A DNA stretch of 64,000 bases. Source: Methylomarinovum caldicuralii. Lineage in GTDB: Bacteria > Pseudomonadota > Gammaproteobacteria > Methylococcales > Methylothermaceae. Numbering within the stretch: the first letter of the stretch is position 1; each line of letters begins with the position of its first letter. Location of the stretch: assembly GCF_033126985.1 (NCBI RefSeq), contig NZ_AP024714.1, positions 186,001 to 250,000 of the forward strand, read 5' to 3'. Made by a program: the position numbers and the translations under genes. Below the pieces are notes generated by a model. It made no database searches. It was not told where the DNA came from and saw nothing but the letters and a program-made list of their open reading frames with translations. Positions 1 to 64,000 of this stretch are shown here, in pieces.

Positions 1-93
1 GCGACGCCATAGTCCGAGGAGCCGGATGCCTTAATCGGGCACGTCCGGATCTGTGGGAACCGCGGGTGAGCAATCGCCCGCGGTCACCCGGCC
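1..93 (+). mobile_element. 3' end of a group II intron (body lies left of the window)
   Basis: Bases 1-12 are the last three codons (Ala-Thr-Pro) and TAG stop of an intron-encoded protein. They are followed by a 34-nt domain V hairpin (19-52, starting GAGCC with a TTAA loop region) and a domain VI stem (59-66 pairing with 77-84). The 93 bases are the exact reverse complement of 1591-1683, the 3' end of the complete intron described below, so this is a second copy in the opposite direction whose body is outside the window. It ends where the IS66 element starts. Confidence 0.8.
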
Positions 94-1550
94 GGGCTTG
101 CCACTGGAAGTGGTTGAGGTTCCGGCAGGGGCAGGCGGAAGGTGACCTCGCCCTCTGCCATGCCCTGGGCGCAGATGGTCCGCAGGGTCTGATAGACGCC
201 GATCTTGAGGCGCTTGCAGGTTTCGACCAGCGACAGGATCATGGGGCGGAAGCAGTCACCGCGATGCGACTGGCTGAAGAAACGGGTCTTGCGCCAGATG
301 ACATAGGGGCGTAGGGCACGCTCTGCCGTGTTGTTGGTCATCGGTACCCCGGGATGGTCCAGGAAGGTCCAGAACCTGGGAAAATCGTCCAACAACTTGC
401 GGCAGCTGCGACCGGTTTTGTTGTCGCCATGTCTTTGGGCGGCCTGTTCCAGTTCGCGCCGGAAGAGGGCTTTGAGGCGTTCCAATCGCCTTCGGTAGCG
501 GTCGGATGGGTAATGGCTCTGTTGCCAGAGCTTGCCGTAGTGAACCGTCAGGCGGGCGGCCCGGAGCAGGCGTTCGCCATCTTCGCCGGCCTGTCCCTTG
601 CGCCCGGCGATCCGTTCCAGGTTGCGGATGAGATGCGCCCAGCAGTATTGGTGTGAGTCCTGGGGATGGTCGTTGTAGGCCCCGTGGCGGTCGGTCACCA
701 GGATTCCCTGGAAATCCCCCAACAGCTCACCGGCCGCACCCTTGCCGCGGGAATAATGGGTCAGGAAATACGCCATCTGATCGGTCGTCAGCGCCCACAG
801 CCAATAGATGCTGCGGCCCCGGTAGTGGCGGGTCTCGTCGGCATGGGCGATCAGCGCTTTTCTGACCGCCTCGCCAATCTGGTTGTAGACCGGACCCAGC
901 CACGCCTGCAGCGGGATCTGGCTCTGGCTGATCGCCCCCAGGCTGAATTTCAGACCCCATTGTTCTTCCAGCAGCGCTTCGACTTCCCGCAGCGACAGGT
1001 GATAGCGCCCCGTCATCAAGCCAATCCACGCCACCAGCCCAGGTCCCATCTGGCCGCGGGGCACCTCATCCGGTAGCCGCCCCTGGTGCTTCTCACCACA
1101 ACACCCACAGCGGCCTTCATACACCCGGTGTTCGACCACCCGGTAACGAATCTCGGGCAGGTCGAACACCTGATGGGGACGGAATCCCCGCACCGCCACC
1201 GACCCACCGCACTCGCAGCGGCCATGGGGAAAGTAATGCCGGACCTCGTCCACTGCTTCTGCCGGAACCAGAGCCCGCTCGTGCCTGGGATGTCCCACCT
1301 GCGCCCCTTTCTTGCGTCCCGTCGGTCGCTTGCCCTTGCGCTCGGCGCGCTTCTTCGGGCTGTCCTGGGAAGGTGGTTGGGAGGAATTGTCGGACCCCAA
1401 GGCCAACTGTTCCTCCAGTTCTTCCACTCGCGCCTGGATCTGCTGAAATTCTCCCAGCGCCCGCCAAAGCGCTTCGATCACCCGGTGGCATTCCTCCACC
1501 GTCCCGGGCAAGGGAGGTGGGCGGCTCAGGTCCAGATCAAGTCTTTCCAT
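84..1550 (-). CDS. IS66 family transposase, copy 1
   Basis: This is a 488-residue DDE transposase that would catalyse cut-and-paste movement of its own element. In order it has an N-terminal coiled segment with a Ser/Pro/Lys-rich stretch (about residues 50-80), a zinc-binding IS66 domain with CECGG and CGCCG pairs (about 110-155), and the DDE core. HADETRHYRG and VTDRHGAYN carry the first two acidic residues, and the C-terminal TNNTAERALRP motif supplies the Glu. The last few codons run out of the IS into the adjoining intron end, so the natural C-terminus may differ. It is nearly identical to copy 2, which implies recent duplication. Confidence 0.9.
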   Translation of the reverse strand: MERLDLDLSRPPPLPGTVEECHRVIEALWRALGEFQQIQARVEELEEQLALGSDNSSQPPSQDSPKKRAERKGKRPTGRKKGAQVGHPRHERALVPAEAVDEVRHYFPHGRCECGGSVAVRGFRPHQVFDLPEIRYRVVEHRVYEGRCGCCGEKHQGRLPDEVPRGQMGPGLVAWIGLMTGRYHLSLREVEALLEEQWGLKFSLGAISQSQIPLQAWLGPVYNQIGEAVRKALIAHADETRHYRGRSIYWLWALTTDQMAYFLTHYSRGKGAAGELLGDFQGILVTDRHGAYNDHPQDSHQYCWAHLIRNLERIAGRKGQAGEDGERLLRAARLTVHYGKLWQQSHYPSDRYRRRLERLKALFRRELEQAAQRHGDNKTGRSCRKLLDDFPRFWTFLDHPGVPMTNNTAERALRPYVIWRKTRFFSQSHRGDCFRPMILSLVETCKRLKIGVYQTLRTICAQGMAEGEVTFRLPLPEPQPLPVASPAG

Positions 1551-1590
1551 GGCCCGTATTCTCTTGGTTCTTCAGGCACTTGGCAAGACC
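94..1590 (-). mobile_element. IS66-family insertion sequence, copy 1 (single transposase gene)
   Basis: The element's ends are inferred by comparison with copy 2 (10955-12451), whose left flank differs. The ends form a short imperfect inverted repeat, GGGCTTGCCA at the left and GGTCTTGCCA (reverse complement) at the right. Only the DDE transposase is present; no TnpA/TnpB helper ORFs are seen, as in the single-ORF ISBst12-like subgroup (family knowledge). No direct target duplication is visible, because both flanks are the same intron 3' end in opposite directions. Confidence 0.75.
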
Positions 1591-1683
1591 GGCCGGGTGA
1601 CCGCGGGCGATTGCTCACCCGCGGTTCCCACAGATCCGGACGTGCCCGATTAAGGCATCCGGCTCCTCGGACTATGGCGTCGC
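1589..1683. repeat. 95-bp perfect inverted repeat with bases 1-95
   Basis: Bases 1-95 and 1589-1683 are perfect reverse complements. The repeat consists of group II intron domains V and VI plus the last two bases of the IS66 element, so each end of IS66 copy 1 abuts the same intron 3' terminus. Confidence 0.9.
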
Positions 1684-3512
1684 TACGCAACGGGCAATTC
1701 CGTGAACCACGCGCGGTGGGGGGAGTGGGTATCGTTTGTACAGCCGCCCAAAATGGTCCCAGTTCATCCGTTCCCGGTTGCGGCGGGACAACCATTTGTA
1801 CCAGCGCCGTCTGACCTCGTACAGGAAGCGGGCCAGCGATTGGCTGTTGCCGACGATCCCATAGTAGGCATAATGCCCCTTGAGTTTGCGGCTCAGGGCC
1901 GCTTGTTGGTCTGCAACCGGCCAGTGGCGGTGCATCCGGCACCAGTGGTTGATCGCCTGCAGGGAGCGGCTGAGCCGGGCTTGGGCGGTCTTGCGTTTGA
2001 CGACCCAACGCCCTTTCCTTGAGCGTCCCCAGTAGTGGGTGAATCCCAGGTATTGGAAGCTCTGGCCTTTCCGTCCGGGTTTTCTGAAGTCGAGCAGGCG
2101 GGTTTTGTCCGGGTGCAGGCGCAGGCCGTATTTGGCCAGGCGCTTGCCCAGAACGGCCAATACCCGCCGGGCGTCTTCTTCCCGTTTGAACACCAGGACC
2201 GCATCGTCGGCGAACCGGACTTCGAAGGCGCTGCCTTGCAGTCGCGGTTTGACCGTCTGCTCGAACCACAGGTCGAGCACGTGATGCAGGTAGAGGTTGG
2301 CCAGCAGTGGGGAGATCACCCCACCTTGCGGTGTCCCTTGTTCGGGGTAGTGAAGCTGTCCGCCTTCCATGACACCGGCATTCAGCCATTTACCGATCAC
2401 GCGGCAGATCACGCCGTCGCGCACCCTCTGCCCCAGAAAGTTCCGCAGCCGGTCCCGGTCCACATCGTCGAAGAAGTTTTGGATGTCCAGGTCGATGACC
2501 CAGCCACCGCCCATGGCCATCAGCCCGCCCCATAGCCTCTCCAGGGCCTGGTGGGCACTGCGTCCGGGCCGGAACCCGTAGGCGCAGTCGAGAAAGTCCT
2601 GCTCGAAGATGGGTTCCAGCGCCATCAGCACCGCCCGTTGCAGCACCTTGTCTTCCAGCGTGGGAATGCCGATCGGGCGGGTCTTTCCCGTTCCCGGCTT
2701 GGGCAGGTGGACGCGCCGTACCGCAGGCGCCCGATACCGGCCGGTCTTGAACCGTTCCAGCAGGCGCGTCAGGTTCTCCTCTAAGTCGGCTGCGTATTGG
2801 GATGCAGTCACGCCGTCCACCCCGGCGGCCCCGTCCTTGCGGGTGCGCCGCCAGGCTTCTTCCAGCCACACCACGTCGATGTGGTGGGCAATCGTGGTCA
2901 GTTCCAGCTTCGGTTCGATCCGGGCCAGTTCCGCTAGCTTCCGTTGTCGTGTTGAGATGTTCTCCTGGCTCGATGTCCCGGCCATCTGTCCCTCCGAAAG
3001 CCCCATCGTCCGACCTGCCGCTTCCCTCCATCGGGTCCCTTGGGGCAGGTTCCCCGACTTCCCAGGTACTATCGGCAGGCTCCGATTGCTCGATCACCTT
3101 CCCAGCGCGCTTCGTCGCCTTCGCGCGCCGGTACCCTGCTTCGTGTCCCGTTCGCTCCCATCGGCCGGACACCGCTCCGATGGGCCTGGGCCTTTTCTCA
3201 CACGGCGCCCGCACCGCTCTTCCCGCAAGGAGTGATCGAGCCCTCCCAGGTTCCTGGGCGACCCTTGCCCTGCATGCCCCGCTCTTCGACCCCGGCGGAG
3301 GGATGATGCCAGGCCAGTACAGCACCACCCCTGTTGCCTTCCGTCCGTTCAACAACGTCGGCTCCGCATTCCGTACTTTCGAGGCTCCATCACGCGGCCT
3401 ACAGGCCCCCTGTGTACGCTTCGCAGTCGGGATCGCTCCTCGACCACGCAACACTCGGTTCCGGCTGGTGGCCAGCCTTGGCCGGACAGGACTTGCACCT
3501 GTCAGGTCGCTC
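1591..3512 (-). mobile_element. Complete group II intron with intron-encoded protein
   Basis: On the minus strand the intron begins near 3512 with GAGCGACCTGAC, a variant of the usual GUGYG start. It has about 500 nt of structural RNA (domains I-III), then the reverse-transcriptase ORF (3006-1672), then domain V (about 1665-1632) and domain VI, ending at 1591. The ORF stop lies just before domain V. The protein lacks an endonuclease domain, which fits class-C-like bacterial introns (family knowledge). The 5' boundary is an estimate. The 5' exon is a stretch next to a broken Tn5-like transposase; the 3' exon is IS66. Confidence 0.8.
1672..3006 (-). CDS. ltrA: Group II intron reverse transcriptase/maturase
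   Basis: This 444-residue protein would splice its own RNA and copy it into DNA targets. Seen motifs: an RT-0/RT-1 region (residues 40-120), CAYGFRPGRSAHQAL (141-155), the acidic DLDIQNFFD block (172-180), QGGVISPLLANLYL (227-240) and the catalytic FADD box (265-268). A group II maturase-specific domain follows (about 350-430), ending HGIARC. There is no HNH endonuclease domain after it. The ATG at 3006 lies about 500 nt downstream of the intron start, as expected. The gene looks intact. Copy 2 at 12.5-13.1 kb lacks the first 240 or so residues. Confidence 0.93.
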   Translation of the reverse strand: MGLSEGQMAGTSSQENISTRQRKLAELARIEPKLELTTIAHHIDVVWLEEAWRRTRKDGAAGVDGVTASQYAADLEENLTRLLERFKTGRYRAPAVRRVHLPKPGTGKTRPIGIPTLEDKVLQRAVLMALEPIFEQDFLDCAYGFRPGRSAHQALERLWGGLMAMGGGWVIDLDIQNFFDDVDRDRLRNFLGQRVRDGVICRVIGKWLNAGVMEGGQLHYPEQGTPQGGVISPLLANLYLHHVLDLWFEQTVKPRLQGSAFEVRFADDAVLVFKREEDARRVLAVLGKRLAKYGLRLHPDKTRLLDFRKPGRKGQSFQYLGFTHYWGRSRKGRWVVKRKTAQARLSRSLQAINHWCRMHRHWPVADQQAALSRKLKGHYAYYGIVGNSQSLARFLYEVRRRWYKWLSRRNRERMNWDHFGRLYKRYPLPPPRVVHGIARCVATP

Positions 3513-3538
3513 TGAAGGTTTCAGCGATGTCTTTCCTT

Positions 3539-4230
3539 CTACATAACTTCCTCCTTCTCCAGGCTTGGCCTGGCGCAATGAACGGGTACGCCATCGAGGG
3601 GGTCATTGAGCTTACGGTCGTGCTGCACCCGGATCAGGTAATCGGCGGCAAAGCCCAGCTGTTCGGCCCGGTCGATCAGGGCCCGAAGGTCACCTTCGCG
3701 GTCGGCGACATACACCAGCCGGGTCTCGGGCGCCAGGGCGGCCATCTCGGCCACCCGCTCATAACCTTCCACCCAACGCAGGCTTTCGGCCAGGTCCGGT
3801 TCCCCCTTGGGCAAACGCGCCCAGTGCCAGCAGTCGGTCACCCCCAGGGCCACGCCCGCCTCACTGATCACCAGCGTCGGATGCAGGTACAACCCCTGAC
3901 GCTGCTCGTAATTCAGCCGTCCCAACCCCGCCATCGACGGCCGCCCGGAATAATCCAGCTCGGTGGTGTCCTGCAGGCACAGCACCCGCGACTGCTGCCG
4001 GATCCGTTCCAGGGTCGGCACACTGTGGGCCCGCAACACCTCCCGAAAATCCAGCCTGGCATTGTCCAGCAGCCGGTAGGCCGCCTTGGTCTCCGCCCAG
4101 CCACCCCCGCAAACGTTGGGAACGCTCGCCATCGGATCGTTTGCCATCGCTTCTATCACCCGGCACAGCCGCCGGTTCAGGCGGGCATCGCCCAGCGCCA
4201 GGGAAAAAATTCTTGTTCAGCCCAGCTCAT
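3539..4230 (-). pseudogene. Broken Tn5/IS50-type (IS4 family) transposase
   Basis: The reading starts at ATG 4230 (MSWAEQEFF). It loses frame at a run of six T on the minus strand (AATTTTTTCCC, about 4203-4210) and resumes as SLALGDARLNRRL in the frame that stays open to 3539. Conserved pieces include WAETKAAYRLLDN, the first catalytic Asp region (LCLQDTTELDY) and VADREGDL. Tn5-like transposases run to about 450 residues; this one stops after about 235, so the C-terminal half with the catalytic Glu is missing. Frameshift plus truncation make it inactive. Its outer terminal repeat survives at 4276-4294. Confidence 0.8.
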
Positions 4231-4275
4231 GTCAACGCCTATCCAAAGAAATCAATATCTTACTACAGGGGCGAG

Positions 4276-4294
4276 AGATGTGGGTAATAGGGTG
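4276..4294 (-). repeat. Outer terminal repeat of the Tn5-like element
   Basis: On the minus strand this reads CACCCTATTACCCACATCT. It is 19 nt long and matches 13 of 19 positions of the Tn5 mosaic end CTGTCTCTTATACACATCT, including the CACATCT tail. The identical 19-mer recurs at 55859-55877. It marks where the element entered the lipoprotein gene to its right. Confidence 0.7.
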
Positions 4295-4429
4295 ACCTTC
4301 GGCCGCTTCAACGGCCTGGGCACCCGCCAGATACCAATCAGCGGCTGACGGCGTCTGAAGGGGAGCGATGGGTGAGCATGCAGCCAAAAGACTCGCCGAC
4401 ATCAGAGTTAATGGATTGAAAATATTCAC
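4295..4429 (-). pseudogene. N-terminal stump of a lipoprotein, cut by the Tn5-like element
   Basis: From a GTG at 4429 the frame encodes a short signal peptide ending in a lipobox (SASLLAAC), then SPIAPL and a mature start with ADWYLAGAQAVEAAEG. It is cut at 4294 by the terminal repeat. The DWY-x-AGAQAV-type start resembles the region before the nucleophile motif in bacterial alkaline phosphatases, which would suit the phosphatase cluster upstream. With only about 45 residues that assignment is a guess. Start codon choice (GTG 4429 or ATG further in) is uncertain. Confidence 0.45.
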
Positions 4430-4500
4430 TTTATTTTCAGTTGACGAAAAATGCTGGATCGGAAAAAAAGCCTTCCCTGGCAACATGTCGTCCTTAGCCT

Positions 4501-5814
4501 TTAATCAAGTTTCATGCAGTTGGCATAGAAGGTAACGGTGGCAGGCCAGTCCGAAAAAATCCCTAGGATGCCTACCTTTTTAGCCAACACATCCAGAGCC
4601 TCATACATATCTCCTTGTTTCTGGATGGCCTCGCCAATGGTTTGGTAATACCACGTGACGTTGCCATTGTCATCCACGGCGCCCTGGCGCAAATCGGACC
4701 GTTCGAAGGTCCAGGCAATGATATCTAATCCGGCGGCCCTGGCACTTTTGGCATAGATCGAGGGGACGATTTTACCATTGCTGTCCAGGGCCAGGAGCAT
4801 CCATAGGGGGGGAGATAAGATTTTGACGCCTTGTGCGACCAGCTCTTCCATGGTCGGATGCCACGTGCTCGGGTCGGTATGATCGAAAGCCGGATCGTCG
4901 TAGCGCCCGTCGAGATAGACCGCCTGTTCGCCGAATTCGGGTTCGTGATTGATCCAATAGACGATATCGCCGAGATTGAACGATTGGGCATACACATGAC
5001 CGGGAGGAATGCCGGCGTCCTTGTATTCGTCGATCATTTTCTGGGCGTAATCTTCCTGAGTCAAACCATCGAAGGGCATCGGCACGCTGGGGCTTTTCAG
5101 CTCGGGCGTAAACTTGACACCCAACTGTTTGAACAATTCGATGCTTTCCTGGTGAGTCATCACCGTTCCATAGCTATACAGGTCAGTCCGCCAGTCGGGG
5201 GTGCCCAGGAGATATTCCCCGGGTGTCCTGGCCCGTGGGTTGGCGCCATCCATCTTGGCCTTCAAGGTTTTGAACTCCGCCAGGGTGATGTCGCTAGTGC
5301 AGCATTTGGCGGTTGCTGGCTGGATCAGATTGCCATCGGCATCGAACTGGGCTGGCTGGAACGGCTCGCTGCATTTACCGCCCAAAGGCGTGGCAACAAT
5401 ATTGGTCGTGGTGTGCAGGTCACACTGTGAGTGACGGCAGACCAGTTCCTTGTCCTTGGTGAAGGTGACATCGCACTCGACGATGCCGGCACCCATGCGG
5501 GCAGCGGCCTCATAGGATTCCCGGGAATGCTCCGGAAACTGCATCGCGGCGCCGCGGTGACCGATGGAAAAATCGGTTTTTCTGAATATCGGCCTTTGCT
5601 TGGCACAGCGTTGCAGTTTTTCCTTGAGTGGCCCCTCGTTCATGTCGTTGATCAGGAAAAAAGGACGCGGGCCGAGCTGGATCCGTTGGATCTTTCCTCG
5701 CAGATGATGCCCTTGAGAGTCGGCAGCGGCGGGCAATGGGTGGATAATACTAAGGGTCAAGGCCAATAGTGTACCGATTGAAAACTGTTTCTTGATCGAA
5801 TCCAGGGTGATCAT
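4501..5814 (-). CDS. Secreted glycerophosphodiester phosphodiesterase
   Basis: Hydrolyses glycerophosphodiesters to glycerol-3-phosphate and an alcohol, a route to phosphorus and carbon from lipid headgroups. The ATG at 5814 has a GAGGCGAG ribosome site; upstream in-frame starts run through a hairpin and are unlikely. A signal peptide spans about residues 1-31 (cleavage near PAAADS), so the enzyme is periplasmic or exported. The GDPD active-site signature is present: [14 protein letters not shown], then the metal-binding ECDVTFTKD and LVCRH. At 437 residues it is longer than the minimal 250-residue domain, with insertions before the second half. It is the last intact gene of the minus-strand phosphatase cluster. 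Confidence 0.85.
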
Positions 5815-5843
5815 GCTCGCCTCATTGGTGTTTGTTTCAAGAC

Positions 5844-5870
5844 TGAGGGGGGAACGCCTGCCCCCCCTCA
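5844..5870 (-). terminator. Hairpin between the PEP-CTERM gene and the phosphodiesterase gene
   Basis: TGAGGGGGG (5844-5852) pairs perfectly with CCCCCCTCA (5862-5870) across a 9-nt loop. The stem lies in the 76-base gap after the PEP-CTERM gene. There is no strong U run, so it may attenuate rather than stop transcription. Confidence 0.5.
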
Positions 5871-5890
5871 TTCAATGGCAAAATGACGGT

Positions 5891-6616
5891 TTAATTGGCG
5901 CGTCTGCCCAGCCGCAGCACCAACCCCAGCCCCGGCGCCAACAACCAAAAAGTGGCCGGCAGTGGTACCGTTGCCCGTTCGGCGAAGCTGTCGGAGAGCG
6001 CGGTCAGTTGCAGGAAGCCGACTTGGCCATCCTGAACATCCAGCAAAATACTCAGACTCCCGACTGCCGTGGAAGGATCACCCGGCAGTCCTGTACTGAA
6101 AATATCGATAGAATCACTATTGCCAGAATCTTCATCGAGCAATTCGGCGAAAGCAAAAGCCGACACGATACTGCCGGCCGGATCGATTATTCCCAGATCC
6201 AGATCATAATCCACCTGCACCAGAACCTTTCCGCTGCCGCTGGCAGTATATTCCAGTTCATGGATCGAAAGAGCATCCGCCCAACCACTTGGATCTCCGA
6301 CACTGGTTTGGCTTACGACCATCTCCTGATCGGCATATGCCGAGGCTTCGGTAAACGAGCCATTGTCGGAAAACAGCGACACCGGGTCACTACCGTCGAG
6401 AAAATCATTGCTGCCATTGATGTCGGTTTCGACCAAACTGTAACTATAATCAGGATTGAATGACAACGAGGCACTGCCGGACTGCGGTGTGACGGTCAGC
6501 GAGGTTATATCGATAAACGCCGAACTGCTGACCGTGGCTGCCCAGCTACTGGCACTGGTGAGCACAACGGCAGTCGCCCACAGGCCCTGACGAATAACGG
6601 ATTTAAGACTTTTCAT
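5891..6616 (-). CDS. PEP-CTERM (VPLPA-type) sorted extracellular protein
   Basis: A 241-residue exported protein. ATG 6616 follows a GGAG site. It has a signal peptide (about 1-26, ending SSWAA) and a low-complexity, Ser/Asp-rich beta-type body. The C-terminal sorting tail has the short motif VPLPATFW, a hydrophobic helix and a basic end (RLGRRAN). In organisms with an exosortase this tail is recognised and removed at the inner membrane (established for the PEP-CTERM family). The body matches no domain I recognise. It lies between PhoX-like and phosphodiesterase genes, separated from each by about 76 bases with hairpins, so it may be partly uncoupled from them. Confidence 0.8.
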   Translation of the reverse strand: MKSLKSVIRQGLWATAVVLTSASSWAATVSSSAFIDITSLTVTPQSGSASLSFNPDYSYSLVETDINGSNDFLDGSDPVSLFSDNGSFTEASAYADQEMVVSQTSVGDPSGWADALSIHELEYTASGSGKVLVQVDYDLDLGIIDPAGSIVSAFAFAELLDEDSGNSDSIDIFSTGLPGDPSTAVGSLSILLDVQDGQVGFLQLTALSDSFAERATVPLPATFWLLAPGLGLVLRLGRRAN

Positions 6617-6653
6617 TCTGAATACTCCTAACAATTGATTGACCAAGGGAAAG

Positions 6654-6677
6654 GCCCCGCCCAAAGGTGGGCGGGGC
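6654..6677 (-). terminator. Terminator-like hairpin after the PhoX-like gene
   Basis: GCCCCGCCC (6654-6662) pairs with GGGCGGGGC (6669-6677) across a 6-nt loop, only 16 bases past the PhoX-like stop. On the minus strand it is followed by CCTTTCCCTTGG, a weak U tract. Confidence 0.6.
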
Positions 6678-6692
6678 TGTCGTCAAAGTGAT

Positions 6693-8162
6693 TTACTGGC
6701 CTTGCGGCGCAGGCAGCATGCCCGGATGGATCTTGAATCCGGTAATTTTGATGATATCGTCGGTGTTGTAATCATCGACCGGACCACAGTCACTTCCGGG
6801 TGGGCAGTTGCTGTCATTGGAGTGCTGAATGGCCAAGTAGGCGGTTTTACCGTCAGCTGAGAAACCGAAACCGGTAGGTTCGGCGGTTTCATCCCGAACG
6901 GACAGGATTTTTATGCAACCGTCAGACTTGATGTTCCGATCGGCACCATCCGGCAGACAGGCGAAAATGTCTCCATGAGAATGGTCCTCGATCACATAAA
7001 GATTACCACTCAAGGGCTGGAAAGCCAGATTGTCGAAGGAATTGAAATCTTCATCCCCTTCGATAAAACGATTGACAACTACGCTGCGGGTATCGGGATC
7101 GGCCAACAGAGGGTCGCTGTCAACCCCACACACAACCTCCGCATAATTTTTTGCGCCTTCATTACCGGTATTAGCCCAACAGAAGCGGACGCCAGGACCT
7201 TGGTAAGTTGGATCCCGATGCAGATCTTCGGGACGGTAGTAACCGGTGGCGCCAACGGCATCGGCATCATCCCTTGCATTGCCGGGGGTCACTTCTACCC
7301 AAGCGGCATTTCCCACTTCACAACCCTGACCGAATTGCTGTTTGCTATCTCTACAGCTCACTTGCATCGCATAGACTGTACCTGAAGCCAGTGGCGATTC
7401 AGTTAGATCTTGGATAGGCCCTCCTGTATGGGGAACACTAGGCACGAATTTCAAAATTGCCCCGCCATCCTTATCAGGTGTACCGGTACCCGGGCGGAGT
7501 TCATCCCCAGCGATGACCACACCGGATTCGAGGACTGTGAGACCTTCCCAAGCCATGGTAGGCAGGTTGGTACGTTTGACGACGTGCGTTGGATCATCAT
7601 TGGCACCGGTATTACGGTCAATGATGGTAGCGTTGGTACCCAGCGGGTCAAGAATTTCGTAGGCGCCACCATCGGTGGCTTCCTCAGTGGCCAGGATCGT
7701 ACCCCATGGCGTCAGGCGGATACCATCACATCGGCTCATGCCGGAAACCAGTGTCGTAACAGTGCCGGTGTTGATGTCGATGGCCTGAACTGACGGGTTA
7801 AATTTCCCAGGGGCAATTTCTTCCCTGGCTCCTTCAATACACCAGATAGTGTGAGTAGGGTTTTCTTTGGATGGCCAGAAAGCAAACATATCCGCTTTAT
7901 TTCCAGCTTGCCGGGTCAGTATTGTCCCTTTCAATCCCGGGGCCAGCTCGATGAGATCTTCAGCAGTCTGGCCAGGCTCACGTGCCACGTGAGTTGATGC
8001 GCTTTCGGGAAGCGGTTTGACAATTCCAAAATACTTGAAAGCCTGAGCTTTCAGTAGATGTTCCACCTTGGCGCCAAAATCGTTGGCGGCCAGAACAGGC
8101 GCGGCCATGCCGGCGGCAATCGCCAAGCCGAGTAGTTTTGATGGGTTCTTGAATGTTTTCAT
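6693..8162 (-). CDS. phoX: PhoX-like (DUF839) secreted phosphatase
   Basis: This 489-residue protein belongs to the PhoX/DUF839 beta-propeller family, iron-calcium alkaline phosphatases that release phosphate from organic esters outside the cytoplasm. A Sec-type signal peptide (about 1-25, GMAAPVLA) replaces the twin-arginine signal common in PhoX. Family-like blocks seen: CDGIRLTPWGTILATEEA, WEGLTVLESGVVIAGDE, YYRPEDLHRDP and NLAFQPLSGNLYVIEDHS. It is slightly shorter than canonical PhoX (about 600 residues), so activity and substrate are inferred from family and from its position among three other phosphatase genes. ATG 8162 follows an AAGGAG site. Confidence 0.8.
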   Translation of the reverse strand: MKTFKNPSKLLGLAIAAGMAAPVLAANDFGAKVEHLLKAQAFKYFGIVKPLPESASTHVAREPGQTAEDLIELAPGLKGTILTRQAGNKADMFAFWPSKENPTHTIWCIEGAREEIAPGKFNPSVQAIDINTGTVTTLVSGMSRCDGIRLTPWGTILATEEATDGGAYEILDPLGTNATIIDRNTGANDDPTHVVKRTNLPTMAWEGLTVLESGVVIAGDELRPGTGTPDKDGGAILKFVPSVPHTGGPIQDLTESPLASGTVYAMQVSCRDSKQQFGQGCEVGNAAWVEVTPGNARDDADAVGATGYYRPEDLHRDPTYQGPGVRFCWANTGNEGAKNYAEVVCGVDSDPLLADPDTRSVVVNRFIEGDEDFNSFDNLAFQPLSGNLYVIEDHSHGDIFACLPDGADRNIKSDGCIKILSVRDETAEPTGFGFSADGKTAYLAIQHSNDSNCPPGSDCGPVDDYNTDDIIKITGFKIHPGMLPAPQGQ

Positions 8163-8273
8163 AGTGGTAACTCCTTGTGATTGGAATGGAGATGCTAATG
8201 TAACTAATTTATGTTTCTGCTCTATTTCAGTTTGATTTCAAACAGGTTACATCGACAACCATCGAGCTGAGCC

Positions 8274-9788
8274 TCAACGGGGTTCGAGCGCCTTCTGATA
8301 AACCGGGCCTTCTTGACTGACGATGCTGGCATGGAGGCGCCCATCCTCATCGATCCGGATCAGACCAAAATTGAACCATTCAAGCGCTTCTTCATAGCTG
8401 GTCACCTCCGAGGCCGATTCAGGACCAAAGAAAAACAGCCGCTCCGTTCCCAGGGTGCCGTCAAAATCCCGGTTGGGAAACAATCCGGCATTCAACGGCC
8501 CGGAAACGAACTCGTAGATCTCGAAATCCTGATCCTGGACGAAAGGACGATAACGGAACACTTCGGCGAAATGGACATCGGTGGTGATGAAGACTACATT
8601 GCGGATATCGCGGTCGTGCAAGAAATTGACCAGCTGCAGCAGTTCCTGCTCGAATCCGGTGTCCTGATCGAAATTGGCCCAGCCGTCGCGCCCATTTTCC
8701 GGTGGGAAGCCGGTGGGAATCGACAGTGGCACGCTGGAAACGATTACCTTCCAGGTGGCGTCGCTCTTTTGCAGGGTCTCCTTCAACCAGGTCAGCTGTT
8801 CCCGCCCCAACATGGTTTTGGGAAACCGGGCATTGTCTGGTTGACTATTTGCGTCGCGGTATTGGCGCGTGTCGAGTACGATCAGCTCCAGGTGCTTACC
8901 CCAACGGATCGAACGATAGAGACGTTTAGGGGTCCGGGGATCCTCGACGATGGGATTGTAGTCGAGAAATGCCTTCAACCCCATCGGCAGCAGATGTACG
9001 CCTGGGGTGTAAGGCGGGGTATCCCGGGTATCATGAAGCGGCCCAAAATCGTTCACCACTTCGTGATCATCCCAGATGGCAACGTAAGGCGTATGGGCGA
9101 GAAGCTCACGGAAATTTTCATCGCCCCGGTTGTACTTCCAGTGTCCCCAGTAATCCTCCAGCGTGGCCGAGCGGTCAAAATCGCCCGCGATCTGGGCGTT
9201 ACCATAACGGCCCTGCTCCTCACAGATACCATCGGCATAGATCATGTCTCCAAGACCGACGAAAAAATCCGGCTCCATCGCATCGATGGTCCGAAATAGA
9301 GGATAACCAAGCAGGGCATCGCGGCAGACATTTTGGCCGCCCACATCCCCGCCCCAGGCGAAGGTGACCGGCTTTGCCGTCATCGATTCAGGCGCGGTCC
9401 GGAATTCACCGCGGGCGCCGCTGGCCGGATTTCCTCCGAACCGCCTTTTACTGAACCAAACCTGATAGCGGTAACGGGTGTCGGGACGCAGACGATTGAA
9501 GACAAGCTTGCCGGCGTAGTCTCTGGCGGACTCCACCCTCACGGTTTTAATCCGCCCCCTGGGACCGATCAGACGGACATTCATGAAGCCCTCGGCATCG
9601 GTTCTGGACCAGATCACCACCGAGCTGGCGGTAACATCGCCGACCGTCACACCGTGAGTAACGGGAAGGACAGTGGTAGTGTTGCTTACGTTTGAAAGAT
9701 CTTGGACTGTATCGGCATAGGACAACGCCCCGCAATCGAAAAGCATGGCAATCATACCGACGACAACAATCGAAATTAACCGTTTCAT
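8274..9788 (-). CDS. phoD: PhoD-type alkaline phosphatase/phosphodiesterase
   Basis: Exported enzyme that cleaves phosphomono- and diesters. ATG 9788 is preceded by GAGGAGG; the upstream in-frame ATG at 9893 would overlap the gene before it and lacks a ribosome site. Order: signal peptide (about 1-25), PhoD N-terminal Fn3-like domain (about 40-130, with THGVTVGDVTASSVVIWSRT), then the metallophosphatase core with WGGDVGGQ, GLGDMIYADG, IWDDHEVVNDFG and a late TTDVHFAEVF. These carry the Asp, Asn and His metal ligands of the PhoD family. Length (504 residues) is normal. It lies 31 bases downstream of the metallophosphatase gene in the same direction, so the two are likely cotranscribed. Confidence 0.9.
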   Translation of the reverse strand: MKRLISIVVVGMIAMLFDCGALSYADTVQDLSNVSNTTTVLPVTHGVTVGDVTASSVVIWSRTDAEGFMNVRLIGPRGRIKTVRVESARDYAGKLVFNRLRPDTRYRYQVWFSKRRFGGNPASGARGEFRTAPESMTAKPVTFAWGGDVGGQNVCRDALLGYPLFRTIDAMEPDFFVGLGDMIYADGICEEQGRYGNAQIAGDFDRSATLEDYWGHWKYNRGDENFRELLAHTPYVAIWDDHEVVNDFGPLHDTRDTPPYTPGVHLLPMGLKAFLDYNPIVEDPRTPKRLYRSIRWGKHLELIVLDTRQYRDANSQPDNARFPKTMLGREQLTWLKETLQKSDATWKVIVSSVPLSIPTGFPPENGRDGWANFDQDTGFEQELLQLVNFLHDRDIRNVVFITTDVHFAEVFRYRPFVQDQDFEIYEFVSGPLNAGLFPNRDFDGTLGTERLFFFGPESASEVTSYEEALEWFNFGLIRIDEDGRLHASIVSQEGPVYQKALEPR

Positions 9789-9819
9789 TGAGCATACCTC
9801 CTCATTTATAGATACCGGT

Positions 9820-10857
9820 TCAGTTTTGTACAGACGGATCTGCCAAAATCTGCTGTTCGAATAGAAACACTGCCGAAGTATTAGGCAAGACATGCACCTT
9901 GATCCAGTTCACCCTTGGGCTGCCGAAAGTCTGCACGCGGGTGAAGTTGGGCAGGCGGGGATTGTCCTCGAAGCTGTCGAAAGGCTTGTCCACCAGATAT
10001 TCGTGGAAGTCTCCGTGTGCCAGCACTACGGGCTTCCCAAAGTCCGCCACCCGTGCTCGCAAATGATCGATGATATCTTTAAAACCTGCCCGCGCTGGAT
10101 CGTCTTCCGGCAAATCAAAACGGGGGTTGGCTTGCATGACCAAAAATACTCCCTTGGCATTGTGCCGTTCTGCTTGATCGAAGATTTGATCCAGCCAAGC
10201 GATGGCTGCATCGCGGCGCTGCTCGAATTCGGCGATGCGATCGGCTCGAGGGTTGTCCACCGAATCGGCCGGATCAAAGCCAAGCCAAGGTTTGAGGTCG
10301 TTGTTGCTGCCGACTACATGCACCGTCCCGAAGACAACGCCGGCACGCTGGAACCAAACATTTTCGATGAATGTTTCAAACCCAGGCATACGGGCTTGGC
10401 TGTGAACGAAGATAGGGTGGCCGCCGCTGGAACGATCCGGATCGGAGAAGAAAACCTGGCGCAGAAAAGCCAATCGCTCCAATGGATTAAAGCTACCATT
10501 GCTGACCCGGTGGCAGTCGGTCCATTCGTTATCCCCAGGGGTATAGACGAAGGCCCGGGTAAACTGCTGGTATTGCCGGAAACGGGCCAGAATCCGCTCA
10601 TCGTCACAGCGTTCGCCGCCGCCTTTGATATCCCCAGTGTGGAGCACGAATTTCACCCTGGGGTCGCGGTTTACATTCTCGACCAGTTTGTCGAAGCGCG
10701 CTACCTGATCGTCGCCATAAGGCAAATCACCAATCAGCGCAAAGGAAAATGCTTCGCCCTTCAATCTAGATGGATAAAAGCGGTTTTCCTGACTGTCAGC
10801 ATGGGACAGTTGATAGGGAATCGCAACCAATCCCAATAGCAGTAACAGAATCTTCAT
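9820..10857 (-). CDS. Secreted calcineurin-like metallophosphatase
   Basis: A 345-residue exported member of the calcineurin-like phosphoesterase superfamily. It has a signal peptide (1-20, ending LSHAD) and the metal-ligand motifs FALIGDLPYGDD, LHTGDIKGGG, TPGDNEWTDC and LAHGDFHEY in the expected order (D-x-H-type first motif modified to GDLPYGD). It opens the minus-strand phosphatase cluster and has the only clear regulatory site, a Pho-box-like sequence about 45-60 bases upstream. Substrate is unknown; the neighbours argue for organic phosphate esters. Confidence 0.82.
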   Translation of the reverse strand: MKILLLLLGLVAIPYQLSHADSQENRFYPSRLKGEAFSFALIGDLPYGDDQVARFDKLVENVNRDPRVKFVLHTGDIKGGGERCDDERILARFRQYQQFTRAFVYTPGDNEWTDCHRVSNGSFNPLERLAFLRQVFFSDPDRSSGGHPIFVHSQARMPGFETFIENVWFQRAGVVFGTVHVVGSNNDLKPWLGFDPADSVDNPRADRIAEFEQRRDAAIAWLDQIFDQAERHNAKGVFLVMQANPRFDLPEDDPARAGFKDIIDHLRARVADFGKPVVLAHGDFHEYLVDKPFDSFEDNPRLPNFTRVQTFGSPRVNWIKVHVLPNTSAVFLFEQQILADPSVQN

Positions 10858-10898
10858 TTTTCCCTCCTCGGTATGTTGTAAAAAGGAAAAATGATGAT

Positions 10899-10916
10899 TC
10901 CATAGATTTATGACGC
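10899..10916 (-). promoter_or_regulatory. Pho-box-like site upstream of the phosphatase cluster
   Basis: On the minus strand this reads GCGTCATAAATCTATGGA. Its first part, GTCATAAATCT (10904-10914), matches 11 consecutive positions of the enterobacterial Pho box CTGTCATAAATCTGTCAC; the second half is weaker. It is 42 bases upstream of the first gene's ATG. PhoB control is inference. IS66 copy 2 inserted about 40 bases further upstream and may have removed additional half-sites. Confidence 0.5.
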
Positions 10917-10950
10917 TAAAATTTCTACCTGATTACGTTTCCGTTACCGT

Positions 10951-12411
10951 TCACGGGCTTGCCACTGGAAGTGGTTGAGGTTCCGGCAGGGGCAGGCGGA
11001 AGGTGACCTCGCCCTCTGCCATGCCCTGGGCGCAGATGGTCCGCAGGGTCTGATAGACGCCGGTCTTGAGGCGCTTGCAGGTTTCGACCAGCGACAGGAT
11101 CATGGGTCGGAAGCAGTCACCGCGATGCGACTGGCTGAAGAAACTGGTCTTGCGCCAGATGACATAGGGGCGTAGGGCACGCTCTGCCGTGTTGTTGGTC
11201 ATCGGTACCCCGGGATGGTCCAGGAAGGTCCAGAACCTGGGAAAATCGTCCAACAACTTGCGGCAGCTGCGACCGGTTTTGTTGTCGCCATGTCTTTGGG
11301 CGGCCTGTTCCAGTTCGCGCCGGAAGAGGGCTTTGATGCGTTCCAATCGCCTTCGGTAGCGGTCGGATGGGTAATGGCTCTGTTGCCAGAGCTTGCCGCA
11401 GTGAACCGTCAGGCGGGCGGCCCGGAGCAGGCGTTCGCCATCTTCGCCGGCCTGTCCCTTGCGCCCGGCGATCCGTTCCAGGTTGCGGATGAGATGCGCC
11501 CAGCAGTATTGGTGTGAGTCCTGGGGATGGTCGTTGTAGGCCCCGTGGCGGTCGGTCACCAGGATTCCCTGGAAATCCCCCAACAGCTCACCGGCCGCAC
11601 CCTTGCCGCGGGAATAATGGGTCAGGAAATACGCCATCTGATCGGTCGTCAGCGCCCACAGCCAATAGATGCTGCGGCCCCGGTAGTGGCGGGTCTCGTC
11701 GGCATGGGCGATCAGCGCTTTTCTGACCGCTTCGCCAATCTGGTTGTAGACCGGACCCAGCCACGCCTGCAGCGGGATCTGGCTCTGGCTGATCGCCCCC
11801 AGGCTGAATCTCAGACCCCATTGTTCTTCCAGCAGCGCTTCGACTTCCCGCAGCGACAGGTGATAGCGCCCCGTCATCAAGCCAATCCACGCCACCAGCC
11901 CAGGTCCCATCTGGCCGCGGGGCACCTCATCCGGTAGCCGCCCCTGGTGCTTCTCACCACACCACCCACAGCGGCCTTCATACACCCGGTGTTCGACCAC
12001 CCGGTAACGAATCTCGGGCAGGTCGAACACCTGATGGGGACGGAATCCCCGCACCGCCACCGACCCACCGCACTCGCAGCGGCCATGGGGAAAGTAATGC
12101 CGGACCTCGTCCACTGCTTCTGCCGGAACCAGAGCCCGCTCGTGCCTGGGATCTCCCACCTGCGCCCCTTTCTTGCGTCCCGTCGGTCGCTTGCCCTTGC
12201 GCTCGGCGCGTTTCTTCGGGCTGTCCTGGGAAGGTGGTTGGGAGGAATTGTCGGACCCCAAGGCCAACTGTTCCTCCAGTTCTTCCACTCGCGCCTGGAT
12301 CTGCTGAAATTCTCCCAGCGCCCGCCAAAGCGCTTCGATCACCCGGTGGCATTCCTCCACCGTCCCGGGCAAGGGAGGTGGGCGGCTCAGGTCCAGATCA
12401 AGTCTTTCCAT
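10951..12411 (-). CDS. IS66 family transposase, copy 2
   Basis: This 486-residue DDE transposase is the same protein as copy 1 except for scattered changes (for example CGWCG instead of CGCCG in the zinc domain, THEN-type changes around the first acidic block being absent). All motifs listed for copy 1 (HADETRHYRG, VTDRHGAYN, TNNTAERALRP) are intact. The stop codon uses the first bases of the left flank, outside the element. It looks functional. Insertion is immediately upstream of the phosphatase cluster promoter region. Confidence 0.9.
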   Translation of the reverse strand: MERLDLDLSRPPPLPGTVEECHRVIEALWRALGEFQQIQARVEELEEQLALGSDNSSQPPSQDSPKKRAERKGKRPTGRKKGAQVGDPRHERALVPAEAVDEVRHYFPHGRCECGGSVAVRGFRPHQVFDLPEIRYRVVEHRVYEGRCGWCGEKHQGRLPDEVPRGQMGPGLVAWIGLMTGRYHLSLREVEALLEEQWGLRFSLGAISQSQIPLQAWLGPVYNQIGEAVRKALIAHADETRHYRGRSIYWLWALTTDQMAYFLTHYSRGKGAAGELLGDFQGILVTDRHGAYNDHPQDSHQYCWAHLIRNLERIAGRKGQAGEDGERLLRAARLTVHCGKLWQQSHYPSDRYRRRLERIKALFRRELEQAAQRHGDNKTGRSCRKLLDDFPRFWTFLDHPGVPMTNNTAERALRPYVIWRKTSFFSQSHRGDCFRPMILSLVETCKRLKTGVYQTLRTICAQGMAEGEVTFRLPLPEPQPLPVASP

Positions 12412-12451
12412 GGCCCGTATTCTCTTGGTTCTTCAGGCACTTGGCAAGACC
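10955..12451 (-). mobile_element. IS66-family insertion sequence, copy 2
   Basis: Nearly identical to 94-1590, with a handful of substitutions. Its left end (GGGCTTGCCA) abuts unrelated upstream DNA of the phosphatase cluster; its right end abuts the same intron 3' end as copy 1. The change of left flank relative to copy 1 defines the IS boundary. Confidence 0.8.
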
Positions 12452-13143
12452 GGCCGGGTGACCGCGGGCGATTGCTCACCCGCGGTTCCCACAGATCCGG
12501 ACGTGCCCGATTAAGGCATCCGGCTCCTCGGACTATGGCGTCGCTACGCAACGGGCAATTCCGTGAACCACGCGCGGTGGGGGGAGTGGGTATCGTTTGT
12601 ACAGCCGCCCAAAATGGTCCCGGTTCATCCGTTCCCGGTTGCGGCGGGACAACCATTTGTACCAGCGCCGTCTGACCTCGTACAGGAAGCGGGCCAGCGA
12701 TTGGCTGTTGCCGACGATCCCATAGTAGGCATAATGCCCCTTGAGTTTGCGGCTCAGGGCCGCTTGTTGGTCTGCAACCGGCCAGTGGCGGTGCATCCGG
12801 CACCAGTGGTTGATCGCCTGCAGGGAGCGGCTGAGCCGGGCTTGGGCGGTCTTGCGTTTGACGACCCAGCGCCCTTTCCTTGAGCGTCCCCAGTAGTGGG
12901 TGAATCCCAGGTATTGGAAGCTCTGGCCTTTCCGTCCGGGTTTTCTGAAGTCGAGCAGGCGGGTTTTGTCCGGGTGCAGACGCAGGCCGTATTTGGCCAG
13001 GCGCTTGCCCAGAACGGCCAATACCCGCCGGGCGTCTTCTTCCCGTTCGAACACCAGGACCGCATCGTCGGCGAACCGGACTTCGAAGGCGCTGCCCTGC
13101 AGTCGCGGTTTGACCGTCTGCTCGAACCACAGGTCGAGCACGT
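12452..13143 (-). mobile_element. Group II intron, copy 2, 5'-truncated
   Basis: Matches 1591-2282 closely, including domains V and VI and the 3' half of the reverse-transcriptase ORF. Homology stops abruptly at 13143, so the intron's 5' half (domains I-III and RT catalytic part) is gone. Truncation of this kind is typical of incomplete reverse transcription or later deletion. Confidence 0.85.
12533..13143 (-). pseudogene. C-terminal fragment of the intron reverse transcriptase
   Basis: Encodes about 200 residues equal to the last part of the 444-residue protein at 1672-3006. It still has the FADD box and maturase domain but lacks the substrate-binding and first acidic blocks of the RT. The frame begins at the truncation point with no natural start or ribosome site. 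Not expected to be active. Confidence 0.85.
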
Positions 13144-13374
13144 TGCGATTGCGACAAGTTTTTTTCTCATTTCAGTAAGCCTCCGAAGCGAGTTCGTTGT
13201 GCATGTGTCCATCCCGGATTGGATGGACGGAGGCAAATTAGCAACGCCATGTTTCATTTCCGTGAACAAACGATGACAGTCCGATGAAGTGCCCTCTTCC
13301 TGAAGCGTCATCTTCCTGCAACAGCAAATCTGATATATTGCACTCGATAAACGTCAACCCGAGGCTACTTGAAG
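13144..13374. other. Intergenic stretch between truncated intron and the P-type ATPase operon
   Basis: 231 bases with no coding signal I can support. It probably holds the promoter of the downstream operon: TATATT at 13334-13339 could serve as a -10 box, but no good -35 box is seen at the right distance. Confidence 0.4.
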
Positions 13375-13551
13375 ATGGAAGACCAAAACCCTGTGCCTGA
13401 CACGAAACAAGCAGAAGTAGTAGAAGAAGATCAAACCGCCGCCCGCGAGGAAAAGCGGCCCCACACGCTTGACCCGGAGTACGTCTGTTCCACTCACCAG
13501 GATCTCATAGACCTCTTGGGCGCCCTGGATGCCCTGAGGGATCCTCGCTGA
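13375..13551 (+). CDS. Small acidic protein leading the P-type ATPase operon
   Basis: A 58-residue, acidic, Glu/Asp/Gln-rich protein without signal peptide or membrane segment. It has a single Cys and a C-terminal helix-forming DLIDLLGALDALRD. The ATG at 13375 is used here; a TTG two codons earlier is possible. It ends 4 bases before the P-type ATPase start, so the two are almost certainly cotranscribed. I do not recognise a family. The tight spacing suggests a regulator or small partner of the ATPase, which is inference. Confidence 0.55.
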   Translation: MEDQNPVPDTKQAEVVEEDQTAAREEKRPHTLDPEYVCSTHQDLIDLLGALDALRDPR

Positions 13552-13555
13552 CTCC

Positions 13556-16456
13556 ATGACGGCCGCTATCGAGGTTCTCCACGACCGCGTGCCGGGGCGG
13601 CTGCGGCTGAGACACAACCGCCTCTATCGCCGCCCGGAACTGGGCGCGCATCTGGAAAAGGGCTTGCATCGGCTCGCCCGCCGGATCCGGGTCAACCCCC
13701 GCACTGCCACCCTAACCGTGGAGTTCGATCCCGCCCACCGGCAGGAAGTACTCGAACAGCTCAGCAAGCTGCTTCAAAGCCCTGTCGTCAATTCATTTCA
13801 TCCTGTTGCGGCGCACCCGGGAAGGGCGCCGCAACCCACCGCCCGCTGGCATGCCATGACGCCGGCCCAAGTCCTGGAGATGCTCGACACCTCTCCCCAG
13901 GGGCTGAGCCCGGAGGTGGTCCGGCAACGCCTGCGTCACTACGGATCCAATGTGCTGAAAAGCGGAACCGGGCGTTCCACCGCAGAAATCCTGTGGGAAC
14001 AGGTGGCCACACCTCCGGTGCTTCTGCTGGGGGTTTCCGCGGTTATCTCGGTTCTGACAGGGGGGCTGCTGGACGCCGGCGTCATTATCGCCGTCGTGGG
14101 GATCAATACCGCCATCGGCTATTTCACCGAGAGCACCTCGGAACGGATCATCCACGCCCTCGACTCGCTGACGCCGCTTTATGCCGACGTCATCCGCGCC
14201 GGCCGACCCATGCGGATACCCATAGAGGAACTGGTGCCGGGCGACGTGATTTGCCTGACCCCTGGCAGTTACATCGGCGCCGACGCCAGGCTTCTGGAAG
14301 CCGCGAATCTGACCGTGGACGAGTCGACCTTGACCGGTGAAAGCCTGCCGGTATCCAAGCAGGCCAAGGCGGTCCTGGAACCCCTGATCCCGCTGGCAGA
14401 CCGCTGCAATCTGGTATTCCGGGGCACTGTGGTCACCGGCGGCAGCGGCAAGGCCGTGGTCGTGGCCACCGGTTCCGCCACCGAGATCGGCATCATTCAA
14501 TCCCTGCTGCAGGCAGCCACCCCGCCCCAGACATCCATGCAGCGGCAGCTCGACCGCCTGGGCATGGAACTGGCCCTGCTCAGCAGCGGGATCTGCGTTT
14601 TGGTCTTCGTCGTCGGGGTAGTCCGGGGGCTGCCTTTTCTGGAAATGCTCCGTGCCGCCATTTCCCTGGCGGTCGCCGCGGTTCCCGAAGGGCTGCCCAC
14701 CGTCGCCACCACCACCCTGGCGCTCGGAGTCCGCCGCATGCGCGGTCAAAAAGTATTGATCCGCCAGCTCAATGCGGTAGAAAACCTGGGGGCGGTCCAG
14801 GTGGTGTGCTTCGACAAGACCGGCACACTGACCCTCAATCGCATGTATGTCACCCGGATCGCCACCGCCGCCGGTATCCTGAAAGCCGAATCCGGCCGCC
14901 TGTTCCTGGAGGGAAAGGCTGTCGCGCCGGATGAGGATCCGGCCCTCGCACAGCTTCTGGAAGCGGGGGTCCTGTGCAGCGAAGTGACCGAAAACGGCGG
15001 TGAACTAGACGGATCGCCCACGGAAAAGGCCCTGTATCAATGCGCCCGGGACGCGGGAATCGATACCGGCAAACTCCACCGACGCCATCCCCGGGTGCGA
15101 ATACTGCATCGGGCCGACAATCGGCCTTACATGGCCACATGGCACCGCAATGACGACGGCACCTTTCGCATCGCGGTCAAGGGAAACCCTGAGACAGTGC
15201 TGGCGCTGTGTCGGTGGCAACTCCAAGACGGCTCTAGGCAGCCCCTCACCGAGGAAGCCCGCAGGGCCATTCTCGCCACCAATGAAGCCATGGCCGGACA
15301 GGCGCTACGGGTTCTGGGCGTGGCGGCTGGTCAGACCGACGATCCCCAAGGCGAGTTGGGCCATCTGACCTGGCTCGGCATGGTGGGCATGGAGGATGCC
15401 ATTCGCCCCGGCACCGCAGAGCTCATCGCCCGCTTCCACCGCGCCGGCATCGACACGGTCATGATCACCGGCGATCAGAGCGCCACTGCCGCTTCGGTGG
15501 CCCAACGCCTGAATCTGAGCGGCGACAAGCCGCTGGAAATCCTTGATTCCACCCGCCTGGATCAAGTGGAACCGGAGGTATTGCGCAACCTGGTGCAAGA
15601 TGTCACGGTCTTCGCCCGGGTCAGCCCGGCCCATAAGCTCAAGATCATCCAGGCCCTACAGGCTAACGGCAAGGTGGTGGCCATGATCGGTGACGGCATC
15701 AACGACGCACCGGCGCTGAAGGCTGCGGACGTAGGCGTTGCCATGGGGAAGCGCGGCAGCGACGTGGCCAGGCTGGCGGCAGACGTAGTCCTGGAGGACG
15801 ACAATCTCGCCACCCTCCACATCGCCATCGAACAAGGAAGGACCCTCTACAACAATACCCGCAAAAGCCTACGCTTCCTGCTCTCCACCAATCTGAGCGA
15901 AATCGAGGTCATGCTGCTGGGAGTGATCCTTGGCGCCGGCGAGGTGCTGACCCCGATGCAGCTTCTGTGGATCAACCTGTTCACCGACATCTTCCCCGGT
16001 TTGGCCCTGGCGCTCGAGCCCCCGGAAGCGGATGTCATGGAAAAGCCGCCTCGGGATCCGCAAGAGCCCATCCTGAGTCGTAGACACTTGTGGAACATCG
16101 CCCGGGAGGGAGCGGTGATCACCGGCGGGGCCTTTGCCACCTATGCGTATGCCAAGAGCCGTCATGCATCGCCCCAGGCAGCCAGCGGCCTGACGTTCCA
16201 GACCCTGACCGTGGCTCAATTGCTCCACAGCTTTAGCTGCCGCTCGGAAAAGACCGCCTGGCATTTCTTCGGCAACCCGTACCTCAATGCCGCCATGGGA
16301 GGAAGCCTGGCGCTGCAACTGGGCACCCTGGTGCCACCGCTGCGCCGATTGCTGTCCCTACCGCCTCCCACCCTGGCGGACATGGGGGCGGTCGCTGCCG
16401 GTGCCACCCTGCCACTGCTCGTCAACGAAACCAGCAAACGTGTGATCCAGACATGA
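13556..16456 (+). CDS. Cation-transporting P-type ATPase with HMA-like N-terminus
   Basis: A 966-residue ATP-driven cation pump. Order: HMA-like ferredoxin-fold domain without a CxxC metal site (about 5-75), cation ATPase N-terminal domain (97-165), actuator with TLTGES (258-263), membrane helix with the P2-type PEGL motif (377-380), phosphorylation site DKTGTLT with Asp420, nucleotide-binding domain, hinge GDGINDAPAL, and C-terminal membrane helices (about 770-960). PEGL rather than CPC puts it with Ca/Mg-type P2 pumps rather than heavy-metal P1B pumps (family knowledge); the ion is unknown. The stop overlaps the start of the MetK-like gene by 4 bases (ATGA). Confidence 0.9.
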   Translation: MTAAIEVLHDRVPGRLRLRHNRLYRRPELGAHLEKGLHRLARRIRVNPRTATLTVEFDPAHRQEVLEQLSKLLQSPVVNSFHPVAAHPGRAPQPTARWHAMTPAQVLEMLDTSPQGLSPEVVRQRLRHYGSNVLKSGTGRSTAEILWEQVATPPVLLLGVSAVISVLTGGLLDAGVIIAVVGINTAIGYFTESTSERIIHALDSLTPLYADVIRAGRPMRIPIEELVPGDVICLTPGSYIGADARLLEAANLTVDESTLTGESLPVSKQAKAVLEPLIPLADRCNLVFRGTVVTGGSGKAVVVATGSATEIGIIQSLLQAATPPQTSMQRQLDRLGMELALLSSGICVLVFVVGVVRGLPFLEMLRAAISLAVAAVPEGLPTVATTTLALGVRRMRGQKVLIRQLNAVENLGAVQVVCFDKTGTLTLNRMYVTRIATAAGILKAESGRLFLEGKAVAPDEDPALAQLLEAGVLCSEVTENGGELDGSPTEKALYQCARDAGIDTGKLHRRHPRVRILHRADNRPYMATWHRNDDGTFRIAVKGNPETVLALCRWQLQDGSRQPLTEEARRAILATNEAMAGQALRVLGVAAGQTDDPQGELGHLTWLGMVGMEDAIRPGTAELIARFHRAGIDTVMITGDQSATAASVAQRLNLSGDKPLEILDSTRLDQVEPEVLRNLVQDVTVFARVSPAHKLKIIQALQANGKVVAMIGDGINDAPALKAADVGVAMGKRGSDVARLAADVVLEDDNLATLHIAIEQGRTLYNNTRKSLRFLLSTNLSEIEVMLLGVILGAGEVLTPMQLLWINLFTDIFPGLALALEPPEADVMEKPPRDPQEPILSRRHLWNIAREGAVITGGAFATYAYAKSRHASPQAASGLTFQTLTVAQLLHSFSCRSEKTAWHFFGNPYLNAAMGGSLALQLGTLVPPLRRLLSLPPPTLADMGAVAAGATLPLLVNETSKRVIQT

Positions 16457-17643
16457 ACCAGCACACCGTTTTATTCACCTCCGAGGCAGTCACCGCCGGT
16501 CATCCGGACCGCCTATGTGACAGCATCAGCGATGCCATTGTCGATCGTTTCCTATGCCAGGATCCGGGCTCACGGGTGATCACCGAATGCGCCATCTCAA
16601 AGGGCGTCGTGTTCATCGCCGCCCGGCTGGCTTCTGACGTCATGATCGACCTGCCGGAAACCGCCCGCTCGGTGATCCGGGAAATCGGCTATCACCCCAA
16701 AGACTTCGATGCCGAAGGTTGCACGGTCGTCACCAGCATCATCCAGATGCCGGTGGAGCAACGCTGCCAGGACGAAAGCTTGCTGAGCGATGCCGAAATC
16801 GACCGGATCGTCGCTCAGAATCAGACCACCGTCTTCGGCTTCGCCTGCACCCACACCCCGGACCTGATGCCTCTGCCCATCACGCTGGCCCGCCATCTGG
16901 CCAATCAATTGAGCGCCGCCCGGACACACGAAGAGCTGGCCTGTCTGTCTCCCGACGGCACCATCCAGGTCGGCGTGGAATTGGCGGGCGGAATCCCCCG
17001 GCGCCTGCATACCCTCGCCTTGATCTGCGGTTTCCAGGCGGGCCAGATCATCAAGCCGGATCGTTTGCAGGAAACCCTCAAAACCCAGGTCATCGAACCG
17101 GTCCTGCAATCGATGCAACTAAGTCTGGATCCGGAAACCCGCATTCTCATCAACCCCTTGGGCGCCCACATCCGCAGCGGCCCGGCGACACATTCGGGCA
17201 TGACCGGGCGCAAGACCGCCAACGATACCTATGGCGCTTACGCCCGTCACAGCGGCGCCGCCTTGAGTGGCAAGGATCCCCTGCGCATCGACCGCAGCGG
17301 CACCTATGCCGCCCGTTATGCCGCTAAAAATGTGGTCAGCGCCGGATTGGCCGAGGCTTGTGAAGTGCAACTCAGCTATACCATCGGCCAGGCCCGTCCG
17401 GTCAGCGTCGAAGTCGACACCTTTGGCACCGGCACCCTAAAGGATGAAGTCATCGCCAAAAGGCTGGAAGAAGTCTTCGATTTCCGTGTCGGGGCGATCA
17501 TTCGGGACCTGCAGCTCCGCCAACTGCCGTCGCGCTATCCCGAAGGTTTCTATCGCCACCTGCCTGTGGCCGGGCACTTCGGCGCTTCCTTTACCGAACT
17601 GCCGTGGGAGCGCACCGACAAGGCCGCGGAACTGAAAGGTTGA
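16453..17643 (+). CDS. Divergent S-adenosylmethionine synthetase (MetK-like)
   Basis: This 396-residue protein has the full length and three-domain layout of methionine adenosyltransferase, which makes SAM from methionine and ATP. Kept motifs: FTSEAVTAGHPDR (8-20), GMTGRK (249-254), SGKDP (272-276) with Asp280, and YAAKNVVSAGLA. Changed positions relative to E. coli MetK: the GDQG loop is QNQT (Asp to Asn at 123), the Lys after the RPD turn is Thr170, the GPMGD loop is GPATH (Asp to His at 247), and the KVD Lys is Arg. These sites bind methionine or phosphates in the known enzyme. Translationally coupled to the P-type ATPase. It may be a paralogue with altered substrate; a housekeeping metK is expected elsewhere. 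Confidence 0.8.
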   Translation: MNQHTVLFTSEAVTAGHPDRLCDSISDAIVDRFLCQDPGSRVITECAISKGVVFIAARLASDVMIDLPETARSVIREIGYHPKDFDAEGCTVVTSIIQMPVEQRCQDESLLSDAEIDRIVAQNQTTVFGFACTHTPDLMPLPITLARHLANQLSAARTHEELACLSPDGTIQVGVELAGGIPRRLHTLALICGFQAGQIIKPDRLQETLKTQVIEPVLQSMQLSLDPETRILINPLGAHIRSGPATHSGMTGRKTANDTYGAYARHSGAALSGKDPLRIDRSGTYAARYAAKNVVSAGLAEACEVQLSYTIGQARPVSVEVDTFGTGTLKDEVIAKRLEEVFDFRVGAIIRDLQLRQLPSRYPEGFYRHLPVAGHFGASFTELPWERTDKAAELKG

Positions 17644-18111
17644 TCAGGAACGGGGCCGATTCAGCAACTCGTAAAGATACCAAAGTAAGGTCAGCGCCGG
17701 TGGCGCCACATGGCCTTTGGCCAGTTCGCGGAACAGGAAGATCGTGAAAAACACAAAAATCAGGGAAGGATTGTTGAGGCGGGCATTGGACCATCGTCTC
17801 AAGCTGTCGTCGAACTGCCGCAGTTGCTGACTGACGAGGACATCCAGAGAAGGATGCTGCGGCGCGGCGAGGTCCAGCTCAAACCACCCCTGTTCTCTGG
17901 CCTGGCGGGCCAGAGTTGCCAAGTCGAGGGAGCCGTCATGGCACAGCAGCACACTTGCGGTGCGCGGATTGACCTCCACCGCACTTACTTCCGCACGTGC
18001 CGCCAAAACCTGGCCGAGGGCCTGGAAATAGTCATCCAGGCCCCGCTTGTCAGGAATGCGCAAACGGAAGCGATTGCTTGCCACGTGGGAAACGTATGCC
18101 CGGACGGTCAT
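17644..18111 (-). CDS. HMA-like domain protein with C-terminal membrane segment
   Basis: A 155-residue protein with an N-terminal ferredoxin-like HMA_2-type domain (about 1-80) lacking a CxxC pair, then a membrane helix near 118-133 (FVFFTIFLFREL) and a second hydrophobic stretch. The segment VEVNPRTASVLL parallels IRVNPRTATLTV in the neighbouring ATPase N-terminus, so the two domains are related. It runs opposite to the ATPase/MetK genes and converges on MetK with no gap. The start overlaps the stop of the next upstream minus-strand gene (18108) by 4 bases, so these minus genes form an operon. Function unknown; a partner or regulator of the pump is a guess. Confidence 0.65.
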   Translation of the reverse strand: MTVRAYVSHVASNRFRLRIPDKRGLDDYFQALGQVLAARAEVSAVEVNPRTASVLLCHDGSLDLATLARQAREQGWFELDLAAPQHPSLDVLVSQQLRQFDDSLRRWSNARLNNPSLIFVFFTIFLFRELAKGHVAPPALTLLWYLYELLNRPRS

Positions 18112-18380
18112 GGGGTTTCATCGGAATCGCCGGGGGCCGTATCTTCTGCCGCCGCGCGGGCCTGCCGCAGTTCGTCCTGGACCTCGGCATAGATATCTTC
18201 CACATCTTCGGCGACCTCGGCCAAGGTCTCCCGAGCCTTTTCATAGGCCAAAATCCCCGATTTGAGAGTGGCGCGCAACAGGAGCCTGCCTGTGTCCCCC
18301 CTCAGGGCGGAACGGGCCGCCAGAGCAGCTGCGGTCAATCCCACCCCGATAGCGATCCCTTTGAGCGTTTCATCCTTCAT
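18108..18380 (-). CDS. DUF5132-like small membrane-associated protein
   Basis: A 90-residue protein with an N-terminal hydrophobic helix (IAIGVGLTAAALAARSAL) and a charged, helical C-terminal half (EVAEDVEDIYAEVQDELRQ). Size and layout fit small DUF5132-type proteins found beside P-type ATPases and HMA-like proteins; the family name is from memory and moderate in certainty. Coupled by a 4-base overlap to the HMA-like gene downstream, and 5 bases from the EcsC-like gene upstream. Confidence 0.5.
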   Translation of the reverse strand: MKDETLKGIAIGVGLTAAALAARSALRGDTGRLLLRATLKSGILAYEKARETLAEVAEDVEDIYAEVQDELRQARAAAEDTAPGDSDETP

Positions 18381-18385
18381 CTCAT

Positions 18386-19222
18386 TCAGGCTGCCTCCCG
18401 ATATTTCCGCGCGCCCCGGACCGTCAGATGGAGCTGGCGGTACTCGGCTTCGATCAGTTCCGGCGAATACTTCCGTTCCAGGCGGCGCAGGGTGAAATGC
18501 CCTTTGGCCATGTCCTGAAAATGCCGCATGAAGACGGCATTGACGGCGGCCCCCGCCGCGGCGCCGACCATGGGGATCGCCAAAGCGGCCGCCCGCTGCG
18601 ACAGAGCGATGCCAAACCGATCGGCCACACTGGTGATCAATTTCAACAGCACAGGCGCACCTTCTCGTTGCAATCCGTGCGTTTGCAGATAACTCAACGC
18701 TTCGGCCACCGGCAGGGTAAGCGCCAGCCGGACCCCATAATAACCGGTTTCGGCGGAATCGTCCGTATGACTGCGACCGCCGTGGGCAAAGACCTCGAGA
18801 CAGGCCAGGCGGGTTTCCGGATCATCCAGGCGCTCGCCCTGATCCCGGGCGATTGCGGCAATGCTCCGCAACATCAACACCGTGGAAAACGGCAGTTCCA
18901 CAGCAAGCGCAGGCAGGCCGAAAAAGCCCCCCAGCGCTCCACAAGCACCACTCCCCCACTGATAGAGCGCACACCGGGTTCGGCCACGCTTGTTCGCAGC
19001 GAGCGTGGACAGGGCGAAGTCCAACGCTTTTTCGACCGCCGTGCGGGCAGCACCATGGATCAGTTCGTACCAGTTCGCCGGCAGATGCTGAAACCCCAGT
19101 TCCACGGGTTTGCCGATAGCGTGGGTGAGACGGGCTGCCAGACTGGGAAATTCCATCAGACGGTAAGCTTCGACCAGACTGTCCCTGTCAGCGGGAGTAA
19201 GGGCAACAACGGGAGGACTCAT
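18386..19222 (-). CDS. EcsC family protein
   Basis: A 278-residue member of the EcsC family, named after a protein of the Bacillus EcsAB transporter locus; the biochemical role is not established. Visible: a Gly/Ala-rich central part (WGSGACGALGGFFGLPALAVELPF) that is probably membrane-associated, and LAIPMVGAAAGAAVNAVFMRHFQDMAKGHF near the C-terminus, a family hallmark. It is the first gene of a three-gene minus-strand operon with the DUF5132-like and HMA-like genes. A short gap of about 70 bases separates it from the MgtE-like gene upstream. Confidence 0.75.
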   Translation of the reverse strand: MSPPVVALTPADRDSLVEAYRLMEFPSLAARLTHAIGKPVELGFQHLPANWYELIHGAARTAVEKALDFALSTLAANKRGRTRCALYQWGSGACGALGGFFGLPALAVELPFSTVLMLRSIAAIARDQGERLDDPETRLACLEVFAHGGRSHTDDSAETGYYGVRLALTLPVAEALSYLQTHGLQREGAPVLLKLITSVADRFGIALSQRAAALAIPMVGAAAGAAVNAVFMRHFQDMAKGHFTLRRLERKYSPELIEAEYRQLHLTVRGARKYREAA

Positions 19223-19290
19223 AAAAATGCACCGTCCAAAGTTTCATCAACATTTCATGAAAGCATGCCAACATTACCGTTTTTTGACAG

Positions 19291-20295
19291 TTAGAGCATC
19301 CAACGCACCGTCATGAGATACACCGCCAGGCTGAGAATATCCTGAACAATGGTGGCCACCGGTCCGCTGCCAAAGGCCGGGTCCAATCCCAGCCGGCTCA
19401 AAACCCAGGGAAACAACAGGCCGATACTGGTCGCAAAGGCGCTTGCGGCTACCAGTGCCGTACAGACCGCCAGCGCCAGCTGCAGTCCGAAGGTCAGCCA
19501 GATCAAGGGAAACAGCAGCCCTGCCAGAATGAAACCCAGGAGCAATCCGGTGACGGTCTCTCCCAGCCAAAGATGGACGAGGGACGCCCGGCTGAAGGAA
19601 AGCCCCCGCACGGCGATGGCTTCCGATTGAGTGCCGATGGCGTCCGCCAGATAAACCAGACCCGGGATGAAAAAAGCCACCGCCACCTGGGCTTTGAGTT
19701 CGGTCTCGAAATCCGTCATCAACCCGGTGGCCAGAACGCTCCCTGCAGTACCGACCAACAACCAGGGCAGCCGATGCCAGGCGCGCTTGATCGGGTTGCC
19801 TTCGATGGCGTTGAGCGCCTGCTCGGTATTGTTCTTCCAAATACCGACGAAACGGTTCATATCCTCGATGTGAGCATGATGCAGCAGTTTCAAGAGCGCC
19901 GGCGGCGGAATCAAACCCTGCAGCCTGCCCTTTTGATCCGCGACGGCCACCGTTCCCACCCCGTGATCCAAAGCAACCTGGACCACCTCATCCACTGCCG
20001 CAGCCATCGACACGGCGGGAACAGGCCGCATTTTCTCTTTCGCACGCACAGAAGCCGAATCCGGATCCAGATCTTCGGGGAGCAGCAATCCCAGATACCT
20101 GCCCTGATCATCGCAAACGACCACCGCCGGTGCCCGCAAACAGCTTGACGCATCCTGGCGGCAGCGCTCCAATACAGACGCCAACGGCTCATCGCCCCGG
20201 ATCACCAGCGGTGCCGGCACGGTCAGGCTTCCAATCTCCGGATCGTCCTGTGGGATTTCTCTCGGGGGAAAATCGGGGTCTGTCTTGATCTCCAT
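19291..20295 (-). CDS. mgtE: Short MgtE-type magnesium transporter
   Basis: An inner-membrane divalent cation channel or transporter of the MgtE family. It has two CBS domains (about residues 30-150; DDQGRYLGLL, DQKGRLQGLI) and a C-terminal MgtE membrane domain with five helices (about 180-330), including PGLVYLADAIGTQSEAIAVRGL, the family's pore-lining signature. The N-terminal MgtE_N helical domain that senses magnesium is absent, so it is shorter (334 residues) than typical MgtE (about 450). An in-frame ATG nine codons upstream (20322) is an alternative start; neither has a strong ribosome site. It sits in the same cation-related island as the P-type ATPase. Confidence 0.85.
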   Translation of the reverse strand: MEIKTDPDFPPREIPQDDPEIGSLTVPAPLVIRGDEPLASVLERCRQDASSCLRAPAVVVCDDQGRYLGLLLPEDLDPDSASVRAKEKMRPVPAVSMAAAVDEVVQVALDHGVGTVAVADQKGRLQGLIPPPALLKLLHHAHIEDMNRFVGIWKNNTEQALNAIEGNPIKRAWHRLPWLLVGTAGSVLATGLMTDFETELKAQVAVAFFIPGLVYLADAIGTQSEAIAVRGLSFSRASLVHLWLGETVTGLLLGFILAGLLFPLIWLTFGLQLALAVCTALVAASAFATSIGLLFPWVLSRLGLDPAFGSGPVATIVQDILSLAVYLMTVRWML

Positions 20296-20385
20296 CAAGT
20301 TTTCGCCGCAGTCGGGGAACATTCGGATGCCAATCTGTCCAATTATCCGGGTTTTTCATGAAAATCTTATGACAGGAGGACAATC

Positions 20386-20709
20386 ATGGCCGATATCAAA
20401 ACCGAAACGCCGGTCCAGGACGAAGCGGAGAACAAGGTATCCATAGTGGCCAAAGCGGCGGAAGGTGTCCGTAGCGGCGCTGTCGATGCCGGTGAAAGCG
20501 CACGCCATCTGTTCGCCAAGGTGGGGCAGCTCGGCGGCAAGGGGATTTACGGCGTCTGTTACGGGGTTTCCTACGGCGCCACCTTCGCCGCTCTGACGGT
20601 GGCCAATGTATTGCCGGAAAGCGCCCTACGCGGCTTCAGGGACGGGGCCAAGGCCGCCGAAGCGTCTCTGCACAAGCCCGTAACGGAAGAAACCGCACAG
20701 CCCGCATAA
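20386..20709 (+). CDS. Small Gly/Ala-rich protein of unknown function
   Basis: A 107-residue protein preceded by a strong AGGAGG site. The middle (about 45-75: GGKGIYGVCYGVSYGATFAALTV) is Gly/Tyr-rich and weakly hydrophobic; the ends are charged. I do not recognise a family. It is transcribed divergently from the MgtE-like gene and closed by a strong terminator. Its position at the border of the cation island suggests association with it, but this is only context. Confidence 0.65.
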   Translation: MADIKTETPVQDEAENKVSIVAKAAEGVRSGAVDAGESARHLFAKVGQLGGKGIYGVCYGVSYGATFAALTVANVLPESALRGFRDGAKAAEASLHKPVTEETAQPA

Positions 20710-20716
20710 CCTTTCG

Positions 20717-20736
20717 GCCCCCTCGCAAGAGGGGGC
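20717..20736. terminator. Bidirectional terminator between small protein and rsmE
   Basis: GCCCCCTC (20717-20724) pairs with GAGGGGGC (20729-20736) across a GCAA tetraloop. It lies between two convergent genes and could serve both. Confidence 0.75.
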
Positions 20737-20745
20737 TTCCCCGCC

Positions 20746-21465
20746 TTACCGCAAATCCCCCCACCGCAGCTGCACCGCCGTCAGCGCCGCCACGGCGGCG
20801 GTCTCCACCCGCAGAATCCGCGGCCCCAGGGCCGCCGGGACGAAACCGGCCTGCCTGGCGTGGTCCAGCTCTTCGGGTGTCAACCCCCCTTCCGGACCGA
20901 TCAGCAGACTCAATTCCGTTTTCGGGGAAGGCAAGGCGGCAAGGGAGCGGCCGGCCGGATCGAGCACCAGACCCCGGCGGCCCGGCAGCCAGTCGGCCAG
21001 AGTCCGGGGCGTCAACATCGCCGGCATCCGGTTGCGGCCGCACTGCTCGCAGGCGGCGACGGCGACAGCCTGCCAGTGGCGGCGTTTGTGTTCGGCCCTG
21101 TCGCCTTCAAGCCGGACGTTACAGCGCGCGGTCAGCAGCGGGGTGATGGCCGCCACGCCCAGCTCCACCGCCTTCTGCACCGCCCAGTCCATGCGCTCGC
21201 CCTTGGCGATGGCAAGGCCCAGATGGATCTTCAGGGGCGATTCGGCCTCCCGCTCGTGCCAGGGACCGATGTACAGGCGCACCGCCTTGCGGCCCAAGGC
21301 TAGGACTTCGGCCTCGAATTCACCGCCCCCGCCGTTGAAGACTGTAAGGGCGGCCCCGGGGCGCAGGCGCAGCACAGTGCGCAGGTAGTGGGCCCGCTCA
21401 TCCCCGACGACAATTTCAGAATCAGCCTGGAGCGGCTGGGGCAGATAAAGGCGGACGCGGCGCAC
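20746..21465 (-). CDS. rsmE: 16S rRNA (uracil-1498-N3)-methyltransferase
   Basis: Cytoplasmic SPOUT-class enzyme that uses SAM to methylate U1498 of 16S rRNA in assembled 30S subunits. At 239 residues it has the usual length. The N-terminal PUA-like part holds GDERAHYLRTVLRL; the knotted catalytic part holds LLIGPEGGLTPEEL and LGPRILRVETAAVAAL, which form the SAM-binding trefoil knot. It abuts the YcgL-family gene with no gap and is probably cotranscribed with hslVU-metF-ycgL upstream. Confidence 0.93.
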   Translation of the reverse strand: MRRVRLYLPQPLQADSEIVVGDERAHYLRTVLRLRPGAALTVFNGGGGEFEAEVLALGRKAVRLYIGPWHEREAESPLKIHLGLAIAKGERMDWAVQKAVELGVAAITPLLTARCNVRLEGDRAEHKRRHWQAVAVAACEQCGRNRMPAMLTPRTLADWLPGRRGLVLDPAGRSLAALPSPKTELSLLIGPEGGLTPEELDHARQAGFVPAALGPRILRVETAAVAALTAVQLRWGDLR

Positions 21466-21711
21466 TCAGCCGAGGGGTTCCTTGGGTGGCGGGGGCTGGA
21501 GATGGTAACCGTGCTCACGCAGGTTGGCCATCACCTGGACGACGTCGGCACGGGCCAGTTTGCGCTCCGGCGTCAGATCCAGCTCGAAGACGAACACCGG
21601 ATTGACGAAATGGCGCATCAGCTCGGCGGGCACTGGCGAGAAGTCGTCCTTGTCCCGCAGGTAGAGATACATTTCGTCCCGCTTGCGGGAGCGGTAGATG
21701 TAGCACTTCAT
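21466..21711 (-). CDS. ycgL: YcgL family protein
   Basis: An 81-residue protein of the YcgL family. The N-terminal CYIYRSRKRDEMYLYL, the central DDFSPVPAELM and C-terminal HGYHLQPPPP are the family's conserved blocks. It is known as a small conserved gammaproteobacterial protein; its biochemical role is not settled. ATG 21711 overlaps the metF stop by 4 bases, so translation is coupled. A longer frame upstream of this start is a shadow of metF. Confidence 0.88.
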   Translation of the reverse strand: MKCYIYRSRKRDEMYLYLRDKDDFSPVPAELMRHFVNPVFVFELDLTPERKLARADVVQVMANLREHGYHLQPPPPKEPLG

Positions 21712-22547
21712 GCCAGTCCCAGGTTGCGGCAGATGGTCAGGGTCGGCTCGACCCGGTTCATGGTGTAGAAGTGAAGGCCGGGCACGCCCCCTTCGATGAG
21801 ACGCTGGCACAGCTTGGTCACCACCTCGATGCCGAAGGCGCGGATCGCTGCCAGGTTGCCGTCGAAGGCCTCCAGGCGTTTGCGCATCCAACGCGGGATC
21901 TCGGCGCCGCACAGATCGGAAAAGCGCGCCAGCTGGGCGTAGTTGGTCACCGGCATGATGCCGGGGACGATGGGGATGGTCACCCCCAGGTCGCGGCAGT
22001 CGGCGACGAAGTGGAAGTAGGCGTCGGCGTTGTAGAAGTACTGGGTGATGGCCCCGTCGGCGCCGGCCTCGACCTTGGTGACGAAGTGCTGCAGGTCGTC
22101 CGGATAGCTGGGCGCCTGGGGATGGGTTTCCGGATAGGCGGCCACCTCCAGGTGGAAATGGTCGCCGGTTTCGGCGCGGATGAAGGCCACCAGATCGCTG
22201 GCGTAGCGGAAATCGCCGTCGGCGCGCATCCCCGAGGGCAGATCGCCGCGCAGGGCGACGATGCGGCGGATGCCCCGCGCGCGGTACTGGTCCAGCAGGG
22301 CGCGGATCTCGGCTCTGGTCGAGCCGATGCACGACAGGTGGGGCGCCGCTTCGATCCCGGTCTCGCACTGGATTTCCAGCACGGTTTCGAAAGTCTTGTC
22401 GCGGGTGCTGCCCCCGGCGCCGTAGGTGACCGAGAAATAGACCGGCTCGAGTTGGGCCAGCTGCCGGTAGGTGTCGCGCAGCTGGGCGGCCATCTCCGCC
22501 GAACGGGGCGGAAAGAATTCGAAACTCAGGGCGATGGAACGGTTCAC
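21708..22547 (-). CDS. metF: 5,10-methylenetetrahydrofolate reductase
   Basis: Flavoprotein that reduces 5,10-methylene-THF to 5-methyl-THF, the methyl donor for methionine synthesis. The 279-residue TIM barrel has normal length. Seen: FEFFPPRS at the start (catalytic Glu), YGAGGSTRDKTFE, HLSCIGSTRAEI, ALRGDLP, and ITQYFYNADAYFHF for the FAD and folate site. It precedes ycgL with a 4-base overlap and follows hslU by about 20 bases. Linked to the methyl cycle and thus to SAM supply. Confidence 0.95.
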   Translation of the reverse strand: MNRSIALSFEFFPPRSAEMAAQLRDTYRQLAQLEPVYFSVTYGAGGSTRDKTFETVLEIQCETGIEAAPHLSCIGSTRAEIRALLDQYRARGIRRIVALRGDLPSGMRADGDFRYASDLVAFIRAETGDHFHLEVAAYPETHPQAPSYPDDLQHFVTKVEAGADGAITQYFYNADAYFHFVADCRDLGVTIPIVPGIMPVTNYAQLARFSDLCGAEIPRWMRKRLEAFDGNLAAIRAFGIEVVTKLCQRLIEGGVPGLHFYTMNRVEPTLTICRNLGLA

Positions 22548-22567
22548 GCAGATCCCACCTCGGCAGA

Positions 22568-23893
22568 TTAAAGGATGTAGCGGCTCAGGTCCTCGTCCTG
22601 GGCCAGTTCCCCCAGATGCTCGTCCACGCAGGCGGCGTCGATGGTGACCGTCTCACCGGCCAGCTCGGGGGCCTTGAAGGAGATTTCCTCCAGCAGTTTC
22701 TCCAGCACCGTGTGCAGGCGGCGGGCGCCGATGTTTTCCACCGTTTCGTTGACCTGCCAGGCGATCTCGGCGATGCGGGCGATGCCGTCGGCGGTGAATT
22801 CCAGCCCCACCCCTTCGGTGGCCATGAGCGCCTTGTACTGCTCGGTGAGCGAGGCGTCGGGCTCGGTGAGGATGCGGACAAAGTCCTCCACCGACAGGGC
22901 GCTCAGTTCCACCCGGATGGGGAAGCGGCCCTGCAGCTCTGGAATCAGGTCCGAGGGCTTGGCCAGATGGAAGGCGCCGGAGGCGATGAAGAGGATGTGA
23001 TCGGTCTTGACCATGCCGTACTTGGTGGTCACGGTGCTGCCCTCCACCAGCGGCAGCAGGTCGCGCTGCACCCCCTCGCGGGAGACGTCGGCGCTGGCGC
23101 CCATCTCCGAGCGGCGGCAGATCTTGTCGATCTCGTCGAGGAAGACGATGCCGTGCTGTTCCACCCGTTCCAGGGCGCGGAACTTGATCTCCTCCTCGTT
23201 GACCAGCTTGGCGGCCTCCTCCTCGCGCAGGGCCTCAAGGGCGTCTTTAATCTTCATCTTGCGGCGCTTGGTCTTGCCGCTGGCCAGATTCTGGAACAGG
23301 CCCTGGAGCTGGCTGGTCATCTCCTCCATCCCCGGTGGCGCCATGATCTCCACCCCCATCCGCGGGGCCTGGACCTCGATCTCGATCTCCATGTCGTCGA
23401 TCTCCCCGGCCCGCAGGCGGTCGCGGAAACGCTGGCGGGCGGCCGATTCCCTGTCCGCCGGGGTTTCGCTCCAGCTCGACGGCGGCGGCACCAGCATATC
23501 GAGGATGCGCTCCTCAGCGGCCCGTTCGGCCCGCGCCCGGACCTTCTCCATCTCCGCCTCGCGGGTCTGCTTGACGGCCACCTCCACCAGATCGCGGATG
23601 ATGGACTCCACGTCGCGGCCCACGTAGCCCACCTCGGTGAACTTGGTCGCCTCCACCTTGATGAAAGGCGCATTGGCCAGCCGCGCCAGACGGCGGGCGA
23701 TCTCGGTCTTGCCCACCCCGGTGGGGCCGATCATGAGGATGTTCTTGGGGGTGATCTCGTCGCGCAGCGCCTCCGGCACCCGGCTGCGGCGCCAGCGGTT
23801 GCGCAGGGCGATGGCCACGGCGCGCTTGGCGTCCTGCTGGCCGATGATGTGCTTGTCGAGTTCGTGGACGATCTCGCGGGGGGTCATGGTCAT
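22568..23893 (-). CDS. hslU: HslU, ATPase subunit of the HslUV protease
   Basis: AAA+ unfoldase that feeds proteins into the HslV peptidase. Length 441 residues. Walker [16 protein letters not shown] (about 55-69), intermediate I domain (about 110-230, with [11 protein letters not shown]), Walker [12 protein letters not shown], and a C-terminal ending in RYIL that inserts into HslV. It overlaps hslV by 4 bases (ATGA), as usual in proteobacteria. Heat-shock control is expected from family knowledge but no clear sigma-32 box was found. Confidence 0.97.
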
Positions 23894-24435
23894 GGGCGCG
23901 ACTCCAGCTCCTCGATGGTGAGGTTGTGGTTGGTGTAGATGCAGATGTCGGCAGCGATGTGGAGGGACTTTTCCACGATCTCGCGCGCCGGAAGCTCGGT
24001 GTTCTCCAGCAGGGCCCGGGCTGCCGACAGGGCGTAGAAACCGCCGGAGCCGATGGCGATGAGATCGTGCTCGGGCTGGATCACGTCACCGGTGCCGGAG
24101 ATGATCAGCGAGGACTTGGCGTCGGCGATGGCCAACAACGCCTCCAGCCGCCGCAGGGCGCGGTCGGTGCGCCAGTCCTTGGCCATCTCCACCGCCGCCC
24201 GCACCAGATTGCCGCGGTGTTTTTCCAGCTTGCCCTCGAAATGCTCGAACAGGGTGAAGGCATCGGCGGTGGCACCGGCGAAACCCGCCAGCACCTGATC
24301 GTGATACAGGCGCCGGATCTTGCGGGCGTTGCCCTTCATCACCGTGTTGCCCATGGAAACCTGGCCGTCACCGCCGATGACCACGCGGTCGCCACGGCGG
24401 ACGGAGAGGATGGTGGTGCCTCGGATGGGGCCCAT
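23890..24435 (-). CDS. hslV: HslV, peptidase subunit of the HslUV protease
   Basis: Threonine protease forming a double hexameric ring in the cytoplasm. 181 residues. After a short propeptide the sequence [11 protein letters not shown] contains the N-terminal catalytic Thr. [22 protein letters not shown] and [21 protein letters not shown] are family blocks. First gene of the minus-strand hslVU-metF-ycgL-rsmE run. Confidence 0.97.
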
Positions 24436-24464
24436 TGCTGCTCCCAGGGTTGTGAAAGACGCTA

Positions 24465-24470
24465 ATTATA
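24465..24470 (-). promoter_or_regulatory. Possible -10 box of the hslVU operon
   Basis: The minus strand reads TATAAT about 30 bases before the hslV start. No convincing -35 hexamer or heat-shock sigma box is seen 13-18 bases further upstream. Confidence 0.35.
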
Positions 24471-24616
24471 CCCGCGCTCAGAAAAAGCACGGAGCCGTTT
24501 CCGGCCGCGATTTGAGCCACTCTCAATTAGGCTGGCCGGTTTGCCTCTTGGATTCAACTCGTAAGTGCAACTCTACCTAGAGCAGAGGGGTAAGCCGCGG
24601 TAGCATCACGGCTTAC

Positions 24617-25155
24617 TCAATCTGCCAAGAGAGAGGAGCCTTTGTCCGCCAACAGGTACTGGGCGTCGATTCCCTCGATCAGGGTTGCAGCCTGGCTGCA
24701 ATCCGCTGTGGGACCTGCTGTGACAACCATTCTGACCGGCATACCATGCGCATCCACGGCCAGATGTATCTTGGTGTTGAGCCCCCTTTTGTGCGCCCCA
24801 TGTCCTGGTTGCCGCCTTTGGCGCCGGCCGCATGAGGGTGTACCTTCACATGGCTGGCATCGATCATCAGCCATTCGTAATCCGGTTCATCGATCAGCTG
24901 CTCGAGAACCTTCTCCCACACCCCCTTGTCCCGCCAGCGGCAGAACCTTCGATGGACGTTCTTCCAATCCCCGTAATCCGGTGGCAGATCCCGCCAGGGG
25001 GCGCCGGTGCGCAGAATCCAAAACACCGCATTGATGAACTGCCGGTTGTCTCTGGCCACCCCGCCCCAGGCGCCTCGGCGCCCGGGAAGATGCGGTTCCA
25101 ACAGCTCCCAAACCCGGTCGGAAATATCGTGGCGGCGGTGTGCAGGTGTCGTCAT
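24617..25155 (-). pseudogene. IS5-family (IS427-group) transposase, frameshift type, C-terminally truncated
   Basis: The first frame (from ATG 25155) gives the IS427-group N-terminus: DISDRVWELLEPHLPG, FINAVFWILRTGAPWRDLP and the first catalytic Asp in LMIDASHVKVH. Near 24786-24792 the minus strand has AAAAGGG, a classic -1 slippery heptamer in the correct phase (A AAA GGG), after which the second frame continues NTKIHLAVDAHG and ADKG with the second Asp. Family members use such frameshifting to make the full enzyme. The second frame ends after about 20 residues more, so the C-terminus with the catalytic Glu is lost and the element is dead. Confidence 0.8.
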
Positions 25156-25238
25156 GGCGCAGGTCCTGTGATAAAGTCCAAACAGACGTTCAGTATCTCA
25201 CAAACTCGTGACGACAGCATCTAGCAAGATCGGCCATA

Positions 25239-25668
25239 CAGGGCAATCGCATGAATATACCCCACGAAGATGATTGTTTAAGATTCGATTGACTTGGAGC
25301 GGATTAGAGACATCCTCTCTGAGGAGAATGCTTTTTTGAGGGAGGCACAAATGTTGGAAAAGCCCCTGGCGCTGAGCGAGGTGTTCGTATCGATTCCGGA
25401 CCCGCGACAATCATCGAAGGTAACTTACGATCTGGTGGAAGTGCTGGTGGTTGTGGTGTGCGCGGTGATCTGCGGTGCGGATACGTTGGTGGAGATTGAA
25501 CTTTGGGGCAAAGAGAAACTGGATTGGCTGCGTCGATATGTGCCCTTGCCGCATGGGATTCCGTCCCACGACACCCTGGGGCGGATTTTGGCGATGATCG
25601 ATCCGGAAGCGTTCGGATCGGCCTTCCAGCGCTGGGCGGTGAGCGTGGTTCCGGCATTGGAACGGTAA
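25239..25668 (+). mobile_element. ISAs1-family remnant, left end
   Basis: A likely terminal repeat begins CAGGGCAATCGC at 25239 (ISAs1 elements usually begin CAGGG, family knowledge). It is followed by a 5' leader and the transposase fragment. The right half of the element is missing; the sequence passes directly into the glycan gene region near 25670. Confidence 0.55.
25351..25668 (+). pseudogene. ISAs1-family transposase, N-terminal fragment
   Basis: From ATG 25351 (ribosome site GAGGGAGG) it encodes about 105 residues typical of the ISAs1 N-terminal domain: VFVSIPDPRQSSKVTYDLVEVL, GADTLVEIELWG and IPSHDTLGRILAMIDP. The DDE core that should follow is absent, so it is a dead remnant. An upstream TTG at 25294 is less likely. 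Confidence 0.8.
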
Positions 25669-25692
25669 CTATGATCACACGGAACCCAACAA

Positions 25693-26556
25693 TTATACCC
25701 AGCGCCAACCGTATCGCTGGAAGAAACGCCACGCCGAAGCCACAAACCAGACGCGGTGTCGCCACCCTTTTCTGGCAACCCCTCCCCCTAGGTGGGTGAC
25801 AACAAAATCAGGCAAGTAAGCAAGACGCGTGACCCTGCGGGCCCGCAACCCCAAGTCGAAATCTTCGAAATAAAGGAAATAACCAGGATCAAAACCGCCG
25901 ATTGCGCGCCAGACTGTCTCCCGGATCAGAAAGCAGCAACCGCTGATCAGCTGAAGATCAAAACGAGGCACACTCCAGTCTAGATCCCGCATCTCATATT
26001 TTTCCAGATAAGCGGAAAAGCGTTTTTGAAGCCAAGGTGGCGCCCCCCCCCGAAGCGCGAGCACCAGAACCGTCGGGTAACGTTTGCATAAGTACAGCTG
26101 CCGTCCCCGTTCATCCCGGGCATGGGGAACCACCAGACCCACATCCGGATTGGCCGCCAAAAAAGCCAGCGCCCGAACCAAGGCGTTCGGTTCCAGAAAT
26201 ACATCCGGGTTGAGAATCAGGCGGAAATCCACATCTTTCCCTTGTGCTTGATTATGGCCGGCACCATAACCCAGATTTCCATCATTGCAGTGAATCACCA
26301 CTGGAAATCCGAATGCCTGAATCAATGCGTGCAACTTCGCTATGTAGGTCCTGCCAGAGGCGTTATCGACAAGCACCACAGTTGTTGTCATCCGGGGTTG
26401 TGTTTCCAGGAGCCGGACCAATGCCGCCTGCAAATTCGCAAGGCAGCGCTGCAATATCGGAATGGGTGACTTATGCAGGACAATGGAGACCGCAAGATGG
26501 TTTGCTGGAATATAGATGGATTCGGAAAGGGGGTCCTCCTGATCTGCCGTCCTCAT
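25693..26556 (-). CDS. Rhamnosyltransferase-like GT2 glycosyltransferase
   Basis: Transfers a sugar from a nucleotide donor to a growing glycan at the cytoplasmic face of the membrane. GT-A fold: VSIVLHKSPIPILQRCL at the start, VVLVDNASG, the D-x-D-like LILNPDVF, and FYLFEDFDL-type block (YFLYFEDFDLGLRARR). Extended acceptor-binding part to residue 287. The layout resembles WbbL/RfbN-like rhamnosyltransferases. ATG 26556 sits 7 bases after the stop of the upstream gene with AAGG before it; an ATG at 26595 would overlap that gene. Last gene of the minus-strand glycan operon, next to an ISAs1 relic. Confidence 0.82.
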   Translation of the reverse strand: MRTADQEDPLSESIYIPANHLAVSIVLHKSPIPILQRCLANLQAALVRLLETQPRMTTTVVLVDNASGRTYIAKLHALIQAFGFPVVIHCNDGNLGYGAGHNQAQGKDVDFRLILNPDVFLEPNALVRALAFLAANPDVGLVVPHARDERGRQLYLCKRYPTVLVLALRGGAPPWLQKRFSAYLEKYEMRDLDWSVPRFDLQLISGCCFLIRETVWRAIGGFDPGYFLYFEDFDLGLRARRVTRLAYLPDFVVTHLGGGVARKGWRHRVWFVASAWRFFQRYGWRWV

Positions 26557-26563
26557 CCTTGCA

Positions 26564-29500
26564 TCAGCAGCCCAGGCGTTCGATGACTTCTTCACGAGAA
26601 AGGCCGGTCAAACTGTTCTCTCGCCAAATATACTCGTCGAATATCAACAGCCCGGTTTCACGGTAAAAACTACGCAGACTTTCCAGCATTTTCTCGGGAT
26701 TGTAGCGATCCTGGATATACCGCTTTTTCATGCCGAACTGTTGGCGATAGGTAAAATGATGATGGATCACCCAAGCGCCAGGTGCATTGAGACAGGCATA
26801 TCCGTTTCGGCGCAGAGCCATGGAAACTCCGACATCCTCGAAAACATTGGGATAACCGCTATGAAGATAAGGAGCCGGGTTGATGGTAAACAGGGTTGCG
26901 CCAATGGGATTCCAATCACATTCACGAAAACGTGCGCTCCCCATGTCATAAGCGAATTTCCCCCGATCATACAATGCCACACGGACAATCCCCGGTTCCT
27001 GTGTTTCCAGATATCCCCCTGAGAACTGCAGCGTCCTATCAGGGAAGAGCACTTTTGCACAGACCGATCCCACATTGTCTTGCACCTGCGCCCGTACCAG
27101 CATCTCCTCCAACCACCCCGGTTCTGCCGTTTCATCATTATCGAACACCAGAAACCAGTCGCCTTTCGCCTGCTCCAAGGCTTTTTTCCGGCCCAACGCC
27201 GGCCCCAAATTTTCGGAGGAGAAAAACAGGCGCACATTATCAAAATAACCGGCAACTTTTTGCTTGAGAAAGCGCACCGTATCCGCATCGGAGCCATTAT
27301 CGAAAAGTATGATCTCATGCGGAACAACCACCGTATCCCTGAGACTCAACAAAGCCTCCCATGTCTGTTCCGGCTTACCAAAGGAAAGCATAATTATGGA
27401 TAAAAACCGGTCGAATTTTCCTTCCTGGATATCCGCCCTTAACCGAGCTTCCTGTTGAATGCGTTCCGTCGCCCACTGCTGACGGGACTGTTGTTCGTGT
27501 GTCGTCTGGCGAGAGTGGAAACGGTGGTAATAGAGGAATTCCGGAAGATGCACAAAGCTCTGACTTGGATAATGAAAAGCAATCCGCATGAGCAGATCAT
27601 AGTCCTGAGCAGCATTAAACCGTGGATCGAAAAGCCCCACCCGGGCGATCGCGGTACGATCAATCAATTTCAAATGCGTAGCATACATTCTCTCCAGATT
27701 TTCCCGGAAATAGTCTTGCCGGGGCAGATGCTCGAAGGAAATACGGCTGACCTCCCGATCCTGCTCATCGACATTTATTCTTCCAGTGTGCAGGTACACA
27801 GTATCCTGCTGCCAGGCTTCCATACATCGCTCAATGGCATGGGGAACCAGATAATCGTCACAGTCCAGGAAGGCGATCACATCCCCTGAACTTTTTTCCA
27901 ATAATCGGTTCTGCGTTTCAGCGATGCCAAGGTTCTGTTCATTGTAAATGACCTCCAGCTTCTCTGAACGGGACCGGGAGATTTCTTCCAGAATCGGTTT
28001 CACCCGCTGATCGGGAGAAGCATCGTCACACACGATCACTTCCAGATTCTCATAGGTCTGGGCCATGGCGCTCTCCAGACAGCGGGGCAAAAACTCGGCA
28101 TGGTTGTAGACAGGAATAATCAAGCTGACCTTAGGCGCTCCCTGCCGGCCGGGCGTTGCCCGCACTTCTACCGGAACGGGCTTATGGGACGTCAACCAGG
28201 ATTTGATGCGTTGCTTCACGGGGAAAGGAAGCCGCCTGATCACCCCTTGCAGCGAAGGCTGTCGATAGACCCCGGAGGCCAGTTTCCAGATACTGTCCCG
28301 CCATGTGGATTCCCCGCGGATGATACGGCCCAGCTCGCGCAGGGGTGCCGTGATTTTCCATGATCGGCTGCCCAAAATCTGTGCCAGCTGCATCTGATAC
28401 CGTTTAACTTCCTGAGTCAAATGCGCATTCTGCTGCTGTGCGGTCTTCAGTCTCTGGTCAACAAATAGAAGATTCTGTTTTAGCTGGGCAATCTCGTTCT
28501 CATACGCTTCCGCACCGGAAATCAACTGCTGCTTGAGAGAAGCAATCTCACTCTCATACGCTGCCGCACCGGAAATCAACTGCTGCTTGAGAGAAGCAAT
28601 CTCACTCTCATACGCTGCCGAACCGGAAATCAACTGCTGCTTGAGAGAAGCAATCTCACTCTCATACGCTTCCGAACCGGAAATCAACTGCTGCTTGAGA
28701 GAAGCAATCTCACTCTCATACACTTCCGAACCGGAAATCAACTGCTGCTTGAGAGAAGCAATCTCACTCTCATACACTTCCGAACCGGAAATCAACTGCT
28801 GCTTGAGAGAAGCAATCTCACTCTCATACGCTTCCGAACCGGAAATCAACTGCTGCTTGAGAGAAGCAATCCCAGCTTTATGTTGTTCCAAATGGTCCTG
28901 CAGCAGTGCAATGCGCATATTCAATTCATGTTGTATCTGCTCATGTTGCCTTACCTGATGATGTCGACGTTCAAGATGTCGGGCCAGAAGGCGCATGCGT
29001 GCGATGATGTCGGCAATGCCTTCCCCCCCCCAGACGGGTACCCATTTTTCCAACAAGCGGATGAATGCGCCGCGCACTTCTGACATTTCCACCTGGTCTG
29101 CACCTACCCCGCTACCCGAGGCGGAAACATCATAAATTCCGACCACTTCATCCAGATATTGAAAATTCCCTCCCCGCGCCTGGATCTGGAGCCAGAAATC
29201 CCAGTCTTCGAACAAATCGAAGGTTTCATCAAAACGACACGATGCGATAGCCGATCGCCGGATGAGCGGCGCATGAATCGGAATGTAATTTTCAGTCCGC
29301 AACAGTACGGGATCGTAGGTCCGGCCAAAGCTCTGCGGCTTATCTCCGGTGGTTTCTATACGGCCATAGACCAGATCCACGCCCTGCCTGAATTGGGAGA
29401 CACGCTTCTGTAAACTATCCGGTGTCAACCAGTCATCATCATCAAGAAAACAAATGAACCGGCCGCGGGCACGCATCAATCCCGCATTGGCGGCATGGGA

Positions 29501-29737
29501 CCGCCCTCGCCCGACCACGATGCGTACATACCGGAGCCGTCCATTGAATGTGCGCCTGAAGGACTCGACTACAACCCGCGCAGAATGCAGGCCGTCATCG
29601 ACCACGATCGCCTCAATGTTTCTGTAGCGCTGTTCGGCGATGGAGGCCAGTGCACGACCCAGCAGGGATGGGCGGTCATGGGTCCGGATGATGACGGAAA
29701 TCAAAGGTTGTCTGAAGAGTCTTCCAATATTCGGCAT
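26564..29737 (-). CDS. Giant protein with three GT2 domains and a tandem-repeat coiled-coil linker
   Basis: A 1057-residue multi-domain glycosyltransferase. Order: GT2 domain 1 (about 10-215; VSIIRTHDRPSLLGRAL-type start, CFLDDDDW), a helical segment (240-290), seven 18-residue repeats of ASLKQQLISG-x-x-x-YESEI (291-416), a coiled-coil tail with SRSWKITAPLRELGR, GT2 domain 2 (about 525-740; VSLIIPVYNHAEFLPRC, VIVCDDASPD, FLDCDDYLVP), and GT2 domain 3 (about 800-1000; LSIIMLSFGKPEQTWEAL, LVFDNDETAEPGWLEEM). Such proteins usually assemble repeat units of surface glycans in the cytoplasm. The start ATG 29737 lies 3 bases past the sulfotransferase stop. Confidence 0.85.
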   Translation of the reverse strand: MPNIGRLFRQPLISVIIRTHDRPSLLGRALASIAEQRYRNIEAIVVDDGLHSARVVVESFRRTFNGRLRYVRIVVGRGRSHAANAGLMRARGRFICFLDDDDWLTPDSLQKRVSQFRQGVDLVYGRIETTGDKPQSFGRTYDPVLLRTENYIPIHAPLIRRSAIASCRFDETFDLFEDWDFWLQIQARGGNFQYLDEVVGIYDVSASGSGVGADQVEMSEVRGAFIRLLEKWVPVWGGEGIADIIARMRLLARHLERRHHQVRQHEQIQHELNMRIALLQDHLEQHKAGIASLKQQLISGSEAYESEIASLKQQLISGSEVYESEIASLKQQLISGSEVYESEIASLKQQLISGSEAYESEIASLKQQLISGSAAYESEIASLKQQLISGAAAYESEIASLKQQLISGAEAYENEIAQLKQNLLFVDQRLKTAQQQNAHLTQEVKRYQMQLAQILGSRSWKITAPLRELGRIIRGESTWRDSIWKLASGVYRQPSLQGVIRRLPFPVKQRIKSWLTSHKPVPVEVRATPGRQGAPKVSLIIPVYNHAEFLPRCLESAMAQTYENLEVIVCDDASPDQRVKPILEEISRSRSEKLEVIYNEQNLGIAETQNRLLEKSSGDVIAFLDCDDYLVPHAIERCMEAWQQDTVYLHTGRINVDEQDREVSRISFEHLPRQDYFRENLERMYATHLKLIDRTAIARVGLFDPRFNAAQDYDLLMRIAFHYPSQSFVHLPEFLYYHRFHSRQTTHEQQSRQQWATERIQQEARLRADIQEGKFDRFLSIIMLSFGKPEQTWEALLSLRDTVVVPHEIILFDNGSDADTVRFLKQKVAGYFDNVRLFFSSENLGPALGRKKALEQAKGDWFLVFDNDETAEPGWLEEMLVRAQVQDNVGSVCAKVLFPDRTLQFSGGYLETQEPGIVRVALYDRGKFAYDMGSARFRECDWNPIGATLFTINPAPYLHSGYPNVFEDVGVSMALRRNGYACLNAPGAWVIHHHFTYRQQFGMKKRYIQDRYNPEKMLESLRSFYRETGLLIFDEYIWRENSLTGLSREEVIERLGC
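28490..28867. repeat. Seven in-frame tandem repeats of 54 bp
   Basis: Seven consecutive 54-bp units encode the 18-residue coiled-coil repeat of the triple-GT2 protein; an eighth, degenerate unit follows (AQLKQNL). Units differ by only a few bases, mostly in the codons for the x-x-x positions (SEA, SEV, SAA, AAA, AEA). The low divergence at DNA level indicates recent expansion or homogenisation, so the copy number may vary between isolates. Confidence 0.92.
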
Positions 29738-29740
29738 GTC

Positions 29741-30649
29741 TCAATGATATCCCAAACTATGCATCAGATCAGCAGCGACGCGGTCGAAAATCGCCCGATC
29801 CGCTTCGTGGAAACAACAAGAATGTCGGGCACGCTGATTCCCGAACATCATCTGTGCCCGGCAACGCTGAAAAAACACATCATCGTTGTCCTGCGGAAGG
29901 TTCAGGAAACGCAATACTGTCCACAGGGTTTCCTCGGGACGATCTACAAGATTTTCATAGCGAATCTCCAGATAATATCCTTCCCGGGCCACCTTACGGC
30001 TCTGCACGATCAGGCCCTTCCACCACTGAGAGAGCTTCCCGACGTCCCCCCAGCCCAGAGCTGCCGCTGAACGCACTACATCCCAACCATTCCGGATCAA
30101 CAGAATAACGCGGCAAGGTCCCAGACTGTCCCAGAGCACATCCCCGAAACGGGAGATTTCCGGGGTCTTGTTGATCCATAGCGGACGTCCCATCAATTCG
30201 GCCTGACGCTTGCCAAGAAACCGGATCAGCCATCCAGTCACCTGCCCGATTCGCTGAAGGTCCGTAGTGTCGGCCTGCAGCTCCCACCGTCTGACAGCCT
30301 GAAGCGCCTCTTCCCGGGAATACAGGATGCAGTCGGCGCCAAGCGGATAACGCTCGTATGCGGCTTTGCCGCTTGCTTCAGCGCCGCTGAGACGACGGAA
30401 ATTGTAATCCACATGCCAGCGCATCCTCGCTGCCACAGCCGCCGCATCGAAACCTGCCGGGTGGATGGGCTGCATCAACGCGGCTTCTTCAGAAAAGACC
30501 GCCGGATTCGTCAAAACCCGCAACCAACGCAATGCCTCGCACAACTCCTTGGTTTCGAACCAGGGAGCGATTTCCGGATGCAACCCGAGCAGATTGATCA
30601 ACAAGGTGGAACCACTGCGGAAACCGCCGATGAAGACCGGTGTGCTCAT
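29741..30649 (-). CDS. Sulfotransferase family protein
   Basis: Likely transfers sulfate from PAPS to a sugar or lipid acceptor. 302 residues. The 5'-phosphosulfate loop is FIGGFRSGSTLLINLL (about 5-20); the 3'-phosphate site is VILLIRNGWDVVRSA; a basic/aromatic WINKTPEI block lies between. ATG 30649 overlaps the stop of the deacetylase reading frame (ATGA), so they are translationally coupled. Sulfated capsule or exopolysaccharide is inferred from the cluster with ABC export genes. Confidence 0.85.
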   Translation of the reverse strand: MSTPVFIGGFRSGSTLLINLLGLHPEIAPWFETKELCEALRWLRVLTNPAVFSEEAALMQPIHPAGFDAAAVAARMRWHVDYNFRRLSGAEASGKAAYERYPLGADCILYSREEALQAVRRWELQADTTDLQRIGQVTGWLIRFLGKRQAELMGRPLWINKTPEISRFGDVLWDSLGPCRVILLIRNGWDVVRSAAALGWGDVGKLSQWWKGLIVQSRKVAREGYYLEIRYENLVDRPEETLWTVLRFLNLPQDNDDVFFQRCRAQMMFGNQRARHSCCFHEADRAIFDRVAADLMHSLGYH

Positions 30650-31293
30650 TCCATCGCCTCCCGTAACCGTCTCATGGCCGCCAACAACCGCAATCCCTGC
30701 GCACGGTCGACCCTCTGCAACGCCTCCACCGCCTGCGCGCCTGGAGCCAGGCAATGCGCACGATAAGCCATCAGGGAACGGCTGATGGTCTCGTAATCGC
30801 AATACGCCAACGGCAGCCGATAGACCGAAAGCGCCTTCCGCTTGCGATCCTGCCACGGGGTCACATCCACCACATGGGTTGCCGCCACCGGCTGGCTCAC
30901 CTCATAAAGAAACAATTCCGCTTCGGTGGCGGATGCCTGCCAGGCGCAGATCGCCGCCTCGGCGACGGCCACATGGTCCCGATGCCGTTCCAGGGGCGAA
31001 GGAGCCAAAATCCAGTCCGGTCCGTAGCTGTCGATCATTTGCCGGATACGCCGCCGTAATCCGGAAGAATCCTGGCAATCGCCGTCGGGTTCGTACCACT
31101 GGACCAGGTCTTCGATACCCAACACCGCCAGCGCACGACACAATTCCCCGCTGCGGAGATGAGCCGCAGGTTCGTCAAACCGGCCTTCGGGATCGCCTGC
31201 CTCACCGGCGCTGACCGCCACCACCCGAACCTCCCCACCCACGGCACGGGTGGCGGCGAGCAGCCCTCCCACCCCCAGAGTCTCGTCTCCGGG
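30646..31293 (-). pseudogene. PIG-L/LmbE-type deacetylase domain, split from the GT4 by a one-base frameshift
   Basis: This reading frame carries a PIG-L family N-acetylglucosaminyl deacetylase domain: GDETLGVGGLLAATRAVGGEV, SAGEAGDP, PSPLERHRDHVAVAEA and YEVSQPV. The conserved zinc motif PHPDDE is broken at 31287-31293: the GT4 frame supplies APHP and this frame supplies GDET, so a single base is missing between them. There is no start codon or ribosome site of its own. Either this is one GT4-deacetylase fusion gene disrupted by a deletion (or a sequencing error), or a frameshift is tolerated. The product would deacetylate an amino sugar. Confidence 0.7.
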
Positions 31294-32609
31294 TGGGGGG
31301 CTAACACCAACAGCCGCCTGGCAGTGATTTCCAAACGCCGGGGCAACGGATAGACCGATAATGGCTTGCTTACCGGCATTTCCAGAGGCAACTGCCGGCT
31401 TAGCCCCGGCGTCACCGGGGCGCCACGGTAAACCTGCAGATAGCCTTCCGCCACCGCTGCGGCATCGGGCCACTGCCGCATTCTTGCCTGCGCCCGATCA
31501 GACCAGGCCCGGCGTTCCTCCGGTGACCGCAGCAGGCAGGTGATGGCATCAGCGATCAGGACCGGCTGGCGCGGCGGCACCAGCCAGGCGGCATTGCCCA
31601 CGACCTCGGGAACGCCGCCGACGGCAGTCACGATCGCCGGCAACCCGGCCGCCAGGGCTTCCACATTGGCCAAGCCGAAGGATTCGGTTTCCGAGGCGCT
31701 GACGTAGACATCCGCCGCCGCGTAATACACCGCCGGCTCCCAGCTGGCAGCCAGAATCAACCGTGCTCCCAGCCCTGCATCTGCGGCGATACGGCGCAGC
31801 GCAACGCTTTCCCCGGGCCCCAGCAGCACCAGACGCAACCGTTCGTCGTTTATCCGGGCGCAGGCATGAATGAGATCGACGAAGCGCTTCAGCGGCGCAT
31901 CACGCCCGACCCCCAGCACGACGAACCAGTCCGGGTCCCACGCCAGTTGCGCCCGTGCCTCATTGCGCGGTGGAAACGACAGGGCGGGGCGGGGATGGGG
32001 CACGACCTGCCAATGCGCCGGTAGCGGATAGACGCCCAGATCCCGCGCCAGCTGCGCACGTCCTGCCTGAGTCGGCGTCATCACCCAGTCGGCCCGGCGC
32101 AGGATCCCTGCCTCCCAGCGCCGCAGCCAGGCCATCGCACCGGCGTCGAGGGGAGCGCCATCCTCGTGCAGCGCCTGGGTGTAACTGCCGAAACCATGCT
32201 GAGTCAGGCCGTGGCGTACCTGACGCGCCCGCAGTCCTCCATACCACCAGCGCCACCATTGGAATCCGGCGGTAATAATCGGGTCGTGGCAATGGACGTG
32301 GCTGATTTCGTCGCGAAAGGCCACCTTTGCCGCCAGCCGCCCCATGTTGAGGCGTTCGAGAATACCGCCGGCCAGGGCCTGGGCGTCCGTCCCCGGAAAG
32401 CGCCGCTTTAACCAACGGGCGAACCCGGGTCGCCAGCGTTGCAGCCACGCCAGGCCGCGGGATCCGGCGTCCTCCTGGGACAGATAGGCCACCCGCACCC
32501 CCCGCCGGTGCAGCTCGGCCACCACCGGGTCGAGACTGCGGCCGAGACCGAAGCGGCGGTCATCAGGCCGTTCACGGGTCACGATCAGAAGGGATTCGAC
32601 GCTTTCCAT
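31035..32609 (-). CDS. GT4 glycosyltransferase (frame runs into the out-of-frame deacetylase region)
   Basis: A GT-B fold glycosyltransferase of the GT4 family. Residues 1-400 are convincing: LLIVTRERPDDRR, HVHCHDPIITAG, VLGVGRDAPLKRFVDLIHA in the donor-binding half and SETESFGLANVEALAAGLPAIVT, the E-x7-E motif. After about residue 440 the frame passes the start of a PIG-L domain (RRLLVLAPHP) and then degenerates into meaningless sequence until the stop at 31035, because one base is missing near 31290. The biologically meaningful end is therefore about 31290 or, if repaired, 30646. It follows the GNAT gene by a zero-base junction. Confidence 0.8.
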   Translation of the reverse strand: MESVESLLIVTRERPDDRRFGLGRSLDPVVAELHRRGVRVAYLSQEDAGSRGLAWLQRWRPGFARWLKRRFPGTDAQALAGGILERLNMGRLAAKVAFRDEISHVHCHDPIITAGFQWWRWWYGGLRARQVRHGLTQHGFGSYTQALHEDGAPLDAGAMAWLRRWEAGILRRADWVMTPTQAGRAQLARDLGVYPLPAHWQVVPHPRPALSFPPRNEARAQLAWDPDWFVVLGVGRDAPLKRFVDLIHACARINDERLRLVLLGPGESVALRRIAADAGLGARLILAASWEPAVYYAAADVYVSASETESFGLANVEALAAGLPAIVTAVGGVPEVVGNAAWLVPPRQPVLIADAITCLLRSPEERRAWSDRAQARMRQWPDAAAVAEGYLQVYRGAPVTPGLSRQLPLEMPVSKPLSVYPLPRRLEITARRLLVLAPHPETRLWGWEGCSPPPVPWVGRFGWWRSAPVRQAIPKAGLTNLRLISAAGNCVVRWRCWVSKTWSSGTNPTAIARILPDYGGVSGK

Positions 32610-33596
32610 TCAGAAAAAGTCGGTATCGCCGGGCATCAGCCACCAACGTTCCCGCAGGGATTCCGGAGACGGACCTTCGGTCCAGATACCCGTCGGCACG
32701 TGTACCTCCAGCGGCGTGGCGGTACCGCCCAGCGCTGTCAACCGCCCGGCCGGCACCGTGCTCGCCCAGGTATACAATTCCTTTCCACCCAAACGGGTCA
32801 CCATGCGCCGGGCCTGGGCCAGCGCCTCGCCCAGATCGGCCGCCCCGCCCAGCCAGTCTACCCACAGCCAGCGGTCGCCATCGCGCCGCAGCACGATCAA
32901 TCCCAACGGCTGCCGCAGCAGGCGCGCCTCCAGCAGCAGACATTCATAACGATGCTCGGGATGGTGAAGATAGCGGTGCACGAGGAAAGGGAAACAGCGC
33001 TCTCCGGTCAAGCATCCATTCAGATCATGCCGCATTCGCGCCCACAGGGCGTCGACGAGAGGCGCATCGCTTTCCGGGCGGAAATGACGAATGCGGCTGC
33101 GCCAGCGGGGCCGGTCCGGCAACGGTGGCCAGCGGAACTCGTGCATGCGGTCCACCCGGGCGTACAGCCCGAGGCGCTCGGCCAGTCTCATGGCACGCAG
33201 GTTGGGAAAGCCGAAGCCCAACAAAAAGGGCCGCCCATAGCCCACCCAGGTTTCCTGAAACGCCGCGGCACAGCGCTGGAAAAGACCGCGGCGGGTCAGG
33301 ACGCCCCGCTCACTGGCCTTGACCATGACGTCGCCGACCTGGAAGGCGGGAATCACTTCGCCGCGCCAATGGATCCTTCGGGGGAAGGCGGCATAGTGGG
33401 CCACCAGCGTCTCATCACGCCAGGCGCCGAAAGCAAAACCGCGGCCGTCGCCGTACTTCCACTGCCACCAGGCCCGGGCTTTGACCACCCCGAACACCTC
33501 CTCGAACAGCGCATGAACGCGGGAATCATTGAGCGAATCCACCGGCCCGATCCGTAAGTGGCCAGTTTTGGAAGTCAGCTCTGCGGTGGCAGCCAT
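32610..33596 (-). CDS. GNAT-type N-acyltransferase
   Basis: A 328-residue acyltransferase-fold protein. Visible: LRIGPVDSLNDSRVHALFEEVFG at the start, WWQWKYGDGRGFAFGAW, the acetyl-CoA-site-like PAFQVGDVMVKASERGVLTRRGLFQRC and FGFPNLRAMRLAERLGLY. Proteins of this two-GNAT type occur in polysaccharide and exosortase-associated clusters; acyl donor and acceptor are unknown. ATG 33596 overlaps the end of the ABC ATPase gene by about 22 bases; a longer frame upstream is a shadow of that gene. With a deacetylase nearby, acetyl editing of a sugar is plausible. Confidence 0.7.
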   Translation of the reverse strand: MAATAELTSKTGHLRIGPVDSLNDSRVHALFEEVFGVVKARAWWQWKYGDGRGFAFGAWRDETLVAHYAAFPRRIHWRGEVIPAFQVGDVMVKASERGVLTRRGLFQRCAAAFQETWVGYGRPFLLGFGFPNLRAMRLAERLGLYARVDRMHEFRWPPLPDRPRWRSRIRHFRPESDAPLVDALWARMRHDLNGCLTGERCFPFLVHRYLHHPEHRYECLLLEARLLRQPLGLIVLRRDGDRWLWVDWLGGAADLGEALAQARRMVTRLGGKELYTWASTVPAGRLTALGGTATPLEVHVPTGIWTEGPSPESLRERWWLMPGDTDFF

Positions 33597-34786
33597 CGGT
33601 GATCCATCCAGCACAGTCCCAGTTCCTTGCCCCGCTGACGCACCCGGAAACGCAGCTGCCCCGGCCGGCAATCGTAGATGTGGACGCCGGTCCGGTCCAG
33701 CAGATACAGGTCACAGGCATATTCGCCCGACAGCAATGGCAGACTGGGAATTTCATATACGATTCCCAGCCGCCCCCGCCCTTGGGGAACCAGGGAGACG
33801 CCATCCAGTTCCGTGCTGGCGCCGAAACAGGCGACTCCATCGTTGCGCCGAATCACCACGCCCACGTGCAGATCCTCCGGGGAGACCTGCCCTGGGGCTG
33901 CCTCCACCATCAGGCGCAGGGGGTGCCCGGTCTCGCACACAGGCACCCCCGCTCCCGCCGGAACGAGCAGCCGGGCGTCCTCGATCCAGGCCGGTTTGAC
34001 ATCCGGTAATGCGGCAGGTGTTTGCGAAGGCGGTACGGCAGCAGCGGGATGGCGCCGATCCTGGCGGCGGACGTGATCCTGGTAGGCGTCCACCACCGTC
34101 TCCACCGGCCCCAGCATCCGCATCCGCCCGTGGTCCAGCCACAGGACACGGTCACAGAGATGACGCACCTGATAGAGGGAATGGGAGCAAAACAGCAGCG
34201 CCTTGCCGCGCTCACGAAACGAGATCATCCGATCCATGCATTTCTTCTGGAAATGTGCATCGCCTACCGCCAGGGCCTCGTCGACGATGAGGATGTCCGG
34301 ATCGACGCCGGTCACCAGGGAGAAGGCCAGGCGCACGTACATGCCGGAGGAGTACGCCTTGACCGGCTGGTGAATGAACGCCTCCAGTTCCGAGAATTCG
34401 ATGATCTCGGGGATGCGGGCCTCGGCTTCCGCCTCGCTCAGCCCCATAAGGGCGAGCCCCAGGCGTAGGTTGTCCAGCCCGGAGAACTCCGGATGGAATC
34501 CGGCACCGAGCTCCAGGATGGCGCTGACCCGGCCGTGGGTCTCCAGCGTTCCCTCGGAGGGCGCGATGGTGCCGGACAGAATCTTCAGCAGGGTGCTCTT
34601 GCCGGCGCCGTTGTCGCCGACGATCCCCAAAGTCTCGCCATAGTCCAGCTGGAACGACACCCCGGCCAGGGCGTGGAACAGAGTATGGCGCCGCTGCCGC
34701 AGGCACATCTCCAGCAGGCTGTCGAAGGGGCGGGCGTAGCGGCGATAGCTCTTGCCCAGGTTCCAGGCGGTCAGGGCAGCGGTCAT
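33575..34786 (-). CDS. wzt: Polysaccharide ABC transporter ATP-binding protein with C-terminal cargo domain
   Basis: ATPase of an O-antigen/capsule exporter. 403 residues. Walker A GDNGAGKSTLLKIL (about 62-75), signature YSSGMYVRLAFS, Walker B ILIVDEALAVGD, and switch His in FCSHSL. Residues about 265-403 form a Wzt-type C-terminal beta-sandwich that in known systems binds the glycan end. ATG 34786 overlaps the permease stop by 4 bases (ATGA), so the two are coupled. It works with the permease to move finished polysaccharide across the inner membrane. Confidence 0.92.
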   Translation of the reverse strand: MTAALTAWNLGKSYRRYARPFDSLLEMCLRQRRHTLFHALAGVSFQLDYGETLGIVGDNGAGKSTLLKILSGTIAPSEGTLETHGRVSAILELGAGFHPEFSGLDNLRLGLALMGLSEAEAEARIPEIIEFSELEAFIHQPVKAYSSGMYVRLAFSLVTGVDPDILIVDEALAVGDAHFQKKCMDRMISFRERGKALLFCSHSLYQVRHLCDRVLWLDHGRMRMLGPVETVVDAYQDHVRRQDRRHPAAAVPPSQTPAALPDVKPAWIEDARLLVPAGAGVPVCETGHPLRLMVEAAPGQVSPEDLHVGVVIRRNDGVACFGASTELDGVSLVPQGRGRLGIVYEIPSLPLLSGEYACDLYLLDRTGVHIYDCRPGQLRFRVRQRGKELGLCWMDHRWLPPQS

Positions 34787-35598
34787 AGAAAGTCCTTGGC
34801 ACGGGCCAACGCCCGATTGAAGAAGACCAGTGCCGCCACCGCCAGAGCCAAGCTTCCCAAGGCCAGCCCCCAGAATTCCGGCGGCGGCGGTGACCCTTCG
34901 ATCAGAACGGCCCGGTAGGCCGCCACCAGCCAGTGAAACGGATTGACCTGCAGCAGCCAGCGCCACGACTCGGGCACCAGCTGCGGTGGATAGATGATGG
35001 GGGTCATGAAGAAACCCAAGGTCAGCAACAGCCCCAGCAAACGTCCGAAATCCGGCTGGAAAACCGCCAGAATGCTGGCGATCCAAGTAAGTCCGGCGGT
35101 CAGTGCCAGACGCACCCCCACCAATAGCGGCGCCAGCAGCCACCACGGCGACACCGTCCCGTGGTAACCCACCACCCCCAGCATCAGGATGGCCAGACCG
35201 ATGCCCTCCGCCAGGGCGCTCGCCAGCACTTCCACCAACGGCAGCATCCAGCCGGGAAAGCGCGTGTGGATCAGCAGCGGCCGGTTGCCGGGCAGGACCC
35301 CTACTCCGGCCAACACCGCCTGCTGCAGGCTGTTGTAGGGAACCAGCCCGCACCAGAGGTATAGGGCGAAGTTTCCCAGCCCGTCTCCGACCCCAAAGCG
35401 CACCTGCAGGAAACGGCCGAACACTAGAAGGTAGAGGGCGAACAGGAAGGCGGGTTCCAGGATCAGCCAGCCGAGCCCAAGCACCGAACCGCGGAACTGG
35501 CTGAGCACCTGGCGCCGCAACAGTTGCCACAAGGCCCAGCGCAGCGCCCCCAGCTCGCGGAGGGGAGACACGATATCTTGCCTTAGGCTAAGACGCAT
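34783..35598 (-). CDS. wzm: Polysaccharide ABC transporter permease
   Basis: ABC-2 family membrane subunit of the Wzm/Wzt exporter. 271 residues with six hydrophobic helices. Seen: RRQVLSQFRGSVLGLGWLILEPAF at the start, LWCGLVPYNSLQQAV and the late MTPIIYPPQLVPESWRWLLQVNPFHWL, typical of TagG/Wzm permeases. The start at ATG 35598 lies 5 bases after the stop of the PPIase gene; an upstream ATG (35673) would overlap that gene by 71 bases. Confidence 0.9.
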   Translation of the reverse strand: MRLSLRQDIVSPLRELGALRWALWQLLRRQVLSQFRGSVLGLGWLILEPAFLFALYLLVFGRFLQVRFGVGDGLGNFALYLWCGLVPYNSLQQAVLAGVGVLPGNRPLLIHTRFPGWMLPLVEVLASALAEGIGLAILMLGVVGYHGTVSPWWLLAPLLVGVRLALTAGLTWIASILAVFQPDFGRLLGLLLTLGFFMTPIIYPPQLVPESWRWLLQVNPFHWLVAAYRAVLIEGSPPPPEFWGLALGSLALAVAALVFFNRALARAKDFL

Positions 35599-35602
35599 TC
35601 GT

Positions 35603-36526
35603 TCAGTCGCTATCGGCCTGTCCCGGTGATTGCTGCGCCAGTTCCCGGCGCTTCCTTTCCACGTAGGCATCAAGCAGCGGCTGGTTGATCTTCAATGTCC
35701 GGTTCTTGCGCGCCTCCAGGAACCGGTTGACCCGGTCGCGGCGGTAGTCCCCCTCCAGGCGCGCAACGATGCGCGCCTTGACCGCCTCGAAGGGCAGCAG
35801 GCGGGCCGGCTTGCGGTCCCAGACCTTGACCACGTGATAGCCGTAGGGCCGCTCCACCAGGCCGACCTCCCCCTTGCCGAGGGCGAACACCTGACGGGAG
35901 AAGCCCGGCTTGAGACGGTTCGGGGTGATCCAGCCCAGCCGTCCCCGGTTCTCCTTCGCCTTGGGGGCGTCGGAATACTTCAGCACCAGTTGGTCGAAAT
36001 CCGCCCCCTGCCGGGCCTGAGCCAGCACCTCCTCGGCCAGGCGGCGGGCTTCTTCCAAAGAGCGCTTGCCCCGGGCCTCGATGAGGATGTGGGACACCTC
36101 GGCCTGGGGCGGGGTTCTGAATTCCTCCGGATGGGCCCGGTAGTACTCCCGCGCCGCCTCGGTCATGTCCGGTGCCGGGGTTTCGCGGACCTTTTTCAGC
36201 AATTCGTGGGCCAGCACCTGGTCCCGGTGGCTTTCCAGCTCCGCCTGCACCAAAGGATCACGGTCGAGCCCTTCAGCCTCGGCCTCTTTGGCCAGCAGCC
36301 GGGCCAGGTAGAGTTTGGAGATCAGCTCCTGCAGGCGCTTTGGATCCTCCAGGGCCTTGCGCTGGGCCTCGGGCGGCAGCCGGCGCAGCTGCACCTCCAG
36401 GTAGCCCAACGGCACCTGCAGCCCCTCACCGCCCGCCAGCGGCGCCGACCAGTCCTCGGCCCTGCCCCAGGACGCCAGGGCCAGCAGCACGCTGGCGGCC
36501 AGTCCGCGTTTCAGTCTCTTTTGCAT
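35603..36526 (-). CDS. Periplasmic parvulin-type peptidyl-prolyl isomerase
   Basis: Speeds cis-trans proline isomerisation of exported proteins. 307 residues with a signal peptide (about 1-23), a SurA-like N-terminal helical chaperone part (about 40-130) and a PpiC/parvulin domain (about 140-235) with EVSHILIEARG, DFDQLVLKYSDAP and RGRLGWI. EpsD-type PPIases of this layout occur in exopolysaccharide clusters, and this gene directly precedes the exporter genes. ATG 36526 is chosen because the longer frame starts inside the terminator hairpin of the preceding gene. Confidence 0.85.
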   Translation of the reverse strand: MQKRLKRGLAASVLLALASWGRAEDWSAPLAGGEGLQVPLGYLEVQLRRLPPEAQRKALEDPKRLQELISKLYLARLLAKEAEAEGLDRDPLVQAELESHRDQVLAHELLKKVRETPAPDMTEAAREYYRAHPEEFRTPPQAEVSHILIEARGKRSLEEARRLAEEVLAQARQGADFDQLVLKYSDAPKAKENRGRLGWITPNRLKPGFSRQVFALGKGEVGLVERPYGYHVVKVWDRKPARLLPFEAVKARIVARLEGDYRRDRVNRFLEARKNRTLKINQPLLDAYVERKRRELAQQSPGQADSD

Positions 36527-36562
36527 CTTGCTTCCGTCATCTTGCTCATCCGCCACAAAAGG

Positions 36563-36588
36563 GGAAGGCGGGCATGAGCCCGCCTTCC
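36563..36588 (-). terminator. Rho-independent terminator after the secreted-protein gene
   Basis: GGAAGGCGGGC (36563-36573) pairs with GCCCGCCTTCC (36578-36588), an 11-bp perfect stem with a 4-base loop. On the minus strand it is followed by CCTTTTG. It separates the secreted-protein gene from the PPIase-led operon. Confidence 0.8.
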
Positions 36589-36667
36589 GCATCGGGGCTG
36601 CCAGACAGCCCCCTAGGTCATGCCAGGATGACCGCCGTATTGGGGTGCCGGAGTCTGGTTACTTCCA

Positions 36668-38455
36668 TCATTCCAGGTTATTTCCATCATCATCGGCATC
36701 CACAGTCGGCGTAATGGAGCGCTCGAAACGGTGCTCGAGGGTTTCGCCGAAGTAGGTGCCGGACTGGATGTTGAAGTCGCTGCCCTGCAGGGCAGCGAAG
36801 CCAACGACCGGCACACCGCAGGTGACGGTAGCCGGATCGCCATCTTGGATGAAGCCAGGCACTGTATCATCGCTCAAATCAGCATTCTCCAGGCAGATAC
36901 CGTTGGTGGCACTGTCGACGAAGCTGATCTTGGCCCAGCCGGCCTTGAAGTCCACGCCCGGGTTGATGTTGGTGCGTTCCGTCGCCCCGAGGATGGAGCT
37001 GCCGCTTTCGGCGAAGGTCAGGATGTTGACCTCGCGGGACAGGATGATCTTGTTGGTTTCAGGCTCGAGCACCGGCGAGACGGTAAAGCCGGTATCCTCC
37101 TGCTTGATCGTCCCTTCCTCGTAGTCGTAGACCGCCACCGAAACCTCCACGTCCTTGTCACGGTCCTTGAAGCAGACGTTCTCACCCTCGGTGGTACCGG
37201 TTCCCGAGACGGGCGAGCCCACCGGGTTGCTGCAGGTGTACTCGCCGGTCTGGTCGTCGAACAGCAGCACGCCGTTGTGCCACTTGCCGTTGAAGATACC
37301 GTGCTTCTTCATCGGGAAGGTGAGCACCCACTCGGTGGCCCCGTCGAAGTCGGGGTTGACGAAGTAGGAGTTCATCACCGCCTCGGCCTGAAGCACGTGG
37401 GCGATCGGCAGCGGGTTGGTGCCCGAACGCGGGGTGTGTGTGTCGCCGTCGTTCAGGGTGGCGTCATAGGTCTCCGGCCAGTTCCTCAGCAGCAGGGCGC
37501 CGTCGGTGCTCGCGTCCACCACCAGCGTGCTGTCGACATCGCCGGAAGCCAGCGACGGCAACAGGAAGTTGACCGGGTCGTCGGGACGGTAGTGCTGGCT
37601 GCGGGTCGAATAGTGATCGATCGCGGTACCTTCGGCGATGAAGGCCGAACCGGTCGGCGTGTTCAGCAGCACTTCGAAGGCATAGATGCCGCCGGTCGGT
37701 TTGCTGAGGGCGCCATCCTCATCCCCAACGTACTCGATACTATTGGGCGCGTAGCTTCCCCAGTTTTCGACCTCGGCACCTGAAGACTCCTTACTTTTGG
37801 TAACCCCGTTGGTCCAGGCCGCTTCGATGGCCTGGCAGTTGGGCGGCACGCCGTCCTTATGCTTGATGGCGTCGGTCAGCTTGATGGCGCCGCCTTCGCT
37901 ATCATCGGTGGTCGCGCCGTCACCATCCAGGTCGACATAGGTATCGGTGTCGATAGTGCCGACCTCGATGATCTCGATGTAACCCTCACGGGCGTCGGCA
38001 TCGGTCACGTCCGGATAGACCACGTTCATGTCCCAGCCGGTGCTGTTGAGCGTGAGGCCGGAGACGCCGTTGATGGTCAGGGGGGCGTCGTTGCGCGGCA
38101 GGGTACAGGTCGTGTCGGCCGACACCAGATTGGCCCGCGTCACGGTCTCGCCGTTGACGGTGCGCTGCACCGGACGGATCACCCCTTTCCACACGTCATG
38201 AGGCGACATGTAGATGTTGAAGTCGAGCACGTCCTGGGAGTTGCCGCTTTCACGCAGGCGCACCTTGACGATCTTGTATTCGTCCTGGGTGTTGACGATC
38301 TCGACATTGGTGACGAAATTGTTGTTGACGTTGTAGTACGGCAGGATGATCACCTGGCCGGTACGATCCGGATTCACGGTCACCGCGGAAGCGCTGCCGA
38401 CGGCACCAGCCGCCGCCACTGCCAAGGCGATCCTGGAGAGTTTGAACTTCCTCAT
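36668..38455 (-). CDS. Large secreted protein, family unknown
   Basis: A 595-residue protein with a clear signal peptide (about 1-24, AGAVGSASA) and a mature start TVNPDRTGQVIILPYYNVNNNF. The following block with KVRLRESGNSQDVLDFNIYMSPHDVW recurs, as far as I recall, in secreted proteins of methanotrophs and related gammaproteobacteria, but I know no function. The rest is acidic and beta-rich, with a calcium-loop-like DLDGDGATTDDS (about 175-186) and a second Asp-rich end (TVDADDDGNN). Four Cys near the C-terminal half may form disulfides. RBS AAGGAG precedes ATG 38455; a strong terminator follows. Stand-alone gene. Confidence 0.75.
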   Translation of the reverse strand: MRKFKLSRIALAVAAAGAVGSASAVTVNPDRTGQVIILPYYNVNNNFVTNVEIVNTQDEYKIVKVRLRESGNSQDVLDFNIYMSPHDVWKGVIRPVQRTVNGETVTRANLVSADTTCTLPRNDAPLTINGVSGLTLNSTGWDMNVVYPDVTDADAREGYIEIIEVGTIDTDTYVDLDGDGATTDDSEGGAIKLTDAIKHKDGVPPNCQAIEAAWTNGVTKSKESSGAEVENWGSYAPNSIEYVGDEDGALSKPTGGIYAFEVLLNTPTGSAFIAEGTAIDHYSTRSQHYRPDDPVNFLLPSLASGDVDSTLVVDASTDGALLLRNWPETYDATLNDGDTHTPRSGTNPLPIAHVLQAEAVMNSYFVNPDFDGATEWVLTFPMKKHGIFNGKWHNGVLLFDDQTGEYTCSNPVGSPVSGTGTTEGENVCFKDRDKDVEVSVAVYDYEEGTIKQEDTGFTVSPVLEPETNKIILSREVNILTFAESGSSILGATERTNINPGVDFKAGWAKISFVDSATNGICLENADLSDDTVPGFIQDGDPATVTCGVPVVGFAALQGSDFNIQSGTYFGETLEHRFERSITPTVDADDDGNNLE

Positions 38456-38824
38456 GAGTCAGCTCCTTATTGAGTTAACGAACCAAAAGTTTAGGCAAAT
38501 ATATAGGTTTTCAGCCACCGCCTCAAACGCCTCCTCCCTAAGACGACGCTTCACGCAGAGGCGGCACCACTAATCCGATGCCTGAAGCTTAGGAGGTTTC
38601 TCCGCGGACTGCAAGCGAAAAGTCCAGCGACTTCCGCTTCCACATCCCCTACCCCCTCGTTGCTTTTTCACCACGATCAATCTGCCTAATTGTCGAGGCT
38701 CAATGTTAGCACAGTTTAGCGGGAACACAACAACTCTTCCCGAAATCTGTCACGGAATACCCGAATCTACGCAACCGGCGGGGCAACTGTGTTGCAGCGA
38801 CACAACACAAGGATTCAGCGACGG
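38456..38824. other. Gene-free stretch with the promoter of the secreted-protein gene
   Basis: 369 bases between two minus-strand genes. About 40-50 bases before the secreted-protein ATG the minus strand has an AT-rich TATATATTTG that could be a -10 box. The rest shows no ORF, tRNA-like fold or long repeat that I can support. Base composition is more AT-rich than its flanks. Confidence 0.4.
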
Positions 38825-39224
38825 TCAGCTTTCCGGCACGTACCACCATTCACCTGCCTTATAAATCCAGCGTTCGCGCACCGGATTGACCGATTCGATC
38901 GGCTCTCCCATGCGGGGGACCATCAGCCGCACCTTGACCTGCATATCCACGTTGCAGACGTCCTTTTCCGGGCAGGTTACCCGTTCGACACGGGCTTCAC
39001 GCCATTTGCCGACGCCGTGAATCCCGCGACGATAACGTTCCAGGGACTTGATCTTGCGGTAGCCCGGAGCCAGATAGGCATAGGCGGTTTCTATGTCCCC
39101 CCGAATCAGGGCGTCCCAGCGGGCCTGGGCCCGCCGGGCCACCCGCTCTTCGCGGGAGAGCGCCGCAAAGTTGCAGGCAGCGAGCAAAAACGGCAGCAGC
39201 GTCAGGATGCTAACCAAGCGTCTC
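38825..39224 (-). CDS. Small lipoprotein
   Basis: A 132-residue lipoprotein starting at TTG 39224, with AAGGAGGACC as ribosome site. The signal peptide ends in a lipobox (PFLLAAC), so the mature Cys is lipidated and membrane-anchored. The body (WDALIRGDIETAYAYLAPGYR, a pair of Cys in CPEKDVCNVDMQVKV, and WIYKAGEWWYVPE) looks like a small NTF2-like alpha/beta fold. The longer frame from ATG 39289 has no ribosome site and would hide the signal peptide. Function unknown. Confidence 0.75.
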
Positions 39225-39531
39225 AAAACCGGTCCTCCTTGTCGTTGGCGAATTTCCGCGCCGTTTTCGGCGGCGCGTGATTCTAACATTGAACTTCAGC
39301 GCGGCACATCCTGCTGCAGATGATACTTCATCCCGGTGACAATTCCATGACAACCAGTCTGCCTGGAACGATCAAAACGCAAGTATAGCGCTTCAGTGCA
39401 ACTTTTCCACCCAACGCCTGGCAGCCGCCGAGACCAAAAGCCACCGGCAGGAGGCGCTAAGTGAGAAGGGTGCCGCCCAAAAAGCAATACGCGGTATACT
39501 TTCCCACCCCCAACCTCAGCAAGGAACCCCC
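39225..39531. other. Gene-free divergent promoter region of the lipoprotein and rph
   Basis: 307 bases between divergent genes. TATACT at 39495-39500 is a good -10 candidate for rph; a matching -35 is not obvious. No ORF or structured RNA is apparent. Confidence 0.4.
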
Positions 39532-40256
<725 letters not shown>

Positions 40257-40260
<4 letters not shown>

Positions 40261-40856
40261 GCGCCGTGCGCCTGGTCCTGGCCAGCGGCAACCGCGGCAA
40301 GCTCCGCGAGATTCAGGCCCTGCTTTCCCCGCACGGGGTCAGGGTGCTGCCCCAGACCGCCTTTGCGGTGGCCGAAGCGAAGGAGACCGCCCCCACCTTC
40401 GTGGAGAACGCCCTCATCAAGGCCCGCAACGCCGCCCGTTACACCGGCCTGCCGGCTTTGGCGGACGATTCCGGTCTGGAAGTGGCAGCCCTGGCCGGCG
40501 CTCCCGGGGTACATTCGGCCCGCTATGCCGGTCCCGACGCCGATGACCGCCTCAACAACGCCAAACTGCTGGAGGCACTGGCGGAATTCCAGGGAGAGGA
40601 GCGCCGCGCCCGGTTCCGCTGCGTGCTGGTGCTGGTGCGCCACCCCTTCGATCCCAGCCCGCTGATCGCCGAAGGCACCTGGGAAGGGCGGATCGCCGAG
40701 GCGCCCAGGGGGGAAGGCGGCTTCGGCTACGACCCGCTGTTCTGGCTGCCGGACCGCGGCTGCACCGCCGCCGAACTGCCGCCGGAGGAGAAGAACCGCC
40801 TCAGCCACCGGGGCCAGGCGCTGCGCCAGTTGCTGGCCCGCTGGCCGGCGCTCTAG
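40257..40856 (+). CDS. rdgB: XTP/dITP diphosphatase
   Basis: House-cleaning enzyme that hydrolyses ITP, XTP and dITP so deaminated purines are kept out of DNA and RNA. 199 residues. [41 protein letters not shown] and [14 protein letters not shown] are the Ham1/RdgB blocks. GTG start at 40257 inside the rph stop. It converges with a Uma2-family gene and overlaps it by 4 bases. Confidence 0.95.
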
Positions 40857-41413
40857 CTGCCGCTGCAACGCACGCCCCGGTACACCTCGTCCAGCGCCAG
40901 GCTCAGGCCGACCGAAGCCAGATCTATCTGTTCCCCGGGCCCGTAGATCGCCAGATCCCAGCCCGTAACGCTGCGGCGGTATAGTTCCGCCCGCGGTCGC
41001 GCCTGCTCCAGCAGCAGGTATTCCTGGAGCGTGGGGATGGCCTGATAGGCCAGGCGCTTGACGGTACGGTCGCGCTGGGCGGTGGTTTCCGACAGCACCT
41101 CGACGATCAGCACCGGCCGCTCCAGATAGAAATCATGGTCGTCGTCGGGATCGCAGCCGACCACCACGCCGGGGTAGAAGAAGCAATCGTCCACGTGGAC
41201 TTTCATGTCGGCCATGAACACTTCGCAGGGAGTGCCTTGCAGATGGGCGTGCAGCAGAGCGAACATGTTCCCTGCAATGCGACCATGGTTGCGGCTGGCG
41301 CCGACCATGGCCACCACTTCCCCGTGTTCGTACTCGTGGCGGATGTCGGAATACTGCTCACCCTCCAGGTATTCCTCGATGCTCAGCTTGACGTTGCGTT
41401 TGACGATGGGCAT
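40853..41413 (-). CDS. Uma2 family (DUF820) restriction-endonuclease-fold protein, first
   Basis: A 186-residue protein of the PD-(D/E)xK-like Uma2 family, abundant in cyanobacteria and some proteobacteria; role not established. Blocks: LSIEEYLEGEQY, YEHGEVVAM, VDDCFFYPGVVVGCD (acidic residue), RPVLIVEVLSETT (E-x-E core) and QEYLLLEQARPRAELYRR. It converges on rdgB. The paralogue at 41488-42024 lies 75 bases upstream in the same direction. Confidence 0.82.
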   Translation of the reverse strand: MPIVKRNVKLSIEEYLEGEQYSDIRHEYEHGEVVAMVGASRNHGRIAGNMFALLHAHLQGTPCEVFMADMKVHVDDCFFYPGVVVGCDPDDDHDFYLERPVLIVEVLSETTAQRDRTVKRLAYQAIPTLQEYLLLEQARPRAELYRRSVTGWDLAIYGPGEQIDLASVGLSLALDEVYRGVRCSGS

Positions 41414-41487
41414 GGGACTTCTCCCGTCAGTGGTATTCGAGGCCGAGGCAAACTACCTGATCTCCAGAGACGCCTGCAGGGTCAGGT

Positions 41488-42024
41488 TCACGGCCAGATC
41501 CGGGAAAAGTCGAACGCGATGCGGAAGTCGCCTGCCAGATCGAAATCGAGGGTTTCGTTCACCGCGTCGGCCCGCTTGACGAAACGGCCGTCCCGGAGCC
41601 GCCAGACCTTAGCTGTCCTGAGATCGGGATAGACCAGCACGTAATGCGCCACCCCTTCGTCCTGATAGAGCTCGAACTTGAGCTTTTCGTCCCGGAGCGC
41701 CGTGGAGGGAGAGACGACCTCGAAGATCAGCCTCGGCGTCCGCGTCGGCCAGTCGCCCTCGATCCCGCCGCAGATCACCATCACGTCAGGGCGGACCACG
41801 GTGTCGTCACGGACGATCCAGTCGGTTTCGAACAGGACCTGGCAGTCATCACAGCGCTCCAGCTGTTCATCCAGCTGACGGGCGATCTTGAGGGACAGGC
41901 GTTGATGCCGCGCCGTCGGACCAGGCGCCATCGCGTAGGGAATCCCCGCGATCAGCTCCCAGTCCCCCTCCCAGCGGCGACAGTCCTCCCAGGTGTAATG
42001 GGGCAGCAGTTCCGGAGCGATCAT
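41488..42024 (-). CDS. Uma2 family (DUF820) protein, second
   Basis: A 178-residue paralogue of the preceding gene: YTWEDCRRWEGDWELIAG, DDTVVRPDVMVICG, PRLIFEVVSPST and VAHYVLVYPDLRTAKVWR. The nuclease-fold acidic residues (PDV, FEV) are present. ATG 42024 has a GGAGGTGGAG site and overlaps nothing vital; the longer frame would overlap uvrD. Two different Uma2 genes side by side suggest ancient tandem acquisition rather than recent duplication, since they are quite diverged. Confidence 0.82.
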   Translation of the reverse strand: MIAPELLPHYTWEDCRRWEGDWELIAGIPYAMAPGPTARHQRLSLKIARQLDEQLERCDDCQVLFETDWIVRDDTVVRPDVMVICGGIEGDWPTRTPRLIFEVVSPSTALRDEKLKFELYQDEGVAHYVLVYPDLRTAKVWRLRDGRFVKRADAVNETLDFDLAGDFRIAFDFSRIWP

Positions 42025-42034
42025 CTCCACCTCC

Positions 42035-44185
42035 TCAGGCAGCCGGTTCCAGGTTAGCATACGCCAGCATCAGCCACTTGACACCTGCACCGTCGAAGTT
42101 CACCTGCACCCGGGCGTTTTTGCCCTGTCCCTCGCACTGGAGCACCGTGCCTTCGCCGAAGGCTTCATGGACCACCCGCTGCCCCAGCCGCAGGCCGCTC
42201 GCCTCGGCAGCGGCCGGGGTGACGGCTGCAGGACGGGTGATGCGGGCGGTTTCGCGGATCTGCTCCAGGTGTTCGGCGGGGATCTCGCGCAGGAAGCGGG
42301 ATTCGCGCGGATAGGTCTCGCGGCCGTAGAGGCGGCGGCATTCAGCGTGGGTCAGGTACAGCTTCTCCATCGCCCGGGTCATGCCGACGTAACACAGGCG
42401 GCGCTCCTCCTCCAGGCGGCCGGCGTCCTCGAGCGACTGCAGGGAGGGAAACAGCCCCTCCTCCATCCCAACCATGAACACCAGGGGGAATTCCAGCCCC
42501 TTGGCCGCATGCAGGGTCATGAGCTGGACGCTGTCCTCGTTCTCGCCGGCCTGGGTTTCGCCGGCCTCGAGGGCGGCGTTGGCGAGAAACGCATCCAGGG
42601 GCGACAGCTCCTCGTCCTCGTGGCTGAGGGCGAACTGGCGGGCGGCGTTGACCAGTTCCTTGAGGTTCTCCACCCGGACCTCGCCCTGATCGCCCTTTTC
42701 CCTGGCATAGTGGGCCAGCAGTCCTGTTCCCTCCACCACCTGCCTGACCTGATCCGGCAGGGACAGCGCGGCGGTGGCTTCGTCGAGGGCATCGACCAGC
42801 TGCAGGAATTTCCCCAGGGCGTTGCGGGCCCGGGCCGGCAGATCCTGGGAACGGCACAGGGATTCGGCGGCCCGCCACAGGGAGAGGCCCCGGTTGCGGG
42901 CGTGTTCGCGCACCGCATCGAGGGTGCGGGGGCCGATGCCGCGGGTGGGCAGGTTCACCACCCGTTCGAAGGAGGGATCGTCGTCGCGGCTGGCGAGCAG
43001 GCGCAGATAGGCCAGGGCGCTCTTGATCTCGGCGCGCTCGAAGAAGCGCAGGCCGCCATAGACCCGGTAGGGGATGCCGGCGGCGAGCAGCTGTTCTTCG
43101 AACAGGCGCGACTGGGCGTTGGAACGGTACAGGATCGCCGCCTCGCCGCCGCGGCGGCCGGATTCCAGCCACTGCTGGATGCGGCCGACGACGAAACGGG
43201 CCTCGTCGAGGTCGTTGAAGGCGGCATAGACCGAAATCGGCTCGCCCCTGTCGCCGGCGGTCCACAGTTTCTTGCCTAAGCGGCCGCTGTTATGGGCGAT
43301 GAGGGCGTTGGCGGCGTCGAGAATGTGGGCGGTGGAACGGTAGTTCTGCTCCAGCCGCACCAGACGGTGGCCGGGGCAGTCGGCCTGGAAGCGGCGGATG
43401 TTCTCGACCCGAGCCCCGCGCCAGCCGTAGATGGACTGGTCGTCGTCGCCGACCACGAACAGGTTGTCGCGCGTCTCGGTCAGAAGGCGCAGCCAGGCGT
43501 ACTGGATGGTGTTGGTGTCCTGGAACTCGTCCACCAGCACGTGGCCGAAGCGGCGGCGGTAGTGTTCCAGCAGCGCCGGCCGGTCGCGCAGCAGCTCGTG
43601 GGCCCGCAGCAGCAGCTCGCCGAAGTCCACCAGACCGGCGCGTTGGCACTGGCGCTCGTATTCCTGGTAGATGTCGAGCATCTGACGCTCGAACAGGTCG
43701 CCGGCGACGATATGCTGGGGGCGGCGACCTTCGTCCTTCTGGGCGTTGATGTACCACTGGATCTGCTGCGGCGGCCAGCGGCCTTCGTCCAGTTTCATTT
43801 CCCGCAGGATGCGGCGGATCAGGCGGTACTGGTCATCGCTGTCGAGCACCTGGAAGCCGTCGGGCAAGCCGGCCTCGGCGGCGTGGCGGCGCAGCAGGCG
43901 GTGGGCGAGGCCGTGGAAGGTGCCCAGCCACATGCCGCGGGTGTCGATGCCCAGCAGGGCCTCCACCCGGCCGCGCATCTCCCGTGCCGCCTTGTTGGTG
44001 AAGGTGACCACCATCAGGGCGTGGGGGCGCATGCCCTCCACCTCCATCAGCCAGGCCAGACGGTGGACCAGCACCCGGGTCTTGCCACTGCCGGCGCCGG
44101 CCAGCACCAGCACCGGCTGCAGGGGGGCGGAGACGGCCTCGCGCTGGGCGTCGTTGAGGGGATCGAGGATTGCGGTGATGTCCAT
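42035..44185 (-). CDS. uvrD: DNA helicase II (UvrD/PcrA type)
   Basis: SF1A 3'-5' helicase acting in nucleotide-excision and mismatch repair. 716 residues, normal length. Walker A LAGAGSGKTRVLVHR (about 30-44), LVTFTNKAA-type motif Ia (MVVTFTNKAAREM), Walker B LVDEFQDTN, QSIYGWRGA, RLEQNYRST, and the late MTLHAAKGLEFPLVF and YVGMTRAMEKLYL. The C-terminal Tudor-like tail (GEGTVLQCEGQGKNARVQVNF) binds RNA polymerase in related proteins. Stand-alone minus-strand gene between Uma2 and the DUF2892 gene. Confidence 0.96.
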   Translation of the reverse strand: MDITAILDPLNDAQREAVSAPLQPVLVLAGAGSGKTRVLVHRLAWLMEVEGMRPHALMVVTFTNKAAREMRGRVEALLGIDTRGMWLGTFHGLAHRLLRRHAAEAGLPDGFQVLDSDDQYRLIRRILREMKLDEGRWPPQQIQWYINAQKDEGRRPQHIVAGDLFERQMLDIYQEYERQCQRAGLVDFGELLLRAHELLRDRPALLEHYRRRFGHVLVDEFQDTNTIQYAWLRLLTETRDNLFVVGDDDQSIYGWRGARVENIRRFQADCPGHRLVRLEQNYRSTAHILDAANALIAHNSGRLGKKLWTAGDRGEPISVYAAFNDLDEARFVVGRIQQWLESGRRGGEAAILYRSNAQSRLFEEQLLAAGIPYRVYGGLRFFERAEIKSALAYLRLLASRDDDPSFERVVNLPTRGIGPRTLDAVREHARNRGLSLWRAAESLCRSQDLPARARNALGKFLQLVDALDEATAALSLPDQVRQVVEGTGLLAHYAREKGDQGEVRVENLKELVNAARQFALSHEDEELSPLDAFLANAALEAGETQAGENEDSVQLMTLHAAKGLEFPLVFMVGMEEGLFPSLQSLEDAGRLEEERRLCYVGMTRAMEKLYLTHAECRRLYGRETYPRESRFLREIPAEHLEQIRETARITRPAAVTPAAAEASGLRLGQRVVHEAFGEGTVLQCEGQGKNARVQVNFDGAGVKWLMLAYANLEPAA

Positions 44186-44268
44186 GAGGGCTTTATTTTA
44201 GCGGACCGGGACCCCACTATTTGCGTTATACTACCGCCCAGTTTCACAACCGCTTGCGGAGGTACGTC

Positions 44269-44601
44269 ATGGAATTCGATTTCAAGCGCATGTTCAAGTA
44301 CGAACGCAACGTCGGCGACCGGGACCGCCAGATCCGCTACGGTGTCGGCGCCCTGTCCGTCCTGATCTCACTGTTTCTGGGCAGCATTCCGCTGCTGCTG
44401 CTGGGCATCGCGCTGCTGGTATCCGGCTTCACGCGATTCTGCCCGATCTACGCCGGAATGGGCAGGAGCACCCTGCCGCCGTGCTGCGCTGGCAAGATGA
44501 AGGAAAAAGAGTCCCACGGCTGCTGCGGCGGCGAGGAAAAGAAGGCCGAAGCCGGTGAACACGCCTGCTGCGGCGGCGAAAACCACGGACACGCCCACTG
44601 A
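44269..44601 (+). CDS. DUF2892-type membrane protein with Cys/His-rich tail
   Basis: A 110-residue protein. The N-terminal part (about 5-65; NVGDRDRQIRYGVGALSVLISLF, LLLLGIALLVSGFTRFCPIY) is the two-helix DUF2892 membrane fold seen in YgaP-like proteins. The last 40 residues are unusual: three CC pairs (PPCCAG, GCCGG, ACCGG) and a GHAH end in a Glu/Lys-rich linker, which looks like a soft-metal binding tail. ATG 44269 follows GGAGG. Function unknown; metal storage or delivery is inference. Confidence 0.75.
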   Translation: MEFDFKRMFKYERNVGDRDRQIRYGVGALSVLISLFLGSIPLLLLGIALLVSGFTRFCPIYAGMGRSTLPPCCAGKMKEKESHGCCGGEEKKAEAGEHACCGGENHGHAH

Positions 44602-44708
44602 CGCCATCCCCCCCAGCGCAGGGACGCGCGCATTCCTCATCCCTCTCCATCCTCGACGATACTTACTCCCGACAACCGGGAACGCGGTCTGCTGCGCCAG
44701 CATTTCGC

Positions 44709-45146
44709 TCAGTCGCGGCGCTGATAGTCCCCCTCGATCACCGTCGGCCCGCGGCCACCGCTGCCCGGGCCGGAGGGCGGGCGCTGGATCAGCCAGCGTT
44801 TGAGCACGTACCGGGCGATGCGCCGCCGGGTGGTCGGCAGCAGGCACAGAAAACCCAGAAAGTCGGTGAAAAAGCCCGGCGTCAGGAGCAGCGCCCCGCC
44901 CACCAGCAGAATCGGACCCTCGACGATCTCCAGGGCCGGAATCTTGCCCTGGGCCAGGGCCTGCTGCAGCCGGAACCAGGTGTGGAAGCCCTCGATGCGC
45001 AGCAGCCACGCCCCCAGCACAGCGGTGAACACCACCATGGCGATGGTGGGAATGGGTCCGATGATGCCGCCGATCACCAGCAGCAGATAAATCTCGATCA
45101 GCGGGACGATGAGAAAGAGGAGGAAAAGCAGGCGGAAGGGGTGCAT
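44709..45146 (-). CDS. fxsA: FxsA family membrane protein
   Basis: A 145-residue inner-membrane protein of the FxsA family, known as a suppressor of F-exclusion of phage T7 in E. coli; its normal role is unclear. Three to four hydrophobic helices with VPLIEIYLLLVIGGIIG, GAWLLRIEG and GALLLTPGFFTDFLGFL, the family's conserved blocks. Divergent from cutA. Confidence 0.9.
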   Translation of the reverse strand: MHPFRLLFLLFLIVPLIEIYLLLVIGGIIGPIPTIAMVVFTAVLGAWLLRIEGFHTWFRLQQALAQGKIPALEIVEGPILLVGGALLLTPGFFTDFLGFLCLLPTTRRRIARYVLKRWLIQRPPSGPGSGGRGPTVIEGDYQRRD

Positions 45147-45201
45147 GATTTTTGGGTTATGATGATGCGATTGATGATCGTTTCATTATGACATTTTCCC
45201 A

Positions 45202-45528
45202 ATGCCCACACACTACCGCATCGTCCTGTGCACCTGCCCCGATCCGGACACCGCCACCGGGCTGGCCCGCCGGCTCGTGGAGGCGCGGCTGGCCGCCTGC
45301 GTCAACGTCGTCCCCGGGCTGACCTCGGTCTATGCCTGGCAGGGCAGGATCGAAACCGACCACGAAGTCCTGCTGCTGGCCAAGACCCGCGCCGACCGCT
45401 TCGAGGCCCTGGCCGACTACCTCCGCCGCCATCACCCTTATGAACTTCCGGAAATCGTCGCGGTCCCCATCGAACAGGGCGATTCCCCTTATCTGCAATG
45501 GATCGATTCATGGCTCGACGCTTCCTGA
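45202..45528 (+). CDS. cutA: CutA divalent-cation tolerance protein
   Basis: A 108-residue trimeric ferredoxin-like protein linked to copper tolerance. CTCPDPDTATGLARRLVEARLAACVNVVPG, the SVYAWQGRIE block and HPYELPEIVAVPI are family hallmarks. Its end overlaps the dsbD start, a conserved gene pair in gammaproteobacteria. Confidence 0.94.
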   Translation: MPTHYRIVLCTCPDPDTATGLARRLVEARLAACVNVVPGLTSVYAWQGRIETDHEVLLLAKTRADRFEALADYLRRHHPYELPEIVAVPIEQGDSPYLQWIDSWLDAS

Positions 45529-47321
45529 TTCTGCTGCTGCTTGTAGCGGCGCCGCTGCTGCAGGCGGCCAACCCGCTGGAAAAGTTGGGCTTAAGCCTGT
45601 TCCAGGACGAACTGCTGCCGGCGGACGAAGCCTTCCGCCTGGAGGCCGAGGTGCGCGCCCCGGACACCGTCGTCCTGCGCTGGCAGATCGCCGACGGCTA
45701 CTATCTTTACCGCGACCGGCTTCGCGCCGAGTCGCTGACCCCGGCGGTCACCCCCGGTCCGCTGCGGCTGCCGCCCGGCCTTCCCAAGACCGATCCTGAA
45801 TTCGGCAGCGTGGAAATCTACCACGGCCGGGTGGAGAGCATCCTGCCGCTGCGGCAACGCCCGCCGGACGGCACCGCGCTGAGGCTCAAAGTCCGCTATC
45901 AGGGCTGTGCCGAAAAGGGCATCTGCTATCCGCCCATCGCCAAAACCGTGCGTCTGACCCTGCCGCCGGCGGCCCGGACCGCACCGGCGGCAACCGCCCC
46001 CGATACGGCCGCCCCGCTGGCGGAGCAGGACCGCATCGCCCGCGCCATCCGCAATCAGAGCTTCTGGCTGACCCTGGCGAGCTTCCTCGGCTTCGGCATC
46101 CTGCTGGCGTTCACCCCCTGCTGCTTTCCGATGCTGCCGATCCTGTCGGGCATCATCGTCGGCCACGGCCACCGCATCACCACCGCGCGCGCCTTCTTCC
46201 TGTCGCTGACCTACGTGCTGGCCTCGGCCCTGACCTACACCGTCTTCGGGGTGCTGGCGGGCCTGTTCGGCGCCAACCTGCAGGCGGTCTTCCAGCATCC
46301 CTGGGTTATCGCCGCCTTCGCCGCCCTGTTCGTGGCCCTGGCCCTGTCCATGTTCGGCCTCTACGAACTGCAGATGCCCGCCAGCTGGCAGACCCGCCTC
46401 AGCCGCCTCCAGGGTCACGGAGGCAGCCTGGTCAACGCGGCGGTGATGGGGGTGCTGTCGGCCCTGATCGTCGGCCCCTGCGTCGCCGCCCCTTTGGCCG
46501 GGGCGCTGATCTACATCGGCCAGACCGGCGACGCCCTGCTGGGCGGCGCGGCCCTGTTCGCCATGGGGCTGGGCATGGGGCTGCCACTGCTGGCGGTCGG
46601 CACTTCGGCCGGCCGCCTGCTGCCCAAAGCCGGGCTGTGGATGAACACGGTCAAGGCGGTGTTCGGAGTGGTGATGCTGGGGGTGGCGATCTGGATGCTG
46701 GCGCGCATCCTGCCGCCGGCGCTCACCCTGCTGCTGTGGGCCCTGTGGCTGATCGTGCCGGCCATCTACCTGGGCGCCGCCACACCGCTGCCGGAGACGG
46801 CCTCCCACAGCCGCCGGCTGGGAAAGGCCCTGGGAGTGGTGATGCTGACCTACGGCATCCTGCTGCTGGTGGGGCTGGCCGCCGGCAGCCGCGACGTCTT
46901 CCAACCCCTCAAGGGGCTGATGGTCCAGGCCCGGATGCCTGCGGCCGCTTCCCTGCAGCCTCAGACCGTCGCCTCGCCCGCCGAGCTCGAGCAGGCCCTG
47001 ACCCAAGCCCGGGGACGCTGGACGATGCTCGATTTCTATGCCGACTGGTGCATCTCCTGCAAGGAGCTGGAGCACCAGACCTTCACCGATCCCGGCGTCC
47101 GCCAGGCCCTCGCCACCCTGAGGTTGCTCAAGGCCGACGTCACCGCCAACAGCGAAGCCCAGCGGCGCCTGCTGCGACAGTTCGACCTCGTCGGCCCGCC
47201 GGCGCTGGTCTTTTTCGATCCCCAGGGGCGGGAATGCCGCGCGGCGCGGCTGGTCGGCTACGTCGATGCGGAGGCCTTCCTGCGTCATCTGCGGAGCCTG
47301 CCCCGGCGCTGCCCCGCCTGA
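45510..47321 (+). CDS. dsbD: Thiol:disulfide interchange protein DsbD
   Basis: Inner-membrane protein that carries electrons from cytoplasmic thioredoxin to periplasmic reductases. 603 residues from ATG 45510. Signal peptide (about 1-20), periplasmic alpha domain with CAEKGICYPP (about 130-139), eight-helix beta domain with FTPCCFPMLP and IVGPCVAAPLAGA supplying the two redox Cys, and C-terminal thioredoxin-like gamma domain with FYADWCISCKEL. All six expected Cys are present, plus a second Cys next to the first membrane Cys. The start overlaps the end of cutA. Confidence 0.95.
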   Translation: MARRFLILLLLVAAPLLQAANPLEKLGLSLFQDELLPADEAFRLEAEVRAPDTVVLRWQIADGYYLYRDRLRAESLTPAVTPGPLRLPPGLPKTDPEFGSVEIYHGRVESILPLRQRPPDGTALRLKVRYQGCAEKGICYPPIAKTVRLTLPPAARTAPAATAPDTAAPLAEQDRIARAIRNQSFWLTLASFLGFGILLAFTPCCFPMLPILSGIIVGHGHRITTARAFFLSLTYVLASALTYTVFGVLAGLFGANLQAVFQHPWVIAAFAALFVALALSMFGLYELQMPASWQTRLSRLQGHGGSLVNAAVMGVLSALIVGPCVAAPLAGALIYIGQTGDALLGGAALFAMGLGMGLPLLAVGTSAGRLLPKAGLWMNTVKAVFGVVMLGVAIWMLARILPPALTLLLWALWLIVPAIYLGAATPLPETASHSRRLGKALGVVMLTYGILLLVGLAAGSRDVFQPLKGLMVQARMPAAASLQPQTVASPAELEQALTQARGRWTMLDFYADWCISCKELEHQTFTDPGVRQALATLRLLKADVTANSEAQRRLLRQFDLVGPPALVFFDPQGRECRAARLVGYVDAEAFLRHLRSLPRRCPA

Positions 47322-47439
47322 GGGCCCAGGGCTCCATCTATTCCTGCCTCCTCGACCCTTACCCAAGTAGCCGCCGTTCTGGACAAAATCCGGCCACTTC
47401 TGCACAATAACCCCGATTTTTTCACCTTTTCCGCACACG

Positions 47440-47883
47440 ATGGCGCGCATTTCCGTTCTCAACGGCCCCAATCTCAACCTCCTCGGCACCCGCGAACCGG
47501 AGGTTTACGGCACCACCACCCTGGCTGACATCGAACGGCGCCTGCGTGAACAGGCCCGGCGTCAGGGGCACGAACTGGATTTTCAGCAAAGCAACGCTGA
47601 ACACGTGCTGGTGGAAACCATTCATGAGGCCTGGCGTCGTCAGGTCGCCTTCATCCTCATCAATCCGGGCGCCTTCACTCATACCAGCGTGGCCCTGCGC
47701 GACGCCTTCCTGGCAACCCGCATCCCCTTCATCGAGGTGCACCTCTCCAACATCCACGCCCGCGAGCCGTTCCGGCATCACTCCTACCTGTCCGACATCG
47801 CCCGGGGCGTCATTTGCGGGCTGGGGGCCCTGGGATACGAACTTGCGCTGCAAGCCGCCATTCATCACATCCGCGAGACCTGA
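47440..47883 (+). CDS. aroQ: 3-dehydroquinate dehydratase, type II
   Basis: Third step of the shikimate pathway: 3-dehydroquinate to 3-dehydroshikimate. 147 residues, dodecameric family. [18 protein letters not shown] with the catalytic Tyr, [26 protein letters not shown] and [17 protein letters not shown] with the active-site His. First of aroQ-accB-accC, a standard gammaproteobacterial arrangement. Confidence 0.96.
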
Positions 47884-47891
47884 GGTTATGT

Positions 47892-48362
47892 ATGGACATT
47901 AGAAAAATTAAAAAGCTGCTCGAACTGCTCGAAGACACCAGCATCGCCGAAATCGAGATTCACGAAGGGGAGGAGTCGGTCCGCATCACCCGCGTCAGCC
48001 AGACCCAGCAGACCGTGGTGCAGGTGCCGGCGGCGGAAATCCAGCCGGCTCCGCAGCCGGTCCAGCCGGCCGCCCCGGCGGAAGAGGCCCCGGCCGCCGA
48101 AGCCGCCAGCGAGGAGGAGGAACTGAAGGGCCACATCGTCCGCTCCCCCATGGTCGGCACCTTCTACCGCGCCCCCGCCCCCGGCGCCAAGCCTTTCGTC
48201 GAGGTAGGCCAGCACGTCAACGTCGGCGACACCCTGTGCATCATCGAGGCGATGAAGATCCTCAACCAGATCGAGGCGGACAAATCCGGCGTCGTCACCA
48301 AAATCCTGGTGGAGGACGGCCAGCCGGTGGAGTACAACCAGCCGCTGTTCGTGATCGAATAA
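47892..48362 (+). CDS. accB: Biotin carboxyl carrier protein of acetyl-CoA carboxylase
   Basis: Carries CO2 on biotin between biotin carboxylase and carboxyltransferase in the first step of fatty-acid synthesis. 156 residues. N-terminal [20 protein letters not shown], an Ala/Pro/Glu linker (about 55-80), and the biotinyl domain with [12 protein letters not shown], Lys being biotinylated. ATG 47892 is chosen over in-frame upstream starts that lie inside aroQ. Confidence 0.97.
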
Positions 48363-48378
48363 GACAGGGATGCCCGAC

Positions 48379-49725
48379 ATGCTCGACAAGATCGTCATCG
48401 CCAACCGGGGCGAGATCGCCCTGCGCATCCTGCGCGCCTGCCGCGAACTGGGGGTGCGCGCCGTCGCCGTCCACTCCGAGGCCGACCGCGACCTCAAGCA
48501 CGTGCTCATGGCCGACGAATCGGTGTGCATCGGCCCGCCGCCATCCTCCGACAGTTATCTCAACATCCCCGCCATCATCAGCGCCGCCGAGGTCACCGAT
48601 GCGGTCGCCATCCATCCCGGCTACGGCTTTCTCGCCGAAAACGCCGATTTCGCCGAACGGGTGATCCAGAGCGGCTTCATCTTCATCGGCCCGCGGCCGG
48701 AAACCATCCGCCTGATGGGGGACAAGATCTCCGCCAAGGAGGCCATGAAGCGGGCCGGGGTGCCCTGCGTGCCCGGCTCCGACGCCCCCCTGAGCGACGA
48801 CCTGGACGAAAACCTGCGCCTGGCACGGGAAATCGGGTTTCCGGTCATCGTCAAGGCGGCCGCCGGCGGCGGGGGACGCGGCATGCGGGTGGTGCACTCG
48901 GAGGCGGCGCTTGCCAACGCCATCACCATCACCCGCAGCGAGGCCCGCACCGCCTTCGGCAGCGACGAGCTCTACATGGAGAAATTCCTGGAGAAGCCGC
49001 GCCACATTGAGATCCAGGTGCTGGCCGACAGCCACGGCAATGTCATCCACCTGGGGGAACGCGACTGCTCCATGCAGCGCCGCCACCAGAAGGTCATCGA
49101 GGAGGCCCCGGCCCCGGGCATCACCGAAGAGCAGCGCCGCTTCATCGGCGAGCGCTGCGTCGAGGCCTGCCGGGAGATCGGGTACCTGGGGGCCGGCACC
49201 TTCGAGTTCCTGTACGAGGACGGGGAGTTCTACTTTATCGAGATGAACACCCGCATCCAGGTGGAACATCCGGTCACCGAGATGGTCACCGGGGTGGATC
49301 TGATCAAGGAACAGCTGCGCATCGCCGCCGGCGAGCCTTTGTCCTACGCCCAGCAGGACATCGTCATCCGCGGCCATGCGGTGGAATGCCGCGTCAACGC
49401 CGAAGATCCGGAAACCTTCATGCCCTCCCCCGGCCCCATCGAGCAGTTGCACCTGCCCGGCGGCCCCGGCATCCGGGTGGACACCCATATCTACGCCGGC
49501 TACAAGGTGCCGCCCTACTACGACTCGATGATCGGCAAGCTCATCGCCCACGGCGAAACCCGCGACAGCGCCCTGGCGCGGATGCGCACGGCCCTGAGCG
49601 AAACCATCGTCACCGGCATCAAGACCAACGTTCCCCTGCTGGCGCGCATCGTCAGCGACAGCGGTTTCCGCGCCGGCGGCCAGACCATCCATTATCTGGA
49701 AGACCTGCTCGGCTTGCGGGAGTGA
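48379..49725 (+). CDS. accC: Biotin carboxylase subunit of acetyl-CoA carboxylase
   Basis: ATP-dependent carboxylation of biotin on AccB. 448 residues. [20 protein letters not shown], the Gly-rich ATP-grasp loop [14 protein letters not shown], the [15 protein letters not shown] block, [14 protein letters not shown] and the C-terminal lid. Two in-frame starts exist; ATG 48379 gives the usual N-terminus and the better distance to CAGGGA. Cotranscribed with accB. Confidence 0.97.
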
Positions 49726-49794
49726 CGAGAATCCTCAGGCGGCGGGAGACGGCCTGCGACACCTGTGGTTGGATTAATACGGAACGGAACCACG

Positions 49795-50664
49795 ATGGCC
49801 TGGCGTCAGCTCTCCTTCACCCTGCCGCAAGCGCTGGCCGACGAGGTCAGCGACCGCCTGGACCTGCTCGGCGCCCAGGCGGTCACCTTCTCCGAGGGTG
49901 GCGACGAGGAACTTTTCGAGCCGCTGCCGGGCGAAACCCCGCTGTGGCAGCAGACCCGCGCCACCGCCCTGTTCGATCCAGACACCGACACCCACGCCAT
50001 CGCCGACCAGCTCCAAGCCGAATTCCCCCAGCTCCAGGACTGGCTCCACGAAACCCTGGCCGACCAGCCCTGGGAACGGGCCTGGCTGGAACACTTCCAA
50101 CCGCTGAACTTCGGCCGCCTGTGGGTCTGTCCCAGCGGCCAGACCCCACCCGACCCGGACGCCGTCTGCCTGACCCTCGACCCCGGCCTGGCCTTCGGCA
50201 CCGGCACCCATCCCACCACCGCCCTGTGCCTGGAATGGCTCGCCGAGGCGCCGCTAGCCGGCAAAACCGTGATCGACTACGGCTGCGGCTCCGGCATCCT
50301 CGCCATCGCCGCCCTGCTGCTGGGGGCCGAGCGGGCCGTCGCCTGCGACATCGACCCCCAGGCCCTGAGCGCCACCTACGACAACGCCCTCAAGAACCGG
50401 GTCGCCGACCGCCTGCACTGCTGCGATCCCGAGCGGATGCCCGGGGAAGCGGCCGATATCGTCATCGCCAACATCCTCGCCGGCCCGCTGGTGGAACTCG
50501 CCCCCCGGCTGACGGCCCTGACCCGAAGCGGTGGCCGGCTGGTGCTCTCCGGCCTGCTCGAAAGTCAGCTGCCGGCGGTGCGGCAGGCTTACCGGGAACA
50601 CTTCGACTTCGACGTGCCGGCGGTGCTGGAAGGCTGGGGACGGCTGCACGGTCTAAAATACTGA
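49795..50664 (+). CDS. prmA: Ribosomal protein L11 methyltransferase
   Basis: SAM-dependent enzyme that trimethylates L11. 289 residues. N-terminal substrate-recognition domain (about 1-100) with WERAWLEHFQPLNFGRLWVCP, and the Rossmann part with LDPGLAFGTGTHPTTALCLEWL, VIDYGCGSGILAIAALLLGA and DIVIANILAGPL. ATG 49795 is used. Its TGA overlaps the next ATG (TGATG). Confidence 0.96.
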   Translation: MAWRQLSFTLPQALADEVSDRLDLLGAQAVTFSEGGDEELFEPLPGETPLWQQTRATALFDPDTDTHAIADQLQAEFPQLQDWLHETLADQPWERAWLEHFQPLNFGRLWVCPSGQTPPDPDAVCLTLDPGLAFGTGTHPTTALCLEWLAEAPLAGKTVIDYGCGSGILAIAALLLGAERAVACDIDPQALSATYDNALKNRVADRLHCCDPERMPGEAADIVIANILAGPLVELAPRLTALTRSGGRLVLSGLLESQLPAVRQAYREHFDFDVPAVLEGWGRLHGLKY

Positions 50665-51443
50665 TGTACACCCGCTGCCCCCAGTGCGGAACGGTCTATC
50701 GCATCGAAGCCCGGCAGCTGCGTCAGGGCCGGGGCGAGGCGATCTGTCAGCGCTGCGGCATCATCTTCGGCGCCCTGGAGAGCCTGGGGGAGCACGTGGA
50801 AGAAGCCCTGGCGGATCACAGCGGCTGCCTGCTGGAATTGCCGGAACTGGGCGCCGCCGAGGCGGTCGCCGTCACCCCGGAACCGGGGCCGGCCCAGGAA
50901 ACGACGGTGGAAATCCCAGAGGAAACCCCGGTGAAGGAATCCCCCCTGCCCGAAACCGAAGACGCCGCCCCAACCGGCGGCGGCCACTGGTACTGGCCTG
51001 CCGCTGCTGCCGCGCTCGGCGTGCTGCTGCTGGTCCAGATCTTCCTGGTCGCGAAAGACCGGCTGACGCAGATGCCGCAGCTGCGCCCCGTGCTGGAAAC
51101 CCTCTGCCACGGCCTCGGCTGCCGGCTGCCGCCTTTCCGCAACCTGAACGAAATCCAGGTGGTGGACCGCGCCCTCTATCCCGCCAGGGAGCGGGCCAAC
51201 GCGTACGATCTCTACCTGGTCATCGTCAACCAGGCACCCTACCCCCAACCTTACCCGCTCCTGAAACTGACCCTGACCGCCCTGGATGGCAGCCCCATCG
51301 CCACCCGCATCTTCAAACCGGAGGAATACTTGAAGACCCGCAATCCCCCCCTGATGCCCCCCTACCGGATGATCTTCGTCGAACTGCGACTGGCCGCCCC
51401 CAAGCGGGAAGTGGGGGGCTTCCAATTCGAGCTCCTGTCATGA
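50664..51443 (+). CDS. Zinc-ribbon DUF3426 membrane protein
   Basis: A 259-residue protein with an N-terminal MJ0042-type zinc ribbon (CPQCGTVYRI and CQRCG), an acidic Pro/Glu linker (about 65-105), one membrane helix (about 110-130; WYWPAAAAALGVLLLVQIFLV) and a periplasmic DUF3426 domain with YDLYLVIVNQAPYPQPYPLL and FKPEEYL. Conserved next to prmA in gammaproteobacteria; function unknown. Overlaps prmA at TGATG and rlmI at ATGA. Confidence 0.88.
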   Translation: MYTRCPQCGTVYRIEARQLRQGRGEAICQRCGIIFGALESLGEHVEEALADHSGCLLELPELGAAEAVAVTPEPGPAQETTVEIPEETPVKESPLPETEDAAPTGGGHWYWPAAAAALGVLLLVQIFLVAKDRLTQMPQLRPVLETLCHGLGCRLPPFRNLNEIQVVDRALYPARERANAYDLYLVIVNQAPYPQPYPLLKLTLTALDGSPIATRIFKPEEYLKTRNPPLMPPYRMIFVELRLAAPKREVGGFQFELLS

Positions 51444-52630
51444 CCCTGCCGAACCTGCGCCTCAAACGCCACGAAGACCGCCGTCTGCGCCAGGGCCATC
51501 TGTGGGTGTTCAGCAACGAGGTTGACACCCGCGCCACGCCGCTCAAACGCTTCGAGCCGGGGGAAGCGGCCGTCGTCGAAGACGCCGGCGGCAAGGCGCT
51601 GGGCATCGCCTACGTCAACCCCAACGCCCTGATCTGCGCCCGCCTGCTGAGCCGCGATCCGCGAGCAAGCGTCGACCGGGATTTCTGGCTGCGCAGGCTG
51701 CAACAGGCACTGGCCTGGCGCGAGCGACTGTTCCCGAGGCCTCACTATCGCCTGGTCCACGGCGAGGGGGACTGGCTGCCCGGCCTGGTGATCGACCGCT
51801 TCGGCGACGTGTGCGTGGCCCAGCTCAACACCGCCGGAATCGAGCGCCACCGACACGACATCCTCGCCGCCCTCGACCGGCTGCTGCGGCCGAAGACCCT
51901 GGTCCTGCGCAACGACAGCCCCTCCCGGACCCTGGAGGGGCTGGCGACGGAAGTGGAAGTGATCGGGGCCCCGGTGGAGCACGTCACCGTGGAGGAAAAC
52001 GGCTGCCGCTTCCTGGCCGACCCGGTGCACGGCCAGAAGACCGGCTGGTTTTTCGACCACCGCGACAACCGCGCCCGCGCCGCCCGCCTGGCCAAAGACG
52101 GCCGGGTACTGGACCTGTTCGTCTACACCGGCGCCTGGGGCATCCAACTGGCCGCCGCCGGCGCGAAAGAAGTCGTCTGCGTGGACAGCTCCGCCGCCGC
52201 CCTGGCGCTGGCCCGGGAAAACGCCCGCCTCAACGGCGTGGCGGACCGGGTCGCCTTCGTCCAGGCGGACGTCTTCGAGCACCTCAAGCTGCTGAAACAG
52301 GAAAAGACCCGCTTCGACCTGGTCGTCGCCGACCCGCCCGCCTTCATCAAACGCCGCAAGGACGTGGCCAGGGGCATGGAGGGCTACCGCCGCCTCAACA
52401 AACTGGCCCTGGCCCGCCTTGGGGAGGGCGGGATTCTGGTGAGCTGCTCCTGCTCCCACCATCTGGAGGCCGCCCGCCTGCAGCAGCTGGTCAGCGGCGC
52501 CGCCGGCATCGCCCGCACCTGCGCCCTGTTCGCCCGCGGCGGCCAGGCGGCCGACCACCCGGCCCATCCGGCCATCCCCGAGACCGAATACCTCAAGGCC
52601 CAGTTCTACCGGGTGATACCGTGGCCGTAA
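51440..52630 (+). CDS. rlmI: 23S rRNA (cytosine-C5)-methyltransferase, RlmI type
   Basis: SAM-dependent methyltransferase, likely on C1962 of 23S rRNA. 396 residues. N-terminal PUA domain (LKRHEDRRLRQGHLWVFSNEVD), then EGDWLPGLVIDRFGD, GQKTGWFFDHRDNR, the SAM loop VLDLFVYTGAWGIQLAAAGA, and VVADPPAFIKRRKD with the conserved DPP. Length and motifs fit RlmI. Coupled to neighbours by 4-base and 10-base overlaps. Confidence 0.9.
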   Translation: MTLPNLRLKRHEDRRLRQGHLWVFSNEVDTRATPLKRFEPGEAAVVEDAGGKALGIAYVNPNALICARLLSRDPRASVDRDFWLRRLQQALAWRERLFPRPHYRLVHGEGDWLPGLVIDRFGDVCVAQLNTAGIERHRHDILAALDRLLRPKTLVLRNDSPSRTLEGLATEVEVIGAPVEHVTVEENGCRFLADPVHGQKTGWFFDHRDNRARAARLAKDGRVLDLFVYTGAWGIQLAAAGAKEVVCVDSSAAALALARENARLNGVADRVAFVQADVFEHLKLLKQEKTRFDLVVADPPAFIKRRKDVARGMEGYRRLNKLALARLGEGGILVSCSCSHHLEAARLQQLVSGAAGIARTCALFARGGQAADHPAHPAIPETEYLKAQFYRVIPWP

Positions 52631-52902
52631 GATCCCCCCGCATCGAAATCGAATACTGCACCCGCTGCAATTTTCTCTTCCGCGCCACCTGGATGGCCCA
52701 GGAATTGCTCAATACTTTCAGCGAAGAACTGGGAGAAGTGGCCCTCCAGCCCGGCGGCAGCGGCGTCTTCGTCATCCGCCTCGACGGCCGGCCGCTCTGG
52801 GACCGCAAGGCCGAGGGGCGTTTCCCGGAGGCGAAGGAGATCAAACAGCGCGTCCGCGATGCGATCGCCCCGGAAAGATCCCTGGGCCACAGCGACCGTT
52901 GA
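52621..52902 (+). CDS. SelT/SelW/SelH-type Rdx family protein
   Basis: A 93-residue thioredoxin-like protein. GTG 52621 overlaps rlmI by 10 bases. The redox motif is CTRC (IEYCTRCNFLFRATWMAQELL); in animal selenoproteins the second Cys is selenocysteine. It ends VFVIRLDGRPLWDRKAEGRFPEAKEIKQRVRD, typical of the Rdx family. Likely a small thiol oxidoreductase; substrate unknown. Confidence 0.88.
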   Translation: MAVRSPRIEIEYCTRCNFLFRATWMAQELLNTFSEELGEVALQPGGSGVFVIRLDGRPLWDRKAEGRFPEAKEIKQRVRDAIAPERSLGHSDR

Positions 52903-52921
52903 ACCGCCGAAAGTACGTCAT

Positions 52922-53812
52922 ATGCCACAGTCAGAAGCGCAAAAATCCGGCATTTGCCCCATCAGCGTGGTGCTGCCGGCCAAAAACGAGGCCGCCGCCC
53001 TGCCCGATCTGATCCCCAGAATCCGCCGGGTGGTGCCGGAGGCGGAAATCGTGGTGGTGGACGATGGCTCCGACGACGGCACCGGCGACATCGCCCGCTC
53101 CCTCGGGGCGCGGGTCGTGCGCCATCCCTACAGCATGGGCAACGGCGCCGCCGTCAAGGCCGGGGCCCGCGCCGCCCGGGGCAAGATCCTGGTGTTCATG
53201 GACGCCGACGGCCAGCACGATCCCGACGACATCCCCCGCCTGCTGGAGAAATTCCGCCAGGGCTTCAAAATGGTGGTCGGCGCCCGCCACCCCAGCTCGC
53301 AGGCTTCCTGGCTGCGGCGCCTCGCCAATCACTTCTACAACCGCCTGGCCTCGGCCATGACCGGCCACCGGATCGAGGACCTGACCTCCGGCTTCCGCGC
53401 CGCCGACGCTGCAGCTTTCCGCAAGTTTCTCTATCTGCTGCCCAACGGCTTTTCCTATCCCACCACCAGCACCATGGCCTTCTTACGCGCCGGCTTCCCG
53501 GTGGCCTACGTGCCCATCCACGCCGGCAAACGCGCCGACAACAGCCGTAGCCACATCCGCCTGCTGCGCGACGGCCTGCGCTTTTTCGTCATCATCCTCA
53601 AGATCGGCGCCCTGTTCTCCCCAATGCGCCTGTTCCTGCCGGTCAGCGGCGTGATTTTCCTCTTGGGGGCAGGGTATTACGGCTACACTTTCTACATGTG
53701 GCACAAACTGACCAACATGTCGGTAATCCTCTTCCTCGGCAGCCTGTTCGTGTTCATGATGGGCATCGTTTCCGAACAGATCTCGTCGCTGCACTACCGG
53801 TTTCATGAATAG
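52922..53812 (+). CDS. GT2 glycosyltransferase, dolichyl-phosphate-mannose-synthase-like
   Basis: Transfers a sugar to a polyprenyl phosphate at the inner membrane. 296 residues. ISVVLPAKNEAAALPDLIPRIR, VVVDDGSDDGTGDIAR, the D-x-D motif FMDADGQHDPDD, and SGFRAADAAAFRKFL. Two C-terminal membrane helices (about 230-285). ATG 52922 is used; upstream frame is a shadow of the Rdx gene. Plausibly makes a lipid-linked sugar donor for surface glycans. Confidence 0.87.
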   Translation: MPQSEAQKSGICPISVVLPAKNEAAALPDLIPRIRRVVPEAEIVVVDDGSDDGTGDIARSLGARVVRHPYSMGNGAAVKAGARAARGKILVFMDADGQHDPDDIPRLLEKFRQGFKMVVGARHPSSQASWLRRLANHFYNRLASAMTGHRIEDLTSGFRAADAAAFRKFLYLLPNGFSYPTTSTMAFLRAGFPVAYVPIHAGKRADNSRSHIRLLRDGLRFFVIILKIGALFSPMRLFLPVSGVIFLLGAGYYGYTFYMWHKLTNMSVILFLGSLFVFMMGIVSEQISSLHYRFHE

Positions 53813-53893
53813 CGCCCATCTCTTCTCCGCCCGCCCGGGCAGGTAAACCGGCGGTGTTATACTTGCCGTTTTCGCAATAGCCGGAATCCCGTC

Positions 53894-54457
53894 ATGCCTT
53901 CCGTGATCGACCTTTACGAGAAGCTTTCCACCGCCCCGGATGACAGGGCCCGCGCCAAAATCATCGCCGAGGCCTTCGAAGCCCTGGAAGAACGCTATCC
54001 CAACCTTGCCGACGTCGCCACCCGGCAGAACCTCCGGGAAACCGAACTCAGGCTGCAAAAAGAAATCGAGCAGGTCCGGGCCGACCTCACCAAGGAAATC
54101 GAGCAGGTCCGAGCCGACCTCACCAAGGAAATCGAGCAGGTCCGAGCCGACCTCACCAAGGAAATCGAGCAGGTCCGCGCGGAACTCAAGGAAACCGAAC
54201 TGAGCCTTCGGAAAGAAATCGAGCAGGTCCGGGGAGAGATCAGGGAAACCGAACTTAGGCTGCAAAAAGAAATCGAGTCGGTAAAACTGGAACTGCAAAA
54301 GGAAATCGACCAGGTTCGGCTGGAGATCAAAGCTGTGGAAGTACGCCTGACCCAGGCCATCCACCGCCAGACCCTGTGGGTGATCGGCTCCATCGGCGCC
54401 ATCATCGCCCTGATCCGCCTGCTGGAGTGGTTCCTGGCCCACGTTCCCCAGCCATGA
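53894..54457 (+). CDS. Coiled-coil protein with C-terminal membrane anchor
   Basis: A 187-residue protein. The centre (about 50-150) is an uninterrupted coiled coil built on an 11-residue repeat, KEIEQVRADLT, with three near-perfect copies encoded by 33-bp DNA repeats and more diverged copies after. A membrane helix (about 163-182; LWVIGSIGAIIALIRLLEWFL) closes it. Layout resembles the DUF1640/CCDC90-like group of anchored coiled coils. Its stop overlaps the truncated methyltransferase start by 4 bases. Confidence 0.75.
   Translation: MPSVIDLYEKLSTAPDDRARAKIIAEAFEALEERYPNLADVATRQNLRETELRLQKEIEQVRADLTKEIEQVRADLTKEIEQVRADLTKEIEQVRAELKETELSLRKEIEQVRGEIRETELRLQKEIESVKLELQKEIDQVRLEIKAVEVRLTQAIHRQTLWVIGSIGAIIALIRLLEWFLAHVPQP
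54059..54183. repeat. 33-bp tandem repeats encoding the 11-residue coiled-coil motif
   Basis: At least three consecutive 33-bp units differ by one or two bases. Each encodes KEIEQVRADLT. An 11-residue (hendecad) period gives a nearly straight, slightly right-handed coiled coil. Confidence 0.85.
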
Positions 54458-54654
54458 ACCGCAATCCACGCCAACCCCACGCCGTCCTCGACCTGCCCTC
54501 GCGGGCCTGGAAAGCCGCCGAGATCGAACGCTTGCTTGAACTCGCCCCCGCCGCCGAGCCACTCAAATTCCTGGAAATCGGCACCGGCGGAGGCGGCATT
54601 GCTACTTACGCGCCACAAACACCATCTGGTGGCAATGCCAGGGATCGACTCGTT
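54454..54654 (+). pseudogene. N-terminal fragment of a SAM-dependent methyltransferase, interrupted by mobile DNA
   Basis: From ATG 54454 the first 48 or so residues read as a class I methyltransferase: DLPSRAWKAAEIERLLELAP and the SAM loop LKFLEIGTGGGGIA. Homology stops near 54600; the frame then continues into mobile-element DNA to a stop at 54768. The rest of the gene is absent, so the product is not active. Confidence 0.65.
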
Positions 54655-55842
54655 TGTTGGGCCCCGTGTGATCATATTCCCAAAAGGAGCTATCCTTTGT
54701 TCCGTGCCTGGGATATTCTGAGTGAGCTGATGGCAGAGGCCCAGGCCAGAAAGACGACTCAAGCCTGACGGACGAGGAGGAAGTTATGGTCATCCGTCTT
54801 CACAAGAAAGCCCGCACCACCCCTGAGATCCGCCGGGAGATCCAGAACTCCGATCTGCCGGCCACGGTCCTGGCCAGGAAATACGGCGCTCATCGTCATA
54901 CCATCCGCAAGTGGCGCCAGCGCGATTCGGTCGAGGACGCCCCGCACCGGCCCCATCGCATCCATGCCACCCTGACCCCGCAGCAGGAAGCGATCGTGGT
55001 CTGTCTGCGCGAAACCCTGCTGCTGCCCCTGGACGACCTGCTGGCGGTCGTTCACCGCTTCATCCATCCCAAGATGTCCCGCTCGGCTCTGGACCGGCTG
55101 CTGCGCCGCCATGGGGTCTCCAATCTCAAGGAACTGATCGCTGCCAAGGAAGGGGAGAACGCCCCCGCCAAGGCCAAAAAGAAAGGCTTCAAGGACTACG
55201 AGCCCGGGTTTGTCCACATCGACATCAAGTACCTGCCCAAGATGCCCGATGAGACTCGGGGCCGTTACCTCTTCGTCGCCATCGACCGGGCCAGTCGCCG
55301 GGTCTACCTGGAAATCCATCCCACCAAGGAAGCCCAGGTCGCCGCCGGCTTCCTCGACCGCCTGATCGCCAAGGCCCCCTTCAAAATCACCAAGGTCCTG
55401 ACCGACAACGGCAAAGACAAATCCGCCGGGAGCGGATTTGGACCGCGCAGCGGGCCCCGAAGGGGCGAACCCCAGGGATGGGGTGAGCAATTCACCGACC
55501 GCTTCTGCGCCACCGGGGAACGCGAACCGACCGGCCGTCACCTTTTCGACCAGGCCTGCCAACGCCATGGCATCGAGCACCGCCTCATCCCACCCAAACA
55601 CCCGCAGACCAACGGCATGGTAGAACGTTTCAACGGTCGGATCGCCGAGATCCTCAAAACCACCCGCTTCCGCAGCAGCCAGGACCTGGAACGGACCTTG
55701 ATGCAGTATGCCAGTGTCTACAACCATCAGATTCCCCAGAAGGCCCTGGGACACATCTCACCGGTACAGGCCCTCAAAGACTGGCAGAAGAAGCGGCCGG
55801 AGCTCTTCAAAAAACGTGTATACAATCTCACGGGGCTTGACA
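54655..55842 (+). mobile_element. IS481-family insertion sequence
   Basis: A 1188-bp element. Left end TGTTGGGCCCCGTGTGAT (54655), right end (reverse complement) TGTCAAGCCCCGTGAGAT ending at 55842: TGT followed by the shared GCCCCGTG core, as in IS481 elements. No clear target duplication. It separates a broken methyltransferase from an orphan Tn5-like terminal repeat. Confidence 0.8.
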
Positions 55843-55883
55843 CCTATGAGAAGGGGGAAGATGTGGGTAATAGGGTGGGTTGA
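54786..55883 (+). CDS. IS481 family transposase with an in-frame insert
   Basis: A 365-residue DDE integrase-type transposase. N-terminal helix-turn-helix (about 10-50; TVLARKYGAHRHTIRKWRQ), then the core: first Asp in FVHIDIKYLP, second Asp in VLTDNGK, Glu in PQTNGMVERFNGRI. Between the second Asp and the usual EFTDRF block there are 25 extra residues (DKSAGSGFGPRSGPRR and following), encoded at 55416-55490. The last residues after GLDT run out of the IS into flanking DNA. The insert is next to the active site and may abolish activity. ATG 54786 follows GAGGAGG. Confidence 0.88.
   Translation: MVIRLHKKARTTPEIRREIQNSDLPATVLARKYGAHRHTIRKWRQRDSVEDAPHRPHRIHATLTPQQEAIVVCLRETLLLPLDDLLAVVHRFIHPKMSRSALDRLLRRHGVSNLKELIAAKEGENAPAKAKKKGFKDYEPGFVHIDIKYLPKMPDETRGRYLFVAIDRASRRVYLEIHPTKEAQVAAGFLDRLIAKAPFKITKVLTDNGKDKSAGSGFGPRSGPRRGEPQGWGEQFTDRFCATGEREPTGRHLFDQACQRHGIEHRLIPPKHPQTNGMVERFNGRIAEILKTTRFRSSQDLERTLMQYASVYNHQIPQKALGHISPVQALKDWQKKRPELFKKRVYNLTGLDTYEKGEDVGNRVG
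55416..55490. repeat. 75-bp palindrome-rich insert inside the IS481 transposase
   Basis: The insert adds exactly 25 codons. It folds into a 9-bp perfect stem (CAAATCCGC 55418-55426 with GCGGATTTG 55432-55440), then GCCCC/GGGGC with a GAA loop (55454-55466) and CCCC/GGGG (55470-55483). It looks like a small REP-like palindromic element; no second copy was noticed in the window. Confidence 0.6.
55859..55877 (+). repeat. Orphan Tn5-like terminal repeat
   Basis: AGATGTGGGTAATAGGGTG is identical to 4276-4294. Here it lies 17 bases right of the IS481 end and 11 bases before the ATG of the MBL/GT2 gene. No Tn5-like transposase is near, so only the end of an older element remains. Confidence 0.65.
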
Positions 55884-55887
55884 ACGT

Positions 55888-57555
55888 ATGACCAGTATGC
55901 GCATCCCGGTCCAGATGCTCGGCCAGTCGGGTTGCCGTCTCGAATTTCCCGATACAACCATTTATATGGATCCCTATCTTTCAAACTCAGTGCAACTGCT
56001 CGATGCGCATGATCATGATCTGGAAAGACAGATACCGATTCCATACCTTCCGGAAAAAGTCACCGACGCCGACATCGTCCTCATCACCCACGCCCACATC
56101 GATCACTGTGATCCGCACACGCTACCCCAATTGGCCCTGGCTTCGCCACAGGCGCGTTTCGTCGGTCCTGTCCCGGTGCTCAACAGACTGGCAGAGTGGG
56201 GTATTGCAGCCAACCGGCTTATGCTTGCGACTGAAGCATGGCAGGAACTTGCTCCTGATCTCCGACTGCGCGCCATTCCTGCTGCCCATCCGGAAATCGA
56301 GCGCGACTCCGATGGCAACCTTGCCTGTGTCGGTTACCTCATCGACTACGCCGGGCGGAAGCTTTACCTTGCCGGCGATACCTCAGTCAGGCAGAAAATC
56401 ATCGACACGCTAGTTGCCGACGGTCCGGTGCATACCGCTTTCCTACCCGTCAATGAACATAATTTCTTCCGTGGCCGGCGCGGCATTATCGGCAACATGT
56501 CAGTGCGAGAGGCTTTTCAGTTCGCCCAGGAAATCGGCGCCAGGCAAGTTGTTCCGGTGCATTGGGATATGTTCGCCGCCAACGCTGTCGATCCGGACGA
56601 AATTCGCCTGATTCACCAGCGTATGAACCCGGGCTTTGCCCTGCTGATCAGGCCAACTCATCTCAACCTTGGCAACGTGCAGGTCAGCATCATCATCCGC
56701 ACGCTCAACGAAGCACGATACCTCGATGAATTGCTCACCGTCATCGCTCGTCAGGAAATCGACAGCATTACCTACGAAGTCGTTCTTGTCGATTCCGGAT
56801 CTACCGATGGCACGTTGCAAATCGCCGAACGCCATGGCTGCCGCATCTACCATATCACCCGCGAAGAATTTTCCTTTGGCCGTGCGCTCAATATAGGATG
56901 CGAAGCGGCCGCCGGCGAAATTCTTGTTTTCATCAGTGGTCACTGCGTTCCAGCCAATAATCGCTGGTTGCAGCACCTCTGTCAGCCCATTCTTGACGGC
57001 CAGGCCCAATACACCTACGGGCGTCAGATCAGCGGGCCGGAAAGCCACTATAGCGAACGTCGCATTTTCGCCAAGTATTTTCCCGAAAAATCGCGTATTC
57101 CCCAGGAAGGCTTCTTTTGCAACAACGCTAACTCTGCCTTGTTAAAGAGCGCTTGGGCAGAGTATGGCTTTGATGAAGAGCTCACTGGTCTTGAAGACAT
57201 GGAACTAGCCCAACGTCTCGTCAAGGCAGGAGGCAAGGTCGCTTACGTGGCCGAAGCGGCTGTCTACCATCATCACAATGAAACCTGGCCGCAAGTGCGT
57301 CGGCGTTTCGAACGTGAGGCCATCGCTTTGCAGAAGATCATGCCTCAGGTACACGTTAGTCTTTTCGATACCCTGCGCTACATCGCTAGCAGTATCTGGA
57401 GGGACTGGCGCTGCGCTAGGAAGGAAGGGGAACAGGTTGAGTTGTGTGATATTTTCCTCTACCGCTGGAACCAATACTGGGGTACCTGGAAAGGCAACCA
57501 CGAACACCGCAAACTTTCGCACGCTGAAAAGGAAAAATACTTCTTTCCCGATTAA
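55888..57555 (+). CDS. Fusion of a metallo-beta-lactamase-fold hydrolase and a GT2 glycosyltransferase
   Basis: A 555-residue two-domain protein. Residues about 1-255 are an MBL-fold hydrolase of the UlaG-like type: YMDPYLSN, the zinc motif LITHAHIDHCDPHTL, IPAAHPE, LAGDTS and VPVHWDMF. Residues about 265-480 are a GT2 domain: VSIIIRTLNEARYLDELL, VVLVDSGSTDGTL, ISGHCVP in place of a D-x-D, and GLEDMELAQRL. A C-terminal tail with aromatic/basic residues follows. ATG 55888 begins just after an IS end, so its own promoter was probably lost or replaced. It leads a run with cytidylyltransferase, dehydrogenase and SDR genes; the hydrolase may act on the same sugar intermediate. Confidence 0.8.
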   Translation: MTSMRIPVQMLGQSGCRLEFPDTTIYMDPYLSNSVQLLDAHDHDLERQIPIPYLPEKVTDADIVLITHAHIDHCDPHTLPQLALASPQARFVGPVPVLNRLAEWGIAANRLMLATEAWQELAPDLRLRAIPAAHPEIERDSDGNLACVGYLIDYAGRKLYLAGDTSVRQKIIDTLVADGPVHTAFLPVNEHNFFRGRRGIIGNMSVREAFQFAQEIGARQVVPVHWDMFAANAVDPDEIRLIHQRMNPGFALLIRPTHLNLGNVQVSIIIRTLNEARYLDELLTVIARQEIDSITYEVVLVDSGSTDGTLQIAERHGCRIYHITREEFSFGRALNIGCEAAAGEILVFISGHCVPANNRWLQHLCQPILDGQAQYTYGRQISGPESHYSERRIFAKYFPEKSRIPQEGFFCNNANSALLKSAWAEYGFDEELTGLEDMELAQRLVKAGGKVAYVAEAAVYHHHNETWPQVRRRFEREAIALQKIMPQVHVSLFDTLRYIASSIWRDWRCARKEGEQVELCDIFLYRWNQYWGTWKGNHEHRKLSHAEKEKYFFPD

Positions 57556-57568
57556 TAAGGAGCCAAAA

Positions 57569-58270
57569 ATGACTCAAAGACCCCGTATCGTTGCTCTGCT
57601 ACCGATGAAGGCTAATAGCGAGCGCGTCAAGGGCAAGAATTTCCGTGACTTCTGCGGCAAGCCGCTGTTCCGCTGGATTCTCGATACGTTGTCTACAGTG
57701 GAAGAGATCGATCAGATCATCATCAATACCGATGCCCGTCATATTTTGGCGCAGAACGGGCTGGTCGAAACTGACCGCATTGTGATCCGCGACCGAAAAC
57801 CAGAACTCTGTGGTGATCTGGTTAGTATGAATCTCATTCTTGCCGACGACGTTGCCAATGTGCCGGCCGATATTTACCTGATGACCCATACTACCAACCC
57901 ATTGTTGAGCGCTGACACCATCCGCAAGGCACTTGCGGCATTCATGGAAGCCCATGCCACTGGCAAGGCCGATTCGCTCTTCACCGTCAACAAGGTACAA
58001 ACCCGCTTTTACCGTGCCGACTGCAGCCCAGTGAACCACGATCCGGACAATCTCATTCCCACCCAGCACCTAGAACCCTGGTTCGAAGAAAACTCCAATC
58101 TCTACATCTTTACCCGTGACAGTTTCGCCAAGACCAACGCCCGCATTGGCAAGCAGCCGATGATGTGCGAAACTCCCCCTTTCGAATCAATCGACATCGA
58201 CACCTCGGACGATTGGGATTTCGCCGTCGTTGCCGCTCGGTACTTGCATGAACGAAGAAAAGTGGAGTAA
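57569..58270 (+). CDS. CMP-sugar synthetase-like cytidylyltransferase
   Basis: A 233-residue protein of the acylneuraminate cytidylyltransferase (NeuA/KdsB) family, which joins CMP to a sugar acid. VALLPMKANSERVKGKNFRDFCGKPLF is the CTP-binding start; IINTDAR, LMTHTTNPLLSADTI and the late ESIDIDTSDDWDFA (metal-binding Asp pair) fit. The sugar is unknown. It has an AAGGAG site 7 bases before ATG 57569 and is 13 bases downstream of the MBL/GT2 gene, thus in the same operon. Confidence 0.85.
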   Translation: MTQRPRIVALLPMKANSERVKGKNFRDFCGKPLFRWILDTLSTVEEIDQIIINTDARHILAQNGLVETDRIVIRDRKPELCGDLVSMNLILADDVANVPADIYLMTHTTNPLLSADTIRKALAAFMEAHATGKADSLFTVNKVQTRFYRADCSPVNHDPDNLIPTQHLEPWFEENSNLYIFTRDSFAKTNARIGKQPMMCETPPFESIDIDTSDDWDFAVVAARYLHERRKVE

Positions 58271-58275
58271 CAAAT

Positions 58276-59211
58276 ATGAAAGTCCTGGTCACCTGTCCTC
58301 CCATGTTGGGGATGATCGATAGTTTTCGGCCTATCTTCGAAAAATACGGTGTTGAAGTGACTGCTCCCAAGGTGGTGCAGACTCTCAGCGTCGAAGAACT
58401 CAAGAAGCTTGTACCGCAGCACAACGGCTGGATTATCGGCGACGACCCTGCAACACGCGAAGTCTTCACCGCCGGCAAGGCGGGCAAGCTCAAGGCCGCC
58501 GTGAAATGGGGCATCGGCGTAGACAATGTTGACTTCGCCGCCTGCAAGGATCTCGGCATTCCTATCACCAACACCCCCAATATGTTTGGTGCTGAAGTCG
58601 CGGATATCGCCATGGGCTATGTCATTGCCCTTGCGCGCGAAACTTTCCAGATCGACGCTGGCGTCCGACAGGGTTTGTGGCCCAAGCCGCGTGGTATTTC
58701 CCTTGCTGGCAAGACCGTGGCCCTTATTGGTTATGGCGACATTGGCAAAAACACGGCCAAGCGTTTGTTGGCTTCCGACATGAAAGTTATTGCCTACGAC
58801 CCCGTTGCCCCAGATAGCCCTGAATTTGTCGCTGTTGAGCGCGCAGAATGGCCCAACCGCGTCGAAGAAGCCGATTTCATCGTCGTCACCTGCTCGCTTA
58901 CCCCTAGCAGCTATCACATGATCAATGCCGATGTTTTTGCCAGAGCAAAGGATGGTGTACGCATCGTCAACGTTGGACGTGGTCCTGTCATTGACGAGTC
59001 TGCTCTCGAATCTGCCCTCAAAACTGGCAAAGTATATTCTGCAGCACTCGATGTCTTCGAAATCGAACCGCTGCCGATGGATTCCAATTTTCGCACTCAT
59101 CCACGTTGTATCTTCGGCTCGCACAATGCTTCCAATACCGTCGATGCTGTTACACGGACCAGCAAAATAGCCATCGATAAACTTATGGAGTTCCTAGGTG
59201 TCAGCTGCTAA
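58276..59211 (+). CDS. Phosphoglycerate-dehydrogenase-like 2-hydroxyacid dehydrogenase
   Basis: A 311-residue NAD-dependent D-2-hydroxyacid dehydrogenase. AAVKWGIGVDNVDF, the NAD loop VALIGYGDIGKNTAKRLL, VNVGRGPVIDESAL (catalytic Arg region), ALDVFEIEPLP (Glu) and GSHNASNT (His) are present. It lacks a SerA-type regulatory ACT domain. Probably oxidises or reduces a sugar-acid precursor for the CMP-sugar. Overlaps the SDR gene by 14 bases and follows the cytidylyltransferase by 5. Confidence 0.83.
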   Translation: MKVLVTCPPMLGMIDSFRPIFEKYGVEVTAPKVVQTLSVEELKKLVPQHNGWIIGDDPATREVFTAGKAGKLKAAVKWGIGVDNVDFAACKDLGIPITNTPNMFGAEVADIAMGYVIALARETFQIDAGVRQGLWPKPRGISLAGKTVALIGYGDIGKNTAKRLLASDMKVIAYDPVAPDSPEFVAVERAEWPNRVEEADFIVVTCSLTPSSYHMINADVFARAKDGVRIVNVGRGPVIDESALESALKTGKVYSAALDVFEIEPLPMDSNFRTHPRCIFGSHNASNTVDAVTRTSKIAIDKLMEFLGVSC

Positions 59212-59959
59212 TCAGTCAATACGCACTTGTCTAGTGACCGGCGCAGCCGGTGGCATCGGTCGTGCTTTGGTGAAAACTTTTCATGAAGTAGGCTATTGCG
59301 TCATTGCCACGGATATCGGAGTCAAACCTGATTCACTAACCTATTCGCGCTATGTGCAAGCGGATTTGGCACGTTTTGCCGAAGACGAAACCTATGCTTC
59401 AAAAGTTATTGCTGATCTTCACCAAGCCTTGAATGGACAAGGCCTGCATGTCTTAATCAACAATGCCGCTGTTCAGATTCTAGGCGGGGCCGAAAGCCTA
59501 ACCCGCCAGGACTGGCGTACCACCCTGGATGTCAACCTGCTAGCCCCTTTCCTGCTAATTCAGGCGTTGCTTCCTGAGTTGGAAGCTGCGAAGGGTTGCG
59601 TGGTTAATATTGGTAGCATCCACGCACGCCAGACCAAGAGGAACTTTGTTACCTATGCTACCAGCAAGGCCGCCTTGTCCGGTATGACCCGCGCTTTGGC
59701 CATTGATCTTGGGTCACGCGTGCGTGTTAATGCTATTGAACCTGCTGCTATTGAGACCGAGATGCTCAAGGCCGGTTTTACCGGCAAGCCGGAGATTTAT
59801 ACTCAACTTGAGCGCTGTCATCCGCAACAGCGCATCGGTCAACCCGAAGAAGTTGCCAGTCTTGCGCTTGCTATAGTTGAGGGCGGAATGAACTTCCTAC
59901 ACGGCGCTTGCATTAGCATCGATGGTGGGATTGGCTGCCGTTTGTATGATCCTGAATAA
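59198..59959 (+). CDS. Short-chain dehydrogenase/reductase
   Basis: A 253-residue classical SDR. Cofactor loop VTGAAGGIGRAL, NNAA, catalytic Ser in NIGSIHARQ, YATSK with the catalytic Tyr and Lys, and C-terminal GACISIDGGIG. GTG 59198 lies inside the preceding gene's end, so translation is coupled. Last gene of the four-gene run; it presumably reduces or oxidises a keto group on the same sugar or linker intermediate. Confidence 0.87.
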   Translation: MSAANQSIRTCLVTGAAGGIGRALVKTFHEVGYCVIATDIGVKPDSLTYSRYVQADLARFAEDETYASKVIADLHQALNGQGLHVLINNAAVQILGGAESLTRQDWRTTLDVNLLAPFLLIQALLPELEAAKGCVVNIGSIHARQTKRNFVTYATSKAALSGMTRALAIDLGSRVRVNAIEPAAIETEMLKAGFTGKPEIYTQLERCHPQQRIGQPEEVASLALAIVEGGMNFLHGACISIDGGIGCRLYDPE

Positions 59960-60105
59960 AAAATGACTTTCGAACACTCTGCCTGTTTTTGACGGTTGTA
60001 TTTGAAGATACTTGCCTATACTGAATATGAAAAATAGATTTAACAAATATATCCAGCGTTTGCTTCATCGGAAATTGAGCCCGCATAAATATCCATGAGT
60101 GCTTT

Positions 60106-60861
60106 GTGCGGCCGACCTTTTCGGATTTTGCGCGAATTATCGAATACACAAATCATATTTATATTCCAAAGATAAACTTCCTTAATAATGTTCGTCGGAT
60201 GCGACCAACCGTACTAATCGATGTTGGTGCTAATATTGGCATGAGTTCGTTGGCGTTGGCTCATCAGTTTCAAAGTCTTGTGACAGTTGTTGGTATCGAG
60301 GCGGAGAAGGAAAATTATTTGATTCTTGATAAAAATTATAATTTGTGGGGTGATAGGTTTGCACAGAAACATGTGATCGATAAAAGGCAAGCAGGCTGTA
60401 GGTTTCATGCTAAATGGGGAGTGGCATCTTCTGGAAAGGGAGATGGGGATGACGTCTCTTCTTTTCGCTTGCCTTATGGTATTAGTGCTTCTGGTACATT
60501 CGCACCTACGGCAGTAGTAGATCAAAAGAATATTGAAAATAAGCGCTTAGATTTTTCATCGGAAGCTGTAGAAATTTCTAGGTGCAGGGTACAGATTAAT
60601 GATATAGTTGATAATTATTGCTCTGATAATAATGGTTTAATGATAGTAAAAATCGATATCGAAGGGGGTGAGGAGGAGTTAATGTCAAACAATGTTGAAT
60701 GGATGTCTAGAACATGTTTTATGACTATAGAAGTACATGATCGTTTTGGATTGCCAAGATCTTCTGTGCCATTATTAAAAAGGTTGGTAGAGTATGATTT
60801 TGCAGTTGTTCCCGATAAAGATATATTGCACTGTTTTAATAGAAGCCTTCTCAGGTTATAA
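60106..60861 (+). CDS. FkbM family methyltransferase
   Basis: A 251-residue SAM-dependent methyltransferase. The SAM loop is VLIDVGANIGMSSLALA and the late IVKIDIEGGEEELM is the FkbM hallmark. Such enzymes O-methylate sugars in capsules and antibiotics. The only plausible start in frame is GTG 60106, without a good ribosome site, so the true 5' end may be lost. The gene is markedly more AT-rich than the operon before it, a sign of separate acquisition. Confidence 0.75.
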   Translation: MRPTFSDFARIIEYTNHIYIPKINFLNNVRRMRPTVLIDVGANIGMSSLALAHQFQSLVTVVGIEAEKENYLILDKNYNLWGDRFAQKHVIDKRQAGCRFHAKWGVASSGKGDGDDVSSFRLPYGISASGTFAPTAVVDQKNIENKRLDFSSEAVEISRCRVQINDIVDNYCSDNNGLMIVKIDIEGGEEELMSNNVEWMSRTCFMTIEVHDRFGLPRSSVPLLKRLVEYDFAVVPDKDILHCFNRSLLRL

Positions 60862-60949
60862 GTGATCGAATACAAAGAGCATCAGTGAATGGCATTGTTG
60901 CATAACTTGCATGTCTCAGCTGTCCAACAGGGTGAGTGGCTTTTCTTGA

Positions 60950-61102
60950 AGATTACCTTGTTGCAGTACGCCAAGGTCTACAATCATTAGATCCCCCAAA
61001 ACCCCTGGGCCATATTTCACACGTCCAGGTCCTTAAAAAATGGCAGTCGAAACGACCGGAGTTGTTTAACAAGTGTGCATATAAGCTCACGGAACCGGAC
61101 AG
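60950..61102 (+). pseudogene. Decayed 3' end of an IS481-family transposase
   Basis: Bases here align with the last 150 bases of the IS481 element at 54655-55842: the same order of LQYA, VYN, then GHISHVQVLKKWQSKRPELFNK. One internal stop (TAG after AACCAT-type codons) and many substitutions show long decay. The right terminus CTCACGGAACCGGACA matches CTCACGGGGCTTGACA of the intact copy. Confidence 0.7.
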
Positions 61103-61108
61103 AATAAG

Positions 61109-61282
61109 GTGCGAAGGATCGTCGGTTTCGATGGGGAAGTGGTTTGGGATGCATCGAAACCAGACGGCACCCCCAGAAAGCTGGTGGATGTCAGCCGAAT
61201 CAACGCGTTGGGATGGCGGGCTGAAATCGGCCTGGCCGAGGGAATCGAGCAGGTTTACGAATGGTACCGGAGGGTGGATTGA
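61109..61282 (+). pseudogene. fcl: C-terminal remnant of a GDP-L-fucose synthase
   Basis: About 57 codons read VWDASKPDGTPRKLVDVSRI, then LGWRAEIGLAEGIEQVYEWY and a natural stop, the standard C-terminus of GDP-fucose synthase (WcaG/Fcl). The N-terminal Rossmann domain is missing, apparently replaced by IS481 debris. It implies that a fucose pathway once lay here. GC content is higher than in the genes on both sides. Confidence 0.75.
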
Positions 61283-61284
61283 CC

Positions 61285-62124
61285 ATGTCCCCAAAAATAT
61301 CTGTGATTACCGCCGTGTTCAACGGTGCTGAAACCATCGAAAAATGCATTGAAAGCGTCCATCGGCAGACGTATGGAAATCGTGAGCATATCATCATTGA
61401 TGGTGGTTCGACGGATGGCACCGTCGATATTCTTGAAAGGCATACCCCCAAGCTTGCTTACTGGGTGTCCGAGCCGGATCGGGGTATTTATGACGCCTGG
61501 AACAAGGCGCTTATCCATGCAAGGGGGGATTGGATTTGTTTTTTGGGGGCGGATGACTTTTTATGGGATGCCAAAGCGATGGAAAAAATTATTCCCTACC
61601 TGCAGGAAGCATATAGAAAGTCGGTTAAGCTTGTTTGTGGTAAGGTTGCTGTCTGCGATAAAAGTAATAATTGTTTGTTTTATAAGAATGATTCTCCTGG
61701 TCGCATAAAAAAGGCCATGTGGAGTTCTATGTCTATTTATCATCAAGGCTTGTTGCACCATCGTTCTTGGTTTGATAAATATGGCTGTTTCGATTCATCG
61801 TTTTGTGTATCTGGGGATTATGAGCTTCTTATTAGGGGTTGGTCGGATGAGGAAGTCATCTATGCGGACGATGTTGTGTTTTCTGGAATGGGATTGGGGG
61901 GGGTGAGTTCTACTCATAAAGGACGCATGATTATTATGAGGGAGACATGGAAAATACATAGAATGCACCGAATTATGCCTTCTGCAGTATTCCTTTCCAT
62001 GGTTTTTGGAAATTATCTTAGGTCAATCATGATTTCTATAATGGGGGAAAGGTGTTGCTATTTCTTGTTAGATGCTAAGAGAAAACTTATGGGGCAGCCT
62101 CCTTATTGGTCTAAATTGGTTTGA
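61285..62124 (+). CDS. GT2 glycosyltransferase
   Basis: A 279-residue GT-A enzyme: ISVITAVFNGAETIEKCIES, IIIDGGSTDGTVDIL, SEPDRGIYDAWNKAL and the metal site FLGADDFLWD. These are the blocks of WcaA/EpsE-like sugar transferases that use NDP-hexoses. ATG 61285 lies 2 bases after the fucose-synthase stop. The 3' half is AT-rich and G-rich in third positions, unlike the housekeeping genes. Confidence 0.85.
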   Translation: MSPKISVITAVFNGAETIEKCIESVHRQTYGNREHIIIDGGSTDGTVDILERHTPKLAYWVSEPDRGIYDAWNKALIHARGDWICFLGADDFLWDAKAMEKIIPYLQEAYRKSVKLVCGKVAVCDKSNNCLFYKNDSPGRIKKAMWSSMSIYHQGLLHHRSWFDKYGCFDSSFCVSGDYELLIRGWSDEEVIYADDVVFSGMGLGGVSSTHKGRMIIMRETWKIHRMHRIMPSAVFLSMVFGNYLRSIMISIMGERCCYFLLDAKRKLMGQPPYWSKLV

Positions 62125-62156
62125 GCGTTAAGCAGGGCGTTAGTTTTTTGTTGGTT

Positions 62157-63392
62157 ATGACAAAATCAAAGTCTATTTTGGTAGTTTCTCCAATCCCAAC
62201 GCATCCTTCGGATTCTGGCAATAGATCTAGGTTGTATCATTTGCTGAAGAAATTCCAAGATGAAGGATTTGAGGTTTGCTTGTTGTTCTTGGATAAAGGA
62301 TATGGGTGTGATTATAGGGCTATGCGGGGGGAGTGGGATGGTTTTTATGGAAAGGTGTATGGAAAAGGGTTTAAAGGAAAATTGGTTTATTTTTCGAAAA
62401 GATTATTGGGTGATATTGCTCCTGGTTCCTTAGGATTTATAGATAGCCTGATATCTAGATTGCCATCTCATGGAAAATATGATCCGCTGCAAATAGATGC
62501 GTGGTATGATAGCTCAATTGATGAAATTGTATGTAAATTGAAAAAAGAAAACGCCTTTGATGTGGTATTGGTGGAGTACGTATACCTTTCCAAGGTGTTG
62601 GAATTGTTTGATGACAGGGTTGTAAAGGTAATTGATGCCCATGATATCTTTTCTAATCGGCATGTTTGTTTCCAGGATAGGGGGAAAGCGCCTGTATTCT
62701 TTTATACCTCTCCAGAAGAAGAAGCCAAAGGCTTTTCTCGTGCAAATTTAGTATTGGCTATCCAGGATGAGGATGCCGAGTTTATTTCAGAATTGAGCGA
62801 TGTTGATGTGATCACAGTCGGGCATTGCCCTAAGATGAATGCAGAAAATCCAGTAGGTTTTCTTAGGGCGCCCCCTCATCGGTCGCTATATGTGGCTACA
62901 AACACCGTTCCAAATCAAGATGCAATGGATTTTTTTCTCGATAATGTGTGGCCTCGTGTTTTGAGATGCCATCCTGCTGTGCAACTGCATGTAGTTGGTG
63001 GTATCTGTCATTATATAAGAAGGAGGGTGGATGACGATGACAATGTGCACCTTCATTATCTTGTGAATGATTTATCCTCTTTTTACCGGGATGACTATAT
63101 TGTCATCAATCCTGTGCGCATCGGCACTGGATTGAAGATAAAAAATATTGAAGCATTGTTTATGGGCAAGCCTCTGGTGACCACCTCTGTCGGGGCGCAG
63201 GGATTAAAAAGATGGATAAACGAAGCCTTCCTAGTGGCGGATGATGCTGAAAATTTCGCGATTCAACTCATAAAATTATTGTCTGATGCAGATGCATGTA
63301 ACGCTTTGTCCAAAGCCGCGCTTATGTTTTCGTCAGAATACCGCCGAGAATATGAAAAGTCTGTTAATGATTTGATCTCTAGGTTGACGTGA
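62157..63392 (+). CDS. GT4-like glycosyltransferase
   Basis: A 411-residue GT-B protein: ILVVSPIPTHPSDSGNRSRLYHLL at the N-terminus, IDAHDIFSNRH, YVATNTVPNQDAMDFFLDNVWP in the donor half, and INPVRIGTGLKIKNIEALFMGKPLVTTSVGAQGL near the end. The start is uncertain: ATG 62157 is preferred, but TTG 62121 in the same frame would overlap the GT2 gene by 4 bases. AT-rich. Converges with the next gene, overlapping it by 14 bases. Confidence 0.82.
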   Translation: MTKSKSILVVSPIPTHPSDSGNRSRLYHLLKKFQDEGFEVCLLFLDKGYGCDYRAMRGEWDGFYGKVYGKGFKGKLVYFSKRLLGDIAPGSLGFIDSLISRLPSHGKYDPLQIDAWYDSSIDEIVCKLKKENAFDVVLVEYVYLSKVLELFDDRVVKVIDAHDIFSNRHVCFQDRGKAPVFFYTSPEEEAKGFSRANLVLAIQDEDAEFISELSDVDVITVGHCPKMNAENPVGFLRAPPHRSLYVATNTVPNQDAMDFFLDNVWPRVLRCHPAVQLHVVGGICHYIRRRVDDDDNVHLHYLVNDLSSFYRDDYIVINPVRIGTGLKIKNIEALFMGKPLVTTSVGAQGLKRWINEAFLVADDAENFAIQLIKLLSDADACNALSKAALMFSSEYRREYEKSVNDLISRLT

Positions 63393-64000
63393 TGTTTCTC
63401 GTTCCGGAATACAGTTCAATATATTTGTCCACTTGTTGGCTTGCATCGAATAAATTGATGACCCGCTGTCTCGCCGCCTGGCGCATCATCCGCCAACGGG
63501 CAATATCGGTTGCGAGCGTGCGCGCTGCCTGGACAAATGCATCAATAGCGTCCGCCGGGCACAGCAAGCCGGTTTGTTCATGCTCGACCACCTCCGGCAG
63601 CGAAGAGGTATTGGCCGCGATCACCGGCAAACCACACGCCATTGCCTCTGCCGCCACCAATCCAAAGCCTTCCAGCCTTGAAGGGAAAAGTAATGCGTCG
63701 GCTTGCTGGTAAGCGGTAACGAGTGACTCTCCGGAAAGCCGCCCGAGATTGCGGCAGTTGGGAGGCAGTGCATAGCGTTCATGGGCGCCCTCGCGGTCGG
63801 CGGTGTAGGCCAGCTCGAAACCATCGCCCAGCGCCTCCATGATCGGTGCCAGTAGATCAACGCCCTTGCGCCGGCTCCAGTTGCCGACATAGAGCAGGCG
63901 GAAGGGATGCTGGGGATGGTCACGCTCAATGGGGGTGAAGCGGCTGCAGTCGATGCCGTTGTAAATGACTCTGATGCCGGAAACGTCAAAAGCCTTTTCC
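63379..64000 (-). CDS. GT4 glycosyltransferase, 5' end outside the window
   Basis: The frame is open from 63379 to the right edge (at least 206 residues). It shows IYNGIDCSRFTP, LLYVGNWSRRKGVDLLAPIMEAL in the donor-binding half, then FPSRLEGFGLVAAEAMACGLPVIAANTSSLPEVV with the E-x7-E motif. GT-B fold, GT4 family. GC-rich again, unlike its neighbour, and in the opposite direction. Confidence 0.88.
   Translation of the reverse strand, partial: EKAFDVSGIRVIYNGIDCSRFTPIERDHPQHPFRLLYVGNWSRRKGVDLLAPIMEALGDGFELAYTADREGAHERYALPPNCRNLGRLSGESLVTAYQQADALLFPSRLEGFGLVAAEAMACGLPVIAANTSSLPEVVEHEQTGLLCPADAIDAFVQAARTLATDIARWRMMRQAARQRVINLFDASQQVDKYIELYSGTRNITST

Follow-up and report, generated by a model that had tools for sequence, protein, structure and literature searches.

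The four-gene operon at positions 55888 to 59959 of the window (the whole 64,000-nucleotide stretch of Methylomarinovum caldicuralii DNA that was analysed) may direct the oxidative synthesis of a CMP-activated aldulosonic acid (a 2-keto sugar acid), in place of PEP aldol condensation, and pass it to the surface-glycan machinery. We put the probability of this reading at about one half. In the proposed pathway, an SDR would oxidize an aldose at C1 to the aldonolactone, which would be hydrolysed by a UlaG-like metallo-beta-lactamase (MBL) domain. A D-2-hydroxyacid dehydrogenase would oxidize C2 to yield a 2-keto-aldonate that closes to the hemiketal, a NeuA-like cytidylyltransferase would place CMP onto the anomeric oxygen, and transfer would be carried out by a fused GT2 and/or a GT42/Maf-like protein. 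What was observed are the domains and motifs, the operon, the co-conservation of its genes, a swap of unrelated lactonase families and, in some loci, the replacement of the whole redox block by an HpcH/HpaI aldolase; the individual reactions, the way they run and the sugar involved are inferred. A hex-2-ulosonic acid, e.g. 2-keto-gluconate or 2-keto-galactonate, would fit as the product. The preliminary description had proposed a redox-made CMP-activated acid, possibly outside the usual nonulosonic acids, and after comparison of 86 loci this is still the best reading. The features are as follows.

54786..55883, + strand: IS481-family transposase (NF033577, 230 bits, cut-off 224); adjoins the operon, outside the pathway
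55888-57555, + strand: MBL-GT2 fusion ORF; start ATG at 55888, alternative ATG at 55897
55888..56673, + strand: UlaG-like MBL domain, proposed sugar-acid lactonase (PF12706, 1.9e-23)
56674..57555, + strand: GT2 glycosyltransferase domain, C-terminal (PF00535, 1e-21)
57569-58270, + strand: PF02348 cytidylyltransferase of the NeuA/KdsB superfamily, own subfamily (3.4e-17)
58276-59211, + strand: D-2-hydroxyacid dehydrogenase (PGDH/GhrB-like), proposed aldonate C2 oxidation (PF02826, 2.1e-50; PF00389, 2.2e-16)
59198-59959, + strand: SDR, start GTG, proposed aldose 1-dehydrogenase (PF13561, 3.2e-44)

The operon is real and intact. Its compactness is as first described: gaps of 13 and 5 bases separate the fusion from the cytidylyltransferase and the latter from the dehydrogenase, the dehydrogenase and SDR overlap by 14 bases, and AAGGAG stands 6 bases ahead of the cytidylyltransferase ATG. 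In the Pfam search, every domain of all four ORFs exceeded its curated cut-off (PF12706/PF13483 and PF00535; PF02348; PF00389/PF02826; PF13561/PF00106, in operon order), and the proteins carry the expected catalytic motifs. Against three relatives, the operon genes gave dN values of 0.11-0.36 and dS values from 1.4 to saturation. Because dN is far below dS and the same gene order is seen again in distant bacteria, the arrangement is not due to chance. The term “four-gene cassette” holds for the ORFs but not for the functions, which number five since the MBL-GT2 fusion is genuine.

To compare neighbourhoods, genomes were scanned with the cytidylyltransferase as the sole seed, and the best 80 of at least 474 relatives (62-85% identity) were kept. 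Together with the window and five other loci these make up the 86 rows counted, out of 89; the counts exclude L016 and two outgroups, and L017, L018, L020 and L021 lie under the 250-bit threshold. Neighbourhood conservation, suggested earlier as a check, was borne out across this set, which includes only the best 80 scan hits: the conserved order is lactonase - GT2 - cytidylyltransferase - dehydrogenase - SDR, with a close 2-hydroxyacid dehydrogenase in 72 of the 86 loci, GT2 in 69 and the SDR in 49. Searches with the dehydrogenase (E <= 1e-60) or the MBL (E <= 1e-30) as seed converged on an identical set of 3 genomes among the 369 in the host's class, one being the window's own and the other two containing the whole block. 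The carriers belong to 11 named phyla and include marine roseobacter plasmids, cyanobacteria, Nitrospirota, Verrucomicrobiota and others. As far as gene content can tell, the comparison establishes the module firmly. That it spread horizontally through these phyla as a route to a CMP-hex-2-ulosonic (2-ketoaldonic) acid that oxidizes C1, opens the lactone and then oxidizes C2, with a lactonase-GT2 fusion and an HpcH/HpaI lineage replacing the redox block, is a tentative proposal that we hold to be somewhat short of an even chance.

Two lactonase families alternate in this module. An MBL was found in 29 of the 86 loci and an SMP-30 gluconolactonase (PF08450) in 18; no locus has both and 39 have neither. 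The two often occupy equivalent places: ten of the 18 SMP-30 genes share the strand of the cytidylyltransferase and lie no more than 3.4 kb from it, five of them upstream of GT2, where the MBL otherwise sits, and the other five at the SDR end; a further five lie more than 4 kb away and three more are on the opposite strand. A single clade of SMP-30 rows as against MBL rows was rejected (p-AU 0.0011; fewest changes 6), in a tree in which 41 of 86 inner branches have support below 80. Among the 72 dehydrogenase loci, the mutual exclusion of MBL and SMP-30 gave a Fisher p of 1.1e-4, a value that ignores kinship and overstates independence because the loci are related. In 28 of these 72 loci the stretch examined has neither lactonase, and in 24 the SDR orthologue is absent. 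Roseobacter loci hold another SDR within about 8 kb, which most resembles D-xylose 1-dehydrogenase (L012, L014 and L059 score 274-280 bits; cut-off 400); in L012, L059 and L076 it is a neighbour of the SMP-30 gene. The L012 locus also has a Kdo set (kdsA and manno-octulosonate cytidylyltransferase). Weimberg-type oxidative sugar pathways consist of an aldose 1-dehydrogenase and an SMP-30 lactonase, so that they share the SDR and lactonase with the module, including the D-xylose 1-dehydrogenase-like SDR beside SMP-30 in some roseobacter loci. No aldonate dehydratase caught the eye in the stretches that were read. Unlike the Weimberg-type pathways, the module continues with a 2-hydroxyacid dehydrogenase and then a cytidylyltransferase, and since these come after the SDR and lactonase, it would be biosynthetic and not catabolic.

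The MBL domain is probably no unrelated partner: its UlaG-like fold, its metal ligands and the swap with SMP-30 suggest that it acts as the pathway's lactonase. Its closest solved folds are 3bv6 (Z 27.9, 2.9 A, 255 residues) and, among the nearest, UlaG 2wyl (Z 27.6, 2.3 A, 243 residues), and the metal ligands H68, H70, D72, H73, H134, D164 and H225 are kept and invariant in an alignment of 23 rows. It differs from UlaG, the L-ascorbate-6-phosphate lactonase, in its identity of about 21% and in being fused to GT2; the UlaG model NF008688 matches at 1.5e-13 and 50.4 bits, under the cut-off of 306, and fold comparison indicates that other hydrolases also use the MBL fold. The fusion occurs in 9 of the 86 loci, and the MBL is a separate gene in 20. 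The GT2 domain is without a DxD motif; SGHC stands in its place, a pattern found in 67 of 68 orthologues.

The cytidylyltransferase passes the gathering score of PF02348 (CTP_transf_3) with 63.4 bits (22.6 needed). Its orthologues have the motifs S-x-R-x3-KN (87/87) and DID (86/87), and H107, T165, E174, N175, D209 and D211 are invariant in 85 rows. None of the curated NCBIfam cut-offs shown was reached, all being far above its scores: KdsB models gave 18-30 bits (cut-offs 193-281), and the best nonulosonic acid (NulO) model, PseF, gave 69.7 bits (cut-off 205.7). The latter test is weak, since the host's own NeuB-adjacent NeuA-like gene also stays under the cut-off at 104.6 bits. That sialic, legionaminic or Kdo enzymes are lacking, as first stated, is correct for the window but not for the genome, in which a single NeuB (PF03102) at 1.314 Mb adjoins NeuC and a cytidylyltransferase of its own, and KdsB is encoded on its own at 683 kb (250 bits, cut-off 155). 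The enzyme might thus activate an ordinary nonulosonic acid from the NeuB/NeuC at 1.31 Mb, or Kdo, a view that would agree with its place in the NeuA/KdsB superfamily and with a relative on an Enterobacter plasmid (L017; 33% identical) that has the same H107/T165/E174 and adjoins a NeuB-family gene. Because of this relative, the three residues alone cannot exclude a nonulosonic acid. However, the NeuB-adjacent enzyme of the host has Q, R and R at these positions, the PseF and KdsB scores are far too low, and the partner genes of the block belong to neither pathway, so we consider this explanation very improbable indeed. NeuB/NeuC-type genes elsewhere that feed this cytidylyltransferase had been named as what would speak against the original proposal; such genes exist, but probably do not feed it, as they adjoin their own cytidylyltransferase. 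On this ground we rejected supply by the genomic NeuB/NeuC, and supply from the Kdo pathway was rejected because the host has a true KdsB. The genome holds a further PF02348 match at 1.914 Mb.

In the dehydrogenase, the Arg/Glu/His triad and the Rossmann GxGxxG were found, and an alignment of 8 rows shows no variation at R235, E264, H283 or D175; among 73 proteins, GxGxxG is present in 72, VN-x-x-RG in 61, DV-x-x-EP in 69 and the His in 72. The family models and solved structures that match the SDR best include glucose/aldose 1-dehydrogenases, although the SDR exceeds the cut-off in none of the 25 family models shown (glucose 1-dehydrogenase 149, cut-off 215; aldose dehydrogenase 136, cut-off 341). 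In ten of the 86 loci a HpaI/GarL/RhmA-like (HpcH/HpaI) aldolase lies upstream of the cytidylyltransferase, and these loci lack GT2, the close dehydrogenase, the SDR and both lactonases. L015 combines an aldolase with a distant (28% identical) 2-hydroxyacid dehydrogenase. One clade of aldolase loci is not rejected (p-AU 0.487; the free tree needs at least 3 route changes), and the swap between dehydrogenase and aldolase may therefore be a single event. The pattern suggests that two routes to a 2-keto acid feed one cytidylyltransferase subfamily. A shared product needs an extra assumption, as the normal outcome of the aldolase would be a 3-deoxy acid and that of the redox route a 3-hydroxy acid, and GT2 as the mere transferase of such a product leaves the pattern unexplained, since it is tied to redox loci and missing from the ten aldolase loci. 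Alternatively, a CMP-keto acid is made but the dehydrogenases tailor or reduce it, or supply a small precursor (e.g. hydroxypyruvate, to be used by an unlinked aldolase), and do not build the acid by oxidizing C1 and C2. The nearest sequences to the dehydrogenase are phosphoglycerate dehydrogenases and glyoxylate reductases, KduD and other ring-acting enzymes are among the models near the SDRs, and the aldolase loci fall in the same cytidylyltransferase tree, all of which favours this alternative. We still think it unlikely: an HpcH/HpaI-type aldolase, the only class covered, occurs in 0 of the 72 redox loci, and two interchangeable lactonases would be left unexplained.

Some phosphonate pathways use cytidylyltransferases together with a 2-hydroxyacid dehydrogenase. 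The same pair of enzyme classes is present here and the MBL and SDR are generic, so CMP might be placed onto a small hydroxy or phosphonic acid and not onto a sugar acid. However, those loci that carry annotation are polysaccharide clusters, in which genes for sugar nucleotides and glycosyltransferases occur, further loci have ABC export or Wzz genes, and no phosphonate gene name appears in the annotated stretches. The alternative gluconolactonase and the sugar-acid aldolase likewise point to sugar acids, which makes a non-sugar product very unlikely. Phage origin was rejected: a search of 50,697 phage records gave no match, and at the thresholds used the 66 viral-contig relatives (22-36% identity) are, in the stretches covered, without MBL, GT2, dehydrogenase, SDR, SMP-30 or aldolase. 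Two of them, L103 and L120, have a GT42/MptE-like gene.

The oxidative pathway resembles the CMP-nonulosonic acid pathways (NeuC/NeuB/NeuA; PseF; legionaminic PtmB) in its PF02348 cytidylyltransferase, its surface-glycan loci and the putative GT42/Maf-like proteins near many module loci. It differs in that NeuB/NeuC are missing from the block, their place being taken either by a lactonase together with redox enzymes or by an HpcH/HpaI aldolase, and in scores that fall far short of the NeuA/PseF cut-offs. With the Kdo pathway (KdsA/KdsB) it shares the activation of a 2-keto acid by CMP, but no Kdo synthase lies alongside in the window. To our knowledge, CMP-activated acids are 3-deoxy ulosonic acids from the condensation of PEP or pyruvate with an aldehyde, and we know of no other route to a CMP-sugar acid without such a condensation, so this would be the first. 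If correct, a widespread oxidative route would add a further class of acidic building blocks for glycans and would account for loci now labelled “acylneuraminate cytidylyltransferase” in which neuraminate may not be made; with few enzymes, it can be tested directly. A search of the full-text literature, whose scope takes in few subscription papers, did not turn up an account of the cassette. One bacterial capsule with a hexulosonic acid is that of E. coli K3, which holds 4-deoxy-2-hexulosonic acid according to the title of a work cited in PMC10433991. The cytidylyltransferase-dehydrogenase stretch had no DNA match in the E. coli collection, and a K3-type capsule was rejected on this basis.

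A possible MptE-like/GT42-like transferase is encoded just upstream of MBL-GT2 in near relatives, among them L022, L024, L025, L027 and L028. These proteins match the sialyltransferase Cst-II (profile 9.2e-5), and their fold resembles Maf (Z 15.8) and Cst-II (Z 12.7), with the MptE pterin kinase also at Z 12.9. The host copy, which matches WaaZ and PseD far under the cut-off, lies outside the window at 2.38 Mb, at a distance of 2.14 Mb on the contig, or 0.56 Mb should the contig be circular. Group II introns and transposase-like ORFs (the latter named by eye) are found downstream of the operon from about 251 kb, and introns of this kind also lie next to the host copy. Together with the IS481 element adjoining the operon, this would be in line with a stranded, perhaps silent remnant in the host, parted by transposons from its transferase and export genes, an explanation compatible with the oxidative pathway for the module at large. 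The four frames are intact with their catalytic motifs, however, and dN is much lower than dS, although this reflects long-term and not recent selection; we regard a remnant as quite unlikely. The introns show a 2-kb period. A TPR/methyltransferase-like protein (family F4), with no informative solved relative and only a 19-bit match in the host genome, often precedes the GT42-like gene.

The preliminary description had reported a four-gene operon in the window and had read it as the source of a CMP-activated acid made by redox steps. The operon is indeed present, and the following features were assigned:

Window 55888-59959, + strand: cassette operon (ORF calls)
Start of the cassette, + strand: ORF 1, UlaG-like metallo-beta-lactamase (MBL) domain fused to a GT2 domain (Pfam)
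Cassette, in order, + strand: ORFs 2-4, PF02348 cytidylyltransferase, D-2-hydroxyacid dehydrogenase and SDR (Pfam)

The genes are spaced by +13, +5 and -14 bases, in order. A scan of the collection with the cytidylyltransferase alignment gave at least 594 pattern matches, at least 474 of which were relatives. The best 80 of these relatives (62-85% identity), the window, the related genome G025 and five plasmid loci made up 87 rows above 250 bits, or 86 without locus L016. Conservation of the neighbourhood, which had been proposed as a check, was borne out: among the 86 loci without L016, which are mutually related and have flanks of up to about 10-12 kb, some shortened by contig ends, a close 2-hydroxyacid dehydrogenase was found in 72, GT2 in 69 and the SDR in 49. 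The recurrent gene order is MBL-GT2-cytidylyltransferase-dehydrogenase-SDR, with MBL and GT2 fused in nine loci and MBL as a gene of its own in 20. By taxonomy, 86 loci (here with L016 and without the window) belong to 11 named phyla, with six loci unassigned: Pseudomonadota (50), Verrucomicrobiota (11), Cyanobacteriota (5), Nitrospirota (4), Planctomycetota (3) and six phyla with one or two loci each, where single cases need care because several loci are MAG contigs. When 369 genomes of the class were searched in reverse with the dehydrogenase (1e-60) or the MBL domain (1e-30), the same three genomes were retrieved both times, namely the host and two others that carry the entire block. The 66 relatives on viral contigs (22-36% identity) had no partner genes above the thresholds used; an MptE-like gene was found in two of them.

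The strongest sign that a lactone would be an intermediate of the pathway is the exchange of two unrelated families, UlaG-like MBL and SMP-30, a lactonase family by name. MBL occurs in 29 of the 86 loci and SMP-30/gluconolactonase (PF08450) in 18; none has both and 39 have neither. Ten of the 18 SMP-30 genes share the strand of the cytidylyltransferase and are no more than 3.4 kb from it (L031, L037, L044, L063, L080, L083, L084, L096, L099 and L100): five precede GT2 and five are placed at the SDR end. Another three, within 2.7 kb, are on the opposite strand, and five are more distant. A single clade of SMP-30 rows as opposed to MBL rows was rejected (p-AU 0.0011), and the distribution on the tree requires at least six changes. 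The best fold matches of the MBL domain were 3bv6 (Z 27.9, 2.9 Å over 255 residues) and the lactonase UlaG (2wyl; Z 27.6, 2.3 Å over 243), the next other entry reaching 25.0. Against a lactone intermediate counts that neither lactonase was seen in 28 of 72 dehydrogenase loci.

In ten of the 86 loci (eight Verrucomicrobiota, one Elusimicrobiota and one Acuticoccus plasmid), a survey of the HpcH/HpaI class detected such an aldolase gene 5' of the cytidylyltransferase. The L087 enzyme, taken as the test case, is nearest to HpaI, GarL and RhmA. At the thresholds used, these loci are without close dehydrogenase, SDR, GT2 and lactonases; in one of them, L015, the dehydrogenase present is a distant one (28% identical). 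In the cytidylyltransferase tree nine of the ten are nested among the redox loci and L015 lies outside, but a single clade was not rejected (p-AU 0.487), and the replacement may thus have been a single event. Since HpcH/HpaI-class aldolases make 2-keto sugar acids, these loci support a 2-keto acid as the probable substrate of the cytidylyltransferase. Overall, the proposal of a CMP-activated acid that would be made by redox steps is supported and sharpened. A full-text literature search returned no description of the cassette, which, judged from sequence, may represent a new and widespread variant of CMP-ulosonate supply.

From its gene company, the window SDR is a putative aldose 1-dehydrogenase. 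Its top family models and solved homologues include glucose/aldose 1-dehydrogenases, alongside many other enzymes, and it scores below the cut-off of every family model shown. Several roseobacter loci showed no SDR orthologue; within about 8 kb they have a different SDR, with D-xylose 1-dehydrogenase as best match (L012, 280 bits; L014, 274; L059, 275; cut-off 400), and this SDR overlaps or abuts the SMP-30 gene of L012, L059 and L076.

The redox proposal had been argued partly from the absence of sialic or legionaminic acid synthases and Kdo enzymes. This holds for the window but is too strong for the host, which carries a separate gene row:

L176 4729-9512 (host 1.31 Mb), - strand: NeuB, NeuC (359 bits, cut-off 236), a 447-residue protein and their own cytidylyltransferase

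The window cytidylyltransferase belongs to the NeuA/KdsB superfamily but scores far under the curated models, and retains KN and D209/D211 in the alignment of 85 rows. H107, T165 and E174, at positions that contact sialic acid in the Neisseria enzyme, are invariant in these rows; in the host's second NeuA-like enzyme they are replaced by Gln, Arg and Arg. The same three residues occur in the 33% identical enzyme of L017, an Enterobacter plasmid locus, which adjoins a NeuB-family gene, so a nonulosonic acid is compatible with them. This relative slightly raised our estimate that the cassette enzyme serves an ordinary nonulosonic acid, which we still consider quite improbable. In L017 (4955-12562), cytidylyltransferase, inositol-monophosphatase-like and NeuB-family genes are flanked by copies of one ISAs1 transposase and adjoin an ABC export block.

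GT2 enzymes usually carry DxD; at this position the cassette GT2 has SGHC, a pattern found in 67 of 68, and the other GT2s of the window have DADG and GADD. The cassette GT2 may be a metal-free GT-A enzyme suited to a nucleoside-monophosphate donor. In the flanks compared, another candidate transferase, an MptE-like protein (PF01973), is encoded in 48 of 73 dehydrogenase loci and seven of ten aldolase loci. A profile of 18 such proteins matched sialyltransferases in nine of 11 PDB rows, eight being Cst-I/Cst-II (best 9.2e-5), and fold comparison of one predicted structure (pLDDT 94) gave Maf (Z 15.8), MptE kinase (Z 12.9) and Cst-II (Z 12.7). In the host such a protein is encoded once:

L177 5013-5792 (host 2.381 Mb), - strand: only PF01973 MptE/GT42-like match of the host, far from the cassette

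This copy is 66% identical to genes immediately 5' of MBL-GT2 in near relatives. Group II introns adjoin it and also occur at some distance from the cassette; mobile elements may thus have divided an originally single locus. The introns stand head-to-tail in two host stretches, L168 (5457-11254, host ~254-260 kb) and L177 (456-3548, host 2.377 Mb), where reverse-transcriptase ORFs and RF02005 matches recur at a period of 1987 bases, with three intron matches in one stretch and two in the other. Whole introns repeated in tandem like this seem uncommon; the arrangement may also stem from the assembly.

The GC content of the cassette is 52-54% versus 60% for the window. At 1e-20 the cytidylyltransferase was matched in 10 of 311 genomes of the order, its own included; the only close relative is in G025 (70% identity), the other eight are at 29-33%, and nine listed genomes of the same genus lack it. 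GC content and patchy occurrence suggest horizontal acquisition. Purifying selection on the cassette is clear in comparison with three relatives, and locus L022 is a mosaic (cytidylyltransferase 85% identical, dehydrogenase 63%). An IS481 transposase (window 54786-55883), its family-model match divided by an insert, lies directly 5' of the operon, and window ~60936-61100, after the FkbM gene, resembles by eye the decayed end of a similar element.

The only bacterial-capsule hexulosonic acid met was the 4-deoxy-2-hexulosonic acid of the E. coli K3 capsule, as a title cited in PMC10433991. Polysaccharide plasmids of Thalassovita (L012), Gemmobacter (L013) and Sulfitobacter (L014) carry the GT2-cytidylyltransferase-dehydrogenase core, with GT2 and cytidylyltransferase annotated as overlapping by 26 bases; in L012, dTDP-rhamnose genes and Kdo genes, kdsA among them, are in the same region. 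In a further variant on a Leisingera plasmid (L020 7868-10921), genes for a SIS isomerase, an inositol-monophosphatase-like protein, an NTP transferase (26% identical) and a phosphoglycerate dehydrogenase-like protein (39%) are consecutive. Large proteins of two families, F4 (L023 6669-8351, L028 5605-7623 and 13 more loci) and F8 (L052 319-2085 and ten more), are often encoded 5' of the GT42-like gene; those of F4 combine TPR-like repeats with a weakly methyltransferase-like C-terminal part.
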